Shown one piece after another: positions 1-55,352 of a stretch of 55,352 nt of DNA. This DNA is from an uncultured Thermoguttaceae bacterium. Its GTDB lineage: Bacteria > Planctomycetota > Planctomycetia > Pirellulales > Thermoguttaceae. Under the pieces are notes generated by a model. The model searched no databases. It saw only the letters and a program-made list of their open reading frames with translations, and was not told where the DNA came from. The DNA lies in assembly GCA_937951625.1 (NCBI GenBank), contig CALFBP010000072.1, positions 1 to 55,352 of the forward strand. Direction: 5' to 3'. Position 1 is the first letter of the stretch. The number at the start of each line of letters is the position of its first letter. Made by a program: the position numbers and the translations under genes.

Positions 1-20
1 TGGCTTGTCCAGCAGTGCCC
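1..20 (+). repeat. REP palindrome, truncated by the window edge
   Basis: The window opens inside a REP-like unit whose full form has the core CTGCTGG-CTTGT-CCAGCAG, that is 7-bp arms around a 5-nt loop. Only the loop, the right arm and the tail are present here. It lies directly downstream of the RAYT stop codon, with an inverted copy on the other side of the transposase. Confidence 0.7.
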
Positions 21-32
21 GTCCGCGGTCAG

Positions 33-629
33 CTAGTCCGTTGCGTCCAGCCATTCGGCCGGCAGGGTGTGGACGGTCGGCAACGAGGCGTATTGTCGGG
101 GCGGATCGAGCAGGTAGTATCGGGCACTGGACCATGTCCAAGCCACGCTCCTCTTGACAAGCCCGTCACGGACGGGGTTAGGGTGCAGGTAGTCGATCGC
201 CGCAAGCACGGGGGAAGGCTTGGTCAGGTTCCGGTCGTACCCCGGACCCTCCTGCCAGGAACGGAACGTCATCACCCCGGGACGCTGGCGGATGGTCAAC
301 CGCTGCAAGAGGCGGCTGTGCGATTGGATCAGCAGTTGCTTGATGCGATAAGAAAACAGCCGCTCGATCGCTTTCAAGAGGGCGTCAATGGAGCCTGCCT
401 GGGGGAGGGGGTAGACGATCAGGTAAACGTGCTCGGGCATGAACACGAAGGCGGCAAGCCGATAACGATGGCCTTCCATCGCCCGGTCAATGCTCTCGGC
501 GAGCCTAGCGCGGCACACGTCGTTGGTCAGCCAGGGCCAACGGCGGTAGCAGGAAAAGGTCAGCTCGTGGACGTGGCCTGGGTCGTGGTAGTGCCGGACT
601 CGTTTGCGCTGGCCTGGAGGCGGCGTCAT
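33..629 (-). CDS. REP-associated tyrosine transposase (RAYT, Y1_Tnp family)
   Basis: About 198 aa. It resembles IS200-like single-strand transposases that act on REP palindromes. Visible landmarks are HVHELTFSCYRRW near the N terminus, the FMPEHVY segment where the HUH metal site belongs, GYDRNL with a candidate catalytic Tyr, and the family signature DYLHPNPVRDGLV followed by WTWSSARYY. The second His of HUH is Tyr here (codon 423-425), so metal binding may be impaired. The frame is open much further upstream, and an ATG at 704 lies 5 bp after the preceding stop. That version would translate a REP palindrome, so the ATG at 629 is preferred. REP copies flank the gene on both sides. The family is secure; activity is doubtful. 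Confidence 0.85.
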   Translation of the reverse strand: MTPPPGQRKRVRHYHDPGHVHELTFSCYRRWPWLTNDVCRARLAESIDRAMEGHRYRLAAFVFMPEHVYLIVYPLPQAGSIDALLKAIERLFSYRIKQLLIQSHSRLLQRLTIRQRPGVMTFRSWQEGPGYDRNLTKPSPVLAAIDYLHPNPVRDGLVKRSVAWTWSSARYYLLDPPRQYASLPTVHTLPAEWLDATD

Positions 630-653
630 CTCGACGATGGCATCCACACAGGG

Positions 654-681
654 AACTGCTGGACAAGCCAGCAGTGGCAGC
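654..681 (-). repeat. REP palindrome, inverted copy upstream of the RAYT gene
   Basis: Reads as the same CTGCTGG-CTTGT-CCAGCAG hairpin in minus orientation, between the companion ORF and the transposase start at 629. With the copy at 1-20 it brackets the transposase in opposite orientations, the usual RAYT arrangement. Confidence 0.75.
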
Positions 682-709
682 CGTGGGTGAGCGGGGGCGT
701 CCATTGCCG

Positions 710-1102
710 TCAGGTGCAAAATCGCCGCGTCGGTGAGGGCGGGGAGTTGCTCGGGGCGTCGTGGGCGGTCTTGGCATCGTCTTCTAGCTCGTCCAGGGCG
801 TCGAGCCAAGACTGGGGCATGACGCTGTCGGGAGGACGCCCGGGCGGGTCGATGGCCTGCTCCGAACCTGCCTCGCTGCCACCAGCGGCCAGTTGGCCGC
901 CGGACTGACCGGCACGTTGATTGGCAGCCTGCCACGCGGGCCGGCTGCTGGGTCGGGTAGCCGTTTGGGCGAAAAACGCCGCCAGATTCAAGTCCTTCGC
1001 CGCGACGACGGCGTCGGCGACTTCTTGCAAGGTCCGTTCGAAATCTGCCCGCATCTCGGCCAGATACGCCGCTCGATCCAACTTGGGCAACGGCTCGTCC
1101 AT
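710..1102 (-). CDS. Hypothetical protein, RAYT companion ORF
   Basis: A 130-aa protein of unknown function. A strong Shine-Dalgarno (AGGAGG) sits 6 bp before the ATG at 1102, which argues for a real gene. The N-terminal 45 residues look helical and are rich in Ala, Glu, Asp and Arg (MDEPLPKLDRAAYLAEM onward). The middle is low complexity (Gln, Gly, Ser, Ala), and an acidic patch (LDALDELEDDAK) lies near the C terminus. It ends 5 bp before an alternative ATG of the transposase, so the two are probably co-transcribed. It could be an accessory protein of the element or an unrelated host gene. I recognise no family. Confidence 0.55.
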   Translation of the reverse strand: MDEPLPKLDRAAYLAEMRADFERTLQEVADAVVAAKDLNLAAFFAQTATRPSSRPAWQAANQRAGQSGGQLAAGGSEAGSEQAIDPPGRPPDSVMPQSWLDALDELEDDAKTAHDAPSNSPPSPTRRFCT

Positions 1103-1153
1103 GGCAACCTCCTGGGCTGAAGCGAAAAAACCGGTTTACCCGAGTCACACAAA

Positions 1154-1548
1154 CTACCCAGCCAGGGCGCCATAGATATTTGCCAGACACTGAACGTGTT
1201 GGCGATACTCTTGGGGCTTGGGCTGCCGTGGGCCAGTTGGCTGGTGTGTTCGCTTAGCAAAGGCCAATATTGTCCCTGCCGAGGAAAAATCCCTTGGATG
1301 CATGTTGAGCAAGGTGGTCGAAGAAGGCGTTGAGGTGGTTCTCGTCCCCCAAGGGCAAATATCCCTCAAAAATCCCGCGATCCAAGCAGGCTAACACAAT
1401 TATTTGGCGTGAAAGACTGACCCACCGCTTGGCGAGGTTTACGGCATTGTTCTTTCTGGGCAATTCGTCATCCGCAGAGATGAACGCCTGTTTTGGAGGG
1501 GCCCCACCCTGAAGCCCTTTTGGTTGCGGCCGTGGACCTTGTCAGACT
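1154..1548 (-). pseudogene. Possible decayed coding sequence between rlmN and the RAYT cassette
   Basis: The minus strand holds a protein-like stretch (contains LAKRWVSLSRQIIVLACLDR and GDENHLNAFFDHLAQHASKG) running from about 1548 to a stop at 1254. It has no good start. In another frame it continues plausibly (EYRQHVQCLANIYGALAG, ending at 1154), which suggests a frameshifted remnant. I do not recognise the family. It may be chance, because high-GC DNA gives long open frames. Nothing else is visible in 1103-1548. Confidence 0.25.
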
Positions 1549-2607
1549 TTAAGTCTCTGGAGCGCGAGTCGGGCCGGAATATGCCGTGCTGCGCCGCAAC
1601 TGGCCGCAAGCAGCGTCAATGCGGTCCCCTTTTCGATAGCGAATCGCCACGCTCAGCCCGTTCTGCTGGAGGATTTCAGCGAAACGGACCGTGGCTGTGG
1701 ACTTTGGCGTGCGGTAGGGCAGTTCGGCGACGGGGTTGAAGGGGATGAGATTGACCAGGGCTGGCCGACCTTTGAGCCGAGCTGCGAGTTGGTGGGCATG
1801 TTCCGGCTGATCGTTGAGGCCCGCCAACAGCACGTACTCGAATGTCACGCGCCGACCCGTCTTCGCGAAATACTCGTCGGCCGCTTCAAGGATTCTCTCG
1901 ATGCCGATCTTGCGGTTCGTGGGCACGAGGCGAGTGCGGAGTTCGTCGTTGGGGGCGTGGAGGGATACAGCCAGATGGTATTGGCAGTCGAGCTCGGCCA
2001 AACGGCGGATGCCCGGAACCAATCCTACGGTGGAGATCGTGATCCGGCGGGCACTGATGCCCAAACCATCCGGCCGGTTGGCGGTTTCGAGCGCCGGCAA
2101 GAGCCGCGGGAGGTTGGCCAAGGGTTCGCCCATGCCCATGACGACGATGTGGGTCAAGCGTTCGTCTTTGGGCAACAGGCGTTGCAGGCGGAGCAACTGT
2201 TCGAGGATTTCGCCGGTCGAGAGGTTGCGGGCCACGCCGTCCAAGCCGCTGGCGCAAAACACGCAGCCCATGGCGCAGCCCACTTGCGTGCTGATACACG
2301 CCGTGCGGTGCTCTTTATCGTCGCGGAGCAAGACGCATTCGATACGATGGCCATCAGCAAGTTCGAGCAGGAGCTTTTCAGTCCCGTCGGGCGACTCTCG
2401 GTGTGCGGCGACCTTGGCACTCCAGATCGTGAATTCCGCGGCCAGCAACCCTCGCAGCGATTTGCCCAAATCGGTCATTTCTTCGAAGCTCTCGGCCCGC
2501 TCGGCGAACAACCAGCGGCGGACCTGGGCGGCACGATAGGCGGGCAAATCGCGCTGGGCCAGCCAGTCGCGAAATTGTTCGGAGGTTTGATCGAGCAGAT
2601 GCAACAC
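1549..2607 (-). CDS. rlmN: 23S rRNA (adenine(2503)-C(2))-methyltransferase RlmN
   Basis: 352 aa, full length. A radical-SAM dual-specificity RNA methyltransferase that methylates C2 of A2503 in 23S rRNA, and in many bacteria A37 of some tRNAs. The radical-SAM cluster CxxxCxxC is at residues 111, 115 and 118 (GCAMGCVFCASG). The SAM-contact GEPL segment follows (MGMGEPLANL). The C-terminal AACGQL (Cys near 334) is the conserved methyl-accepting cysteine, so both catalytic cysteines are intact. It lies 165 bp downstream of the quinone reductase and may be read from the same strand transcript or its own promoter. Identification is firm. Confidence 0.96.
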   Translation of the reverse strand: MLHLLDQTSEQFRDWLAQRDLPAYRAAQVRRWLFAERAESFEEMTDLGKSLRGLLAAEFTIWSAKVAAHRESPDGTEKLLLELADGHRIECVLLRDDKEHRTACISTQVGCAMGCVFCASGLDGVARNLSTGEILEQLLRLQRLLPKDERLTHIVVMGMGEPLANLPRLLPALETANRPDGLGISARRITISTVGLVPGIRRLAELDCQYHLAVSLHAPNDELRTRLVPTNRKIGIERILEAADEYFAKTGRRVTFEYVLLAGLNDQPEHAHQLAARLKGRPALVNLIPFNPVAELPYRTPKSTATVRFAEILQQNGLSVAIRYRKGDRIDAACGQLRRSTAYSGPTRAPET

Positions 2608-2772
2608 GAATCGCCAGCGATTGAGACAGAAGACCGAAGCCGAAATCCCTCGACCGCCAACGCGGCTTTTGCCACGCGCGGCCTGAGAATGTTGAGCCTT
2701 TCAAGCATTCTACCGCTTCGCTGGACGGCGGGAAATCGTAGCAGAAATCGGGCTGCCGGAGGCGTCGCGGAG

Positions 2773-3357
2773 CTAGCGCGGCGCAAAGTGCTCACGCGTG
2801 ATTTGCCGCACTTCTTCGAGCCACTGGCGGCGCTGTTCGAGGGTGCTCAGGACGATCGACTCGAAGTTGCGGCGGCGGAAATCGCGGACGCCGCAAAAAC
2901 CGAAGATGCAGGTCTTCCAAAGGTTTTCCAGCGGGTCGCCGAAGACCGCCAGCTCCACGTCCCGCGGGGTGTTGGAGGTGGTGAACACCAACGCCCGTTT
3001 GCCTGCCAAGTGCTCGATGATCTTCCCGCCGGGACCGAATTCGTAGGCCACGCCTTGCCGGAACACCCGGTCGATCCAGCCCTTGAGGATGGCGGGCGGC
3101 TGGGCCCACCAATTGGGATGCACGATCACGTAGCCGTCGGCAAAGCGGACCTCGTCGCAATGACGTTGCACCACGGGATCGACGGGAGCGTCCTTGGGGA
3201 TTTGGTCGTGGGGCAGGATCGGATCGAAGGATTCGGCGTACAAGTCGTGGAAGGTGACCTCGTGACCTGCGGCCTGAAGCGTCTGGACCGCCGTCTCGGC
3301 GATGGCATGGCAAAAACTTCCGGGATGCTGATGTCCAAGAATGACAAGCACGTTCAT
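2773..3357 (-). CDS. NAD(P)H dehydrogenase (quinone), flavodoxin-like fold (KefF/NQO type)
   Basis: 194 aa, a normal length for the family. These FMN or FAD enzymes reduce quinones by two electrons from NAD(P)H in the cytoplasm. Evidence: the N-terminal strand and phosphate loop (MNVLVILGHQHPGSF), the PNWWAQPPAILKGWIDRV signature around the isoalloxazine site, and the FGPGGKI segment. It lies 29 bp after the thioesterase stop on the same strand, so the two are likely co-transcribed. Substrate cannot be read from the sequence. Confidence 0.88.
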   Translation of the reverse strand: MNVLVILGHQHPGSFCHAIAETAVQTLQAAGHEVTFHDLYAESFDPILPHDQIPKDAPVDPVVQRHCDEVRFADGYVIVHPNWWAQPPAILKGWIDRVFRQGVAYEFGPGGKIIEHLAGKRALVFTTSNTPRDVELAVFGDPLENLWKTCIFGFCGVRDFRRRNFESIVLSTLEQRRQWLEEVRQITREHFAPR

Positions 3358-3386
3358 GGGCAGGGACTCCGGATTCGGGGCAAGGA

Positions 3387-3845
3387 TTAAGCGATTGGGG
3401 TCGCACGCCGCCGACCGTCTTTCGCATCGCCCTCCAAGGAGACGACGGGAAAGGACTCAGCGACTTCGGGTGGGACGCGGGCTGGTTGACGGGCGGCGTA
3501 GTCGATGAAGGCCCAGCGGGTCTCGGCGGTGGCCAAGTGCCGTCCGTCTGACTTGCGGAAGATCACGTAGCGGCGCAGGGAGGTGGCCTTGCGCATCGCG
3601 GCGACCCAAGTCCGCACCACCACGCGGTCGCCGGCGAAGGCCGGCTGAAGATATTCGATCGTGTGGGCCCGAACCACCCAGCCCTGTCCCAATGCCAGAT
3701 AACGCTCTGCCGGCCAGCCCAGGGCGGTGGAATGGGCCAAGGCCGCCGCCTGCATCCACTCGACGTAAGCCACGTTGCTGGCGTGGTTCAAGGCGTCGAT
3801 CTCCAAGTCGCTTACGGTGTGTTCGTAATCGAAGAAAGCGGACAT
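3387..3845 (-). CDS. Acyl-CoA/acyl-ACP thioesterase, 4HBT hotdog family
   Basis: 152 aa, single hotdog domain. It begins with the family pattern DALNHASNVAYVEWMQ (compare D-x-x-x-H-x-x-N-x-x-Y in 4-hydroxybenzoyl-CoA-type thioesterases). The central strand GDRVVVRTWV and the RWAFID segment fit the fold. Members hydrolyse acyl-CoA or acyl-ACP thioesters; the chain specificity here is unknown. It lies 54 bp after the glycogen phosphorylase stop and 29 bp before the quinone reductase. The last 25 residues are Arg/Ala/Pro-rich and poorly conserved. Confidence 0.88.
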   Translation of the reverse strand: MSAFFDYEHTVSDLEIDALNHASNVAYVEWMQAAALAHSTALGWPAERYLALGQGWVVRAHTIEYLQPAFAGDRVVVRTWVAAMRKATSLRRYVIFRKSDGRHLATAETRWAFIDYAARQPARVPPEVAESFPVVSLEGDAKDGRRRATPIA

Positions 3846-3899
3846 GGGAAGGGTTGGACAGGGAGCTTCAGGCTGGATGTCCTGCCCCGCGAACCTGCG

Positions 3900-6098
3900 T
3901 CAGCGAATGTTCATATCGCAACTGATGCCGCCGGCGGCGGGCAAGTAGGCGTGGCGGACGTAGTCGGCCACCATCCGGTCGGCGCTGAAGCGCCAGGCCA
4001 GAGTGCTGATCGAATTCATCATCCGCCTGATCCACTGGCGGGGCAGGCCGTCGATGTCGCGATCGTAGTACAAGGGGATGACTTGCTTTTGGAGCGTTTC
4101 GTAAAGGGCCTCGGCGTCGCGGGCATCCGTGACGTCGTCGCGGGCATGGCTGGCCCCTTCGCCGATGGCGAACCCATTCGAGCCGTCGTAGGCTTCGGCC
4201 CACCAGCCGTCGAGAATCGAGAGGTTCAACGCCCCGTTCAGCACGGCCTTCTGGCCGCTGGTGCCGGAGGCCTCGAGGGGACGGCGGGGATTGTTGAGCC
4301 AGACGTCGACGCCCTGAACCATGTGGCGGCAGACGTTGATGTCGTAATCCTCGATGAAGGCCACACGGCCGGCGAAGCGAGGGTCGCGATGGAGGTTGGC
4401 GATTTTTTGGATCAGCCGCTTGCCCGGCTCGTCGGCCGGATGCGCCTTGCCTGCGAAGATCAATTGGATGGGCCTTTCCGGGTCGTTGATCATCGCCGCG
4501 AGGCGGTCAAGCTGGTACATGATCAGATCCGCCCGTTTGTAGGTGGCGAAACGCCGGGCGAAGCCGATGGTGAGAATGTTGGGATCGAGCATGTTGCGTG
4601 CGGCCTCGACGGCTTCGTCGCTCTCGCCGCGGCGTCGGCATTGGCGGCTGACCCGCCGCCGCACGAACGCGAGGAGCTGGTTTTTGAGGGCATGGTGGGT
4701 TTCCCAGAGCTCGCCCGGATCGACGTGATGGATTTCCTGCCAGACTTCCGGTTCGCCCATGCGGCGGTCCCAGTCGGCGGGAAAATACCGGTCGTACAAT
4801 TGGCGCATCTGGTAGGCGAGCCAACTGGGGATATGCACGCCATTGGTGATGTGTCCGATGGGGATTTCATCCTCGACGCGCCAGGGCCATAAGTGGGCCC
4901 ACATCCGCCGCGTCACCCGACCGTGAAGATTGCTCACCGCGTTGGCCCGCCGCGAGAGCTTTAGTCCTAACACGGTCATGCAGAACGTCTCGTGCTCGTT
5001 CTGCGGTTCCACCCGGCCTAGACCCATCAGTTGCTGAGGCGAAATGCCTAATTCGTCGCGCAGAGGTCCGAGGTGTTCCTCGATCAGGTGGGCGTCGAAG
5101 CGGTCGTGTCCGGCGGGAACGGGTGTGTGCGTGGTGAACACGGTGTGTTCGGCCACGTCGCGGAGGGCCTCATCAAAGCTCAAGCCGTTGTCCTTCATGC
5201 GTTCCCGGATCGCCTCCAACGTGGCGAAGGCGCTATGACCCTCGTTGAGGTGATAGACGCCGGGGCGGATTCCTAGGGCCCGCAGCGCTCGAACCCCTCC
5301 CACCCCGGCCACCAATTCCTGGCGGATCCGCGTTCGATTGTCGCCGCCGTAGAGACGCGACGTCAGGTCGCGATCCTCTGGCCGGTTTCCGTCCACGTCG
5401 CTATCCATCAAAAGCAGATTCACGCGGCCAACGCGCATCAAACGCACCTTGACGAACAGGCAACCCGTCCGCGTGCAAATCTCGATCGTTACCGGTTTTC
5501 CGTCGGGGCCTCGGGCGGGCTCCAAGGGAAGATTCTCGGCCTTGATGTCGAGGTATTCTTCTTGCTGCCAACCATTGATGTCCAGATGCTGCTTGAAATA
5601 CCCCTGATGGTAGAACAGACCGACCGCCACCAACGGCACGCCCAACCCGCTGGCGCTCTTGATATGGTCGCCTGACAGTACCCCCAGCCCACCCGAGTAG
5701 ATCGGCACCGATTCGTGAACACCGAACTCCAGCGAGAAATAGGCTACCGGCTTGGACCCCAACACGCCTGCATTCGTTCGCGCCCAATGCGGCACGTCGC
5801 CCAGGTATTCCTTCAACCGCCGATACGCATGATTGATGCGACTATAAAGCACCAGTTCCGCCGCTCGCATTTCCAATCGTTCAGGAGTGAACTCCTTGAG
5901 CAACGCGATGGGATTGTGGTCGAGCTGGCGCCAACGAATCGGGTCCAGGTCGCGAAACAGACTGATCACGTCGGGATTCCAACTCCACCACAGATTGCTC
6001 GCCAAAGTCATGCACTTGTCATACAAGCTTTCGGCGCTCAACAGCGGGGGGAACGTAGGCCGAGGACTCGTCGAGGAAACCGTTACGGTCTGACTCAT
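3900..6098 (-). CDS. glgP: Alpha-glucan phosphorylase (short form with N-terminal DUF3417)
   Basis: About 732 aa. Releases glucose-1-phosphate from glycogen or maltodextrin using pyridoxal phosphate. It is the DUF3417-containing type: LASNLWWSWNPDV near the N terminus, then AYFSLEFGVHESVPIYSGGLG, HLNEGHSAF and HTPVPAGHDRF. ASGTSGQKAVLNG carries the PLP-binding lysine, in the position where relatives have SGTSGMK. A GTG at 6110 could start the frame four codons earlier. The ATG at 6098 has AGGTG about 11 nt upstream and is preferred. A perfect TATAAT -10 lies 57 bp upstream. It heads a likely operon with the thioesterase and quinone reductase. Confidence 0.93.
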   Translation of the reverse strand: MSQTVTVSSTSPRPTFPPLLSAESLYDKCMTLASNLWWSWNPDVISLFRDLDPIRWRQLDHNPIALLKEFTPERLEMRAAELVLYSRINHAYRRLKEYLGDVPHWARTNAGVLGSKPVAYFSLEFGVHESVPIYSGGLGVLSGDHIKSASGLGVPLVAVGLFYHQGYFKQHLDINGWQQEEYLDIKAENLPLEPARGPDGKPVTIEICTRTGCLFVKVRLMRVGRVNLLLMDSDVDGNRPEDRDLTSRLYGGDNRTRIRQELVAGVGGVRALRALGIRPGVYHLNEGHSAFATLEAIRERMKDNGLSFDEALRDVAEHTVFTTHTPVPAGHDRFDAHLIEEHLGPLRDELGISPQQLMGLGRVEPQNEHETFCMTVLGLKLSRRANAVSNLHGRVTRRMWAHLWPWRVEDEIPIGHITNGVHIPSWLAYQMRQLYDRYFPADWDRRMGEPEVWQEIHHVDPGELWETHHALKNQLLAFVRRRVSRQCRRRGESDEAVEAARNMLDPNILTIGFARRFATYKRADLIMYQLDRLAAMINDPERPIQLIFAGKAHPADEPGKRLIQKIANLHRDPRFAGRVAFIEDYDINVCRHMVQGVDVWLNNPRRPLEASGTSGQKAVLNGALNLSILDGWWAEAYDGSNGFAIGEGASHARDDVTDARDAEALYETLQKQVIPLYYDRDIDGLPRQWIRRMMNSISTLAWRFSADRMVADYVRHAYLPAAGGISCDMNIR

Positions 6099-6154
6099 GG
6101 TAAAAAGCACCTGTACGTACGTCTGAATCGCGGAAACGCATTCCAGAAGCAGAA

Positions 6155-6160
6155 ATTATA
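6155..6160 (-). promoter_or_regulatory. Candidate -10 box for glgP
   Basis: Reads TATAAT on the minus strand, a perfect consensus, about 57 bp before the glgP ATG. No good -35 lies 16-19 bp upstream; a TTGACT is 21 bp away, which is too far for a standard promoter. Confidence 0.4.
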
Positions 6161-6212
6161 CTGACGTGTCGCGAATTTCCGAGTCAAGACTTGTCTAATA
6201 GCGGAAGTTCAT

Positions 6213-6246
6213 TTGTTAACGAGCAATCGATATCTAAAATAGATAT
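6213..6246 (+). promoter_or_regulatory. Candidate lpxD promoter overlapped by a 7-bp palindrome
   Basis: TTGTTA (6213-6218), a 16-bp spacer and TAAAAT (6235-6240) fit a sigma-70 promoter facing lpxD. A perfect inverted repeat, ATATCTA-AAA-TAGATAT (6230-6246), covers the -10, as an operator would. The surrounding 6180-6260 is far more AT-rich than its neighbourhood. The 5' leader to lpxD would be about 210 nt. Confidence 0.35.
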
Positions 6247-6457
6247 TTAAATTATAAGGAGTTGCGTCCACTTTTAAGACGCCGGATTATATCGCAAGGG
6301 GGACGGCGTTGCGACCCCACTCCCCTGCACCCCCCAAGCACCCAAGCACCCCGGATGCTCTTGCCTGGTTTACGGAGATGCGGTAAGATTCGCGGCGTTG
6401 CCTATCTCCCGCTATTGGGGGCGCCAAGGAACGGATTCTCGTCGAAAGGACGGAGAC

Positions 6458-7504
6458 ATGCAAGCGACCCTCGGTGAGCTTGCGGCGATGGTGGATGGCC
6501 ATCTGATCGGCGACGCAAGCATCGTGATATCCGGGGCTGCGCCGCTGCACGAGGCGGGCCCAGGGCAGATTACTCTGATCGACGCTGCGGAAAAAAACGG
6601 GTGCTTGGCGAGGAGCGGGGCAACGGCGGCCGTGGTTCCCCTCGCGCTCACCCCGAATGGCATCCCCGTGATTCAGGCCGAAAATGTGCATCAGGCGTTT
6701 TCTAAAATGGTGGCCTATTTCCGCCCGCCTCGGCCTTGCCAACGCCTAGGAATCAGTCCCTTGGCCTTCGTCAGTCCCACGGCGAAGATCGGCAGGAACG
6801 TCGATATCCATCCGTTCGCCATGATCGGCGACGAGGTGGAGATCGGCGACAACGCCACGATCCACTCAGGCGTTCGCATCCTCGCCGGGTCGCGGGTGGG
6901 GCCGGATTCGACCATCTTTCCCAACGCGGTATTGTACGAGAACACGGTCGTCGGGGCTCGTTGCGTCATCCACGCCAACGCAGTGCTGGGGGCCTATGGG
7001 TTCGGATATTCGAGCGTGAATGGCCGTCATTGCCTATCGGCCCAGCTTGGCAACGTGGTGGTCGAGGATGACGTCGAGATTGGTGCGGGCACGACGATCG
7101 ATCGCGGCACCTACGGGTCCACACGGATTGGCGAGGGCACGAAGATCGACAATCAGGTGATGATCGCCCACAACTGCCGCATCGGCCGACACAACATGCT
7201 TTGCGCCCAAGTGGGAATCGCCGGCAGCACGACCACCGGCGACCATGTGGTGATGGCGGGCCAAGTGGGAGTGCGCGACCATGTGCATATTGGCGACAAG
7301 GCGGTGCTTGGGGCCATGGCGGGGGTGATCAACGACGTGCCCGACAACGCCCGCATGGTCGGAATCCCCGCCACCCCCGAACGCGAACAAATGCTCAAGC
7401 AAGCGGCGTTGAGCAAGTTGCCGGAAATGCGCCGCGAACTGAAGCAGCTCCAGGCCGCCGTGGAGCGGTTGATGCGTGAACATGGGGAAAAGCCCCCACG
7501 TTGA
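6458..7504 (+). CDS. lpxD: UDP-3-O-(3-hydroxyacyl)glucosamine N-acyltransferase LpxD
   Basis: 348 aa. Third step of lipid A synthesis: transfers a 3-hydroxyacyl chain from ACP to the 2-amino group of UDP-3-O-acyl-glucosamine. An N-terminal uridine-binding domain (residues 1-100) is followed by a left-handed beta-helix of hexapeptide repeats such as IGDNAT, IGAGTT and [17 protein letters not shown] contains the catalytic His. The C-terminal helix ([12 protein letters not shown]) fits the trimer-forming tail. The ATG at 6458 follows an AAAGGACGGAG ribosome-binding site; a start at 6398 lacks one. It lies 72 bp before lpxI, so they probably form an operon. Confidence 0.95.
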
Positions 7505-7576
7505 TTCGCCCGCCGGCTTGGCCCCGTTCCACGCGGCAAAGTCGGCGATTTTGAACCGGCGTGTCCTTGTCGAGTC

Positions 7577-8596
7577 ATGGATCCCAGCCCGAAGCCCCCC
7601 TTGCCAGATACCCCTTCGGCCCGACGCATCGGCTTGCTGGCCGGATGGGGACGTTATCCCCTGGTGATCGCAGAATCCCTGAAGCGTCAAGGCTGCGAGA
7701 CGTACTGCCTTGGCCTGGCGGGGCACGCGGACCCAGCCTTGGCCGAGCGGTGTTGCGAGTTTCGGTGGATCGGCCTGGCCAAACTGGGTCAGGCGATCCG
7801 CTATTTCCGACGGCGCCGGGTGACCGAGGCGGTCATGGCCGGCAAGATCCACAAGACCGTCCTGTTTCAACCCTGGATGTGGCTCCGGCTTTTGCCCGAC
7901 TGGCGCATGCTTCGGGAAGCGATCCCGCACTTTCTCACGCGTCGCAAGGACTGCCGCGACGATAGCCTCTTGACCATGATGGTCGAGGCGTTTGCGGCCG
8001 ACGGGATTCGCTTCCTGCCTCCCACCGACTTCGCTCCTGACTTGCTGGTCAAGCCCGGTGTGTTGACCCGGCGGCGGCCCTCGGCCTGGCAGCGAAAGGA
8101 CATCGCCTTCGGCTGGACGCTAGCCAAGGAGATGGGACGTCTGGACGTGGGCCAAAGCGTCGCCGTCAAGGCCCAGGCCGTCCTCGCCGTCGAGGCGATT
8201 GAAGGAACCGATGCCTGCATCCGCCGGGCGGGAAGGCTCTGTCCGGCGGGCGGGTTCACGGTGGTCAAGGTCGCCAAGCCTCAACAGGACATGCGGTTCG
8301 ACGTGCCTACGATCGGCCTGGGCACCCTGCAATCCATGGTCGAAGCCGGGGCCCTCGTTCTGGCCGTCGAGGCCCACCGCACGATCATCGTCGATGAACC
8401 CGAGGTGGTCGATTTCGCCAATCGGCATGGGCTGATTATTGTCGCTTTGACGGAACCGGCCGTTGGAGAGCGCGGGCCGGAAGCCGAGATCGCGTTCAAG
8501 CAAGACGATCTGCGCGATACGCTCGCCTCGCGGATCGAGACGGAAGAGGAGAATTCGCGCGGGACGGGTATTCCAGCGGTGAACGACCAGCGTTGA
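7577..8596 (+). CDS. lpxI: UDP-2,3-diacylglucosamine pyrophosphatase LpxI (DUF1009)
   Basis: 339 aa. Hydrolyses UDP-2,3-diacylglucosamine to lipid X, the step done by LpxH in enterobacteria. Evidence: N-terminal GLLAGWGRYPLVIAESLK, VMAGKIHKT, a middle CRDDSLL, VAVKAQAVLAVEAIEGTD, and MRFDVPTIGLGT, which holds the conserved Asp of the family. It follows lpxD, which supports lipid A as its pathway. The last 25 residues (EEENSRGTG onward) extend beyond the usual end. Confidence 0.95.
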   Translation: MDPSPKPPLPDTPSARRIGLLAGWGRYPLVIAESLKRQGCETYCLGLAGHADPALAERCCEFRWIGLAKLGQAIRYFRRRRVTEAVMAGKIHKTVLFQPWMWLRLLPDWRMLREAIPHFLTRRKDCRDDSLLTMMVEAFAADGIRFLPPTDFAPDLLVKPGVLTRRRPSAWQRKDIAFGWTLAKEMGRLDVGQSVAVKAQAVLAVEAIEGTDACIRRAGRLCPAGGFTVVKVAKPQQDMRFDVPTIGLGTLQSMVEAGALVLAVEAHRTIIVDEPEVVDFANRHGLIIVALTEPAVGERGPEAEIAFKQDDLRDTLASRIETEEENSRGTGIPAVNDQR

Positions 8597-8946
8597 GACA
8601 GCCCAATCCCTGGCCCTGTCCGCCCTGTTGGAACCCACGGGGAGAGGGAGGTCGTGTGTCGGACCTGCCGTCGAATCGTTCCTCGATACCCTCTTTTAAG
8701 AGCTTATCCCAAAGTTCCCTCTCCCCCTGGGAGAGGATCAGGGTGAGGGCCCAAGGTCTTCGCGGACGACGGGAAAAAACGTCGTGCTGTAGGTGCCTTC
8801 CGCCAAAAAAACCTCTTTCGAGCGGGATAGGCGGGGTTATGAGATAGGCTCCAAGCATGGCGCCAGGCTTGACGCGTCTCGTCGAACGGCAAGAATTCCC
8901 AGGAACGAATTTCGCGGAACGTTTTATCCAAGGGAGCTCAGCCAAT
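8597..8946. repeat. Intergenic region with a CT/GA-rich hairpin repeat
   Basis: No gene seen. A purine-rich block at 8636-8650 pairs with the pyrimidine-rich block near 8716-8730. The latter is followed by GGGAGAGGATCAGGGTGAGG (8729-8748), which resembles a dispersed repeat common in many bacterial genomes. A related fragment (GGGTGAGGG type) recurs near 10565-10585. Confidence 0.4.
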
Positions 8947-9309
8947 ATGCCAAACGAAGTTGCTCAGTCGCTAGCGGCGAAGAAATGTCGTCCCTGCGAA
9001 GGCGGGCTTCCCAAGTACGATTCGCAACAATCCCAGGCGCAGTTAGCCGCGTTGGATGGCTGGCGGCTCAGCCACGGTGGCGATCGGATCCGCAAGGATT
9101 GGAAGATGCAGGACTTTGCTGCCGCGATGGAGTTTCTCAGCCGAGTGGCGGAACTCGCCGAGGCCGAAGGGCACCACCCTGATCTTCACCTCGAGGGGTA
9201 CCGAAACGTTTGGATCGAACTAACCACGCACGCCATCGGCGGCCTGTCGGAAAACGATTTCATTTTAGCGGCCAAGATCGACCGGTTGCCTGCCCGGGTG
9301 AAGAATTAG
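8947..9309 (+). CDS. 4a-hydroxytetrahydrobiopterin dehydratase (pterin-4-alpha-carbinolamine dehydratase)
   Basis: About 120 aa. Dehydrates 4a-hydroxytetrahydropterin during recycling of the pterin cofactor of aromatic amino acid hydroxylases; many bacterial copies have no such partner known. The family motif is clear: EAEGHHPDLHLEG, then VWIELTTHAIGGLSENDF and AAKID. The ATG at 8947 has GGGAG upstream and gives the normal length; an upstream in-frame start at 8857 lacks conservation. No hydroxylase gene is in this window. Confidence 0.92.
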   Translation: MPNEVAQSLAAKKCRPCEGGLPKYDSQQSQAQLAALDGWRLSHGGDRIRKDWKMQDFAAAMEFLSRVAELAEAEGHHPDLHLEGYRNVWIELTTHAIGGLSENDFILAAKIDRLPARVKN

Positions 9310-9311
9310 CT

Positions 9312-10340
9312 TTACCAATAATGCCTTCCGGGATTCCAAGGCCAATAAGCCCTCCGGGGACCCCCGAAACGCATTTCTACACCGCCGATCACGGTGACGT
9401 TGTGGACCAACTCCAAGGTCTGGCCGCCGCCAAACGCCATGAAATCGGCGGCCTCGATCCGGGCGGCGAGGAAATCATTGATCCGATATTTCATTCCGAT
9501 TCCCAACGGCAGGGTAAACAAAGTGTCCTTATAGGTCACGTCGGTGCGGTCGATGAAGCTCATGGCGGTCGCTCCCAAACCGACCATGAAGTAAGGCCGG
9601 AACGCCGAATCTCCCCAAGGATAGTAGAGAGCGTGGGCGTCCCAAAAGAACACGCGATTGTAACGCCGCCCGTCGAAGCGGCGACGGAACGGGTGGCTGG
9701 CCGACAAGCCGGCCCCGTCGTCCTTGGCAATCTGCGCCGCAATCGCGCGGTCGCTGTCGATGACCTCCACTTTGGCCCACGCGAACCGAGTCTCGAAACC
9801 CCAGTACGACGACGCATCCCAGCCCAATTGCACGCCGCCCAAAACACCCTGGTTTTCTCGGATCCAGTCATCAATCAAGGGACTTCCTTGGACAAAGCCA
9901 AATACCCCCCCCAGGCTGAAGGGCCGAAAGCTCCAACTGTCTTGAATTAACGGATGCCCCAGACCCTTAAAACGCTCATCGGGCCCGCGAAAAAACCGAG
10001 GCGAGGCAAACGATGGTGCCCCGTCGGCCATCAGGCCCGTGGGGTCGGCCGCGTGGTAGTCGAGGGTTGAAGACGCCGGGGCGCCCAAGTCGGCAAACGC
10101 GCCGTCCTCAATCGGTTGGGATTCACGCCGCGGAATCTGCCGAATCTGGGGACGGAATTGGAGGGGATCCTCGTCGTGAAGCGGCGGCAAGGGGGCGGGT
10201 TCTGCCGACTCGCCCTCTTGGCCCCACCATGGCCATACGACGACGATCAACACGCCGGCAAGCAACCACAATGAGGCACGCTGTGGCTCCTGCCTGACGC
10301 GTCCGCCAGATCGGCTGCTTGCGGCAAAGCGCCAGCTCAT
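9312..10340 (-). CDS. Outer-membrane beta-barrel protein, uncharacterised
   Basis: 342 aa. A basic N terminus is followed by a hydrophobic segment (LWLLAGVLIVVVWPWW, residues 24-39) that looks like a signal peptide. A proline-rich linker leads into alternating amphipathic strands rich in aromatic and Gly residues, e.g. SLGGVFGFVQG, YWGFETRFAWAKVEV, FRPYFMVGLGATAM, LPLGIGMKYRI, and VTVIGGVEMRFGG. This is the pattern of an OmpA/OmpW-like barrel. Function is not inferable. It converges with the dehydratase gene, whose stop codon is 2 bp away. Confidence 0.7.
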   Translation of the reverse strand: MSWRFAASSRSGGRVRQEPQRASLWLLAGVLIVVVWPWWGQEGESAEPAPLPPLHDEDPLQFRPQIRQIPRRESQPIEDGAFADLGAPASSTLDYHAADPTGLMADGAPSFASPRFFRGPDERFKGLGHPLIQDSWSFRPFSLGGVFGFVQGSPLIDDWIRENQGVLGGVQLGWDASSYWGFETRFAWAKVEVIDSDRAIAAQIAKDDGAGLSASHPFRRRFDGRRYNRVFFWDAHALYYPWGDSAFRPYFMVGLGATAMSFIDRTDVTYKDTLFTLPLGIGMKYRINDFLAARIEAADFMAFGGGQTLELVHNVTVIGGVEMRFGGPRRAYWPWNPGRHYW

Positions 10341-11150
10341 GGAGATGGTTCCGAGACAAAGGGCGGCGAATTATCCCGACGATCCAACTCCATGTCAATC
10401 GAGACGCCACAGAAAGAGCCACTCGCCTAATTAACCCTGATTGCCTGGTCGGCGATAAATAGTCCAATCCTCTAATAGTGACCATTTTCTAGAGCTCCAA
10501 ATTGCCCGTAGAGCCGTGGCGAAAAAAGGTCTTCAAGCCTCGTCTTCGACTTCGCCCATTTGCTCAGGGCTAGGGGTGAGGGCGAGCGGGAATCCTTGCC
10601 ATTTTTCACAACTGACGCCGCCACTGCGGACATCAGCGATCACTGTCTCCGGAACCGTGGCGCGACTTTCAAGATCGGCCTGCGGTCCAGGGCTGCAACG
10701 AAAAAAGCTCTGGCGGGCCATGCTCCGTCGTGGTCGGAGGTCCGCAACGACACAAGCGGATTCGACCAAGCGCGTGGTTCCAGCAACCCGGTCTGAAGCC
10801 GTAACCACGAGGCAGGATACCATCCCTACCCGTTTCAACATGTGCGGCTACCTGTTTAGCCATGCGTGCGAATCGCCAGGATAGCCTAGCAGAAGATTGG
10901 ATTCCTTGATGTGCTGCTTGCCGCGGCCGCTACTGCGCGTTAATCTTGCCGTCGAGGCAACGGCTGCGGGGCGCGATCGCAAAAAGCAACGCCACCTTGG
11001 GGCGCCGAAGCGTGAGGTCCCCTTCCATCGCGACATGGCGTCATACGATTTCAGGGCGACGGACGCTCCCGCCATCCGACCGCGGCCGCAACGCGGCGAC
11101 TCGGCGAAGTATCCCCTTCGGCTAGACCTCAACCACGAGGGAGTTCGATC
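10341..11150. other. Intergenic region, no gene recognised
   Basis: About 810 bp. Open frames here lack Shine-Dalgarno support and protein-like composition. The segment 10556-10585 carries a GGGTGAGGG-type repeat similar to that at 8729-8748. A signal for the small zinc-ribbon gene may lie near its 3' end, but no clear promoter was seen. Confidence 0.4.
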
Positions 11151-11333
11151 ATGCCTGAAGAAGAACGGTTCACGGTCGGGTGTCCCAAATGCGGCAAGCG
11201 CTACGTGCTCACCTCTTCGGCGATCGGCAAGAAGGCCACGTGCAAGTGCGGGCGGTCGTTCATCGTCGAGAAGCCGCCCGAGGATGAAGAGGACGAAGAT
11301 GAAGGCGGCGTCTACGACGTGGCGCCGCAATGA
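11151..11333 (+). CDS. Small zinc-ribbon protein
   Basis: 60 aa. Cys11, Cys14, Cys31 and Cys33 (CPKCGKRY ... CKCGRSF) form a zinc-ribbon-like site; the second pair is CxC rather than CxxC. An acidic tail (PPEDEEDEDEGG) follows and the protein ends in VYDVAPQ. GAGGGAG 9 nt before the ATG supports translation. The ribbon plus a following VYxV motif recurs four times in the membrane protein at 36774-38495. The role is unknown; a binding domain for protein or nucleic acid is possible. Confidence 0.75.
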   Translation: MPEEERFTVGCPKCGKRYVLTSSAIGKKATCKCGRSFIVEKPPEDEEDEDEGGVYDVAPQ

Positions 11334-11670
11334 CGGCATCCGCAGTTTGGCTCTGCGTGCGCACCGTTTCGGTCCTGGGCTGGATCAGCCAAGACTGTGG
11401 GCGGATTTCGAAGCTGACGGATTGATTCACGTTCGCGTTATGGGTTCGACAGGGCGGTATCGGACGCTTGGCGAAGGGTGCTCGTAAGGTGGCGGTTATC
11501 GCCAGTCCTCCCGGAATCTCTTGGCGATGCGGCCGATCGAAGTTCCCTGACGACATGGAAAAGGCTAGCCGGGGCGTTTGACCAGGTTCGGGAAATGACT
11601 TTGCGCAGGACTTCAGCACAGAAGGCGAGAAAATGAGAACGTTGCGTCGCGTTGGCCGTTGGCCGTCGCC
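11334..11670. other. Intergenic region, nothing recognised
   Basis: About 335 bp between the zinc-ribbon gene and the 3' end of the KaiC-like/PPDK_N gene. No supported ORF, repeat or terminator was seen. Confidence 0.35.
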
Positions 11671-14310
11671 TCAGCGCAAAACCGGGCCCCGAACCGGAAA
11701 GAGCGACGAAATCTCCTGATCGTTCTGATCCACGAGGAAAATCGTGGCTTGCTGTTGACTGGCGTCGGCCAGAAGCACGACCATGCGATCCTTGTCCAAA
11801 ACCGTGCGCACGTCGACAACGCGCACCACCTCCTCCCAATCGCCCGCGCTCGGCACGAGGTCCAGCAGCCGATTTGGCGATCTGAGGAAAAAGGGTTCGT
11901 TGAGGTAATTGTGCTGCTGGAGCGGGAAGAGGGCCATGTACAGGATGTTCATCTCGACGAGTTCATTGAGAAAATGCGTGCCCAACGAGACGTCGGGAAT
12001 GAGATTCTCCCGCATCGTCACGATCTCGCACAACACCGACACTCGACTGATCTCGGCAAAATGAACAGGCACTCCCAGTTCTGGGCTCGATGTTCCCCAC
12101 CGGCCTGGACCCAAAAGCATGGTGACGCCGCCATCTCGGCCGGCATTCTGGTTGACGCGACCGAGGAGCCGGGCAATGTCGTAGCGTCGGGACAAAGGCA
12201 GCTCGCTATAAAGTCGCGGCACCACGTAAATGAACCGATCCAGGCGGATCATGCGGCTGGGACCGATGATCGCGCCGCGTGCTTCCACGATTCGGTCCGA
12301 CTGTTTTACCTTGACGGAAGGGAGTTTCCGGATTTCAGCCCCTTGGACTTGCAACGGCCGGCACTGGAGGAGATTGATGCGGTAGCGGTCAGGGGCGACG
12401 AAATTGACGGTGAACTCGACGTCGACCGGGTTTTCATAGGCTTGTTCCAAGGTTTTGAGCATTGTCCGCATATCTTGGACGAAGGGGGTCGCGGCAAGTA
12501 GTCCGTCGAACGTCAAAGCTTCCCACCCACCTCTAGGACCAAGTCCCGAAGCCTGACCTCGCGAGGCGACCAACTCCAAAAGATATTTGGGGACGTCGCC
12601 GATGACGTCCAGGTAATGACCGGAGGCAAAACAATTCGCGGCCAGATCTAAGTAATCGACGCGTCGTTGGGAGTATTCGCAGACCTCATCGAAATTGCTT
12701 TCGGGCCTCCGCCACGGCGCGTTGAGGGCAACGAGCCGAGTGTAGTCGTCATCGGCTCGGTCGACTGCTCTCGTTCCCATCCCGAACACCAGCCGCACTA
12801 CCCCAGCGTGCGGATCGATATCTTTGTGCCAGACGTAGGGATTGAACGAGAACCCAACTCCGCCAATTTGGGGAAAAAACTTGTCGCCATAGCGGTCGCC
12901 CGACACGCGCATCACCAAGAGCGCCATTTGTTCATCGCGGTCGAGGAGTCCGCGGGTAACACGATATTGTAGGGCTTTTTCGCTCATGGCGCTGGCATAC
13001 ACCCGACGGATGGTGTCCAAAAGGGATTGGAGCCGTTTTTCCCGGCTGCCCTGGTTCACGCAAAACACGCTTTCGTATTTTCCCGCGAAGGCGTTGCCGT
13101 AGGCGTCCTCCAGGAGGGAACTTGACCGCACGATGTAAGGCGACTCGCCAAAATAGTCCAGCATTGCTTGAAACTGATCCATGGTGTATTCGGGAAATCG
13201 GCCCGTGGCGATACGCGTTTGGGCCTCTTCCAAGCCGTCGAGAAATGCCTGCGGGTCCCGCTGACGCTGCCGGATCCACCAGACTCCGTTGCGGATGAGG
13301 AAGGTGTAAAACACATCGGAGCCGATGTAGAACGAGTCATGGGTCTCCAACTTTTCATAAAGTTCCGGCGTGTGTCGGCGCAGGATCGCCCGAGCCAGCA
13401 ACATGCCCAGCGACTTGCCGCCAATCAGTCCAATGCCGATCATTCGATCGCGAATGTCGAGAATGTCGGCAAGGCTCAAGTACTGGTCCACGAGCCGCAG
13501 CATGGCCTCGTCCCGCGATAGCACCATCCGGCTAAGCCTTCGGAAGACCTCACGCTCCTTATCAGGGTCACACCGACCGGCCCGGGCGTTGTCATACGTC
13601 TGCTGGGCCTCGTTAAAAAGGCGTCGCCAGAATCCCAAACGAGAATCGGCGCGAAGCCCCGGCCACCGGCTGGACGCCAAAACTTCGGAGATGACAGCGC
13701 TGGAGGTGATGGGGCGGAATTCATCGCCTTCCCAGCGGTGCAGGGTGTTCATCGATCCCGTGGACCGATGCTGCACTTTGATCGGACGGACGTAAATATC
13801 GCCTGCGTAACGAAATACGTCCAAAAGGAACTGGGTCGTCTCGGTAATGGGGTTGAGGGCGAAGGAGGCGTGGTAATTCCGCTGCAAGCCAAAATAGGTC
13901 ACCGTCTCCAATTCATACAACCGCGGACATGTCAGCAGAAAGAAATTACCGAGCATCTGGTCCGCGCACCAGATCGACGCTAGTTCGGACAAACAGTCGA
14001 ATACGTAGACCGCGTGTTTGCCGACATGCTCAATCACCTTGTGAACTTGAGTGACAAAACTCTCGAAGCCCAAGGTAGGATCTGGACAATGTGTCTCGAT
14101 CCCAATTTCTGGTGGCAACAGTGGCTCGTGCGAAGCGAACCGGAAGTAGATCAATCGCTGACCCGCCTTTCGCGCCGCCGCAGCGTAGGGAGCCACCAAC
14201 GCCCGATAATCCGGCACCGAGTCTACCTGCCACACCACGTTGTCGCCGGGCATCACGCCCTTAAGCACCTTATCCAAGCCAGGTAGCCCAGTGGTAAAGT
14301 GTTGCGTCAT
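11671..14310 (-). CDS. KaiC-like domain fused to PEP/pyruvate-binding (PPDK_N) ATP-grasp domain
   Basis: 879 aa, cytoplasmic. Residues 1-215 resemble a KaiC/RecA-type ATPase (TTGLPGLDKVL at 6-16, Walker-B-like VFDCLSEL at 103-110). The Walker A position (20-36) reads MPGDNVVWQVDSVPDYR and lacks GKT. Residues from about 285 form a PPDK_N/PEP-synthase ATP-grasp: LIGGKSLGM (295-303), VRSSSLLEDAYGNAFAGKYE (394-413) and a late LLQCRPLQVQG. No swivelling phospho-His domain or PEP-binding barrel follows. Instead there is a C-terminal domain with LLGPGRWGTSSPELGVPV. It may phosphorylate or bind an unknown partner. Annotators usually call such proteins PEP/pyruvate-binding domain proteins. Confidence 0.8.
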   Translation of the reverse strand: MTQHFTTGLPGLDKVLKGVMPGDNVVWQVDSVPDYRALVAPYAAAARKAGQRLIYFRFASHEPLLPPEIGIETHCPDPTLGFESFVTQVHKVIEHVGKHAVYVFDCLSELASIWCADQMLGNFFLLTCPRLYELETVTYFGLQRNYHASFALNPITETTQFLLDVFRYAGDIYVRPIKVQHRSTGSMNTLHRWEGDEFRPITSSAVISEVLASSRWPGLRADSRLGFWRRLFNEAQQTYDNARAGRCDPDKEREVFRRLSRMVLSRDEAMLRLVDQYLSLADILDIRDRMIGIGLIGGKSLGMLLARAILRRHTPELYEKLETHDSFYIGSDVFYTFLIRNGVWWIRQRQRDPQAFLDGLEEAQTRIATGRFPEYTMDQFQAMLDYFGESPYIVRSSSLLEDAYGNAFAGKYESVFCVNQGSREKRLQSLLDTIRRVYASAMSEKALQYRVTRGLLDRDEQMALLVMRVSGDRYGDKFFPQIGGVGFSFNPYVWHKDIDPHAGVVRLVFGMGTRAVDRADDDYTRLVALNAPWRRPESNFDEVCEYSQRRVDYLDLAANCFASGHYLDVIGDVPKYLLELVASRGQASGLGPRGGWEALTFDGLLAATPFVQDMRTMLKTLEQAYENPVDVEFTVNFVAPDRYRINLLQCRPLQVQGAEIRKLPSVKVKQSDRIVEARGAIIGPSRMIRLDRFIYVVPRLYSELPLSRRYDIARLLGRVNQNAGRDGGVTMLLGPGRWGTSSPELGVPVHFAEISRVSVLCEIVTMRENLIPDVSLGTHFLNELVEMNILYMALFPLQQHNYLNEPFFLRSPNRLLDLVPSAGDWEEVVRVVDVRTVLDKDRMVVLLADASQQQATIFLVDQNDQEISSLFPVRGPVLR

Positions 14311-14848
14311 GATCGAGTATTCGAATCAATCGGGGAACGAAGTCGATATGGCCCGTTCAATAATTGTAACAGGGTGCGGCTTGAGCTGAGAGGTCGGCAA
14401 TCCAACAAAAAAAGATGCCTTGCAGTAATTCAGGGGCTTGAGACATCGTTGTCAGCCGTATCTGTGTAAGGCGTTCGAGTTCTTCCTTGGTCTTTGCTTG
14501 ATGGCGCGGGTACTGCCGCTGGAGAAGCCAACCGGGTGCCACTGCTGGATGGTCCAGTAGGGTGAACTGCGCGCGGGATAACCAATGAACCATGGTCTGT
14601 CGGGAAGCGTTGCCGACGACAACGAATTCCTTCCACACGATGCACTGCACCCGTGCTTGGCTCGGCGCGACTGGTTTCATTCTCTTTGGATCGCCCAAAC
14701 ATTGATTTTCTTACCCGCTATGACGGTTCACAGACGTTTGCCCTCTTCTCCATTGCCGGCTAGACTGAAAGGGTGTGCCGGCTAAGGCATCTGCGGCAGC
14801 GGTAGTGCTATCAGCCGGGGGTTACACTCTCAGGAGCAACATAGGGAA
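14311..14848. other. Intergenic region containing one REP copy
   Basis: About 540 bp separating two divergent genes. A TACAAT-like -10 for the minus-strand gene occurs near 14355, without a recognisable -35. The only other structure is the REP at 14534-14562. A 113-aa minus ORF here is translated through the REP and was not accepted. Confidence 0.4.
14534..14562 (+). repeat. REP palindrome, diverged copy
   Basis: Starts GGGTGCCACTGCTGG like the other copies, but the loop and right arm have drifted (ATGGTCCAGTAG), weakening the hairpin. Confidence 0.6.
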
Positions 14849-16726
14849 ATGATCGGGGACCGTTATTCTTCCGCACCGCGAAGGCGAATTTACCAATGGG
14901 CGACCATTAGCGTTGGAATTGCCGCGTTAGGGGTGGTATGGGAGGCCTCGCGAGCAAATGCGGCCAGCGTCGAGTCGGCAGCGGGGTATCAAGGCCCCTG
15001 CGCCGTGGCGGTTTCCAAAGACGCCAAGACCTTGTTCGTGGCCAACGCCGACGCCCGGCAGGTGGTCTGGATCGACCTGGCCACCGAGACGGTGGTGCGC
15101 CGCGTGGGAACGCCGGGCGAGCCGACGGGCCTTGCCCTCACGCCCGACGGCGCCAAGCTCCTCGTCGCTTGCGCCGCCCCGAAGAGCACGCTGCTGGTCC
15201 TGGCCGCCGCGACGGGCGAGCGGATGGCCGCGATCCGCGTCGGACATACCGCGATGAGCCCGGTGGTAACCCCCGACGGCAATCGAGCCTACGTTTGCAA
15301 TCGCTTCGACAACGACGTGTCGGCGATCGATCTTGCCGCGGCGAAGGAGTTGGGCCGGGTGCCCGCCGTGCGCGAACCGGTGGCCGCCGCCGTCACGCCC
15401 GACGGCCGCACCGTGGTCGTGGCCAACCATTTGCCGCATACGCGGACCGACGACGAGTTTCGTGGCGACGTGTCGCCCATCGTCACCCTCATCGACACGC
15501 AAACTCACCAAACCGCGGCCATCGCACTCCCGCACGGCGCCAATGGACTGCGCGGCGTGTGTGTCCTGCCCGATGGCAGACACGCGTTGGTCACGCATTT
15601 ATTGTCCAATTTTCAGAAGACGCCCTTCCGGGTGGACATGGGCTGGATCAACGTCAACGTGCTGAGTATCCTCGACCTCCCCGAGCGCCGCGTCGTCCGC
15701 ACCGTGGGGATGGACGAACAAGACAGCGGGGCGGGCAATCCCTGGGACGTGGCGTGCAGCGCCGACGGGAGTTGGGTCTGTGTGAGCCTTAGCGGGATTC
15801 ATCAGGCGGCGATCATCGAACAGTCGGTCCTTTTGAGTGACGCGGCCCGAAGCATGTCGCCCATGATCGTCGCTTGGCCGATCTACCCGAGCCTCGGAGC
15901 GAGCCTCTGGCGGCGGGTCGCGCTTCCGGGCAAGGGGCCGCGAGGCTTGGCGGCAGCGGGCAACAAGTTCTATGTGGCCGAGTTTTTCAGCGACAGCCTG
16001 GCCGAGGTCGCCCCCCAGGCCGAGCAGGGTGCCGCGTCCAGGGCGATCCGCTTGGGCGATCCTCCCCGACTGACCCTCGAACGACGCGGGGAAATGCTCT
16101 TCCACGACGCCACGATCTGCTACCAGCAATGGCAAAGCTGCGCCAGTTGCCATCCCGATGCCCGAGTCGACGGCTTGAACTGGGACCTGATGAACGACGG
16201 AGTGGGCAACGCCAAGAACACGAAGTCGATGCTGTGGGCCCACCAGACCCCGCCGGCCATGGCCGAGGGGGTGCGGATGTCGGCCGAGGAGGCGGTGCGG
16301 TCGGGCATCCGCCACATTTTGTTTTCTAGTCGGCCGGAGGAAGAGGCCCTGGCGATCGACGCCTATCTCAAGTCGCTGCGGCCCGTGCCCAGCCCCCGCC
16401 TCATCGAGGGCCAGCTTAGCCCCGCGGCCCAGCGTGGCCAGCGGCTTTTCCACAGCGCGCGGATCGGTTGTGCGCGATGCCATCCCGCCCCCTTGTACAC
16501 CGACCTCAAACCGCACAACGTGGGTTCCCGCGGCCCCATGGAACGGACCGATCGCTTCGACACGCCAACCCTCGTCGAGGCATGGCGGACGGCGCCTTAT
16601 CTGCACGACGGGCGCTACTTGACCATCAAGGAGCTTCTGCTCGAAGGTCGCCACGGCCTGCGGGGCGACCTGCATCTGAGCGAGCAAGAATTGGACGATC
16701 TCGTGGAATTCGTCCTGTCCCTATAA
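14849..16726 (+). CDS. Beta-propeller c-type cytochrome (YVTN repeats plus MauG/CCP-like domain)
   Basis: 625 aa, exported. A signal peptide (ISVGIAALGVVWEASRANA) is followed by YVTN-like blades, e.g. TLFVANADARQVVWIDL, AYVCNRFDNDVSAIDL and VVVANHLPHT. Two c-type haem sites follow: CASCH at residues 431-435 and CARCH at 541-545. DTPTLVEAWRTAPYLHDGRY matches the segment after the second haem in di-haem cytochrome c peroxidase/MauG proteins. It probably performs periplasmic electron transfer or oxidation of an unknown substrate. No partner gene is adjacent. Confidence 0.85.
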   Translation: MIGDRYSSAPRRRIYQWATISVGIAALGVVWEASRANAASVESAAGYQGPCAVAVSKDAKTLFVANADARQVVWIDLATETVVRRVGTPGEPTGLALTPDGAKLLVACAAPKSTLLVLAAATGERMAAIRVGHTAMSPVVTPDGNRAYVCNRFDNDVSAIDLAAAKELGRVPAVREPVAAAVTPDGRTVVVANHLPHTRTDDEFRGDVSPIVTLIDTQTHQTAAIALPHGANGLRGVCVLPDGRHALVTHLLSNFQKTPFRVDMGWINVNVLSILDLPERRVVRTVGMDEQDSGAGNPWDVACSADGSWVCVSLSGIHQAAIIEQSVLLSDAARSMSPMIVAWPIYPSLGASLWRRVALPGKGPRGLAAAGNKFYVAEFFSDSLAEVAPQAEQGAASRAIRLGDPPRLTLERRGEMLFHDATICYQQWQSCASCHPDARVDGLNWDLMNDGVGNAKNTKSMLWAHQTPPAMAEGVRMSAEEAVRSGIRHILFSSRPEEEALAIDAYLKSLRPVPSPRLIEGQLSPAAQRGQRLFHSARIGCARCHPAPLYTDLKPHNVGSRGPMERTDRFDTPTLVEAWRTAPYLHDGRYLTIKELLLEGRHGLRGDLHLSEQELDDLVEFVLSL

Positions 16727-17111
16727 AGCGTCGGTTCCCGCGCCGCCACCCGAAAGGCTGAGCGATCCAGACGGCGGCACCGGTTCTGCGGATCGGAAAG
16801 GTTGAGCGATCCAGACGGGGCCGGTTGTGCGGCGCATCACGAAAGCGACGGCCTTGGCCCTTCTGACAGGCTTCCCCAGCCTTAGCAAAGCCCGACGCTT
16901 CCGCGTGCCGATGGCATGAGGAGGCTAGGACGACAAGGGGGACGATCTGCCTTGTTCCGTTTCCCGCGCGGCCGCCGCGAATTCCACGTCGAAGCGGTGT
17001 TGGGCGTGTGAGTGCATCCTTAGGGGCCGCTAAACGGAAAAGGCCGTCGCGGCCCGCGCGGGATTCTACTTTTGTTCGACGACGCTTTGGGCGTGGGGGG
17101 AAAGGAAGATT
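16727..17111. other. Intergenic region with a short tandem repeat
   Basis: About 385 bp. It holds the 44-bp repeat at 16752-16832 and otherwise nothing recognised. Confidence 0.4.
16752..16832 (+). repeat. Two-copy 44-bp direct repeat downstream of the cytochrome gene
   Basis: Copies begin at 16752 and 16796. Shared sequence includes GAAAGG(C/T)TGAGCGATCC followed by AGACGG and a CCGGTT(C/G)TGCGG tail; the second copy has lost some bases. No coding role seen. Confidence 0.6.
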
Positions 17112-17795
17112 ATGCCGAAACGGCTGCTTTGGATCATTTTGCCGATTGCAGCGGTCAGCGCGCCGCCCGTGCTCTACAACGCCAAAGACTGGTATCTCCA
17201 GGCCAGAAATCGCGTAGCGCCACTACTGTCGTTGGCCGGTGGGGCCGAGCTCGCCGCGACGGGCATCAGCTCAAGCGGGGAGCAAGCAACGATGGATGCC
17301 GCTGTGGCCGCTTCGGCGGGCACGCCGCGTGACCCGACGGCCCATACGGCATTTCGCCCCGCTGCCGAGCCTCCTCCCCAAATCGATCTGGCCGAAGTCC
17401 TCCGCTTCGACATCACGCCCGATTGGGTCATCCACCGCTGGCCCTGGGTCTCAGCGGGTTTGTCGCAACTAACCCTTCAGGGGTACCGCGTTCCCCTGGT
17501 AACCGGGACTGCTTTGGACGACGTGGCCGGATCATTAACCTACTACTTCAACTCGCATCAGCGAGTCGAGAGGATCACCCTGGAGGGGACCACAGGCGAT
17601 CCCGGCGGTTTGCTCAAGGTTTTGATCGGTCGATACGGTTTCGCACGCCGCTTGACCAACGATCCGGGCCTATTTCGTTATGAGGTTCCCGTGCTACGAG
17701 GCCCTGCGAAGAGCTATCTCGATCTGCGTCTCATGCAGCCAAACGACCCGCACCGTCGCTTTCAAATCGAGCTGGTCATGGTACGGCCCGAGTGA
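17112..17795 (+). CDS. Conserved hypothetical protein, exported or membrane-anchored (DUF6690-like?)
   Basis: 227 aa. An N-terminal hydrophobic segment (LLWIILPIAAVSAPPVLY) suggests a signal anchor. A low-complexity linker is followed by a compact C-terminal domain from about residue 95 (LRFDITPDWVIHRWPWVSAG ... YYFNSHQRVERITLEG ... YLDLRLMQPND). It resembles a hypothetical family of planctomycetes that I recall as DUF6690, but I cannot confirm this. It converges with the diadenylate cyclase gene, 80 bp apart. Confidence 0.7.
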   Translation: MPKRLLWIILPIAAVSAPPVLYNAKDWYLQARNRVAPLLSLAGGAELAATGISSSGEQATMDAAVAASAGTPRDPTAHTAFRPAAEPPPQIDLAEVLRFDITPDWVIHRWPWVSAGLSQLTLQGYRVPLVTGTALDDVAGSLTYYFNSHQRVERITLEGTTGDPGGLLKVLIGRYGFARRLTNDPGLFRYEVPVLRGPAKSYLDLRLMQPNDPHRRFQIELVMVRPE

Positions 17796-17875
17796 CTGCG
17801 GCTACGAAACTTGGCCCCAACGACCCCAAAAAAGCCGGCCCCACAGGCAAGCGGCCCAACGTTTATTTTCGAACC

Positions 17876-18856
17876 TCATGCAGGGTTGGGCTTAGTGGTC
17901 TCTGGCTTTGTTTTTTGTCGGGATTCACCACCGGCAGGAGGTTCGTACTCGAAGTCTTTCCAGACCATCGGTCGGCGATGGATGGGTTCAATCCGCAACA
18001 TCACCTCGCCGTTCTGAAAGATGCGGACCGTGCCGTTGGATTGGCTGACCGTCACCGCGACGGCCTTCGTAGCCCGACTGATGGCCGCCGCCGCCCAGTG
18101 ACGAGACCCGAGTCCCTTGGATAGGGTAATCGTGGCGGCCGGGGCGTCGATGTAGCGACAGGCGGCCTCGACGGTACCGTCGGCCGAGACGATGATGGCG
18201 CCATCCATCTGTGCGATCTCTTTGATTCCCTCCCGAACGCGGGGATCGCCGAGATTGCGATCCTTACGGCTATATCCACGGACGGGATCAAACCCCACGG
18301 AATGGCTGTGGGCGAGGACCTTTCGGGTATCGCCGACGACAAACATGGTGCCAACCGGTTTTCCCTCCCGGCCCTCCCGGCCGATCTCGACCGCCAAGTC
18401 GACCACCAACTTGAGGGTATCGAGTGGGACTCGGGTTTCCAATTGGCGCAAGTCGCGACCAGTGAGGCGGTCCAGGTGTTCGCCGAGGTTGATGATGCTC
18501 ACCGAGTCGATGTTGTCGGCCTCGAAGCCGCTGTAGATCGCCACGACGCACGCGCCGGGGGCGAGCAAATCGTCGGCCACGGCTTCCAAGAGGGCCTGGG
18601 TCAGGCGATCGTAGACGGGGCTTTCGGGCATGTTGAGGACGACTGTTTCCAAGCCCGCCTGCTTGGCCCCCTCCAGTGCCGCCGGAGTGTCCGCGGCCAC
18701 GATCACTTTCTGTTGTCCGGCGAGATTTTTTAACCGAGCCCAATCGGCCGGACCGTCGAGCAATAACAGCACGGCGTCGGCCTCGGTCGACTCGGCGAGC
18801 CGGACCCCAAAGCCATACAGCGTCTTGACCCGATCGGTGAATCGCAGGGGCTTCAT
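17876..18856 (-). CDS. Diadenylate cyclase (DAC domain, DacZ/DisA_N type)
   Basis: 326 aa. Makes cyclic di-AMP from two ATP. The C-terminal half is a DAC domain: DGAIIV (218-223), GLGSRHWAAAAIS (248-260, the RHR motif reading RHW) and VTVSQSNGTVRIF (268-280). The N-terminal 200 residues are a separate alpha/beta domain, as in archaeal DacZ-type cyclases. There is no DisA-type DNA-binding region. The ATG at 18856 has GGTGGAG upstream. The frame stays open to 19129 and would add a hydrophobic N terminus (IITACFVFALVSAVCG); this longer form is less likely. No phosphodiesterase gene is nearby. Confidence 0.85.
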   Translation of the reverse strand: MKPLRFTDRVKTLYGFGVRLAESTEADAVLLLLDGPADWARLKNLAGQQKVIVAADTPAALEGAKQAGLETVVLNMPESPVYDRLTQALLEAVADDLLAPGACVVAIYSGFEADNIDSVSIINLGEHLDRLTGRDLRQLETRVPLDTLKLVVDLAVEIGREGREGKPVGTMFVVGDTRKVLAHSHSVGFDPVRGYSRKDRNLGDPRVREGIKEIAQMDGAIIVSADGTVEAACRYIDAPAATITLSKGLGSRHWAAAAISRATKAVAVTVSQSNGTVRIFQNGEVMLRIEPIHRRPMVWKDFEYEPPAGGESRQKTKPETTKPNPA

Positions 18857-19256
18857 GGGTGCTCCACCCGCAAGCTGCGACGCCGCGCCGACGAGATGCC
18901 CGTGCGGGCAGGGCCCCCCATCGCCCGCATGAAGCTCGTACCACCGCTCGCCGCTGCCATCCATGCCAGCACAAGAAACCGCCGGTCGCCTAGGAAAAAG
19001 GCAACCTCTGCTCCAACATCCATTTCCACCCCATGGTACGGATTTCGGCATTTTCGGGCAACCGCAAACTGCGCTCACAAGCGCGAAAACGAAACACGCC
19101 GTGATGATCGTCACGAATCCCGGACCCACCGAGCCCGAGTCCTTAGCTCTTGCGCCGGGTGACTCGCCTTGCTGACCTCGGAGGGAGAGAATGGTTCTGA
19201 CGCCTGTTTTGCCCCGGGGGCCTCATTGAGCCCCGAGTGGATCAAGGCCACAATGA
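18857..19256. other. Divergent intergenic region
   Basis: 400 bp between the diadenylate cyclase and a secreted hypothetical gene. It carries the open in-frame extension of the cyclase. No clear promoter, repeat or small gene was identified. Confidence 0.35.
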
Positions 19257-21104
19257 ATGAACGGGGCGGGCGAGGTCTTGAAATGCGTGTCACCAGCAAT
19301 GGCGTTCATGAGCTTGGGAAAGAGTTGGGGCGGCTGGGTAGGGGCGGCGGCCGCGCTGTTGTTGGCGGCCACAGGGGTCGTGCCCGGATTTTCCTCCGAG
19401 GGCAATGAATCGCTCCGCCGCGAAATCGCAGCGCTGGTGCATCAACTCGATGCCGACCAGTTCGCGGTCCGCCAGCAAGCCTTCGCGCGACTCCAGGAAC
19501 TGAGGGCGCAAGGCGACGCAGCCGGCGTGTTGGCCGAGGCATTTCAGCAGGCCCTGCTGTCGCCTGAAACGCCGTTCGAGGTGCGACGGCAAGTGGAGCG
19601 ATTGGCGTCGGGGCTGCCTCGGGAGTCGGTCGCCCCCCGGCAAGCCCCCACCGGGGAAGAACTCGACCGTCTGATCGCCCAATTAGACGACCATCAGTAC
19701 GGCGTGCGGCTCGGCGCGACCCGGCGGCTGGAATGGCTCCTGGAAAACCCTGAATCGGTGGGTCCGCTGTATGCGCGTTTGAAAGCGAGGCTCCGCGCTC
19801 CTGAACTTTCGTTGGACGCCAAGCGGTGGATCGAACCGGTGTTCATCAAGGCCCGGGGGGCGTGGCTCCGCAGCGATGCGCCCCAGTGGCCGTCGCCGGC
19901 CGTCGCGCGCACCCAAATCGAGACGTGGGTCGAGCAGCTTGCCCGACCGGCTGGTTCCGGGGACCCGGCGTCTTCGTGGCGCGATCGGGAAGTAGCGTTG
20001 CGGGAACTTCAAGACCTGCTCGCCAGCGACGATTACGCGGGGCAAGTCCAAAAGGCCCTAGAAGGCCGACTGGCCCGCGGAAACCTCGATGACCGCGCGG
20101 TCCGCGACGTGACCACGTTGCTCGATCTGTGCCGTCCGGCGATGGTGGCCGAATATTGGCAAGGCCGCCGCCATTTGAACACGCAGCACCTTTGGATTGG
20201 CGTTCCGAAACGGGAAGGGCAGGCGGAACGGGCCAGCCACTTCGACTACGTGGATGACCACACGGCGTTTTGCGTCAGCGGGCAGAATCTCTCGCCGGGC
20301 AATCACCGCGTGGGCATCGCGTTTCCGCATCCCAAGGCGTTCGGGGCGATGTTCCACCTGGTGAATTTGTCCACGCCGCGGCAAAAGATGGCTTACGCCA
20401 GCCTAAGCCAACGCGACTCGCGCGAACGGCTTGCCCAGATCACCCGGCGGACGCTGGGCGAACTCCTCGCCGCCAAGCAGCGGCTTTCGCTGGAGGAGCT
20501 ATTTTTGTTGGAGCAACTCGATCCGACCGAGGTTTCGCGGTTCGCCGGAGAGTATTTTCTCCTTGTCGACGACCAGCCCATTCCAGAGGATGCGGTGAAG
20601 ACCTATCTAGGTCGGCCCCCGACGCCGGGATACCACTCGACGGGCAGCTTGTTCGATTCCGTGTTGGCCAGCCGGCATGGAATGCTTTGTTTTCGTCTGG
20701 CCCAGGATGGTACCCAGGCTGCCATGCCGAATCTGCTTCGTGCCTTGGAGAAGAACCGCTTTTTGCCGCCGACGGCCAAAGCTCCGCACCGCCTGCCCTG
20801 GCTGGCCGCGCTGGCGATCGCGGCTCGCGACCCCTGGCCCGGGGCCGATGCCTGGCTGGCCACGTTGATCGAAAAAACTGACGCCTTGATCGTCGGCCGA
20901 GAAGCCCCGCCTGAAATCGGGGCGACGGCTGCGGCGATCCTTCTGGTTCGCCGCGGGGAAGAACCGCCTCTCTTCGGACTCAACGTGGTCGGCGATCCCC
21001 TGTTGGAGCACGTGGGACTGACAGGGTACCGGTTTGCCTCCCCCGCAGCGCGTCAGCGGGTCTGGCAATGGTGGTCGGCTCGCCAAGCCAGGACGTCCCC
21101 ATGA
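19257..21104 (+). CDS. Secreted hypothetical protein with helical (HEAT-like) N-terminal region
   Basis: Up to 615 aa. A signal peptide is visible from the internal Met at 19299 (WVGAAAALLLAATGVVPGF), so translation may begin at 19299 or 19308 rather than 19257; none has a good Shine-Dalgarno. Residues 45-290 contain helical pairs with VRQQAFARLQEL and VRLGATRRLEWLL, typical of HEAT-like repeats in planctomycete exported proteins. The C-terminal half (DYVDDHTAFCVSGQNLSPGN onward) is not recognised. No catalytic motif seen. Confidence 0.65.
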   Translation: MNGAGEVLKCVSPAMAFMSLGKSWGGWVGAAAALLLAATGVVPGFSSEGNESLRREIAALVHQLDADQFAVRQQAFARLQELRAQGDAAGVLAEAFQQALLSPETPFEVRRQVERLASGLPRESVAPRQAPTGEELDRLIAQLDDHQYGVRLGATRRLEWLLENPESVGPLYARLKARLRAPELSLDAKRWIEPVFIKARGAWLRSDAPQWPSPAVARTQIETWVEQLARPAGSGDPASSWRDREVALRELQDLLASDDYAGQVQKALEGRLARGNLDDRAVRDVTTLLDLCRPAMVAEYWQGRRHLNTQHLWIGVPKREGQAERASHFDYVDDHTAFCVSGQNLSPGNHRVGIAFPHPKAFGAMFHLVNLSTPRQKMAYASLSQRDSRERLAQITRRTLGELLAAKQRLSLEELFLLEQLDPTEVSRFAGEYFLLVDDQPIPEDAVKTYLGRPPTPGYHSTGSLFDSVLASRHGMLCFRLAQDGTQAAMPNLLRALEKNRFLPPTAKAPHRLPWLAALAIAARDPWPGADAWLATLIEKTDALIVGREAPPEIGATAAAILLVRRGEEPPLFGLNVVGDPLLEHVGLTGYRFASPAARQRVWQWWSARQARTSP

Positions 21105-21314
21105 CACCCCGACTTCGCCTATCGCCATCCCTCTCCACGATGGCAATCGAGCCGAAATCGTGGTTCCACGCTGCGACGCTTCTATGAGTCTGAGATTGAC
21201 GATCGGGGCGATTTCGCGATCGAGCAAAGCGATCGCGGACCAAGCGGGCAGCCCGCCTGTTCCAAGGAGATTTCCAAGGACCTCGCCGGGGCAGCCTGGG
21301 ACGGGCGAGCCAAC

Positions 21315-23126
21315 TCAGCTTGACTCAGGCCGATCACTGCCGAACGTGCGAGTTTGAATCAGCGGACCGCTGCTCTTGCCGACGCCGCCCTTGAGTTCGC
21401 TGGGCGGGATGCTCGGGGTGCTGGCTGCCGAGGGACCGCTGGGACGGCTCGGCTCCTCCGCCGCTTCCTCATTCCATTGAACGCGCTTGCGCGAAAGGCC
21501 GATCTTCCGCTCGTCGACGTCGACGCGAAGGATCTTGACCTCGATTTCATCCCCGACCTTGACGACTTCCTCGGGATTCTCGACCTTGTGGTCGGCCAGC
21601 TCAGAGATGTGCAGCAGGCCCTCCAAGCCATTCTCCAGGCCCACAAAGACCCCAAAATTCGTGATCTTGGTCACCGTGCCCTTGACCACCTGACCGGACT
21701 CGTACTTGGATGGGATGTCCCGGTCCCAGGGGTCTTCGGACATCTGTTTCAAACCGAGGGCGATGCGTCGCCGCGTCTGGTCGACCGCGATCACGCGGCA
21801 TTCGACTTGCTGGCCTTTTTCAAGCATCTCGCTGGGGTGACTGATCTTCCGCGTCCAGGACATGTCGCTGACGTGCAGCAGCCCGTCGATCCCCTCCTCG
21901 ATCTCGATGAACGCGCCGTAGTTGGTGAGGTTGCGGACCGTACCGCGTACGACAGTTCCTGGCGGGTAGCGCTCGGCCACGCGATCCCAAGGATTCTCCT
22001 GAATCTGCTTCATGCCCAGGGAAATCTCTTGCTTTTCCTTGTTGATCGCCAGCACGATCACTTCGACCTCGTCATCGACCTGGACCAACTCACTGGGGTG
22101 GTTGATCCGCTTGGTCCAGGACATTTCGCTGATATGGACCAGTCCTTCGATTCCTTCCTCGAGCTTGACGAACGCGCCGTAGCTCATCACGTTGACCACG
22201 GTGCCGCGGTGGCGGCTGCCGACCGGGTACTTCTCTTCGACGTTTTCCCAGGGGCTGGCCGATTTCTGCTTTAGTCCCAGGGCGATTTTTTCCTTTTCGT
22301 AATCGATGTGGAGGATTTGGACCTCGATTTCCTGGTCGATGGAGAGCATCTCGGAGGGATGGTTGATCCGGCCCCAACTCATATCGGTGATATGGAGCAG
22401 GCCGTCGATGCCGCCGAGGTCGACAAAGGCGCCGAAGTCGGCGATGTTCTTGACCACGCCGCGGCGGAGGTCGCCCACCTTGAGTTCCGCAAGCAACTGC
22501 TCTTTCTTCTCCTTGCGTTCGGCTTCGATCAGGGCCCGGCGGCTGACCACGATGTTGCGCCGCGCCTCGTCGATCTTCAGCACCAGGCATTGGATCGTGC
22601 GGCCGATGTAATCGCCAATGTCGGCCGGTCGACGAATATCGACCTGGCTGGCGGGCAAGAAGACGTTCACGCCAATATCGACCAGCAACCCCCCCTTGAT
22701 CTTGCGGCTGACCACGCCGGTCACCACGTCGTTCTCATGGACCGACTCCATGACCTTCTTCCAGGCCTCGATCTTCTCGGCCTTGCGCTTGCTCAGGGTA
22801 ATCATCCCCCGGGCATCATCCACCAGGCCGTAGACATCCTCGATGTCCTCGATGAGAACTTTGATCAATTGGCCAGGCTGGGGAGGGGGTTCATTCGGTT
22901 CCCACTCGCTTAGGGGGATAACCCCTTCACTCTTGTAGCCCACGTCCACAAGAACGAACTCGCCTTCGACCCGCAGGATCCGACCCTGAACAATTTCGTT
23001 GACGGCGACATCGCCGCCACCCCAGTCGATTTCCTCGGGCGGCGTGCCCTGCAAAGCGGCAGTGAATTCCTCTTGCCACTCCTCCTCACTGAGATCCAGA
23101 CCGCGAATTAGGTTGCGATTGACCAT
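21315..23126 (-). CDS. rpsA: 30S ribosomal protein S1
   Basis: About 603 aa. Binds mRNA and brings it to the 30S subunit. Six S1 (OB-fold) domains are visible, the best matched being GAFVDLGGIDGLLHITDMSW, YGAFVKLEEGIEGLVHISEM, YGAFIEIEEGIDGLLHVSDM and FGVFVGLENGLEGLLHISEL. The C terminus is Ser/Pro-rich and unstructured. The ATG at 23126 (MVNRNLIRGLDLSEEEW) is preferred over an upstream in-frame start at 23177. A Shine-Dalgarno is weak, as is common for S1. A strong sigma-70 promoter lies about 130 bp upstream. Confidence 0.96.
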   Translation of the reverse strand: MVNRNLIRGLDLSEEEWQEEFTAALQGTPPEEIDWGGGDVAVNEIVQGRILRVEGEFVLVDVGYKSEGVIPLSEWEPNEPPPQPGQLIKVLIEDIEDVYGLVDDARGMITLSKRKAEKIEAWKKVMESVHENDVVTGVVSRKIKGGLLVDIGVNVFLPASQVDIRRPADIGDYIGRTIQCLVLKIDEARRNIVVSRRALIEAERKEKKEQLLAELKVGDLRRGVVKNIADFGAFVDLGGIDGLLHITDMSWGRINHPSEMLSIDQEIEVQILHIDYEKEKIALGLKQKSASPWENVEEKYPVGSRHRGTVVNVMSYGAFVKLEEGIEGLVHISEMSWTKRINHPSELVQVDDEVEVIVLAINKEKQEISLGMKQIQENPWDRVAERYPPGTVVRGTVRNLTNYGAFIEIEEGIDGLLHVSDMSWTRKISHPSEMLEKGQQVECRVIAVDQTRRRIALGLKQMSEDPWDRDIPSKYESGQVVKGTVTKITNFGVFVGLENGLEGLLHISELADHKVENPEEVVKVGDEIEVKILRVDVDERKIGLSRKRVQWNEEAAEEPSRPSGPSAASTPSIPPSELKGGVGKSSGPLIQTRTFGSDRPESS

Positions 23127-23251
23127 GTTCTGATGACTACCACCCGGTCGGTGGGCACACTCCAGCGACCACGACAAAGAGCCAGAGACCCCCTCTCCGC
23201 CCGAAACCCCTCCACCAGCGGGTCTCTCCCAAAAGCGTTGAGGAAACCGCC

Positions 23252-23280
23252 AATATAACAGACCCCGGTAGTCTTAACAA
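23252..23280 (-). promoter_or_regulatory. Sigma-70-type promoter for rpsA
   Basis: On the minus strand TTGTTA (23275-23280), a 17-bp spacer and TATATT (23252-23257). Transcription would start near 23245, leaving a leader of about 120 nt before rpsA, long enough for autoregulatory structure. Confidence 0.55.
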
Positions 23281-23364
23281 TCGCGTCCGACAGCGATTCA
23301 AGGCCCGGAGCTCCGGCCAGGGGCCGGCTACTCTGCTGCCAGGCGCTCCCAGTGCCAGTCCCAG

Positions 23365-23410
23365 CCCGTCCCAGCGTCCCAGGCGTCCCGGAGCGTCCCA
23401 GGCGGCCCAG
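23365..23410 (+). repeat. Short tandem repeat of a CGTCCCAGG-like unit
   Basis: Four to five imperfect copies of CGTCCCAG(G) or CGTCCCGGA in 46 bp, between the rpsA and hisA promoters. Highly G+C-rich against the neighbouring promoters. Confidence 0.5.
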
Positions 23411-23429
23411 CCATTGTGTCACCTCGACC

Positions 23430-23458
23430 TTGCAAGCCGATGGTGTGTGTGTCATATT
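23430..23458 (+). promoter_or_regulatory. Candidate hisA promoter
   Basis: TTGCAA (23430-23435), a 17-bp spacer and CATATT (23453-23458) match sigma-70 at 4 of 6 in each box. The start codon is 47 bp downstream. Confidence 0.4.
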
Positions 23459-23505
23459 ACCGGTTTTGCCAATGAGCTACCGTGGATGGCAGGAGAAATG
23501 CGGTA

Positions 23506-24222
23506 GTGCAGATCTGGCCAGCAATCGACTTACGTGGCGGGAAGTGCGTCCGCTTGCAACAGGGGGACTTCGCCCGCGAAACGGTCTTCGGCGAGAATCC
23601 GGCATCCATGGCCCAACATTGGGTGAGTCAAGGCGCCGAATGTATCCATTTGGTGGATTTGGACGGCGCCCGGACGGGGGAACCTGTTAACGAAGCAGCG
23701 GTGCTTTCCATTCTCCGGGCGGTTACCGTTCCCTGCGAATTGGGTGGAGGGATTCGCGACCAGGAGACGATTGAGCGGTGGCTGGGCGCAGGGGTTGCGA
23801 GGCTTGTGGTGGGCACGCGAGCGATTCAACAACCGGATTGGTTCCGGCAAATGTGCCGGCGGTTTCCCGGGAAATTGGTGCTGGGAATTGATGCCCGGGA
23901 TGGTCGCGTGGCCACTCACGGCTGGCTCCAGACCAGCGCCGTCGAGGCGACCCGTTTGGCCGAACAGTTTAGCGACGAGCCGATCGCGGCGATCGTGTAC
24001 ACCGACATTGCCAGTGATGGGATGATGGCCGGTCCGAACGTGGCGGCGATGGCTGCGATGAAACGGGCGGCCCATTGCCCCGTCGTGGCGTCCGGAGGCG
24101 TGACTACGGTGGACGACGTGGTTCGCCTGGCCGAGGTGGGGATGGATGGTTGCATCATTGGTCGGGCACTGTATGAGGGAACAATCACCTTGAGCGAGGC
24201 AATTCAGGCGGGGAGGCGTTGA
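23506..24222 (+). CDS. hisA: ProFAR isomerase HisA
   Basis: 238 aa, (beta/alpha)8 barrel. Converts ProFAR to PRFAR in histidine synthesis. The start is GTG at 23506, because AGGAG lies 10 nt upstream and the family begins IWPAIDLRGGKCVRL; the ORF can be read from 23482 but those residues are not conserved. The catalytic Asp is in AIDLRGGK and the second in IYTDIASDGM-like VYTDIASDGM. Phosphate-binding loops are ELGGGIRD and VVASGGV. Standing alone from other his genes, it is probably a single-gene unit. Confidence 0.96.
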   Translation: MQIWPAIDLRGGKCVRLQQGDFARETVFGENPASMAQHWVSQGAECIHLVDLDGARTGEPVNEAAVLSILRAVTVPCELGGGIRDQETIERWLGAGVARLVVGTRAIQQPDWFRQMCRRFPGKLVLGIDARDGRVATHGWLQTSAVEATRLAEQFSDEPIAAIVYTDIASDGMMAGPNVAAMAAMKRAAHCPVVASGGVTTVDDVVRLAEVGMDGCIIGRALYEGTITLSEAIQAGRR

Positions 24223-24347
24223 ACCGATAGAAGCGTTGGGGCTGCCCGTTCCAAGGTCTCGGGGCGAGCAGGGCCACGATTCGGCTCGGAACGGCAAGGG
24301 CACGGACCTTCCCGCGGCACCGCAGAAATTTTTCGAAGGGTCTATTC

Positions 24348-26447
24348 ATGGCGAAGTATTCGGTCGAGCAAATTCGCAACGTTGTTTTTTGCGGCCACAA
24401 GTCGTGCGGCAAGACCACTTTGGTCGACCGCATGTTGACTACCACGGGCATGGTCAAGCGTCCCGCCAGCGTCGACGAGGGGACGAGCATCTGCGATTTC
24501 GACGAGGAAGAAAAACTGCACCGCTACACGATCGAGGCAAGCGTGGCGCATTTCGATCATGCGGGAAAGCACTTCAACGTCATCGACACGCCCGGCTATC
24601 CAGACTTCATTGGCCAAGCGGTGGGCGCGATGCGGGGCGCGGACATGGCGGCGATCGTGATCAACGCCCAGAGCGGCGTCGAGGTCAACACGCGGCGGGT
24701 GTTCGCCGAGGCGGGCAAGGCGGGGCTCGGCCGGATGATCGTCATCAACAAGATGGACGGTGAGAACATCGACTTTCCGGCCCTCGTCGAGAGCATCCAA
24801 AAGCTTTGGGGCAATGCCTGCGTGTTGCTGAACGTGCCGCTGGGATCGGGCGAGGGCTTCCGCGGTGTGGCAAGCACTTTGGATGTTCCCGTCGACACAA
24901 CGGGCGCGCTGGTCGATCCCGCCGAGATCAACCGCTCGATCACCGACTCGATCATCGAGGCCGACGAGGAGGTCATGGAACGCTACCTGGAGGGCACGCC
25001 GCCGACCCGTGAAGAGCTTTCCCGCCTCATCGTCCAGGCGGTGGTCGCCGGCAGCTTGATTCCGATCGTCTGCGTCTCGGCGAAGACGGGTGTGGGATTT
25101 GCGGAGTTGTTGGACGCCATGGCGGTCTGCTGTGTGCCGCCCGACAAGATCGCCCGCAAGGCCACCAGGGGCGACGACGGCGAAGTGGAGGTGAAAGCCG
25201 ATCCCAACGGCCCGCTCGTGGCCCAGGTGTTCAAGACCCGCATCGACCCCTTTGTTCAGAAACTGAGTTTCCTTCGCATTTTCTCGGGCACGCTGAAGAA
25301 GGAGTCGTCGGTGCAGTTGGCCGGGGCGCGAAAGCCGATCAAGCTCGCGCAGTTGTACCACGTTCAGGCCAGCGAGACAGAACCGGTGGACGAGGCGGGG
25401 CCGGGCGAGATCGTGGCGGTGACGAAGGTCGAGGAATTGGTGACCGGCAGCACGCTGGGGGATTTGATGATGCCCCCCATCGCATTTCCCACTCCCATGG
25501 TTGGCTTGGCCGCTTCCCCCAAGAGCCGCGGCGACGAGGCCAAACTCTCCGGTGCGTTGGCCAAGATCGCTCAGGAAGATGGAACCTTCCGCCGCGAGTT
25601 GGACACGCAGACCAAGGAAATGGTCATCTACGGGATGAGCGAGTTGCACTTGCAGATCATCCGCGAGAGGCTCAAGCGCCGCGACAAGGTCGAGGTGGAG
25701 ACCAAGGAACCGAAGATCCCTTACCGCGAGACGATCCAGGCCAATGCCGAGGGGATGTACCGCCACAAGAAGCAGACCGGCGGCCGCGGACAGTTCGGCG
25801 AGGTCCACATCCGCATGTTCCCCTTCCCGCCGGGAACCAAAGTCGAGGAGTTCGCCACCAAGGAACGCTTCCCCCAAATGAAAGAGGTCCATTACGACGC
25901 CGAGAACAATTTTCTCTGGATCGATTCCATCGTCGGGGCCTCGATTCCCGGTAACTTCATGCCTGCCGTCGAGAAAGGCTTCAGAGACCGGTTGGAGCGG
26001 GGGGTGATCGCAGGCTACAAGGTGAAGGACCTCTGTATCGAGGTCTTCTTCGGAAAGCACCACCCCGTCGATAGCTCGGAACAAGCCTTTAAGACCGCTG
26101 CCTCGATGGCCTTTCGTAACGTGTTCCAGCAGGCCAAGCCCAGCCTTTTGGAACCGATCGTGAGGCTGGAAGTGACGGTGCCAGGGGACAAGCTGGGCGA
26201 CATATCCAGCGACATGTCGGGCCGTCGGGGCCGCGTGCTAGGCATGTCGTCCGCCGGTGGCGACCTCCAGACCGTGATCGCCGAAGTCCCCCTGGCCGAA
26301 GTCACCAACTACGCCCGCGCGTTGTCCAGCATCACCGGCGGTCAGGGCAGCTATACCATGGAGTTCACCCGCTACGACCTCGTGCCTGCAAACATCATGC
26401 GCGAAATCGTCGAGAAGGCCCAGCTCAAGGAAGAGGAAGAAGAATAG
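24348..26447 (+). CDS. Elongation factor G-like protein (EF-G2 type, variant G domain)
   Basis: 699 aa with all five EF-G domains. G1 is GHKSCGKTT (16-24) instead of GHIDAGKTT. G3 is DTPGYPDF (79-86) instead of DTPGHVDF, so the catalytic His is Tyr. G4 NKMD (133-136) is normal. Domain IV (YRHKKQTGGRGQFGEVHI) and domain V are intact, and the C terminus is acidic. Family members with this G domain are paralogues of unclear role, sometimes without ribosome-dependent GTPase activity. The canonical fusA is expected elsewhere in the genome. It lies 125 bp after hisA on the same strand. Confidence 0.9.
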   Translation: MAKYSVEQIRNVVFCGHKSCGKTTLVDRMLTTTGMVKRPASVDEGTSICDFDEEEKLHRYTIEASVAHFDHAGKHFNVIDTPGYPDFIGQAVGAMRGADMAAIVINAQSGVEVNTRRVFAEAGKAGLGRMIVINKMDGENIDFPALVESIQKLWGNACVLLNVPLGSGEGFRGVASTLDVPVDTTGALVDPAEINRSITDSIIEADEEVMERYLEGTPPTREELSRLIVQAVVAGSLIPIVCVSAKTGVGFAELLDAMAVCCVPPDKIARKATRGDDGEVEVKADPNGPLVAQVFKTRIDPFVQKLSFLRIFSGTLKKESSVQLAGARKPIKLAQLYHVQASETEPVDEAGPGEIVAVTKVEELVTGSTLGDLMMPPIAFPTPMVGLAASPKSRGDEAKLSGALAKIAQEDGTFRRELDTQTKEMVIYGMSELHLQIIRERLKRRDKVEVETKEPKIPYRETIQANAEGMYRHKKQTGGRGQFGEVHIRMFPFPPGTKVEEFATKERFPQMKEVHYDAENNFLWIDSIVGASIPGNFMPAVEKGFRDRLERGVIAGYKVKDLCIEVFFGKHHPVDSSEQAFKTAASMAFRNVFQQAKPSLLEPIVRLEVTVPGDKLGDISSDMSGRRGRVLGMSSAGGDLQTVIAEVPLAEVTNYARALSSITGGQGSYTMEFTRYDLVPANIMREIVEKAQLKEEEEE

Positions 26448-26626
26448 CCCGGCGGCGGTCCAGGGCGGCGCCGCCCAGCGAACCACACCGCCCGTGCATC
26501 GCCACAATGCTTGTTCTGAAGTTTGCTTTCAGCCGCTCGGTGGACAAAAGTTCGCCACGCGAGTATCTTGGGCGCAGTAGTTTTTTGGATGCGTGTGGGT
26601 CGTGACCAGTGGGGAGGATCGAGCAC

Positions 26627-27052
26627 ATGGCCAAAAAAAAGCCAGCGAAGAAGACGCTGAAAAAGGCGACCACCAAAAAAGCCGCCAAAGTGGCGGGAAA
26701 GAAAAAAACAGCGAAAAAGGCCGTGAAAAAGGCTGCCGCCAGCCCAAAGGCGAAGGCCGTCCGGAAGGTGACGACCAAGAAGATAGTGAAAAAGAAAAAG
26801 GCTGTTAAGCCAACGACGAAAAAGGTCTTCGAGCAAGTGGTCGCCTCCTCCCCGGTCGTGGAAGTCTTGCAAGCGGCGCCTGTCGAAGCTCCAACCCCGC
26901 CGCCTCCAGAAGGGCCGTCTCCTTCGGCCGAACCCGGGCCTTCGGCTACTCCCCCCCAACCACCGACGGCCCTGGTCTCCGAGCCATCTCCCGAGCCCAT
27001 CGCCGAGTCTCCCATAGAGGCGACTTCCCCTTCTGATGATGGGGCAGGTTAG
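26627..27052 (+). CDS. Lysine-rich histone H1-like protein with proline-rich tail
   Basis: About 141 aa. Residues 1-70 are almost all Lys, Ala and Thr (KKATTKKAAKVAGKKKTAKK and similar), like the tail of histone H1 and bacterial HC1/AlgP-type nucleoid proteins. Residues 80-141 are Pro/Glu/Ser-rich. It probably binds DNA or RNA non-specifically. The ATG at 26627 has GGGGAGG about 9 nt upstream; an in-frame start at 26609 is less likely. It converges with the KAS III gene. Confidence 0.7.
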   Translation: MAKKKPAKKTLKKATTKKAAKVAGKKKTAKKAVKKAAASPKAKAVRKVTTKKIVKKKKAVKPTTKKVFEQVVASSPVVEVLQAAPVEAPTPPPPEGPSPSAEPGPSATPPQPPTALVSEPSPEPIAESPIEATSPSDDGAG

Positions 27053-27211
27053 GGGATCGGATTCGAGCGAGATTGGAAAAAGCGGGGCTTTGGGGAAGCG
27101 TCCTCGCCCGTCGCGTGTCTCCAGCCAATCGGGAGGGAAGCGACGGAGAGACATATCCCGATCATACCCTAGCCGGGTGAGGAAGACGCTTTTGCCGCTC
27201 GCGTTTCGCTT

Positions 27212-28525
27212 TCACCATTCGATTGAGATGGCCGCGGTAGTGATTCCCGCTCCCACGGCGCAGAGGATGAGCTTGTCGCCGGGCTTTAGTTGCGGCTCCG
27301 CCTCGCAGATGGCTAGGGGGATGCTAGCGCTGGAGGTGTTCCCCACGTGTTCGATGTTCATGAAAAACCGTTCGAACGGCACCCCGCTGCGTTTCGCGGC
27401 GGCCTTGAGGATGCGGCTGTTGGCCTGATGAGGAATGATCCAGCGGGCGTCTTGTTCGGTCCAGCCGCTTTGGGCCAGGGTTTGGCGGATCAGGTAGGCG
27501 AAATTATCGGTGGCTGCGCGGAACAAGGCGTGTCCGTCCATGCGAATCCAGGGATCCACCTGCTCGTCGCCATTGAGAATCGCGTAGCCGGGCGACTCGC
27601 GGCGGGCCATTTGCAATTGAGGATCCGCGCTGAGGATGACGCGATGAATCCGGTGGCCCGACGTTCCCGAGGCCACAATCGCCGCCCCGGCCCCGTCGCC
27701 GAACAGAAAGTAGGCGCTGTGGTCCGAGGGGTCCAAGAGACGCGATTGCATCTCGACACCCACGGTGAGCACGTTTCGCGCCAGGCCGCTGAGGATCATC
27801 CCCTGGGCCATCGACACCGCGTATAACCAGCCGGAACACGCGGCGTTGAGATCGAACGCGGGAATCGACCGCAGACACAGCCGATCCTGCAAGATGCAGG
27901 CCGTCGAGGGCATCGCCATGTCCGGCGTAGTGGTGGCGACGATGATGGCGTCGATTTCCTTGGTGGCGATGCCCGACTTGCGGATCGCCTCCAAGGCGGC
28001 CTTGAACGCCATGTTCGAAGGCCTTTCCTCGCCGTCGGCCCAATGGCGCTGGCGAATGCCCGTCACTTGGTAGACATATTGCTCGGAAATCTCCGGGAAG
28101 CTGGCCACCAGTTCGGCGTTGGTCACCACCCGCGGCGGCAAATAGCCTCCCACTCCCAACAGAACCGTACCCTGCTCCTCCCGAGGCGCTAGCAGAGCCG
28201 GGGCAACGGCGGGAACCACGGCGGATTCCGGCCGGCTGGCGGCCGGGGGAATCCAGTCCCGCATGGCCGGGTCCGAGGTCTCGATTTCCATGACGGGTTC
28301 GCTGAGCGGGACGGTCTCGCCTTCCAAACGAAGCAGTCGGATCACCAGTCCGTCGCAGGGGGCCTCGAAATCGAACACCGACTTGGCGCTATCGACCTGC
28401 GCCAAGACGTCGCCCTTGCTGAAACGAGCCCCTTCGGCCACGTTCCACTCGATGATCGTGGCCTCGGTCTCGGCCGCGCCCTGGGCAGGCAAGTACAGGG
28501 AAATCTTGAAATACGTCTTCTCCAT
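27212..28525 (-). CDS. Lipoyl-domain / 3-oxoacyl-ACP synthase III (KAS III) fusion
   Basis: 437 aa. Residues 1-85 are a lipoyl/biotinyl domain (WNVAEGARFSKGDVLAQVDS, then AKSVFDFEAP with Lys48 as the predicted lipoyl lysine). A Pro/Ala linker (92-118) leads to a complete thiolase-fold KAS III: GVGGYLPPRVVTN, GIRQRHW, catalytic Cys230 in LNAACSGWLYA, His366 in IIPHQANSR, and Asn396 in HVGNTSSASIPLA. KAS III normally joins an acyl-CoA to malonyl-ACP. Here the fused lipoyl arm may supply the acyl group, charged by the E1 encoded just upstream. Start: ATG 28525; an in-frame TTG at 28561 is possible. The gene follows the E1 stop by 45 bp, so the two are co-transcribed. The domain calls are firm; the relay is inferred. 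Confidence 0.92.
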   Translation of the reverse strand: MEKTYFKISLYLPAQGAAETEATIIEWNVAEGARFSKGDVLAQVDSAKSVFDFEAPCDGLVIRLLRLEGETVPLSEPVMEIETSDPAMRDWIPPAASRPESAVVPAVAPALLAPREEQGTVLLGVGGYLPPRVVTNAELVASFPEISEQYVYQVTGIRQRHWADGEERPSNMAFKAALEAIRKSGIATKEIDAIIVATTTPDMAMPSTACILQDRLCLRSIPAFDLNAACSGWLYAVSMAQGMILSGLARNVLTVGVEMQSRLLDPSDHSAYFLFGDGAGAAIVASGTSGHRIHRVILSADPQLQMARRESPGYAILNGDEQVDPWIRMDGHALFRAATDNFAYLIRQTLAQSGWTEQDARWIIPHQANSRILKAAAKRSGVPFERFFMNIEHVGNTSSASIPLAICEAEPQLKPGDKLILCAVGAGITTAAISIEW

Positions 28526-28570
28526 GCAATTTCTCGACAAACGCGGCCACCTGCTTCTCAATCGCTACCG

Positions 28571-30772
28571 TCAATGCTCGCCCAGCATCTGCTCGATCGC
28601 CGCGACAATGCGGCTGGCGTTCGGACGATAGTAGGTTTCCAATTCGGGGGCGAAGGGGACGGGGACGTCGGGCGAGGCGAGAAGGCGCGGGCGGCACTTC
28701 CACGTCATGCCGCCGTGGCGCACGACCCAGGAGATCACATGATTGCCCAGACCGTGCGTGGCCCCGCTCTCCTGCACCACCAACAACCGGCCCGTCTTCC
28801 GCACGGAATCAATGATTGGTCCCAAGTCCATCGGTTGCAGGACAAACGGATTCCACACCTCCACGGCCTGCTCGAACCGTTCCGCGGCAGCCACGGCCTC
28901 GTGGACCATCGCCCCGAAGGCCACCACCGTCACCTGGTCCCCTTCCACGTAGCACCGGGCCCGCCACACCGCCTCCAAGTCCCCGTCGAACTCGATCTCC
29001 CCCACTTTGCTCCAGTAGAGGAGCTTATGTTCCAGGACCAGGCAGGGGTTGGGGTCGTAGAAACCAGCCAGCAAGGCCTCGAAGGTCTCTTGCGGCGTGG
29101 CCGGATAGAGCATTTTCAGCCCCGGGAAACGGGACCAAAGCCCTTCATACTCGCCACTATGGAAGGCCCCCATGGTCAGCCCCCCGCCACACGGCAAACG
29201 CACCAACAACGGCGCCGGCGAACCGGAACGAAAATACCACGTTCCCGCATTCAACCCCAATTGCGTGACCGCCTCGGTAGAAAAGTCGGCGAATTGGAAT
29301 TCCACGATCGGCCGGGCGCCGATCTGCGAGGCCCCCAGGGCGAACCCCATGATCCCCGATTCGCTGATTGGCATGTCGATCACGCGATCCGGTCCGAACC
29401 GATCCACGAGACCCTTGCAGGTCTTGAACGCCGAACCGTAGACGCCGATATCCATGCCTACCAAGAACGCCTCGGGACAGTGCGCGAGGATGTATTCCAG
29501 CGCTAGTCGGACGGCATCGCCGTTTTTGACTTTCCGCACCGTCACCGATTGGATCGGCGGCGGTATCGCCGTGTCGAACACGTCCCATGCCTGCCTCGTC
29601 GGAGACGGTCGCCCGACCGCCATGGCCCTGGCCACTGCCTCGCGGACCTCCTCCTCGACCGCCGCCTCGATCTGGGCGACCTCGCTGTCCCGCATGCCGC
29701 AACGTTCCAGCAATTGTCGCCGCGCCCGGGGCAGCGGATCGCGGTCCAGAAACTCCCGCCTTTGATCCGCCGGCACATACTCCCCCTTGTCGTAGACCGC
29801 GTGCCCTTGCAAGCGGAGCGTCATGCACTCGAGGATCGCCGGTTGGGGCTCCGAGGCCATCGCCTCCAAAATGTCGCAGACGGCCGAATACACCGCCCAA
29901 ACATCGGTCCCATCGACCGTGCGGCCCGATATGCCGTATCCTTTCGCCCGATCCGAAAGCCGCTCGCACCGGTACTGAGCGCTGGTAGGGGTCGAGAAGG
30001 CGTAATGATTGTTCTCGATCAAAAACAGGACCGGCACGCGATGCACCGAGGCTAGATTCAGCGACTCGTGAAAATCACCTTTGCTCGATCCGCCGTCGCC
30101 GATCACGGCCAAGCCGAAGACCGGCTCCTTAGCTCGCCGGGCGGCCCAAACACCCCCTACCGCCAGGCTAAGCATTTGACCCAAATGGCTGATCATCGGG
30201 AATCGCCTCTGCGACGCATCCCCGTGATGGACATTGCCTTCCCGGCCATGAGTCGGGCTTTCTTCGTTCGCAAGGTATTGACAGAGCAGTTGATAGGGGC
30301 TCGATCCCCACAACAGGTGCGATCCGAAGTCGCGGTGCAGCAGACAGGCCACGTCACGCCCGGGCCGGAAGGGGATCGCCATGCCAATCGCGGTGGCCTC
30401 GTTGCCCACGCCCGTCGTTACCGTCCCTCTCACATAACCCTTGCGGTAAAGCTCCACCAACCGCTCTTCGAGCCTTCGGGAGAGGAGCATCCACGGGTAA
30501 GCGGCGAGATACAAGGCCTCGGCCGTGAGCCGCTGCGGAAATCGAGCTAGTTTCGAAGTCGCAGTATGCGGAAAATCAAGCCGCCACCCAACGCCGATGG
30601 CCCTAGCCTGAGGCGCCTCAACTGCTTCATCACTGGATCTGTGCGCGGAATGAGCGGACGCAGCGAGACGGGACCCAAATTTGTCGCTCGAATACGTCAA
30701 AAGCGATGCCCTGAAAAGGGGGTGTTGCCGCCACTTGCTCGATTGATGGGGCTCCGTAGCCGCCGCGGCCAA
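28571..30772 (-). CDS. Fused 2-oxoacid dehydrogenase E1 alpha-beta component
   Basis: Up to 733 aa in one chain. The N-terminal half is E1-alpha: MLLSRRLEERLVELYRKG, then the ThDP motif GDGGSSKGDFHESLN (225-239) to NN (254-255). The C-terminal half from about residue 400 is E1-beta: GMDIGVYGSAFKTCKGLVDR, MPISESGIMGFALG, VRLPCGGGLTMGAFHS, YPATPQETFEALLAGFYDP. It decarboxylates a 2-oxoacid and transfers the acyl group to a lipoyl lysine; it resembles the branched-chain/acetoin type but the substrate is unknown. No E2 or E3 is adjacent. The start is uncertain. TTG 30772 would be nearly leaderless from the predicted promoter; TTG 30700 with AGGG upstream fits better. Confidence 0.9.
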   Translation of the reverse strand: MAAAATEPHQSSKWRQHPLFRASLLTYSSDKFGSRLAASAHSAHRSSDEAVEAPQARAIGVGWRLDFPHTATSKLARFPQRLTAEALYLAAYPWMLLSRRLEERLVELYRKGYVRGTVTTGVGNEATAIGMAIPFRPGRDVACLLHRDFGSHLLWGSSPYQLLCQYLANEESPTHGREGNVHHGDASQRRFPMISHLGQMLSLAVGGVWAARRAKEPVFGLAVIGDGGSSKGDFHESLNLASVHRVPVLFLIENNHYAFSTPTSAQYRCERLSDRAKGYGISGRTVDGTDVWAVYSAVCDILEAMASEPQPAILECMTLRLQGHAVYDKGEYVPADQRREFLDRDPLPRARRQLLERCGMRDSEVAQIEAAVEEEVREAVARAMAVGRPSPTRQAWDVFDTAIPPPIQSVTVRKVKNGDAVRLALEYILAHCPEAFLVGMDIGVYGSAFKTCKGLVDRFGPDRVIDMPISESGIMGFALGASQIGARPIVEFQFADFSTEAVTQLGLNAGTWYFRSGSPAPLLVRLPCGGGLTMGAFHSGEYEGLWSRFPGLKMLYPATPQETFEALLAGFYDPNPCLVLEHKLLYWSKVGEIEFDGDLEAVWRARCYVEGDQVTVVAFGAMVHEAVAAAERFEQAVEVWNPFVLQPMDLGPIIDSVRKTGRLLVVQESGATHGLGNHVISWVVRHGGMTWKCRPRLLASPDVPVPFAPELETYYRPNASRIVAAIEQMLGEH

Positions 30773-30784
30773 TCCATGTTCGGC

Positions 30785-30813
30785 ATTGTAATGACCTCGT
30801 CGGACACTGTCAC
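30785..30813 (-). promoter_or_regulatory. Sigma-70-type promoter for the E1/lipoyl-KAS III operon
   Basis: On the minus strand GTGACA (30808-30813), a 17-bp spacer and TACAAT (30785-30790), 5 of 6 in both boxes. Transcription would begin near 30778, which argues against a start codon as early as 30772 unless the message is leaderless. Confidence 0.6.
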
Positions 30814-31080
30814 GTCCAATCTGCCTGGTTTCTCAAGACAGCGTCCAGCTTCTCTCCACGAAGGGTTCGACGGGTACACAAGGGCCACGAAAGGGCGCGG
30901 TCCGGAATACGGGCATGGCACGGTCGACGAATCGCAGGGGGTCGGCACGTATTGATTTTGGGTCACCGCCCGTTTCAGTTTTCGGTAGGCGTCGCCGATT
31001 TTGAACTGCCAGTCCACGCCCCGCTGCCTGGCAGGAGCGTGCAACAACACTCTAAGAGGGACTAGTTTGCACGCCCCGAC

Positions 31081-31149
31081 GGGTGCCACTGCTGACTTGT
31101 TCAGCAGTGCCTCTCGTAGAAGAGGTACGCCGTGGCCTGAAACGCTCCC
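31081..31149 (+). repeat. REP unit, extended 69-bp form (copy 1)
   Basis: GGGTGCCACTGCTG, loop, TTCAGCAGTG, then a second small palindrome CCTCTCGTAGAAGAGG followed by TACGCCGTG and AACGCTCCC. The same extended unit is repeated directly at 32668-32737. Confidence 0.75.
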
Positions 31150-31165
31150 CAATGTACCGGATTCA

Positions 31166-31307
31166 AAAAGGTGTCAGAACTATTGTGCCTTATCTGCCTT
31201 GCCAGCAAATAGTTCTGAGCCCTTTTCAATGTGACCCCTTTTCAAAGCATTGGGTCAGAGCTATTTGCTGACGGGGTGGGCAAGAGAAAATCTTGCTGAC
31301 ACCTTTT
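31166..31307. repeat. Nested inverted repeat, about 140 bp
   Basis: Outer arms AAAAGGTGTCAG (31166-31177) and CTGACACCTTTT (31296-31307) are perfect 12-bp complements. Inner arms CAGCAAATAGTTCTGAGCCC (31203-31222) and GGGTCAGAGCTATTTGCTG (31252-31270) pair with one mismatch and one bulge. The shape is that of a folded non-autonomous element. No coding content. Confidence 0.7.
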
Positions 31308-31665
31308 CGGCTCCAAATCCACTCCCAGGTAACGAGCCATCGCGTCACTTCTGCTCGGTCTTGCGGTTGTCGAAAACCGAGTTGGAGTAGACTTGCTTTA
31401 TAGCGGTCACCAAACTCCTGTGCGAGCTCGCCTCTTCGGACCTCATGGTGCCGCTTCGGCCACAGCTCTGACCAATCTCCTCCATGAGGTCGCAATGCCT
31501 CACAACGCTCATGCAGCCTGTGATCTGGCTACACCGGGAAAGTCTACCTTACCGGAATTCACCGCCCGCAAATCCGATTCATGCGGCCTGCTCCGAAAAA
31601 ACCGATCGCGTCGTGCGCGGTGGAGGGTTTTTCTTGCTTACTCGGTGCTTTTACGGTGAGTCACC

Positions 31666-31693
31666 TTGCAAAATACTTACAGAAGCGTAACAT
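31666..31693 (+). promoter_or_regulatory. Candidate promoter of the zincin-like gene
   Basis: TTGCAA (31666-31671), a 16-bp spacer and TAACAT (31688-31693), inside an AT-rich strip. Each box matches at 4 of 6. Confidence 0.3.
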
Positions 31694-31800
31694 ATGTCTA
31701 ACCGATATTAAATACAAACCTAACAAACACAAAACAGCGGCCAAAGCTGGCGGGGGAAGCTAAGCTTTTCGGGAACTAGTTTTTCGTTCGGATCGTAGCG

Positions 31801-32592
31801 ATGAACTTGCCGGGAGTGGCTCCGATCGATGTCCCGCTCAGAAGGCGAGCCGGTGTCTCATCGCGGCTAACCGTTTGGTGTCGCGGGCACCAGGCGGCGC
31901 TAGCTGGTTTGTCCGAATTACGGGCCGTTCCCGGCTACGCGCTGCGATGGACCGTGGTGATTTTGGCCCTATTGGGCGGATTCAGCCTGTGGGACGCCTG
32001 GGGCGACGGCGATATCCCAGGCTTCGGTCCGTTAATCTTGGCCGATCTCGATCCGCATCGCGTCTCGTCGCCGCATTGCATTTTGGAGCGGTCTAGCGAC
32101 GCGGAGCGTTGGTGCGGCCTGGCGCCGGCCTTGGCCATCCTGGACGAAGTCAACCCGGAGGTTGCGGCCTGGGTCCGGGATCGCCAGGCCCGAGGCAAGC
32201 TGGTCTTTTCCAACGGTTACACCCGCCCCGGCGACAATCGCTACTCCTTGGCACGTTACGATCATTTTCGCGGCGAACTTATCGTGCAGCGGGGTTTATT
32301 CGCAGAAGCGGATGGCCAGATCGCAGCGATTCTCTGCCATGAGTTCCGCCATTCCCGACAGAATGCTGCAAAATTGCTTCGGTGCGCCCTGTCGTTCGTG
32401 CTTCAAGGGGAGGGCGATCGCTCGATCCTCGAAAACGACGCAGAACTCTACGAGCGCGAGGCCGAGATCGCCATCTTCGGCGGCGGACGTTTAAGTGCTG
32501 CCGACGCCTGGGTCTGGCGGGCTGCCTCAGCTCGAAAGGTCCCAACGCACGCCACACTCGCTCAAGCCGAATCGGCGTTGGCTGCGCCTTAA
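31801..32592 (+). CDS. Membrane-anchored zincin-like putative metallopeptidase
   Basis: 263 aa, no family recognised. A membrane segment is at about 48-65 (ALRWTVVILALLGGFSLW). A soluble domain contains HEFRH (180-184), the HExxH zinc motif. Downstream Glu residues in DAELYEREAEIAI (213-225) could provide the third ligand. The segments NPEVAAWVRD and TRPGDNRYS precede it. The gene sits between two directly repeated REP units and has few upstream signals. Proteolytic activity is inferred from the motif alone. Confidence 0.6.
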   Translation: MNLPGVAPIDVPLRRRAGVSSRLTVWCRGHQAALAGLSELRAVPGYALRWTVVILALLGGFSLWDAWGDGDIPGFGPLILADLDPHRVSSPHCILERSSDAERWCGLAPALAILDEVNPEVAAWVRDRQARGKLVFSNGYTRPGDNRYSLARYDHFRGELIVQRGLFAEADGQIAAILCHEFRHSRQNAAKLLRCALSFVLQGEGDRSILENDAELYEREAEIAIFGGGRLSAADAWVWRAASARKVPTHATLAQAESALAAP

Positions 32593-32667
32593 CGGCGCTG
32601 GGTGTTCCTTGTAGGCCAGCCTTCTAACCCCCGCAGGCGAACTCACAGGCGTGGTGCCAAGACGCAC

Positions 32668-32737
32668 GGGTGCGACTGCTGGCTTGTCCAGCAGGTACCT
32701 CTCATAGAAGAGGTACTCCGTGCTCTGTAACGCTTCC
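32668..32737 (+). repeat. REP unit, extended 70-bp form (copy 2)
   Basis: Aligns along its whole length with 31081-31149, including the CTCTCATAGAAGAGGTAC palindrome and AACGCTTCC end, at roughly 85% identity by eye. Confidence 0.75.
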
Positions 32738-32777
32738 GAAGAGATCGTGGCTCAATGGTTACGCTGGGCGAGAATCC

Positions 32778-32806
32778 CACTCCTGGGCAAGCCAGCAGGG
32801 GTACCC
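32778..32806 (-). repeat. REP palindrome, inverted partner
   Basis: Minus-strand GGGTACCCCTGCTGG, loop, CCCAGGAGTG. With copy 2 it forms a head-to-head pair about 40 bp apart, the layout of a bacterial interspersed mosaic element. Confidence 0.65.
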
Positions 32807-32844
32807 GCGGCTGGACTCCGCCTAAATTGGGATACCTATTCCCC

Positions 32845-34044
32845 TTAGACTGGGACGCCTTTGAGCCGCGCGTACTGCGGCAGGGGGCCGACCAGCGGTC
32901 GGAGATACTCCAAGCATTCGCGCGTGACATCCAGGCCATCGGGGGTGATGAATGCGTCGGGCATGGGCTTGGCGCGGGCGGCGACCTCGGCCAAGGGCGC
33001 CGTTTCCAGCGACCAACGGTAGGGGGCGTTTGACTTGCGCACGATGCTGACCATCACGCCGCTTTGACCTTGGGCGGCCAATTCCACCGCCCGCCGCCCG
33101 CAGGCAAACGCCTCTTCCAGGTCGGTCTCGCTCATGCGGTCGGCGGCGCACATTTGGAGCGACTCGCAGACCTGGAATTCGCCCCGCCAACCGAAGGCGT
33201 CGCCGATCATGCGGTGCAGCATCATGGCCGCGCTCGTCCCGCCCATGGCCCCGAACTCCACGTTCTGGAACTTGTCGGTCGTCGTGGAGGCGCTGACCGG
33301 CCGTCCGTCGGCATAAGTGATTCCTTCGCCGCAGACGATGCTGCACCAGCCATGCCTCTCGTAACAGGCCTTCACGGCGGCGAGGAATCGCTCCCGATCA
33401 AAGGGCCGCTCGGGAAAGAGGATGATGTGCGGGGCGTCGTCTTCGGCGGTTCGGGCCAAGGCGCTGGCCGCCGGCAGCCAACCCGCCGAACGACCCACCG
33501 TCTGGAAAATCACATATTGATCCACCCGCTTCATGTCCCGAGCCAACATCCCCGCTTGTTTCACGGAGATGGCCACATAGCGGGCCGCACTGCCGAAACC
33601 GGGCGTGTGATCGGTCCCGTAGAGGTCGTTGTCCACTGTTTTAGGCACGCCAATACCGATCAACGGGTAGCCCTTTCCCCGGCAAAAAGTCTCCACACGG
33701 TGGATCGTGTCCATCGTGTCGTTTCCGCCAATCAGAAAGAAATAGCGGATGTCGTACTTTTGGAGCATGGCCAGGATGGGCTCGAAATCCGCATCGCGGA
33801 GTTTATGCCGCGAGCTGCCCAAGGCGGAGCTGGGCGTGGTGCGGAGTTGTTCGAGGAGTTCGGGCTCTTCGCGGCCGAGGTCGATCACCTCGCCCTGCAT
33901 GAATCCCTCGATGCCGAAACGCATCCCCAAAATGCGGCCGGACGCCTTCGCATCGCGCCAAGCCTGTACCACACCACACAAACTGGCATTGATGACCGTC
34001 GTCGGTCCCCCGCTCTGACCAATGATTGCGTTACCTTGAAGCAT
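32845..34044 (-). CDS. 6-phosphofructokinase, pyrophosphate-dependent type (PFK family)
   Basis: About 399 aa. Phosphorylates fructose-6-phosphate in glycolysis, reversibly if PPi-dependent. IIGQSGGPTTVINASLCG is the N-terminal nucleotide/PPi loop. FFLIGGNDTMDT replaces the GGDGS of ATP-PFKs, which favours PPi use, and GIGVPKTVDNDL is the catalytic PKTxDND motif. MGGTSAAMMLHRM is a less usual sugar-binding region. The ATG at 34044 (MLQGNAIIGQ) is chosen because earlier in-frame starts add unrelated sequence. It overlaps the end of the GAT-like gene by 14 bp, so translation is probably coupled. Confidence 0.88.
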   Translation of the reverse strand: MLQGNAIIGQSGGPTTVINASLCGVVQAWRDAKASGRILGMRFGIEGFMQGEVIDLGREEPELLEQLRTTPSSALGSSRHKLRDADFEPILAMLQKYDIRYFFLIGGNDTMDTIHRVETFCRGKGYPLIGIGVPKTVDNDLYGTDHTPGFGSAARYVAISVKQAGMLARDMKRVDQYVIFQTVGRSAGWLPAASALARTAEDDAPHIILFPERPFDRERFLAAVKACYERHGWCSIVCGEGITYADGRPVSASTTTDKFQNVEFGAMGGTSAAMMLHRMIGDAFGWRGEFQVCESLQMCAADRMSETDLEEAFACGRRAVELAAQGQSGVMVSIVRKSNAPYRWSLETAPLAEVAARAKPMPDAFITPDGLDVTRECLEYLRPLVGPLPQYARLKGVPV

Positions 34045-34789
34045 GGCTGATCCGTCCTGTCCAAACCAACAGATTGCGGAAAAACTCCGCGTACCAATTG
34101 CCCACTTCGATGAACCCGCCAGGGATTTCCTGATGTACGCGGCGGTCGCCCCAATCGACCAGCCCTCCGACCCAGTGCGGGGCCACGTCGGTGGCGAGGG
34201 CTGCCGTGCGCCCTTGCCCATGCGAGCCTACGACGAATAGCGGCACGGATTGACCCCGACGGAAATCAAACTCGCCGCCTTGCCGCCGCACCGAATAATG
34301 GACGGCCCAGAGCAGCGTCTGGGCGTTCGGCTTGGCGCTTACAAGATTGTACCCCCCGATGCCCGGGGGCTCGTCCCAAGGAAGGCCATCGAGGATCGGG
34401 TGCTCGCAAACCTTTTCTACCAGGCACGGTTGGGCCGAGTTGCGGCGGTCGTCGCGGTCCAACATTACGACGGGCAGCACCTCGGCCAACGGCGAGCGAT
34501 GGTACTCGCCCAAGCGACCAAAAAAACTCTCCCAACCGCCGAACATCGCCAGGCCCGAGCCGTTCTCCACGCACCGAGCAATGTGCTCCATCTCTCCGGC
34601 CCGGAATCTCGCCGAAGGGTAGTCGCTGACGACGTACAGGGCGTATTGGCGCGAAGCGAATTTTGCGTCGGGCGACTCCGAACTTGGCACGTGGTCGAAA
34701 GCCAGTCCGAAGCGAGACATTACCCCAATCAGGTAGCCAGCAGCTCCCTGAACCGTGTCATCTCCGAGGTAACAGATCCGAGTTTCCAT
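34031..34789 (-). CDS. Glutamine amidotransferase-like protein
   Basis: About 252 aa. The fold is predicted from RICYLGDDTVQGAAGYLIG, LYVVSDYPSARFRAGEMEHI, a glycine-rich turn GSGLAMFGGWESFFGR and LFVVGSHGQGRTAALATDVAPHW. Such proteins resemble DUF1355/class I GAT-like domains but lack the usual catalytic Cys, so it may bind a ligand rather than hydrolyse glutamine. ATG 34789 (METRICYLG) is used; the frame also opens at 34813. It is upstream of and overlaps the PFK gene, hinting at a link to sugar-phosphate metabolism. Confidence 0.65.
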   Translation of the reverse strand: METRICYLGDDTVQGAAGYLIGVMSRFGLAFDHVPSSESPDAKFASRQYALYVVSDYPSARFRAGEMEHIARCVENGSGLAMFGGWESFFGRLGEYHRSPLAEVLPVVMLDRDDRRNSAQPCLVEKVCEHPILDGLPWDEPPGIGGYNLVSAKPNAQTLLWAVHYSVRRQGGEFDFRRGQSVPLFVVGSHGQGRTAALATDVAPHWVGGLVDWGDRRVHQEIPGGFIEVGNWYAEFFRNLLVWTGRISHASR

Positions 34790-35214
34790 GGCGATGACCA
34801 CGCTCCCAAACAAAAACGAACGGAGGCTGTTCCTGTGCTCGGGGCTTGGCTAAACGCCCGCCGAATCGCTTGCGACCGAACACACCGGCAAGCGAACCTG
34901 TGAGTGGCCAATATACCAACTTGGCCCAACTGCCGGGAAGCCGCCTTCGCGCTGGAACGGCTCGCGGACCCTGCGGCCTGCCGGGCGCCACGGTCATTCG
35001 TCAAGGGGCGTGAGGTTACAGCGATCAGGGAAAGGGAAACATGCTCCGTTCTTTGCCCCCCATTTGTCGGCGCTGGCCGCAAGCCGTACTATTGTAAAGA
35101 ACGTGTCGATGGTTCGGGTTGGATCGCTTCCCAGGACGCTAGCGTTATTCTCGTTTTGCCACGGGGAGGTCTGGGGATTAGACTGGATAAATCAACCGAG
35201 AGGCGAGGGTATCC
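34790..35214. other. Divergent promoter region
   Basis: About 425 bp between the GAT-like gene (minus) and the phosphohexomutase gene (plus). A TATATT at the minus side near 34911 has no good -35. The plus-side promoter is listed separately. Confidence 0.35.
35156..35184 (+). promoter_or_regulatory. Sigma-70-type promoter for the phosphohexomutase gene
   Basis: TTGCCA (35156-35161), 17-bp spacer and TAGACT (35179-35184). The start codon at 35215 leaves a leader of about 24 nt, which includes the Shine-Dalgarno. Confidence 0.55.
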
Positions 35215-36603
35215 GTGAGCATCTATAAGCGGAACGAAATCTGCGGTGTTGCGGGAACCGAACTGACGCGGGAACATTATCGACGTTGGGGGGTGGCGTT
35301 GGGCGAGCAGGCGCCCGCGGGGTCGAAGTTCGTGGTCGGCGGCGACGTGCGGCACTCGACGCCCGGCTTTTTGCTGGCCCTGGCCGACGGTTTGTGCGAA
35401 GCCGGCCTGGATGTGGTGATCGTCGGTACGCTGCCCACCCCTCTCATCCACTATGCGCGGCGACGGCTGGCGGCGGACGGCTGCGCGATTGTCACCGCCT
35501 CGCACTGTCCGCCACAATTCAATGGTCTGAAGTGGATGATCGGCGACCATCCTCCGACGGAAAAAGACGTGCGGATGATGAAGCGCGTCGCCGAAGGCAG
35601 ATTGCCCAAGCTCAACGGCCGCGGGCGGACGAAGCCGCGGTCCGTGGACGTGACCTTCGACTACGTGGCTTGGCTTCAGGAGCGATGGATGGACGCTCCC
35701 ATCATGCGCCGATCGATCGTGGTCGATCCGATGTACGGCGTCTGGGCGTGTCGGGCGCGGCGGTACTTGCAGGCGATTTTTCCTCATTGCGTGTTTTCGG
35801 CGATTCACGATGAGCCGGACGCCTCGTTCGGCGGCCGACCTCCCGACTGTTCTTCAGGGGACGCCTTGGCCGATTTGGCGGAAGCCGTTTACCGGCAGCG
35901 GGCCCTCTTGGGGATCGCGTTCGACGGGGACGGAGATTGCGTGGCCTTCGTCGACGACGAGGGTGTGGCGCTCTTGCCCGACGAAGCGACTTGGCTCCTC
36001 CTAAGGAGCTTGGAGCACCAGATGGAGGGCAAGCCGTTCGTTTATGACGTGCGGTTTTCGCAATGCGTGCCCGAGGCGGCTCGCAATCTGGGCGCTCAAC
36101 CACTCCCGGAGCGGTGCGGACCAGCTTTCATCCACCGCCGCATGAGAAAAAGCGGAGCCATGTTTGGCGCGGAAGCGAGCGGACACTATTTTTTTCACGA
36201 CCTTGCGGGCGGGGACGACGGCCTGTTTGCCGCGTGCGCGATGATCGCGTACCTGGCCGCGTCGGGCAAGCCGCTCTCCGCGCTGCGGCGGAAGATTCCC
36301 AAGGTCTGCATGACGCCCGAGCTGCCGCTCCGTGTCAAGGCTCGCTTCCGCCGCGACGTAGTCCGGATGGTCTGCGACCGCTGGTCCAAGTATCCGACCC
36401 TCAAACTGGACGGCGTGCGGATCCAGTTTCCCAACGGCGGGGTCTTGGTGCGCAACTCCGCTGCCGAGCCGACAATCACCTTCCGCTTCGAGGGACGCGA
36501 TTGGAACGGTCTGACCGAACTGGTCTCGAACTTCTGCGACGCGCTGCCGGAAATTGGCGACGCCCTTTGGGCGATTTACGAAGAGGCGATGGAGGTGGAT
36601 TAG
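35215..36603 (+). CDS. Phosphoglucomutase/phosphomannomutase family protein
   Basis: 462 aa. Interconverts hexose 1- and 6-phosphates. The phosphoserine loop is TASHCPPQFNGLK (94-106, Ser96), where most members read TASHNPP. The metal-binding loop is DGDGD (237-241), and FGAEASGHYFF (about 321-331) is the sugar-binding GEASGH. RNSAAEPTITFRFEG is the C-terminal phosphate site. All four domains are present. A GTG start at 35215 follows GAGGCGAGGG. Substrate (glucose, mannose or glucosamine phosphate) is not decided by sequence. Confidence 0.9.
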   Translation: MSIYKRNEICGVAGTELTREHYRRWGVALGEQAPAGSKFVVGGDVRHSTPGFLLALADGLCEAGLDVVIVGTLPTPLIHYARRRLAADGCAIVTASHCPPQFNGLKWMIGDHPPTEKDVRMMKRVAEGRLPKLNGRGRTKPRSVDVTFDYVAWLQERWMDAPIMRRSIVVDPMYGVWACRARRYLQAIFPHCVFSAIHDEPDASFGGRPPDCSSGDALADLAEAVYRQRALLGIAFDGDGDCVAFVDDEGVALLPDEATWLLLRSLEHQMEGKPFVYDVRFSQCVPEAARNLGAQPLPERCGPAFIHRRMRKSGAMFGAEASGHYFFHDLAGGDDGLFAACAMIAYLAASGKPLSALRRKIPKVCMTPELPLRVKARFRRDVVRMVCDRWSKYPTLKLDGVRIQFPNGGVLVRNSAAEPTITFRFEGRDWNGLTELVSNFCDALPEIGDALWAIYEEAMEVD

Positions 36604-36773
36604 GGCGCGTGGCGGGCATTGGCTTCCAGGAGTCCGTCGCCGCAGGATGCTTGCCCCGCAAAACGCCGCGGTCGATAGGCAGGAATAGGGAATTCTGGAA
36701 TCCGGGACGAGTCCGGATCGTCCCTGTGGAATATTTGTGCCGTTCGTCTCCACGATCTGCTGGTAGACATCCC

Positions 36774-38495
36774 TTGGCCGTTTCACGCAACACGATTCGA
36801 TTCGTGTGTTCCTATTGCCTCGCGCCGTTGGCGGCGAAACGCCGTCAGGCGGGCGCGAAGATGCGGTGTCCGTATTGCCATCGGTCGCTCGTGGTGCCGC
36901 GGGAAAGCCGGCCCGACGCCGCGCCGGAAATCTATCGCGTGGCCGATGCGGCCCAGGGGCCGTCGACGGCCGCGCCCACCGTGAGCTTCTTGTGCTCGCT
37001 GTGCAAGACGAGGCTGGACGCACCGGCCGAACAGGCGGGCCAGACCGTGATGTGTCCTGACTGCGGGACGGCGAACGTCGTTCCCGAGCGAAAGGACTTG
37101 GCGGCGACGGCGGGCGACGCCACTGCCTCGCCGTCGGGCCCGGGGCCGGTGGAGGTTTACAACGTGCTGGAGGGCTTGGATCAGCCCTCGCCTTCGGCCC
37201 GGGAGGTTTACCGGCGCTACATCCCGGTCGTCTGCACCTTGTGCCGCACGCGGATGCACGCCGCCGAGGACCAGGTCGGCCAGACGATCGTTTGCCCGGA
37301 CTGCGGGACGGCGAACGTCGTGCCGCCGTTTCGATCCAGCGAAGCCCCTGTACCCTTGGCGTCCGTGCAGGGTTACGAATTGGCCGCCGGCGACGGTCCA
37401 AGGACGGCAACGAGCAAAGATCGGGAACACTTCACGTTCAAGTGCCCTGTATGCCTGACAAGACTCCAGGCGAGCCGTGGCGAGACGGGAAATAGGGTGG
37501 TCTGCCCTGACTGCGGCGCCGACTTTGCCATTCCCCAACCGCCGCCGGACGAACCCCGATGGGATCCCTTCGAGGAACCCGTAGAGGTCTATGCCGTGGC
37601 CAGGGGGCCGCTGCTTGCGTCCCCAGGAGATCAGGCCGCAACGCCGCACCATGCCCCCGCCTCCGGCTTGTTGTCCGACGCGGAGCTGCATCAAGGCGAC
37701 CGCGACCTGCTTCCCCCGCGCCGTTCGCTCAGGAAACTGCCTCCTTGGCCACTGGTGCATGGCGTCTTCTCGTTTCCGTTCCAACGCAATTCGCTGGTGT
37801 GCTGGGCAAAGATGACGGCGGGCAGTATGCTCGTTCAGGGGGGGGCGGCCATTGTGCTGGCGCAAGTCCTGGCGATCGATCAGACCGGGATCGGGCTGGG
37901 CTACCTCGTGATAGCGGCAGGAATGCTCTACACAATGGGGTTCGTCTGCGTCATGGCCGTGTTCTTTTCCCTCTGGATCTCCAGTTCGGCGTTGAAAATC
38001 GTCATCGAGACAGCCAACGGCGCGGATCGGATCGAGCAGTGGGCAAGCGAGGACTTCCTCGATTGGGCGTTCGAGGCCCTTTATTTCGTCAACAGCGTCG
38101 TGCTCAGCCTTTTGGTCGGTTGGGGCATTCAGGCCCTGGCGCCGGAATTTCCGGCCGACTTGACCGTGATCGGTTCGCTGTTCCTGCTTTTCCCGGTGAT
38201 CTTGCTCTCGATGCTGGAGACAGGTTCGGCCATGAATCCCATTTCTCCCGCGGTGCTCAAAAGCCTTTTCGTGCAGGGATGGGGCTGGTTGGGCTTCTAC
38301 GCGCTGGCAGCGATGCTGCTCGCCGTCGTGGCCGCGGTGGTCCTAGGCCTGTGGCTGTGGATCGGATTTTGGGCCATTTTCGCGTCGTCGCTGGTGATCG
38401 TGCCCGCGCTGATGATCTATTTCCGGCTTTTGGGGCGGCTCGGGTGGTATATCACCGTGCGGAGTCGCCCTCCCGAGAGCGAACCGCCCGAGTAG
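36774..38495 (+). CDS. Membrane protein with four tandem zinc ribbons
   Basis: About 573 aa. Four CxxC...CxxC ribbons occupy the first 250 residues: CSYC/CPYC, CSLC/CPDC, CTLC/CPDC and CPVC/CPDC, each about 30 residues long. Acidic or Pro-rich linkers carry IYRVADA, VYNVLEG and VYAVARG. The C-terminal half has several membrane helices, e.g. GLGYLVIAAGMLYTMGFVCV and LWLWIGFWAIFASSLVIVPA. The start is uncertain: TTG 36774 and GTG 36726 are in frame and none has a good Shine-Dalgarno. The function is unknown; the ribbons may bind RNA, protein or each other. Confidence 0.75.
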   Translation: MAVSRNTIRFVCSYCLAPLAAKRRQAGAKMRCPYCHRSLVVPRESRPDAAPEIYRVADAAQGPSTAAPTVSFLCSLCKTRLDAPAEQAGQTVMCPDCGTANVVPERKDLAATAGDATASPSGPGPVEVYNVLEGLDQPSPSAREVYRRYIPVVCTLCRTRMHAAEDQVGQTIVCPDCGTANVVPPFRSSEAPVPLASVQGYELAAGDGPRTATSKDREHFTFKCPVCLTRLQASRGETGNRVVCPDCGADFAIPQPPPDEPRWDPFEEPVEVYAVARGPLLASPGDQAATPHHAPASGLLSDAELHQGDRDLLPPRRSLRKLPPWPLVHGVFSFPFQRNSLVCWAKMTAGSMLVQGGAAIVLAQVLAIDQTGIGLGYLVIAAGMLYTMGFVCVMAVFFSLWISSSALKIVIETANGADRIEQWASEDFLDWAFEALYFVNSVVLSLLVGWGIQALAPEFPADLTVIGSLFLLFPVILLSMLETGSAMNPISPAVLKSLFVQGWGWLGFYALAAMLLAVVAAVVLGLWLWIGFWAIFASSLVIVPALMIYFRLLGRLGWYITVRSRPPESEPPE

Positions 38496-38722
38496 GTTCC
38501 TGACTTCCTGAATTCTCGCACACTTGAACTCGAGTCGCGTTCGGGGTGGCGGCAGGGTTCAGGCGGCTTCGAACCGTATTGGTTGATGGGGGAAGCCCTC
38601 GATCGCGCCCGTCCTTTGCGCGGGCTATTCCCGTGGGATTCCGGCCAAGACGTAGCGTGGCCCTCCAGAAGTCACTCCACGTCCGCCCGGCGGGAGAAAA
38701 GGAACAAGGCCGAGACCGCCGT

Positions 38723-39799
38723 CTAAAGCGCCTGGCACACCAGATCGCCGACCTCTTGGGTACTGTAGCCCATCTTCCCGGCGGCCTGGCTCTTCATTTT
38801 GGTGCCGGTAACGATCTGGATGGCCTTCATGACCCGGGCGGCGGCCTTCTCGTGGCCGGTATGTTCCAAGAGCATGGCCACCGCGGCGATGGTGGCGATA
38901 GGATTGATGACGTGCTTGCCAGTATACTTCGGGGCGCTGCCGCCCATGGGCTCGAACATGCTCACCCCGCCCGGCTCGGGATTGATGTTCCCGCCGGCCG
39001 CCACGCCCATCCCGCCCTGCAACACCCCGGCAAGGTCCGTGATGATGTCGCCGAACATGTTCGTGGTGACGATCACGTCGTAATACTCGGGGTTTTTGAC
39101 CATCCACATGCAGCAGGCGTCCACGTGGTTGTAGTCGGTCTGGACGTCGGGAAACTCCTTGGCCACGTCCTGAAAAGTCCGCCACCAAAGGTCGTGGCCA
39201 TAGGTCAAGACGTTGGTCTTGGCGACCAGGGTGAGTCGCTTTTTCTTGTTGCGTTTGCGGGTGTAGTTGAAGGCCCACCGGATGCACCGCTCGCAGCCTT
39301 TGCGGGTGTAGACGGCCGTCTGCATGGCGACTTCGTCCGGCGTGCCCTTTTTCAAGAACCCGCCCATGCCGCAATACAGGTCCTCCGTATTCTCCCGCAC
39401 GACCACGAAGTCGATGTCGTCGGGGCCCTTGCCGGCCAGGGGCGTCTCCACGCCTGGGAACAGCTTCACCGGCCGCAAGTTGATGTATTGATCGAAATGG
39501 AACCGCAGGGTCAACAGCAGGCCACGCTCCAAAATGCCCGGCGCGACGTCGGGGTGTCCGATCGCTCCCAAAAGGATTGCCGGGAAAGTGCCCAACTCCT
39601 GAAGCACGCTATCGGGCAAAATCTCGCCGGTGCGAAGGTAGCGATCACCCCCGAGGTCATAATCGACCAGTTCCAGAGCAATGCCCTCGGACTGGCACAC
39701 AGCCTTCAGGACCTTCACGCCCTCGGCGGCCACTTCCGGCCCGGTCCCGTCGCCGCCGATCACCGCTACCCTCAAAGAACCACTACTCATGTGCTCCAT
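38723..39799 (-). CDS. leuB: 3-isopropylmalate dehydrogenase
   Basis: 358 aa. Oxidises and decarboxylates 3-isopropylmalate in leucine synthesis. Family marks are RVAVIGGDGTGPEV, the NADH-binding EPMGGSAPKYTGK (with preceding GGNINPEPGGVSMF), RENTEDLYCG and TTNMFGDIITDLAG, plus YTRKGCERCIRWAF. Substrate-site residues fit a beta-decarboxylating dehydrogenase; tartrate or isocitrate use cannot be excluded. Two starts, ATG 39799 and ATG 39790, are 9 bp apart; AAAGGG favours the first. No leuACD genes are here. Confidence 0.88.
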   Translation of the reverse strand: MEHMSSGSLRVAVIGGDGTGPEVAAEGVKVLKAVCQSEGIALELVDYDLGGDRYLRTGEILPDSVLQELGTFPAILLGAIGHPDVAPGILERGLLLTLRFHFDQYINLRPVKLFPGVETPLAGKGPDDIDFVVVRENTEDLYCGMGGFLKKGTPDEVAMQTAVYTRKGCERCIRWAFNYTRKRNKKKRLTLVAKTNVLTYGHDLWWRTFQDVAKEFPDVQTDYNHVDACCMWMVKNPEYYDVIVTTNMFGDIITDLAGVLQGGMGVAAGGNINPEPGGVSMFEPMGGSAPKYTGKHVINPIATIAAVAMLLEHTGHEKAAARVMKAIQIVTGTKMKSQAAGKMGYSTQEVGDLVCQAL

Positions 39800-39924
39800 T
39801 TCCCTTTCACAGGCAGATGCCTAGATTCGTTTCCGAAAAAACGTATCTTAAAGGCATCCCGGGAACGCCACAAGGAGCGCGGAGCATCGAGGGCCACCAG
39901 AGCCAAAAGCCGGTTTTGTAATTC

Positions 39925-40380
39925 TTACTCCACAAGCTCGATCGTGAAATCGTTCTTCTCACTAGCCGAGACTGTTAAAAAAATGAGGGGACGCTCCGGA
40001 TCGGCGTATTTGGCGGGCAGCAGCGTTCGCGTCTCGGCAGGTGCCCGCGTTTGCTTCACCGCGTCGTCCATAGAAAGCTCTCCATGGTCGGCTCGGGGGG
40101 TGGACACCTTCGTCACGGTCACTGCATGCTTGCCCGCAACGGCGCCTTCGCCCTCTTGATAAGTAGTCAGCTTGAAACGGCCTTCGGCATCGGTCGTGCC
40201 GGTCGCGATTTTCTTGAGTTCCTCGCACCGAAAGCTGACCACGGCCCCTTCGACCGGCTGGCCATTGAACTTGACGGTCCCTGTCACTGGGTAGAGTTTG
40301 ACTCCGCTCCCCCCACAACCAGCCACAATTGGCCCGAAACACCCGAATGCCGCCACAAGTACGAGCATCTGTCGGGTCAT
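39925..40380 (-). CDS. Lipoprotein with transthyretin-like (carboxypeptidase regulatory-like) domain
   Basis: 151 aa. A lipobox (IVAGCGG) follows the signal peptide. The rest is a single beta-sandwich: YPVTGTVKFNGQPVEGAVVSF, TTDAEGRFKLTTYQEG, AVAGKHAVTV. Such proteins commonly follow DUF1559 genes in planctomycetes. Shine-Dalgarno CAGGAGG is present upstream, and the DUF1559 stop is 17 bp away, so the two form an operon. The function of the pair is unknown, perhaps an exported surface assembly. Confidence 0.88.
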   Translation of the reverse strand: MTRQMLVLVAAFGCFGPIVAGCGGSGVKLYPVTGTVKFNGQPVEGAVVSFRCEELKKIATGTTDAEGRFKLTTYQEGEGAVAGKHAVTVTKVSTPRADHGELSMDDAVKQTRAPAETRTLLPAKYADPERPLIFLTVSASEKNDFTIELVE

Positions 40381-40397
40381 CGTGTGTTCCTCCTGCT

Positions 40398-41405
40398 TCA
40401 GTAGTTCGAGACCGTTTCGCCGCCATCACGCGTACCCAATGCGCCCCAAACGCCGAAGCCCGACGGCCCACCCATGGCATCAATCGTCTGACTGATGAAA
40501 CGCACGGACGCGTCGCACATCACTACTTGCACACCGCCTGGATGACGACTGCTCGCTGTGAAAATCCCCGACGCATTGCTCAGGTTGTCATTCGTCCACG
40601 CTGTGCATGAAGGCCCATTGGGCGGAATTACCGTCACGAAGGCATTCCAATGCGGATGACCGAACGACCACAACGAGCCAGCGCTCCAACTGGTCAAAAG
40701 CCTGGCTGGGTCGTACACGGTGCCTGTCACGTAGGTTACACACGTGATAGGGTCCATGGTGGAGGCGTAGGTCACGTTGCCGATGATTCTCCGGTCGCTC
40801 GGCCTCGCCGCCCGCTCCGACATGGCGATCGTATTGCTCGTGCCGTCTTGGATGTCCGCGATCTTCCTATAGGAGCGGCAAAAAAAAGTGCCGTTGGTCG
40901 GCTGATCATAATTCCCCTGAATTGTGGTCCCGTAGCAGAAGAAATAGTTCTTCTGGCCAATATTTGCCTGGCCCCCGGCGCTCGGACTGGGTGTATCCGA
41001 CGGACACAGCAAGCCGGGGATTTTGGCCTCCGTCTCCGGGCGTGCCCACCACGCAGCCGGCCAGCGACAATTGACGTCGCCCGAATCGTTGTCCGTCCAC
41101 AAAGCATACAAAGGCTGTTGCTCGAAGTATGGCAGCATCGAGACCAGCCCGCTCCATTCCGGTAGCCGGTTGATGCACAACGCGGTCACCGGCCCCCCAG
41201 CGCCGTGGGGAAACACCTTGAAGGCGTCTTCATAGCTGTGCAATGCCAGACCGAGCTGCCTGAGGTTGTTCGAGCACTGCGAGCGGCGCGCGGCCTCGCG
41301 CGCGGCTTGTACGGCGGGCAACAAAAGCGCGATCAAGATACCGATGATCGCAATAACGACCAGGAGCTCCACGAGCGTAAATCCGCGTTTCGACGATACT
41401 TTCAT
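40398..41405 (-). CDS. DUF1559 protein with prepilin-type N-terminal signal
   Basis: 335 aa. A type IV pilin-like leader (KRGFTLVELLVVIAIIGILI) with Gly-Phe cleavage and Glu+5 is followed by LLPAVQAAREAARRSQCSNN, the planctomycete-specific hallmark. The rest contains SYEDAFKVFPHG, IQDGTSNTIAMSERA and a C-terminal FTASSRHPGGVQVVMCDASV. These features define the DUF1559 (SBP_bac_10) family, expanded in this phylum. It is exported through a type II secretion or pilus pathway. The ATG follows AGGGGG. A promoter with perfect TTGACA lies upstream. Confidence 0.95.
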   Translation of the reverse strand: MKVSSKRGFTLVELLVVIAIIGILIALLLPAVQAAREAARRSQCSNNLRQLGLALHSYEDAFKVFPHGAGGPVTALCINRLPEWSGLVSMLPYFEQQPLYALWTDNDSGDVNCRWPAAWWARPETEAKIPGLLCPSDTPSPSAGGQANIGQKNYFFCYGTTIQGNYDQPTNGTFFCRSYRKIADIQDGTSNTIAMSERAARPSDRRIIGNVTYASTMDPITCVTYVTGTVYDPARLLTSWSAGSLWSFGHPHWNAFVTVIPPNGPSCTAWTNDNLSNASGIFTASSRHPGGVQVVMCDASVRFISQTIDAMGGPSGFGVWGALGTRDGGETVSNY

Positions 41406-41714
41406 GGCGCACCCCCTAAAAAAAAGACCAACGACTGCTTACCAGCATCTGGCTGTTGGCAAACATGCCAGAACTTCACCTAGCCACCCAATTGGTAGTC
41501 TAGATGACCGACACTTCGCCTGTCAACTCAGACGTTGTGGGATTGTGGGATTTTGGGGATTTTGCCAAGTCCCCCAGTCCCCCTAGCGCGGCTTTTAAAA
41601 GGAGTGAAATTTCAAATGCCGCGAGCGACGGCGGGAGGAATGAGTGGACGCGAAAAAGGGCATGTTTGTGCGAAGCCCATTGGAACCTCGCAAAAAAAAC
41701 CGCTTCGCGGTTCC
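41406..41714. other. Region between the tkt stop and the DUF1559 start
   Basis: About 309 bp. It contains the DUF1559 promoter and a G/T-rich strip (GGGATTGTGGGATTTTGGGG, 41540-41559). The minus-strand reading of the strip may help terminate tkt, but no clean hairpin plus T-run is visible. Confidence 0.35.
41497..41526 (-). promoter_or_regulatory. Sigma-70-type promoter for the DUF1559 operon
   Basis: On the minus strand TTGACA (41521-41526), an 18-bp spacer and TAGACT (41497-41502). The start codon is about 92 bp downstream. Confidence 0.55.
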
Positions 41715-43802
41715 TCAGCCACTGGCGGTCGTCTTGCGGCTGTGCTCGATGGCCTCTTTGGCCTGGGCCACGATGTTATCGACCGTAATGCCAAAGTGCT
41801 TCAGCAAGACGTTGACCGGGGCGGAAGCGCCAAAACCCGACATTCCCACGAAGCGCCCGCCGCGGCCGATGTAGCGCTGCCAACCTAAGGAGACGCCGAG
41901 TTCCACCGCGACACGGGGCGAACAGTCGGACGGGAGCACCGATTCGCGATATTCTGCCGACTGGGCTTCGAAAAGCTCCCAGCTCGGCATGCTCACTACC
42001 CGCGCGTGAATCCCCTCGCTAACGAGTTGTTGTCGGGCCTGGAGGCAAAGCGAGACCTCGCTGCCGCTACCGATGAGTATCACGTGGGGTTTTCCGCCGG
42101 GGGCCTCGGCGAGGACATACGCGCCCCGCGCAAGTCCGGCGGCAGGCGCAAGCTCCGCGCGGTCAAGGGTGGGAAGATTTTGGCGCGTCAGCACGAGGGC
42201 CACCGGCCGATCCTTGCTGGCCAAGGCCACGCGGTAGGCCTCGACCACTTCGTTGGCGTCCGCCGGGCGAATGACGATCATGTTCGGGATGGCCCGCATC
42301 GACGCCAATTGCTCGATTGGTTGGTGCGTAGGCCCGTCTTCGCCCACCCCGATCGAGTCGTGAGTCAAGATGTAGAGCACGGGCAGTTTCATCAACGCGG
42401 CCAGCCGGATGGCGGGCCGCATGTAGTCGCTGAAGATGAAGAACGTGCCCGCGTAGGGACGAAGGCCGCATAGCGCCAATCCGTTGGCGATCGCGCCCAT
42501 GGCGTGCTCGCGGATACCGAAATGCAAATTGCGACCCCCGCGGTTGTCGGCAGAGAAACTGCTCGCTCCCGTGAAGGTCAAAAGCGTGTTATTCGAAGGG
42601 GCCAGATCAGCCGAGCCGCCGATCAGCCAAGGGATGCGTTGGGCCGCCTGATTGAGCACTTTGCCAGAAGATGCCCTGGTGGCCATGCCCTTGGGGTCGG
42701 CCGGGAAGTTTGGCAGACCAGCGTCCCAATCAGGGGGCAAGTCTCGCCGGGCCATCAACGTCAATTCGTTGGCCTCTTGGGGAAATTGTTTTGCGTATTC
42801 GGCGAATCGCGCCTCCCAGGCTTCTCGACATTGGCGGCCACGGGCCCCGATCCCCGCCGCGAAATGGGCGCGAACCTCCTCGGGCACGAGGAAATGGGCC
42901 TCGGGCGGCCAGCCGTAGGCCGCTTTGGTCGCTCGAACCTCTTCTTCGCCCAACGGCGCGCCGTGTGCGGCATGGGTATTCTGCTTCGTGGGGGCCCCGT
43001 ACGCGATGATGGATCGCACGATGATCAAGGTAGGTCGCGCCCGGCTCTGGCGGAACTTGGCCAAGGCCGCTCGCAAATCATCGAGCCGGTTCACGTCGTC
43101 CACGCGGAGCACGTCCCAACCGTAGCTGGCGAAACGCGCCGCCACGTCTTCGCTGAAGGCCAACGAGGTCTCGCCCTCGATGGTGATCTTGTTGTCGTCG
43201 TAGATCCAGCAGAGGTTCGAGAGTTTCAAGTGCCCGGCCAGCGAGGCGGCCTCGCTGGAGATGCCCTCCATCATGTCCCCATCGCTCGCCAGCGCGTAGA
43301 CATCGAAGTCGAACAGCTCGAAGCCCGGGCGGTTGTATCGGGCCGCCAGCCAGCGGGAGGCGATGGCCATGCCCACACTGGCGCCCACCCCTTGCCCCAA
43401 CGGTCCGGTGGTGATCTCCACGCCCGTCGTGTGCCCGTATTCGGGATGGCCAGCGCAGCGACTGTCGAGTTGCCGGAACTTCCGCAGATCGTCGAGTGAG
43501 ACGGCCGGCTCGTCGAGAACGCGACCGTCTGGCGCCGTCTGCTTCACGCCGCTTAGATGCAACACGGCATAGAGCAACATCGAGGCGTGGCCGCAGGACA
43601 AAATGAATCGGTCGCGGTTCGGCCACCAAGGAGAGGCGGGGTCGTAGCGGAGGATTTCGTTGTACAGCACATAGGCCACCGGCGCAAGGGCCATCGGCGT
43701 GCCTGGATGCCCGCTCTTCGCCGCCTCCACCGCATCCATCGAGAGCGTGCGAATCGTATTGATGGACAGTTGATCTAAATCAGCAGCTCGGATCGAAGTC
43801 AC
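41715..43802 (-). CDS. tkt: Transketolase
   Basis: About 695 aa. Transfers two-carbon units between pentose-phosphate-pathway sugars, with ThDP. Landmarks: KSGHPGTPMALAPVAYVL, SCGHASMLLYAVLHLSG, TTGPLGQGVG, the ThDP loop SDGDMMEGISSEAASLAG, and R-H of NLHFGIREHAMGAI. The GTG at 43802 (after TGAGGCGAGAC) is the preferred start; the frame is open to 43841 with no better signal. All three domains (PP, Pyr, C-terminal) are complete. Confidence 0.96.
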   Translation of the reverse strand: MTSIRAADLDQLSINTIRTLSMDAVEAAKSGHPGTPMALAPVAYVLYNEILRYDPASPWWPNRDRFILSCGHASMLLYAVLHLSGVKQTAPDGRVLDEPAVSLDDLRKFRQLDSRCAGHPEYGHTTGVEITTGPLGQGVGASVGMAIASRWLAARYNRPGFELFDFDVYALASDGDMMEGISSEAASLAGHLKLSNLCWIYDDNKITIEGETSLAFSEDVAARFASYGWDVLRVDDVNRLDDLRAALAKFRQSRARPTLIIVRSIIAYGAPTKQNTHAAHGAPLGEEEVRATKAAYGWPPEAHFLVPEEVRAHFAAGIGARGRQCREAWEARFAEYAKQFPQEANELTLMARRDLPPDWDAGLPNFPADPKGMATRASSGKVLNQAAQRIPWLIGGSADLAPSNNTLLTFTGASSFSADNRGGRNLHFGIREHAMGAIANGLALCGLRPYAGTFFIFSDYMRPAIRLAALMKLPVLYILTHDSIGVGEDGPTHQPIEQLASMRAIPNMIVIRPADANEVVEAYRVALASKDRPVALVLTRQNLPTLDRAELAPAAGLARGAYVLAEAPGGKPHVILIGSGSEVSLCLQARQQLVSEGIHARVVSMPSWELFEAQSAEYRESVLPSDCSPRVAVELGVSLGWQRYIGRGGRFVGMSGFGASAPVNVLLKHFGITVDNIVAQAKEAIEHSRKTTASG

Positions 43803-44218
43803 GTCTCGCCTCAGACAAAAAAGTGCAACCATCGCAACCACGGCGCGAACACGTCCCCCTCGCGTAAAAATGGGGACACAAGCGTTCCCGCGCAGCGGTT
43901 AACAAAGCCGGGAGATCGCCGCGTAGGTTTGCCGACGATGGAAAGCAAGTAGCTTAGAATAACACGTTGCTTCCGTCAACGCTTCGCTAGACGAACAACC
44001 AACGATCGGCGGACGGGAGCAACTTGTTGGCGCTCGCCCCGGGTGGACACCGAAGGGCACGTTGGCGTTGGTTCCCGAAACGCCTTTCTCCGTGATGGCT
44101 CGCTTTGGCCAAGAAAACCAGCCCGGCTCACCGCTCGAACCGGCAAACCGGGCGTGGCGATTCGTTTATGCTTTCGCGAAAACCGTTCGGCGATGAGCCG
44201 AAGCGGAACATATCGGGA
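43803..44218. other. Intergenic region upstream of tkt
   Basis: About 416 bp between the tkt start and the clpC stop. TTGACG at 43976-43981 (minus strand) is a possible -35 but no matching -10 at a suitable distance was seen. No gene recognised. Confidence 0.35.
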
Positions 44219-46768
<2,550 letters not shown>

Positions 46769-46771
46769 AGG

Positions 46772-47335
46772 TTATTCTCCGTTGATGTCTTCACGCGGCT
46801 TTTGCGCTGCTTGCGCGTGTTTTTCCGCCGCCCAGCGCCGCTCCATGGCGATTTCCAAGGCCCAACGGGCCGCCTCGTCGATTCGCTCCAGCCGATCCAA
46901 CTCCTGCAAGGCCTCCGCGGTCCGGCCCGTGTGCCGAAACAGCGTGGCCAACATCAAACCTGCCTCCACATCCCTGGGGTTCCTCCGCAGCAGGTTTTTC
47001 AACACACTTTCGGTCTCGAACCAATTGCCGCGCAAGTAATGTTCGATGGCCAGGCTAAAAGAGTCTCCCGGGTCGGTAGCCTCCTCGATCGCGGCCGAAC
47101 CTGCCTCGCGTCTCCACGACCCGATGGCCGCCGCAATCCACCACCCTCCGATCGCCAGCCAAAGTGCGTTACGAACCGCAGACGGCAACAGTTCTGGCCA
47201 GACCAAGCTGGTCAACAAGGCGAATTGAAGCACTGCGGCAGAAGCCAAGGCTACGCCCAGGGCAGACCAATCGCCCCGTCTCCATACCAAGGGAAGTCCC
47301 GGCCAGAGAAATGTCGCCCAAGGCATCCTGCCCAT
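46772..47335 (-). CDS. Membrane protein with TPR-like C-terminal region
   Basis: 187 aa. Two or three hydrophobic segments in residues 8-75 (LGVALASAAVLQFALLTSLV and ALWLAIGGWWIAAAIGSW). The C-terminal half is helical with repeats (FSLAIEHYLRGNWFETESVL, NPRDVEAGLMLATLFRHTGR), typical of tetratricopeptide repeats. It lies 3 bp before clpC and shares its promoter, so it may act with the Clp system or be merely co-expressed. Its start has no strong Shine-Dalgarno. Confidence 0.7.
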   Translation of the reverse strand: MGRMPWATFLWPGLPLVWRRGDWSALGVALASAAVLQFALLTSLVWPELLPSAVRNALWLAIGGWWIAAAIGSWRREAGSAAIEEATDPGDSFSLAIEHYLRGNWFETESVLKNLLRRNPRDVEAGLMLATLFRHTGRTAEALQELDRLERIDEAARWALEIAMERRWAAEKHAQAAQKPREDINGE

Positions 47336-47393
47336 GACGGGTGGCTTTCATACCCGACTTTCCGGCCATCCTCTCGACTCATCTAGCCATGGA

Positions 47394-47422
47394 ATTGTAG
47401 CTTTCGGCTTCCTCGGAATCAA
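47394..47422 (-). promoter_or_regulatory. Sigma-70-type promoter for the TPR-clpC operon
   Basis: On the minus strand TTGATT (47417-47422), 17-bp spacer, TACAAT (47394-47399). The TPR start codon is about 55 bp downstream. It lies in the 238-bp region shared with the divergent thiamin gene. Confidence 0.6.
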
Positions 47423-47573
47423 GGCAAGCGGAAGTCCAGCTTTGAGTTACGACCCATCGCAACCCTAACAAAAAAACTTCGTTCAGCGGCTTAACATTGC
47501 TGGTTTTGCGTGAACCTAAGTGCTTCGCTCGGGTAGGCTTGCGGAACGGCCACGGTGGTGGCACGATGAACAC

Positions 47574-49337
47574 ATGCAGTACAGCTTCACCCCAGCCGCC
47601 GAAAGAGTCCTGGCCGAGGCGGCCGCCTGGTCCCTGGGAGAGTTCTCCGATTGCCTCGAGGCGCCGGCCGTGCTGCTGGGACTACTGTCCGAGCCGGAAT
47701 GTCGGGCCGCGATTACTCTGTCAGCCTACGGCGTCAATTTATCGACGATCCGCGCGCGGTGGCCTGGCTTGATCCGCCTTTCGACCCGCTATCTCGCTTG
47801 GAAAGGGCTCGGTGCCTCTCCCGAGGCACCCAAAACGGGTGGAATCGCTATCAAACTCATCGCCCCCGAGGTCCTCGATTTCTTTACTCGGATTTCACGG
47901 CGGCTTCGCGCGATGGGACTACCAGAAGAGATGGGCACAGACCATCTTTTGTGGGGTTTGGCTAGTTCCCGCGGGGAGGTAGCCGATTGGCTCCGAGAGA
48001 TGGGCCTAAAACCGCAAGAACTGGAAGCCGAGATTCGCCGTGTTCACGCGGTTGGCCCGCTTCCCGAGGGCGTTAGCCTGGGGGAACCAATTCCTTATGA
48101 TCCCGAACCGCTGCTTGTCGAACCAAGTGAACCGCGCACGGTGGAGTGGCCAACCGACGTTCCCAAGTTCGGCAGCCTGGGAACCGTTGCCGAACCCCAA
48201 GGCGCGGTAGTTCGCGACAATCCACCGATCCGATCAGGCGATTTCGAGGGGGATTCGGGGCCGCGACCCGAACCATGGGAAGTGGATGACGGGCCTGCCG
48301 CGAGAGAACGGTTGCGTGCTTTGCGGGTCCTTGATGCGGCCGGTAATCGGGCGCGCGAGGGGCTGCGTGTGGTCGAGGATTATGTCCGGTTTGTCCTAGA
48401 CGACCGCTTCTTGACCGGTCGTATCAAGGCCCTTCGGCACGACTTGACGTCGCTACTGTCGGTGTTTCCGGCCGCGCAACGCCTCGCCGCCCGGGACACT
48501 CTCGGCGACGTCGGTACCCAATTGGCGACTCCGGCCGAGTGGCGCCGTAGCGACACGGCAAGCGTGCTAGCCGCCAATTTCACACGGTTGCAGGAATCGC
48601 TCCGCAGCCTGGAAGAGTTTGCCAAAATCCTCGATCCCCCCGTGGCGGCCAAGATCGAACAGCTTCGTTACCAGTCCTACACGTTGCACCGAGCCGTGGA
48701 GACGCTTCGAACCAGCGCCGAGCGGTTGCAACACGCCCGGCTTTATGTTTTGATCGACGGCCGGGCCACGCTCGAGGAATTTACCTCATTGGCTCGCGAA
48801 ATCGCGTTCGCGGGAGCCCACGTCATCCAGCTTCGCGACAAACGGCTCGACGACCGCACGCTTTTGCAACGGGCACGAACGCTCCGCCAAATCACGGCCG
48901 AGGCCGGTGCGTTGTTCATCATGAATGACCGACCAGACCTAGCCGTGCTCGCGCAGGCCGATGGCGTCCACGTGGGGCAGGAGGAGTTGACGGTCAAAGA
49001 CGCCCGCGCGATCCTCGGTCCCGAGGCCCTGATCGGGGTTTCGACGCATAGCATCGAGCAGGCCCGACAAGCTGTGCTTGACGGGGCGAACTACCTTGGC
49101 GTGGGGCCCACGTTTCCCTCGGAAACGAAGCATTTCGAGGCATTTCCCGGCGTCGCTTTGCTCCAAGCGGTGGCCGAGGAAATCACGGCGCCCGCCTTCG
49201 CCATCGGCGGCATTGACTTAAAAAACCTGCCACGAGTCCTGGCGAGCGGTTTTCGCCGCGTGGCCGTGGGAGCGGCGATTGCGAATGCGGCCTCGCCCTC
49301 CTCGGTAGTTCGCGAGTTTTTGAAGGCCTTGGGCTGA
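47574..49337 (+). CDS. Clp_N domain / ThiD2 / ThiE fusion: thiamin-phosphate synthase
   Basis: 587 aa. Residues 1-160 resemble the two-repeat Clp N domain (SFTPAAERVLAEAAAWSLGE, TDHLLWGLASSRGEVADWL). A Pro/Glu-rich linker runs to about 245. Residues 247-385 match the ThiD2 domain (LRVLDAAGNRAREGLRVVED, YVRFVLDD), an HMP-phosphate kinase in related fusions. Residues 388-587 are ThiE: IQLRDK (418-423), NDR (451-453), DGVHVGQ (463-469), GVSTHS (488-493), LGVGPTFPSETK (508-519), AIGGI (543-547). ThiE joins HMP-PP and thiazole phosphate. Start ATG 47574 gives the normal Clp_N beginning. No TPP riboswitch seen. The Clp_N part may mediate recruitment to Clp chaperones; this is inferred. Confidence 0.88.
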   Translation: MQYSFTPAAERVLAEAAAWSLGEFSDCLEAPAVLLGLLSEPECRAAITLSAYGVNLSTIRARWPGLIRLSTRYLAWKGLGASPEAPKTGGIAIKLIAPEVLDFFTRISRRLRAMGLPEEMGTDHLLWGLASSRGEVADWLREMGLKPQELEAEIRRVHAVGPLPEGVSLGEPIPYDPEPLLVEPSEPRTVEWPTDVPKFGSLGTVAEPQGAVVRDNPPIRSGDFEGDSGPRPEPWEVDDGPAARERLRALRVLDAAGNRAREGLRVVEDYVRFVLDDRFLTGRIKALRHDLTSLLSVFPAAQRLAARDTLGDVGTQLATPAEWRRSDTASVLAANFTRLQESLRSLEEFAKILDPPVAAKIEQLRYQSYTLHRAVETLRTSAERLQHARLYVLIDGRATLEEFTSLAREIAFAGAHVIQLRDKRLDDRTLLQRARTLRQITAEAGALFIMNDRPDLAVLAQADGVHVGQEELTVKDARAILGPEALIGVSTHSIEQARQAVLDGANYLGVGPTFPSETKHFEAFPGVALLQAVAEEITAPAFAIGGIDLKNLPRVLASGFRRVAVGAAIANAASPSSVVREFLKALG

Positions 49338-49431
49338 TGGCCCTTGGTACCTGGCCTCGCCAAAGCGGGGGATTCCTGGGCTTGAGGGCTCCCTTGTCAT
49401 CGTGCGCGGGCCCGAGAAGGGAGTCTCGCCC

Positions 49432-50097
49432 TCATGCTTCCTGCTCGAGAAGCTGCATGAGCAATCGCCGGATTTCCTTGGGCACCTTGGGGTGGTACCC
49501 ACTCCAGATGCCGCGGAGGACTCCTTGGCCGTCCAGCACGAAGGTGGTGGGAAAACCGCGGAGTCCCGCGAGGCGATCAAAGGCCAAGCGTGTCTTCAGG
49601 CCCGGATCGTGATAGGTGGGCACGTCGTAATTCGCTTGTGCGAGAAACTGTTCGGTTTCGTACTTTAAATCCTCGACATCTTCATTCCGACCCGGCCCAC
49701 ACGATACCAAAAAAATGCAGAACCGGGGATTTTCCCGAAATTCCTCGGCCAGCGCGACCAGATGGGGAAGCTCGGCGCGGCACGGTGGACACCACGTGCC
49801 CCAAAAGTTGACCAGAACAACCTTGCCAGCGAGATCTTCGAGCTGGACGGGCTTTCCCTCTCCCGTCAGCGGTTCCAAAACCAAAAGCGGAAGTCTCTTG
49901 CCCAACGCCGGGTGGAAAGAAGCCTGCAAACCCTGGCCTTCGAGGTCTTCCCAAATCGTGGGCAGCACGAGCCACGCTACCGTCAAAAGCCCGAGCAAGA
50001 CCAGCCCCCCCAAGGCGACGACAAGCCAGTTGCTTACCTCTCCGCGTCTTCGCATTGCCTGGGCTCTTGCGAGAGTCCTGATTTGTGATAGTCTCAT
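49432..50097 (-). CDS. Membrane-anchored thioredoxin-like protein (TlpA/ResA family)
   Basis: 221 aa. A membrane segment at 23-46 (NWLVVALGGLVLLGLLTVAWLV) places the catalytic domain outside. The active site is WCPPC (102-106) in VVLVNFWGTWCPPCRAELPH. FPTTFVLDGQGVLRG holds the cis-Pro. TlpA/ResA proteins reduce or form disulfides in periplasmic substrates such as c-type cytochromes. It ends 94 bp from the thiamin gene in convergent orientation. The start could be the ATG at 50097 or Met15. Confidence 0.9.
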   Translation of the reverse strand: MRLSQIRTLARAQAMRRRGEVSNWLVVALGGLVLLGLLTVAWLVLPTIWEDLEGQGLQASFHPALGKRLPLLVLEPLTGEGKPVQLEDLAGKVVLVNFWGTWCPPCRAELPHLVALAEEFRENPRFCIFLVSCGPGRNEDVEDLKYETEQFLAQANYDVPTYHDPGLKTRLAFDRLAGLRGFPTTFVLDGQGVLRGIWSGYHPKVPKEIRRLLMQLLEQEA

Positions 50098-50278
50098 AGA
50101 CCAACGCTTTCTTGAAAACCGTTTGGGTGGCGAGGCAAAAGGAGACGGGCTGCGGTGGCCAGCGGCGCCGGGCCAGCAGCGTTTCTTCGCGTCGTTTCCC
50201 GAACGTTTCGATACCTCTTGTCGGACGGTGCGACAGTCGTTTGCGCCGTCGCATCATTTTATCTTGCCGAAAAACGTC

Positions 50279-50893
50279 ATGGCCAGTAACGATCCTGGCG
50301 TCGGCCAACGCATCGAGGTGGAACAGAAGTTTCCCGTCACGGATTTGGCCGAAGTCGAGTCGCGGTTGCTCGCCCTGGGGGCGTCGATTTCCCCAGCGCT
50401 TCGCGAGTCGGACATCTACTTCGCTCACCCGTGCCGCGATTTTGCCGCGAGCGACGAGGCCCTCCGCCTTCGCTGCTCGGATCGAGGGCAGTGGATTACG
50501 TACAAAGGACCGAAAATCGACGCGACGACAAAAACCCGCCGCGAAATCGACCTTGCCTTGCCTGGCGACGCCGACGTTGATCGCCAATGGCGGCCTTTGC
50601 TCGAAGCCCTGGGATTCCGGCCAATCGCCGAGGTCTCCAAACGTCGCCGCAAGGCGATCGTGCTTTGGCAAGGCCGGCAGATCGAGGTTTCGCTCGATGA
50701 GGTCGACCGCGTCGGCACGTTCGTCGAGTTGGAAATCGTGACCGAGGCCGGCGACCTCGACGCGGCCCGGGCCGCGATCGCCTCGCTCGCCGAGCACATG
50801 CGACTAAGCGGCAGCGAGCGCCGCAGCTACCTGGAACTGCTTACGCGGCAAGGTGGACAACCCCCAGCCGGGCAGGGGCGTCCTGCGTCTTAG
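50279..50893 (+). CDS. CYTH domain protein (class IV adenylate cyclase / thiamin triphosphatase-like)
   Basis: 204 aa. The signature ExExK is IEVEQKF near the N terminus. Alternating charged strands follow (ALRLRCSD, WITYKGPKID, REIDLALP, KRRRKAIVLWQGRQIEVSLD, GTFVELEIVTEAGD), forming the triphosphate tunnel. Members include CyaB cyclases, ThTPases and polyphosphatases; no choice is possible from sequence. The ATG at 50279 is supported by the family N terminus. It overlaps the 3' end of the BON gene by 4 bp. Confidence 0.88.
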   Translation: MASNDPGVGQRIEVEQKFPVTDLAEVESRLLALGASISPALRESDIYFAHPCRDFAASDEALRLRCSDRGQWITYKGPKIDATTKTRREIDLALPGDADVDRQWRPLLEALGFRPIAEVSKRRRKAIVLWQGRQIEVSLDEVDRVGTFVELEIVTEAGDLDAARAAIASLAEHMRLSGSERRSYLELLTRQGGQPPAGQGRPAS

Positions 50894-51141
50894 TCGGGGA
50901 GGTCCGATGGTTCCGCGCTCGTGCGGAACATCGGAGCGACTTCCAACTCGTTGAGCACGCCCTGGACCCCCTCGATGCGGCGAATGGCCTCTTGGGCCAT
51001 CTGTTTCTGAAAATAGGAGTGAACCACTCCGCAAAGCCTGACGAGACCGTGATCGGCCTCGAACCGCAGGTTCCTCCCCGCCAGATAAGGATTTCGCTTC
51101 AGCGCGGTCTGGATTCGCTCTTTCAAATACGCCTCGGCCAT
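50890..51141 (-). CDS. BON domain protein
   Basis: 83 aa. A single BON domain: LKERIQTALKRNPYLAG, GLVRLCGVVHSYFQKQMAQE, IEGVQGVLNELEV. No signal peptide, so it is probably cytoplasmic. BON domains may bind phospholipids or other ligands. The 3' end overlaps the CYTH gene, convergent. Confidence 0.8.
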   Translation of the reverse strand: MAEAYLKERIQTALKRNPYLAGRNLRFEADHGLVRLCGVVHSYFQKQMAQEAIRRIEGVQGVLNELEVAPMFRTSAEPSDLPD

Positions 51142-51605
51142 CGATGCTCGCCTTAAGTTGGAAGCTGCCCGTCAGGCAAAACGCTCCGAGGCGATCTCCA
51201 GGCACGCGACTTGCCCCGGCGTCCTGACGATTCCTGTTCACATCCATCGGCAACGCGCGGTTTTTTTGGCAAGCGAAACCTGTCGCGGAAGATCTTCTTT
51301 CCACAAAAACTACTCAGGTTTTGAGGGAGCTGCGGATTGAGCGGGGGGGAGCGAGTCGGCTAGCAACGCGTGGTCGGCCCCACGTTGAACGATGAGCAGT
51401 GCAGTGGTCGCCGAAATCAGCAGCCCCGCTCGTGAACACGCAAAATCGCTTTCAAGAAAATCGACAGTCGCTCGGCACGAAAATCGTCATCCGCCCGCAG
51501 CGAAAATCGTCAGTCGCCAGGCACGAAAACAGGCGATGCTCGGCGTGAGAATAGTGGATCGCCGAAGGTCGTTGTGGACCGCCATCGGTTGACGCTTTCA
51601 GGCCC
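51142..51605. other. Intergenic region with a 23-bp tandem array
   Basis: About 464 bp between BON (minus) and the trxB stop (minus). The 51456-51568 array is listed separately. An open frame through it (51392-51592) encodes only repeat-derived basic peptides, with no Shine-Dalgarno. Confidence 0.4.
51456..51568 (+). repeat. Diverging 23-bp tandem repeat, about five units
   Basis: Units start at 51456, 51479, 51502, 51525 and 51547. The common part is GAAAATCGTCAGTCGCC plus AGGCAC; the last two units have drifted. A periodic array without spacers, so not a CRISPR. It sits downstream of trxB. Confidence 0.7.
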
Positions 51606-52652
51606 TCACAGGCCTTTAGCCGCCAGCCAGCGTTCGGCGTCGAGGGCGGCCATGCAGCCAGTGCCGGCGGCAGTGACGGCTTGGCGGTAGTAATCGTCGC
51701 CGACGTCGCCAGCGGCGAACACGCCTTCCACGCTCGTGTAGGTGCGGAAAGGCGTGGTCCACTTGATATAACCCTTGGGGGTCAGTTCGAGTTGCCCGCC
51801 GAGAAAGGCGGTGTTGGGCGTGTGGCCGATGGCCAAGAAGACCCCGGCGGCCTCAAGCTCCAGCTCCGGCTCGCCGACCGTGCTCGCCAGACGCACGCCG
51901 GTGACGCCCTTCTGATCGTCGCCGAGCACCTCGATCAGGGTGCGGTTCCACTGGATTTGGATTTTCGGATTGTTCAAGGCCCGTTGGGCCATGATCTTCG
52001 AGGCTCGGAGCTGGTCGCGGCGATGAACCATGTAGACCACGCTGCCGAATTTCGTCAGATAATCGGCCTCTTCGACGGCGGAATCGCCGCCGCCGACCAC
52101 GACGAGCGGCTTGTTGCGAAACCGCGGCAGGGCGCCGTCACAGACCGCGCAGGCGCTCACCCCCCGGTTTTTGAAACGTTCCTCGGAAGGCAAGCCCAGG
52201 TAATTGGCCCTCGCTCCCGTGGCCACGATCACCGCATGGGCCTCGTAGGTTTGGCCATCGGAGGCATTCAGCCGGAACGGACGGACGCTGAAATCGACGC
52301 TGGTGACATCTTCGGTCACCACCCGCGTCCCGAAGTTGATCGCCTGCTGACGCATCAGCTCCATGAGTTCCGGCCCGGTGACCCCCTCCTTGGCGTGCTG
52401 AGGCAACCCGTCGCGCCGTTCCCGGGAAAGAGACGAATCGAGATACTGCTCCAAGTTTCCTGCTGGGAAGCCCGGATAATTCTCCACCTCGGTGGTCAAA
52501 GCCAATTGTCCCAACGGGAGCGTTCCGGCCAAGCGATTCTCTTCGGTCACTGCTCCCTCGAAGAGGAGCGGGTTGAGGGCCGCTCGCGCTGTGTAGATCG
52601 CTGCCGTCCAGCCGGCCGGTCCACTGCCGATAATGATCACTTTTTCCGCCAC
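51606..52652 (-). CDS. trxB: Thioredoxin reductase
   Basis: 348 aa. NADPH-dependent FAD enzyme. [16 protein letters not shown] is the FAD loop, CAVCDG is the redox pair (CxxC), [10 protein letters not shown] the NADPH loop and [15 protein letters not shown] the second FAD site. GTG 52652 (AEKVIIIGS) is preferred since AGGAG lies upstream; the longer ORF begins at 52709. Relative to E. coli TrxB there is an extra loop of about 25 residues after GFPAGN ([19 protein letters not shown]), which I associate with planctomycetes. Confidence 0.95.
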
Positions 52653-52837
52653 CGAGGTTACTCCTGCGTCTAGTTTCAAGTTTCCCATGCCGTCAGGCCC
52701 GGCCGCCACCGTACAAGCCCTTCAAAACACCGATGTGAAGAAACGCCCGCTTGGCGGCCATTCACGGGAACTGCCCCTTCCCGTCTCGCCCGAGGCACAC
52801 GATCCTGCGATTCGACGAAACCTGTCAGCGACCGACT

Positions 52838-52867
52838 ACTGTACAGCCCGATACGGGCATTTGACAA
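52838..52867 (-). promoter_or_regulatory. Sigma-70-type promoter for trxB
   Basis: On the minus strand TTGTCA (52862-52867), an 18-bp spacer, TACAGT (52838-52843). The trxB start is about 186 bp downstream. Confidence 0.4.
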
Positions 52868-52918
52868 GGGTTCGGCGGGCTTGGACTGGAGCGTCGAGCG
52901 TGGGATGAAAGGTCAAGC

Positions 52919-53776
52919 CTAGCGATTTCGCCGCCTCCAACGCTTGACCAGGCTCCAGGGGATGACCAACACGATCCACAGTGCAACAAACCAGGGCGCG
53001 ATGGCGACCAGCGCGATCGAAACGCCTTGCGCAGTGGACGCCAACCGGTCGAGCGAGCCCACCCAGGCTCGGCGCACCTGAGTCAGGTAGGTCGGCGCTT
53101 CCCCAGGCTTGTAACGTTGAAGCTCTTCGACCGACAACTCCAAGGTACTCATCGCTGCGAGGCTGTCCAACATGCGGACACGGCCTTCGAGCCGTTCGAT
53201 TTCGCCGCGAACTCTGGCCAGTTCATTTTCGACCCTTAACACCTCCTCGAGTTTCCCGGTCGCCGTCTCCAGTAGTTTGAGCAGACGTTCCTCTTGTTTT
53301 TTGAGATTGCGGACCCGCGCTTGAACGTCGTAGTATTCCTCGCTCACATCTTCGGAGCGGGACGACACCGTGCGGACCTCGCCAAGGCGCTGGACCTCGG
53401 CCAACAAACCGTCGTACTGTTCGACCGGCACGCGGATCGTCCAACGCCCGCTCCGCGGGCTGCCCGGAGAACCCAATATCGTTCTCTGCGCGACATATCC
53501 CGAAAACTTTTTGACCAGTGATTCGATGCGCTCGGGAATCCCCGTGAAGTCTTCCACCACCAACTGTGCGGAAGCCGTATAAATGATCTTGCGTTGGAGG
53601 CTCTCTACCTTTGGCAGGCCCTGATCGCTTTGCGCCATTCCGCCAGGGCTTGGAGCGATGGCATCCATTGTTGGCGCAGCCGATTGCCCTGTTTCGCTCG
53701 ATGTCGAGGCAAATTCTGCCCGACCACACCCAATCAAGAGCGACAAGCATAGCCCCATCGCAAATCGCAAAGTCAT
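52919..53776 (-). CDS. DUF4349 lipoprotein with C-terminal membrane anchor
   Basis: About 285 aa. Lipobox LIGC at residues 14-17 follows a short signal peptide. The middle is a DUF4349 domain: IIYTASAQLVVEDF, IRVPVEQYDGLLAEVQRLG and EEYYDVQARVRNLKKQEERL, with a coiled coil to about residue 210 (LARVRGEIERLEGRVRML). A hydrophobic stretch near the C terminus (GVSIALVAIAPWFVALWIVL) and a basic tail would anchor it. The start at 53776 follows GAGGGGCG; an in-frame Met at 53791 is also possible. Confidence 0.85.
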   Translation of the reverse strand: MTLRFAMGLCLSLLIGCGRAEFASTSSETGQSAAPTMDAIAPSPGGMAQSDQGLPKVESLQRKIIYTASAQLVVEDFTGIPERIESLVKKFSGYVAQRTILGSPGSPRSGRWTIRVPVEQYDGLLAEVQRLGEVRTVSSRSEDVSEEYYDVQARVRNLKKQEERLLKLLETATGKLEEVLRVENELARVRGEIERLEGRVRMLDSLAAMSTLELSVEELQRYKPGEAPTYLTQVRRAWVGSLDRLASTAQGVSIALVAIAPWFVALWIVLVIPWSLVKRWRRRNR

Positions 53777-54179
53777 GGTCGCGCCCCTCATTCGAGTTGA
53801 ATCGCCAAGCCGCAAGATAAGAGCCTTTTGGCGAGCGGTTTATTCCCGCATCGCGCCCGGTTTGTCCGGTAAAAACGCGGATCGGGAAAAGGCCGTTGCT
53901 AGCAACCTTGCGTTCGAAGGGCGTGCCGCGAGTCGAGCGATATCCTGTCCTGCGACGCAAACCAGCGAAGCGGTGGAACCGGGCGACTTGCGTGCCGGTT
54001 CCAACATTCGCCCACGCCAGTCGAACCGACGTCGTTCGCTTGACACCTTTCTCTTGACGCGGCGACGGGCCTTGTCAGAAAATGGGGTCGCAACCCGTGA
54101 CTCCAAAGCCCTCGGCGAAACCGCGCCGTTGGAGCCGTCCGTTTCTAGCTCATGCGAAAATGTCCTCGCAGAAAGAAAG
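53777..54179. other. Divergent intergenic region
   Basis: About 400 bp between the DUF4349 gene and the DUF1080 gene. No clear promoter, repeat or small gene recognised. Confidence 0.3.
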
Positions 54180-55004
54180 ATGCCCATGGGAGCTCGCTGG
54201 ACTCTCGTATATTTCCTGCCGGTGGCTACGATGCTGGTCATTCTCACGCCTTGGGGAGTTGTGTCCGGTGCGGAGATCGGCGCGGACGGCCTTGGGTATG
54301 AGGATGGGCCATTTCTGCCCAATTCGCCATGGCGGGTCCACGACCGGAAGCGGCCGCAACCGCCGCGGATCGAGCCGGGCAGCGCCGGATTGAGCGACAA
54401 GGCAGCCACCCCGCCATCCGACGCGATTGTGCTTTTCGACGGCAAGGACCTCTCGCAGTGGGAAGGCGGAAATCCCCAGGGCATCGAAAACGGCACCATC
54501 AACATCCGTAAGACCGGGGGCTTGCGTTCCAAAAAGAAGTTCGGCGACTGTCAACTCCATGTCGAATGGTCCACGCCCCCTGAGCCTGACGGCGGCAACT
54601 TGCAGTGGGGCAATAGCGGCGTGTTGATGATGGGCCTGTTCGAGGTCCAGATTCTCGAATCCCATGCCAGCCACATTTACGCCGACGGAAACGCGGGCGC
54701 GATCTATGGGCAGTATCCGGCGTTGGTCAATCCCGCGCGAAAGCCCGGCGAGTGGCAGAGCTTCGACATCGTGTTCCTCGCCCCGCGGTTCGAGGGCGAG
54801 AAACTGGTCCGTCCCGCTTACTTAACGGTCTTTTTCAACGGCGTGCTGGTCCAGTACCATCGGCCCGTGCTCGGCGAGGTCGCCCATCGCAGCCTGCCGG
54901 CCTACCGCCATCCGATCAGCGAAGGCCCGATCGTCTTGCAAGAACATGGCTCAGCAGTGCGGTTCCGCAACATTTGGGTGCGCCCGCTGAAACTTGAGGA
55001 TTGA
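54180..55004 (+). CDS. DUF1080 protein, 3-keto-disaccharide hydrolase fold
   Basis: 274 aa. Signal peptide FLPVATMLVILTPWGVVSGA. A jelly-roll domain follows: AIVLFDGKDLSQWEGGNP, FGDCQLHVEWSTP, GNSGVLMMGLFEVQILES, YGQYPALVNPARKPGEWQSF and EHGSAVRFRNIWVRPL. The family includes 3-keto-glycoside hydrolases and many planctomycete exported proteins; the substrate is unknown. The ATG at 54180 precedes MPMGARWTLV. The gene is followed 114 bp later, on the opposite strand, by an oxidoreductase of the kind that could make or use keto-sugars. Confidence 0.88.
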   Translation: MPMGARWTLVYFLPVATMLVILTPWGVVSGAEIGADGLGYEDGPFLPNSPWRVHDRKRPQPPRIEPGSAGLSDKAATPPSDAIVLFDGKDLSQWEGGNPQGIENGTINIRKTGGLRSKKKFGDCQLHVEWSTPPEPDGGNLQWGNSGVLMMGLFEVQILESHASHIYADGNAGAIYGQYPALVNPARKPGEWQSFDIVFLAPRFEGEKLVRPAYLTVFFNGVLVQYHRPVLGEVAHRSLPAYRHPISEGPIVLQEHGSAVRFRNIWVRPLKLED

Positions 55005-55118
55005 TTGCTCGATCAAAGGAACCAACGCCAATCGCTTTGGGGTTGCTGGCAAACCTGCTTGAAAGTCGTATCGTAACGAAGTCAGCCGTTTGGTGTTGTA
55101 GGGCAGGCTGCGCGTGGC

Positions 55119-55352
55119 TTACACCCCTTGGGGCGTTGCCCAATGGGCCTCGCGATACTGGCGGCGGAGCATGGCGGCGGCCTCGGGATCGCCGGGAATG
55201 GTCTCGGTCTCGGGGTCGAAACGCACGACCCTGCCCACGCGGGTAGCGATGTTGCCCAGGTGGCACAAGGCCGTGGTCAGGTGATTGATCTCGATGTCGG
55301 CGTTGGGCTTTGCCCCGGTTCGGACGCAGGCGAGAAAATTGTCGTGGTGAGC
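55119..55352 (-). CDS. Gfo/Idh/MocA family oxidoreductase, C-terminal fragment (runs off the window)
   Basis: The visible 77 codons begin at the window edge and end at TAA 55119-55121. The encoded sequence includes HHDNFLACVRTGAKPNADIE, INHLTTALCHLGNIATRVGR and FDPETETIPGDPEAAAMLR, then RQYREAHW. This is the C-terminal signature of planctomycete Gfo/Idh/MocA NAD-dependent sugar dehydrogenases. The N-terminal Rossmann domain lies outside the window. Confidence 0.85.
   Translation of the reverse strand, partial: AHHDNFLACVRTGAKPNADIEINHLTTALCHLGNIATRVGRVVRFDPETETIPGDPEAAAMLRRQYREAHWATPQGV

Follow-up and report, generated by a model that had tools for sequence, protein, structure and literature searches.

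Lipoyl arms pass acyl groups to E2, which yields acyl-CoA, and KAS III takes its primers from CoA or ACP. In the B. subtilis-type BKD and FabH route, E2 releases acyl-CoA for branched-chain fatty acids. In the glycine cleavage system, the lipoyl arm of the H protein carries an aminomethyl group to T protein. KAS III can also be adapted to a non-standard primer, as in BioZ, a 3-oxopimeloyl-ACP synthase that uses glutaryl-CoA or glutaryl-ACP, as passages of PMC8024396 describe. The pairing or fusion of E1 with a lipoyl arm and KAS III in many planctomycetes, analysed here, suggests a CoA-free start of fatty acid synthesis from keto acids. No description of such an E1-lipoyl-KAS III module was found in a limited search of open-access PubMed Central (subscription papers and preprints lie outside it), and none of the matches listed there held lipid data on module-bearing genera.

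The module was recognized in a 55,352-nucleotide stretch of DNA from an uncultured Thermoguttaceae bacterium (the window), where it consists of two genes and the following features.

30785..30813, minus strand: sigma-70-like site GTGACA-17-TACAAT upstream of E1 (weak evidence)
28571..30772, minus strand: E1, fused alpha-beta ThDP-dependent 2-oxoacid dehydrogenase/decarboxylase (Pfam E1_dh, Transket_pyr, and Transketolase_C); 733 aa counted from TTG at 30772, true start uncertain
30008..30100, minus strand: ThDP-binding motif GDG...ENN in the alpha part of E1 (motif match)
29147..29164, minus strand: E1-beta histidine motif FHSGEY (FHS; motif match)
27212..28525, minus strand: lipoyl-KAS III open reading frame, ATG at 28525, stop at 27212; 437 aa
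28277..28525, minus strand: lipoyl domain, residues ~1-83 (Pfam Biotin_lipoyl; beta strands in the AlphaFold2 model)
28382..28384, minus strand: predicted lipoyl-lysine Lys48, motif DSAKSV (K in 60/60 lipoyl-KAS III proteins)
28172..28276, minus strand: linker, residues ~84-118 (pLDDT <50 at residues 94-117; variable in the alignment)
27212..28171, minus strand: KAS III (FabH-type) domain, residues ~119-437, including the stop codon (Pfam ACP_syn_III and ACP_syn_III_C)

The promoter that the first-pass annotation had called strong exists as a site, but the claim of strength fared poorly: three such sites occur in 5.2 kb, compared with 1.0 +/- 1.0 in shuffled sequences, and just 12 bases separate the end of this one from the first potential E1 start codon. 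The site is therefore not good evidence for a promoter.

The same annotation had described a fused alpha-beta E1 with a GDG...NN ThDP motif, and this was confirmed by motif positions and by Pfam (E1_dh, 1.8e-55; Transket_pyr, 1.9e-27; Transketolase_C, 8.2e-24). The organization is like that of 2-oxoacid dehydrogenase complexes (BCKDH, PDH), which have an alpha-beta E1 with ThDP and His motifs, and a lipoyl domain with a conserved Lys and a flexible linker. By PDH and BCKDH E1, we take the FHS histidine of the beta part to be catalytic. Identity to the window E1 was 61-70% in 22 relatives with the same E1 type. Both motifs were present in 28/28 of the two-gene loci tested (of 31), and the single-ORF fusions carried GDG...(N/D)N in 28/28 aligned sequences and (F/Y)H in 28/28.

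The 45 bp gap between the E1 stop (28571) and the ATG of the second gene (28525), and the joining of a lipoyl domain to KAS III in its product, also proved correct. Pfam detected Biotin_lipoyl (1.7e-10), ACP_syn_III (2.4e-23), and ACP_syn_III_C (2.6e-28), and the NCBIfam beta-ketoacyl-ACP synthase 3 model scored 320.8 bits, above its cut-off of 249. The AlphaFold2 model of the protein was based on a shallow alignment and had a mean pLDDT of 75.4. In all 60 lipoyl-KAS III proteins the predicted lipoyl-lysine sits in DSAKSV- or EATKSV-like motifs. Biotinyl domains have an (A/V)MKM motif, which was not seen in any of the 60, and a biotinyl identity of the domain was ruled out on this motif. Foldseek matched the KAS III domain to FabH structures (best E 3.1e-32), with BioZ among the structural matches. 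To our knowledge, BioZ has neither a lipoyl domain nor an E1 partner; a BioZ-like role for the module was considered, and no positive evidence for it was obtained. The E2 acyltransferase core (PF00198) is absent from the window protein by Pfam, and there was no match to the E3-binding domain (PF02817) in this protein or in five scanned fusion sequences. Unlike BCKDH and PDH complexes, the module has KAS III at the place of the E2 core, and its expected product would be 3-oxoacyl-ACP, not acyl-CoA.

The module was found in 60 genomes of planctomycetes, of which 31 belong to the window's family and 29 do not, and in 42/144 genera of the order searched. Its recurrence in 60 genomes rules out a chance fusion or an assembly error. 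A genome search for lipoyl-KAS III next to a fused E1, as proposed in the first-pass annotation, showed E1 to be the immediate upstream neighbour, in the same orientation, in 31/31 window-family genomes with lipoyl-KAS III (counted in batches of 21, 7, and 3). Two more genomes, G004 and G011, carry this E1 type (66-67% identity) with no KAS match, on contigs that stop where E1 ends or no more than 0.2 kb away from that point. Outside the window's family, 28 of the 29 lipoyl-KAS IIIs are part of a single open frame, E1-lipoyl-KAS III, of 1113-1304 codons, some of them from single-contig genomes; in the remaining one (G566), the parts are split over two overlapping ORFs. The Pfam order E1-lipoyl-KAS III was the same in 5/5 fusions scanned, three of which were cut N-terminally by the locus end. 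Trees were used to ask whether the two-gene and fused forms arose independently. In the first, their KAS domains stood apart, and a constraint uniting them was not rejected (p-AU 0.62); in the second, which included additional fused forms, they were joined weakly (80/72). Among plasmid records there were 317 matches, of which 0 covered at least 80% of the query, and no lipoyl-fused form was seen there.

Residues of the KAS III domain, numbered as in the window protein, were compared with those of E. coli FabH.

27836..27838, minus strand: catalytic Cys230 (E. coli FabH Cys112), C in 60/60
27428..27430, minus strand: catalytic His366 (E. coli His244), H in 60/60
27338..27340, minus strand: catalytic Asn396 (E. 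coli Asn274), N in 60/60
28076..28078, minus strand: Tyr150, replacing the CoA-adenine-stacking Trp32 of FabH, Y in 31/31 two-gene forms
28064..28066, minus strand: Val154, replacing Arg36 (CoA pantetheine contact), V in 31/31 two-gene forms
27413..27415, minus strand: Arg371, equivalent of FabH Arg249, R in 60/60 module proteins

Lys48 and the catalytic triad are where the annotation had placed them, and are invariant in a 12-row alignment. The domain is like FabH in its fold, Cys-His-Asn triad, and Arg249, and unlike it in the added N-terminal lipoyl domain, in the constant E1 partner, and in the replacement of Trp32. The equivalent of Arg249, whose role is presumably ACP docking, is also R in 29/29 plain FabHs of clades B and D. 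CoA-contact roles of Trp32, Thr28, and Arg151 are given in passages of PMC4606726. While 29/29 of the same plain FabHs kept Trp32, it was kept in 0/60 module KAS IIIs, with D, E, or Q at this position in 29/29 module proteins outside the window's family. Arg36 was kept in 25/29 fused forms and in 27/29 plain FabHs of clades B and D. Thr28 was kept in 0/60 module proteins and Arg151 in 19/60, all of the latter being two-gene forms (19/31); the corresponding values in plain clade B FabHs were 0/20 and 2/20, and among the CoA-adenine site residues only Trp32 separates the module from plain clade B. Most other KAS III rows in these genomes likewise lack Trp32 (7/7 in clade B2, where Phe takes its place; 23/23 in clade C; 13/14 unassigned), and its loss alone is therefore not proof of CoA independence. 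The combination of lost Trp32 and kept Arg249 was seen outside the module only in clade B2 (7/7), and in 0/29 of clades B and D and 0/37 of the remaining KAS III rows. By its residues, the module KAS III has an altered CoA site and a retained ACP site.

The annotation had reported that an E2 acyltransferase and an E3 are missing nearby. Using the E2 core and E3 encoded by the window's genome as phmmer queries, we found neither in the whole 55 kb window, nor in 50 module loci comprising 509,281 bases (two contigs counted twice), in which the fused-form loci extend only ~1-3 kb past the gene; the linked E2 that the annotation had named as speaking against its proposal was thus not found in these 50 loci. 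As controls, the E3 query recovered its own locus, and the E2 query found E2 in 4/6 comparison loci with other alpha-beta E1s; these four were picked after a lipoyl ORF had been seen alongside, and L074/L238 and L075/L237 were added later. No E2 was found within ~8 kb at L237, and the L238 contig ends 0.4 kb past E1. With E2 unlinked in one of six comparison loci, and a second cut by the contig end, a missing linked E2 is a weaker test than it might seem. Elsewhere, the window's genome encodes LipA, a single conventional E2 with lipoyl, E3-binding, and catalytic domains, and one E3 above the cut-off, which agrees with the expectation that E3 is encoded outside the window. No other family was shared by more than 2/16 loci, apart from an antisense artefact in three, and no neighbour family was present in more than 6/29 fused-form loci, those six being close kin. 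The suggested polyketide option is unsupported by the few kb around the genes, with no widely shared neighbour family.

From the architecture, the conserved pairing or fusion, the intact catalytic sites, the failure to find an E2 core or E3 in the loci, and the altered CoA site with its kept ACP site, we infer lipoylation, acyl transfer, an ACP partner, and E3 acting in trans. The module would quite probably be a 2-oxoacid-primed ketosynthase made of two proteins or, in relatives, of one, with KAS III in place of the E2 core and the acyl group passing from dihydrolipoyl to the KAS Cys and on to malonyl-ACP without CoA. E1 would decarboxylate a 2-oxoacid on ThDP and reductively acylate Lys48. 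With no E2 core for transfer to CoA, the lipoyl arm would bring the S-acyl-dihydrolipoyl thioester to Cys230 of the same chain, and condensation with malonyl-ACP by KAS III would yield 3-oxoacyl-ACP and release CO2, so that a fatty acid chain would begin with no need of free acyl-CoA. Reoxidation of the dihydrolipoyl arm would then fall to the E3 that the cell encodes separately, as in the H protein of glycine cleavage, whose lipoyl arm likewise serves its partners in the absence of an E2 core or E3-binding domain, its cargo being an aminomethyl group as opposed to the acyl group proposed here for a ketosynthase. The logic proposed to be shared with the BKD and FabH route is that of 2-oxoacid, E1, lipoyl, acyl thioester, and KAS III, with the CoA step apparently skipped. 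On balance, we think it likely that fatty acid synthesis is started by handover from a lipoyl arm to a ketosynthase Cys without any acyl-CoA intermediate, KAS III having displaced the E2 core, in planctomycetes often within one polypeptide of ~1,100 residues. If true, such transfer joins keto-acid oxidation to chain initiation and spares the acyl-CoA pool, lipoyl becomes a third kind of primer carrier besides CoA and ACP, and the module would be a compact enzyme for converting keto acids into branched or odd starter units. The substrate is the least certain part. The best solved relatives of the E1 alpha part are human BCKDH and the T. thermophilus 2-oxoacid E1 alpha, and because these nearest chains belong to branched-chain or related 2-oxoacid enzymes, a branched-chain 2-oxoacid is perhaps slightly favoured over pyruvate; the beta part is nearest to pyruvate dehydrogenase beta, which counts against this guess. 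The best NCBIfam model for the alpha part, PDH_E1_alph_x, scored under its cut-off.

The CoA-free route, already proposed in the first-pass annotation, fits the pairing and fusion, the 50 loci, the residues invariant in 60/60, and the Trp32 count, with the E2 result a weaker test than it might seem. The lipoyl domain and E1 could instead supply an ordinary E2 in trans to make acyl-CoA, which KAS III would use as usual, the fusion serving channeling only. A conventional E2 is available in the genome, the textbook synthesis of branched-chain fatty acids runs through acyl-CoA and KAS III, and L237 provides a precedent for an alpha-beta E1 with no linked E2. Residues point both ways: Arg151 is retained in many two-gene forms and Arg36 in most fused forms, but Trp32 is lost throughout and Arg36 in 31/31 two-gene forms. 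Together with the 50 loci in which no E2 core was found, this makes the E2-dependent route unlikely. It is less likely still that the KAS III domain acts solely as an acyltransferase, passing the acyl group of dihydrolipoyl on to holo-ACP or a different nucleophile with no condensation, which would also be CoA-free and give an acyl-ACP, ester, or amide. The full condensing triad in 60/60 proteins argues against it, although KAS III acyltransferases such as CerJ exist and FabH position 142 is an unusual Gln in 31/31 two-gene forms.

A close plain FabH co-occurs with the module in 18/31 two-gene and 23/29 fused-form genomes. The CoA-free ketosynthase that we favour is therefore not a general replacement of plain FabH, and may, given this retention, serve a special product. 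The corresponding proposal, in which the module would provide starters for a particular lipid or polyketide and not for fatty acids in general, seems very improbable, since no neighbour family was common to many of the compared stretches and the module is spread over many genera. Replacement fits the window's genome, where a close plain FabH was not found, as far as the assembly goes, and where the module may be the main chain initiator.

Domain matches and coordinates bore out the two-gene description given in the first-pass annotation, namely a fused E1 followed, 45 bp from its stop to the next ATG, by a lipoyl domain joined to a KAS III:

28571-30772, minus strand: upstream gene, E1, with E1_dh, Transket_pyr and Transketolase_C matched in that order
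ATG at 28525: downstream gene, lipoyl-KAS III, with the lipoyl domain first and the KAS III after it

Since the three E1 domains are consecutive in the ORF, the E1 alpha and beta chains form a single polypeptide. In an AlphaFold2 model of the lipoyl-KAS III (mean pLDDT 75.4), a beta-strand first domain is connected by a low-confidence linker (residues 94-117) to a KAS III fold, and a Foldseek search with the model matched FabH structures (best E 3.1e-32). The strong promoter previously proposed upstream of E1 is a weak claim. An elongation factor G-like GTPase (24348-26447, plus strand) adjoins the module; a related ORF (cluster C2) lies upstream of the fused gene at locus L045, possibly by chance. 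A small Lys/Ala/Thr-rich protein (26609-27052, plus strand), basic and histone H1-like by eye, and a 1093-aa ORF (44105-47386, plus strand) had no Pfam match.

The module recurs far more widely than the sequence of the window alone could tell. A scan of genome contigs, which detects close relatives only, gave 12 relatives at 58-73% identity, every title being planctomycete. Whole-genome searches found the lipoyl-KAS III in at least 56 of 396 genomes and at least 42 of 144 genera of the window's order (31 genomes in the window's family, counting the window's own, with the remaining 25 in four further families), and in at least 4 of 298 genomes from the class to which another genome of this phylum belongs, or at least 60 genomes together; these counts are lower bounds, because only 4-5 candidates were scored per genome. 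With 392 genomes drawn from across the phylum, at least five among the matches listed cover the lipoyl part.

The proposed check was whether lipoyl-KAS IIIs stand beside a fused E1. In the window's family, E1 lies directly upstream on the same strand in 31/31 genomes with the lipoyl-KAS III; outside it, 28 of 29 cases are one open frame of 1113-1304 codons, stop to stop, in the order E1-lipoyl-KAS III. The remaining one, in genome G566 (L219), has these parts split over two overlapping ORFs. Fused forms in single-contig genomes include G041, G562, G598 and G689.

L201-L223, L231-L234, L045 and L046 (planctomycete families f6, f7, f16, f17 and f84): E1-lipoyl-KAS III fusions

This type of E1 was seen without lipoyl-KAS III in genomes G004 and G011, where the contigs stop at the E1 end and ~0.2 kb beyond it, respectively. 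No neighbour family was widely shared: none occurred in more than 2 of 16 loci, an antisense artefact in three aside, and none in more than six of the 29 fused-form loci (flanks compared, ~1-3 kb for most), those six being close kin.

Neither an E2 core nor an E3 was found in 50 module loci (509,281 bases, with two contigs present twice, L008/L225 and L009/L229) using those of the window's genome as queries; a linked E2 was what the first-pass annotation had named as speaking against its reading. An E3-binding domain was absent from the module protein by Pfam (window protein and five fused forms, three of them with the N-terminus cut off). Outside the module, the window's genome encodes one E2, LipA and one E3 above the family cut-off, in agreement with the earlier expectation of an E3 encoded elsewhere. 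Six loci whose alpha-beta E1 is of a different kind served for comparison: in four, an ordinary E2 adjoins E1, and in a fifth the contig stops 0.4 kb beyond E1. In the sixth, L237 (genome G058), the ~8 kb to each side of a fused alpha-beta E1 (7957-10146) contain no ORF for an E2 core, E3, lipoyl domain or KAS; the module is thus not alone in having an E2 unlinked to its E1. The alpha and beta chains of E1 are encoded by separate ORFs at L073 (genome G005), next to a short 366-aa E2 with a lipoyl domain and catalytic core, in which an E3-binding domain was not found.

Both module halves belong to known families, and their catalytic sites, as read from the alignments, are intact. The predicted lipoyl Lys and, in E. 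coli FabH numbering, Cys112, His244, Asn274 and Arg249, which we take to be the ACP-docking residue, are each kept in 60/60 lipoyl-KAS IIIs. The ThDP and His motifs were present in the two-gene E1 at 28/28 loci tested, and in 28/28 single-ORF fusions as GDG...(N/D)N and (F/Y)H.

The CoA site is altered. In FabH, Trp32 and Arg151 sandwich the CoA adenine, and Thr28 and Arg36 also make contact (PMC4606726). Position 32 is Trp in 29/29 plain FabHs (clades B and D), but Tyr in 31/31 two-gene forms; in the others it is Asp, Glu or Gln (29/29). Arg36 is replaced by Val in 31/31 two-gene forms. Against this, Arg36 is retained in 25 of the 29 other lipoyl-KAS IIIs and Arg151 in 19/31 two-gene forms, while plain clade B itself retains Thr28 in 0/20 and Arg151 in 2/20. 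Trp32 is also missing from two further KAS III clades of these genomes (B2, 7/7; C, 23/23) and from 13/14 unassigned KAS III rows. Arg249 is kept in 0/37 of the clade C and unassigned rows taken together. Only B2 and the 60 lipoyl-KAS IIIs thus combine a missing Trp32 with a retained Arg249.

E1 chemistry yields S-acyl-dihydrolipoyl-lysine, and in other KAS enzymes the cysteine thiol attacks an acyl-CoA or acyl-ACP thioester. In the module, E1 would, as expected of its family, form S-acyl-dihydrolipoyl-lysine, whose thioester Cys230 would attack in the same manner; malonyl-ACP, docked at the conserved Arg, would then be condensed, and a separate E3 acting in trans would reoxidise the lipoyl arm. 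Such a CoA-free route is the best explanation for the module on the sequence data, and a probable one. The apparently new element is the joining of E1 and a lipoyl arm to a ketosynthase where E2 would stand, an arrangement for which we know of no precedent. A limited search of open-access full texts found no description of a lipoyl-KAS III or E1-KAS III system, and a paper on ladderanes and fatty acid genes in planctomycetes, searched by term, mentions neither lipoyl nor dehydrogenase E1 nor pyruvate dehydrogenase (PMC2649909).

The window's genome (97.9% complete) yielded no close plain FabH (E <= 1e-100); besides the module, its KAS III-type matches are limited to one on contig C80, which is divergent, and one on C19, presumably OleA-like. 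A close plain FabH is present in 18/31 two-gene and 23/29 fused-form genomes; in four more of the latter, each from family f84, a more distantly related KAS III occurs. In most module genomes the module thus supplements FabH as an added primer route and does not replace it.

Human BCKDH and T. thermophilus 2-oxoacid E1 alpha are the closest relatives of the E1 alpha part; for the window's E1 beta part it is PDH beta. The single E2 of the window's genome scored best as PDH E2, below the cut-off. Our guess at the substrate is a branched-chain 2-oxoacid first and pyruvate second. KAS positions 142 and 189 are Gln and Ala in the two-gene form (31/31 each) and mostly Leu in fused forms, a difference suggesting that the acyl groups used may differ between them. 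The two-gene and fused forms each make a tight clade (support 100/100). Trees differ on whether they share one origin: a larger one puts them apart, a one-clade constraint was not rejected (p-AU 0.62), and a tree with more fused forms joins them with weak support (80/72).

Clade B2 (L135, L141, L143, L117, L111, L113 and L145) comprises divergent KAS IIIs in which no lipoyl domain was seen; position 32 is Phe and Arg249 is retained in 7/7, and their genomes also carry lipoyl-KAS III. Clade C, a KAS III of the window's family (L048:9727-10860 and 22 relatives), has Cys, His and Asn present; Trp32 and Arg249 are missing in 23/23. It is unlikely to share the substrates of FabH. At L048, an ORF that looks enolase-like by eye lies some 6 kb from the clade C KAS III.
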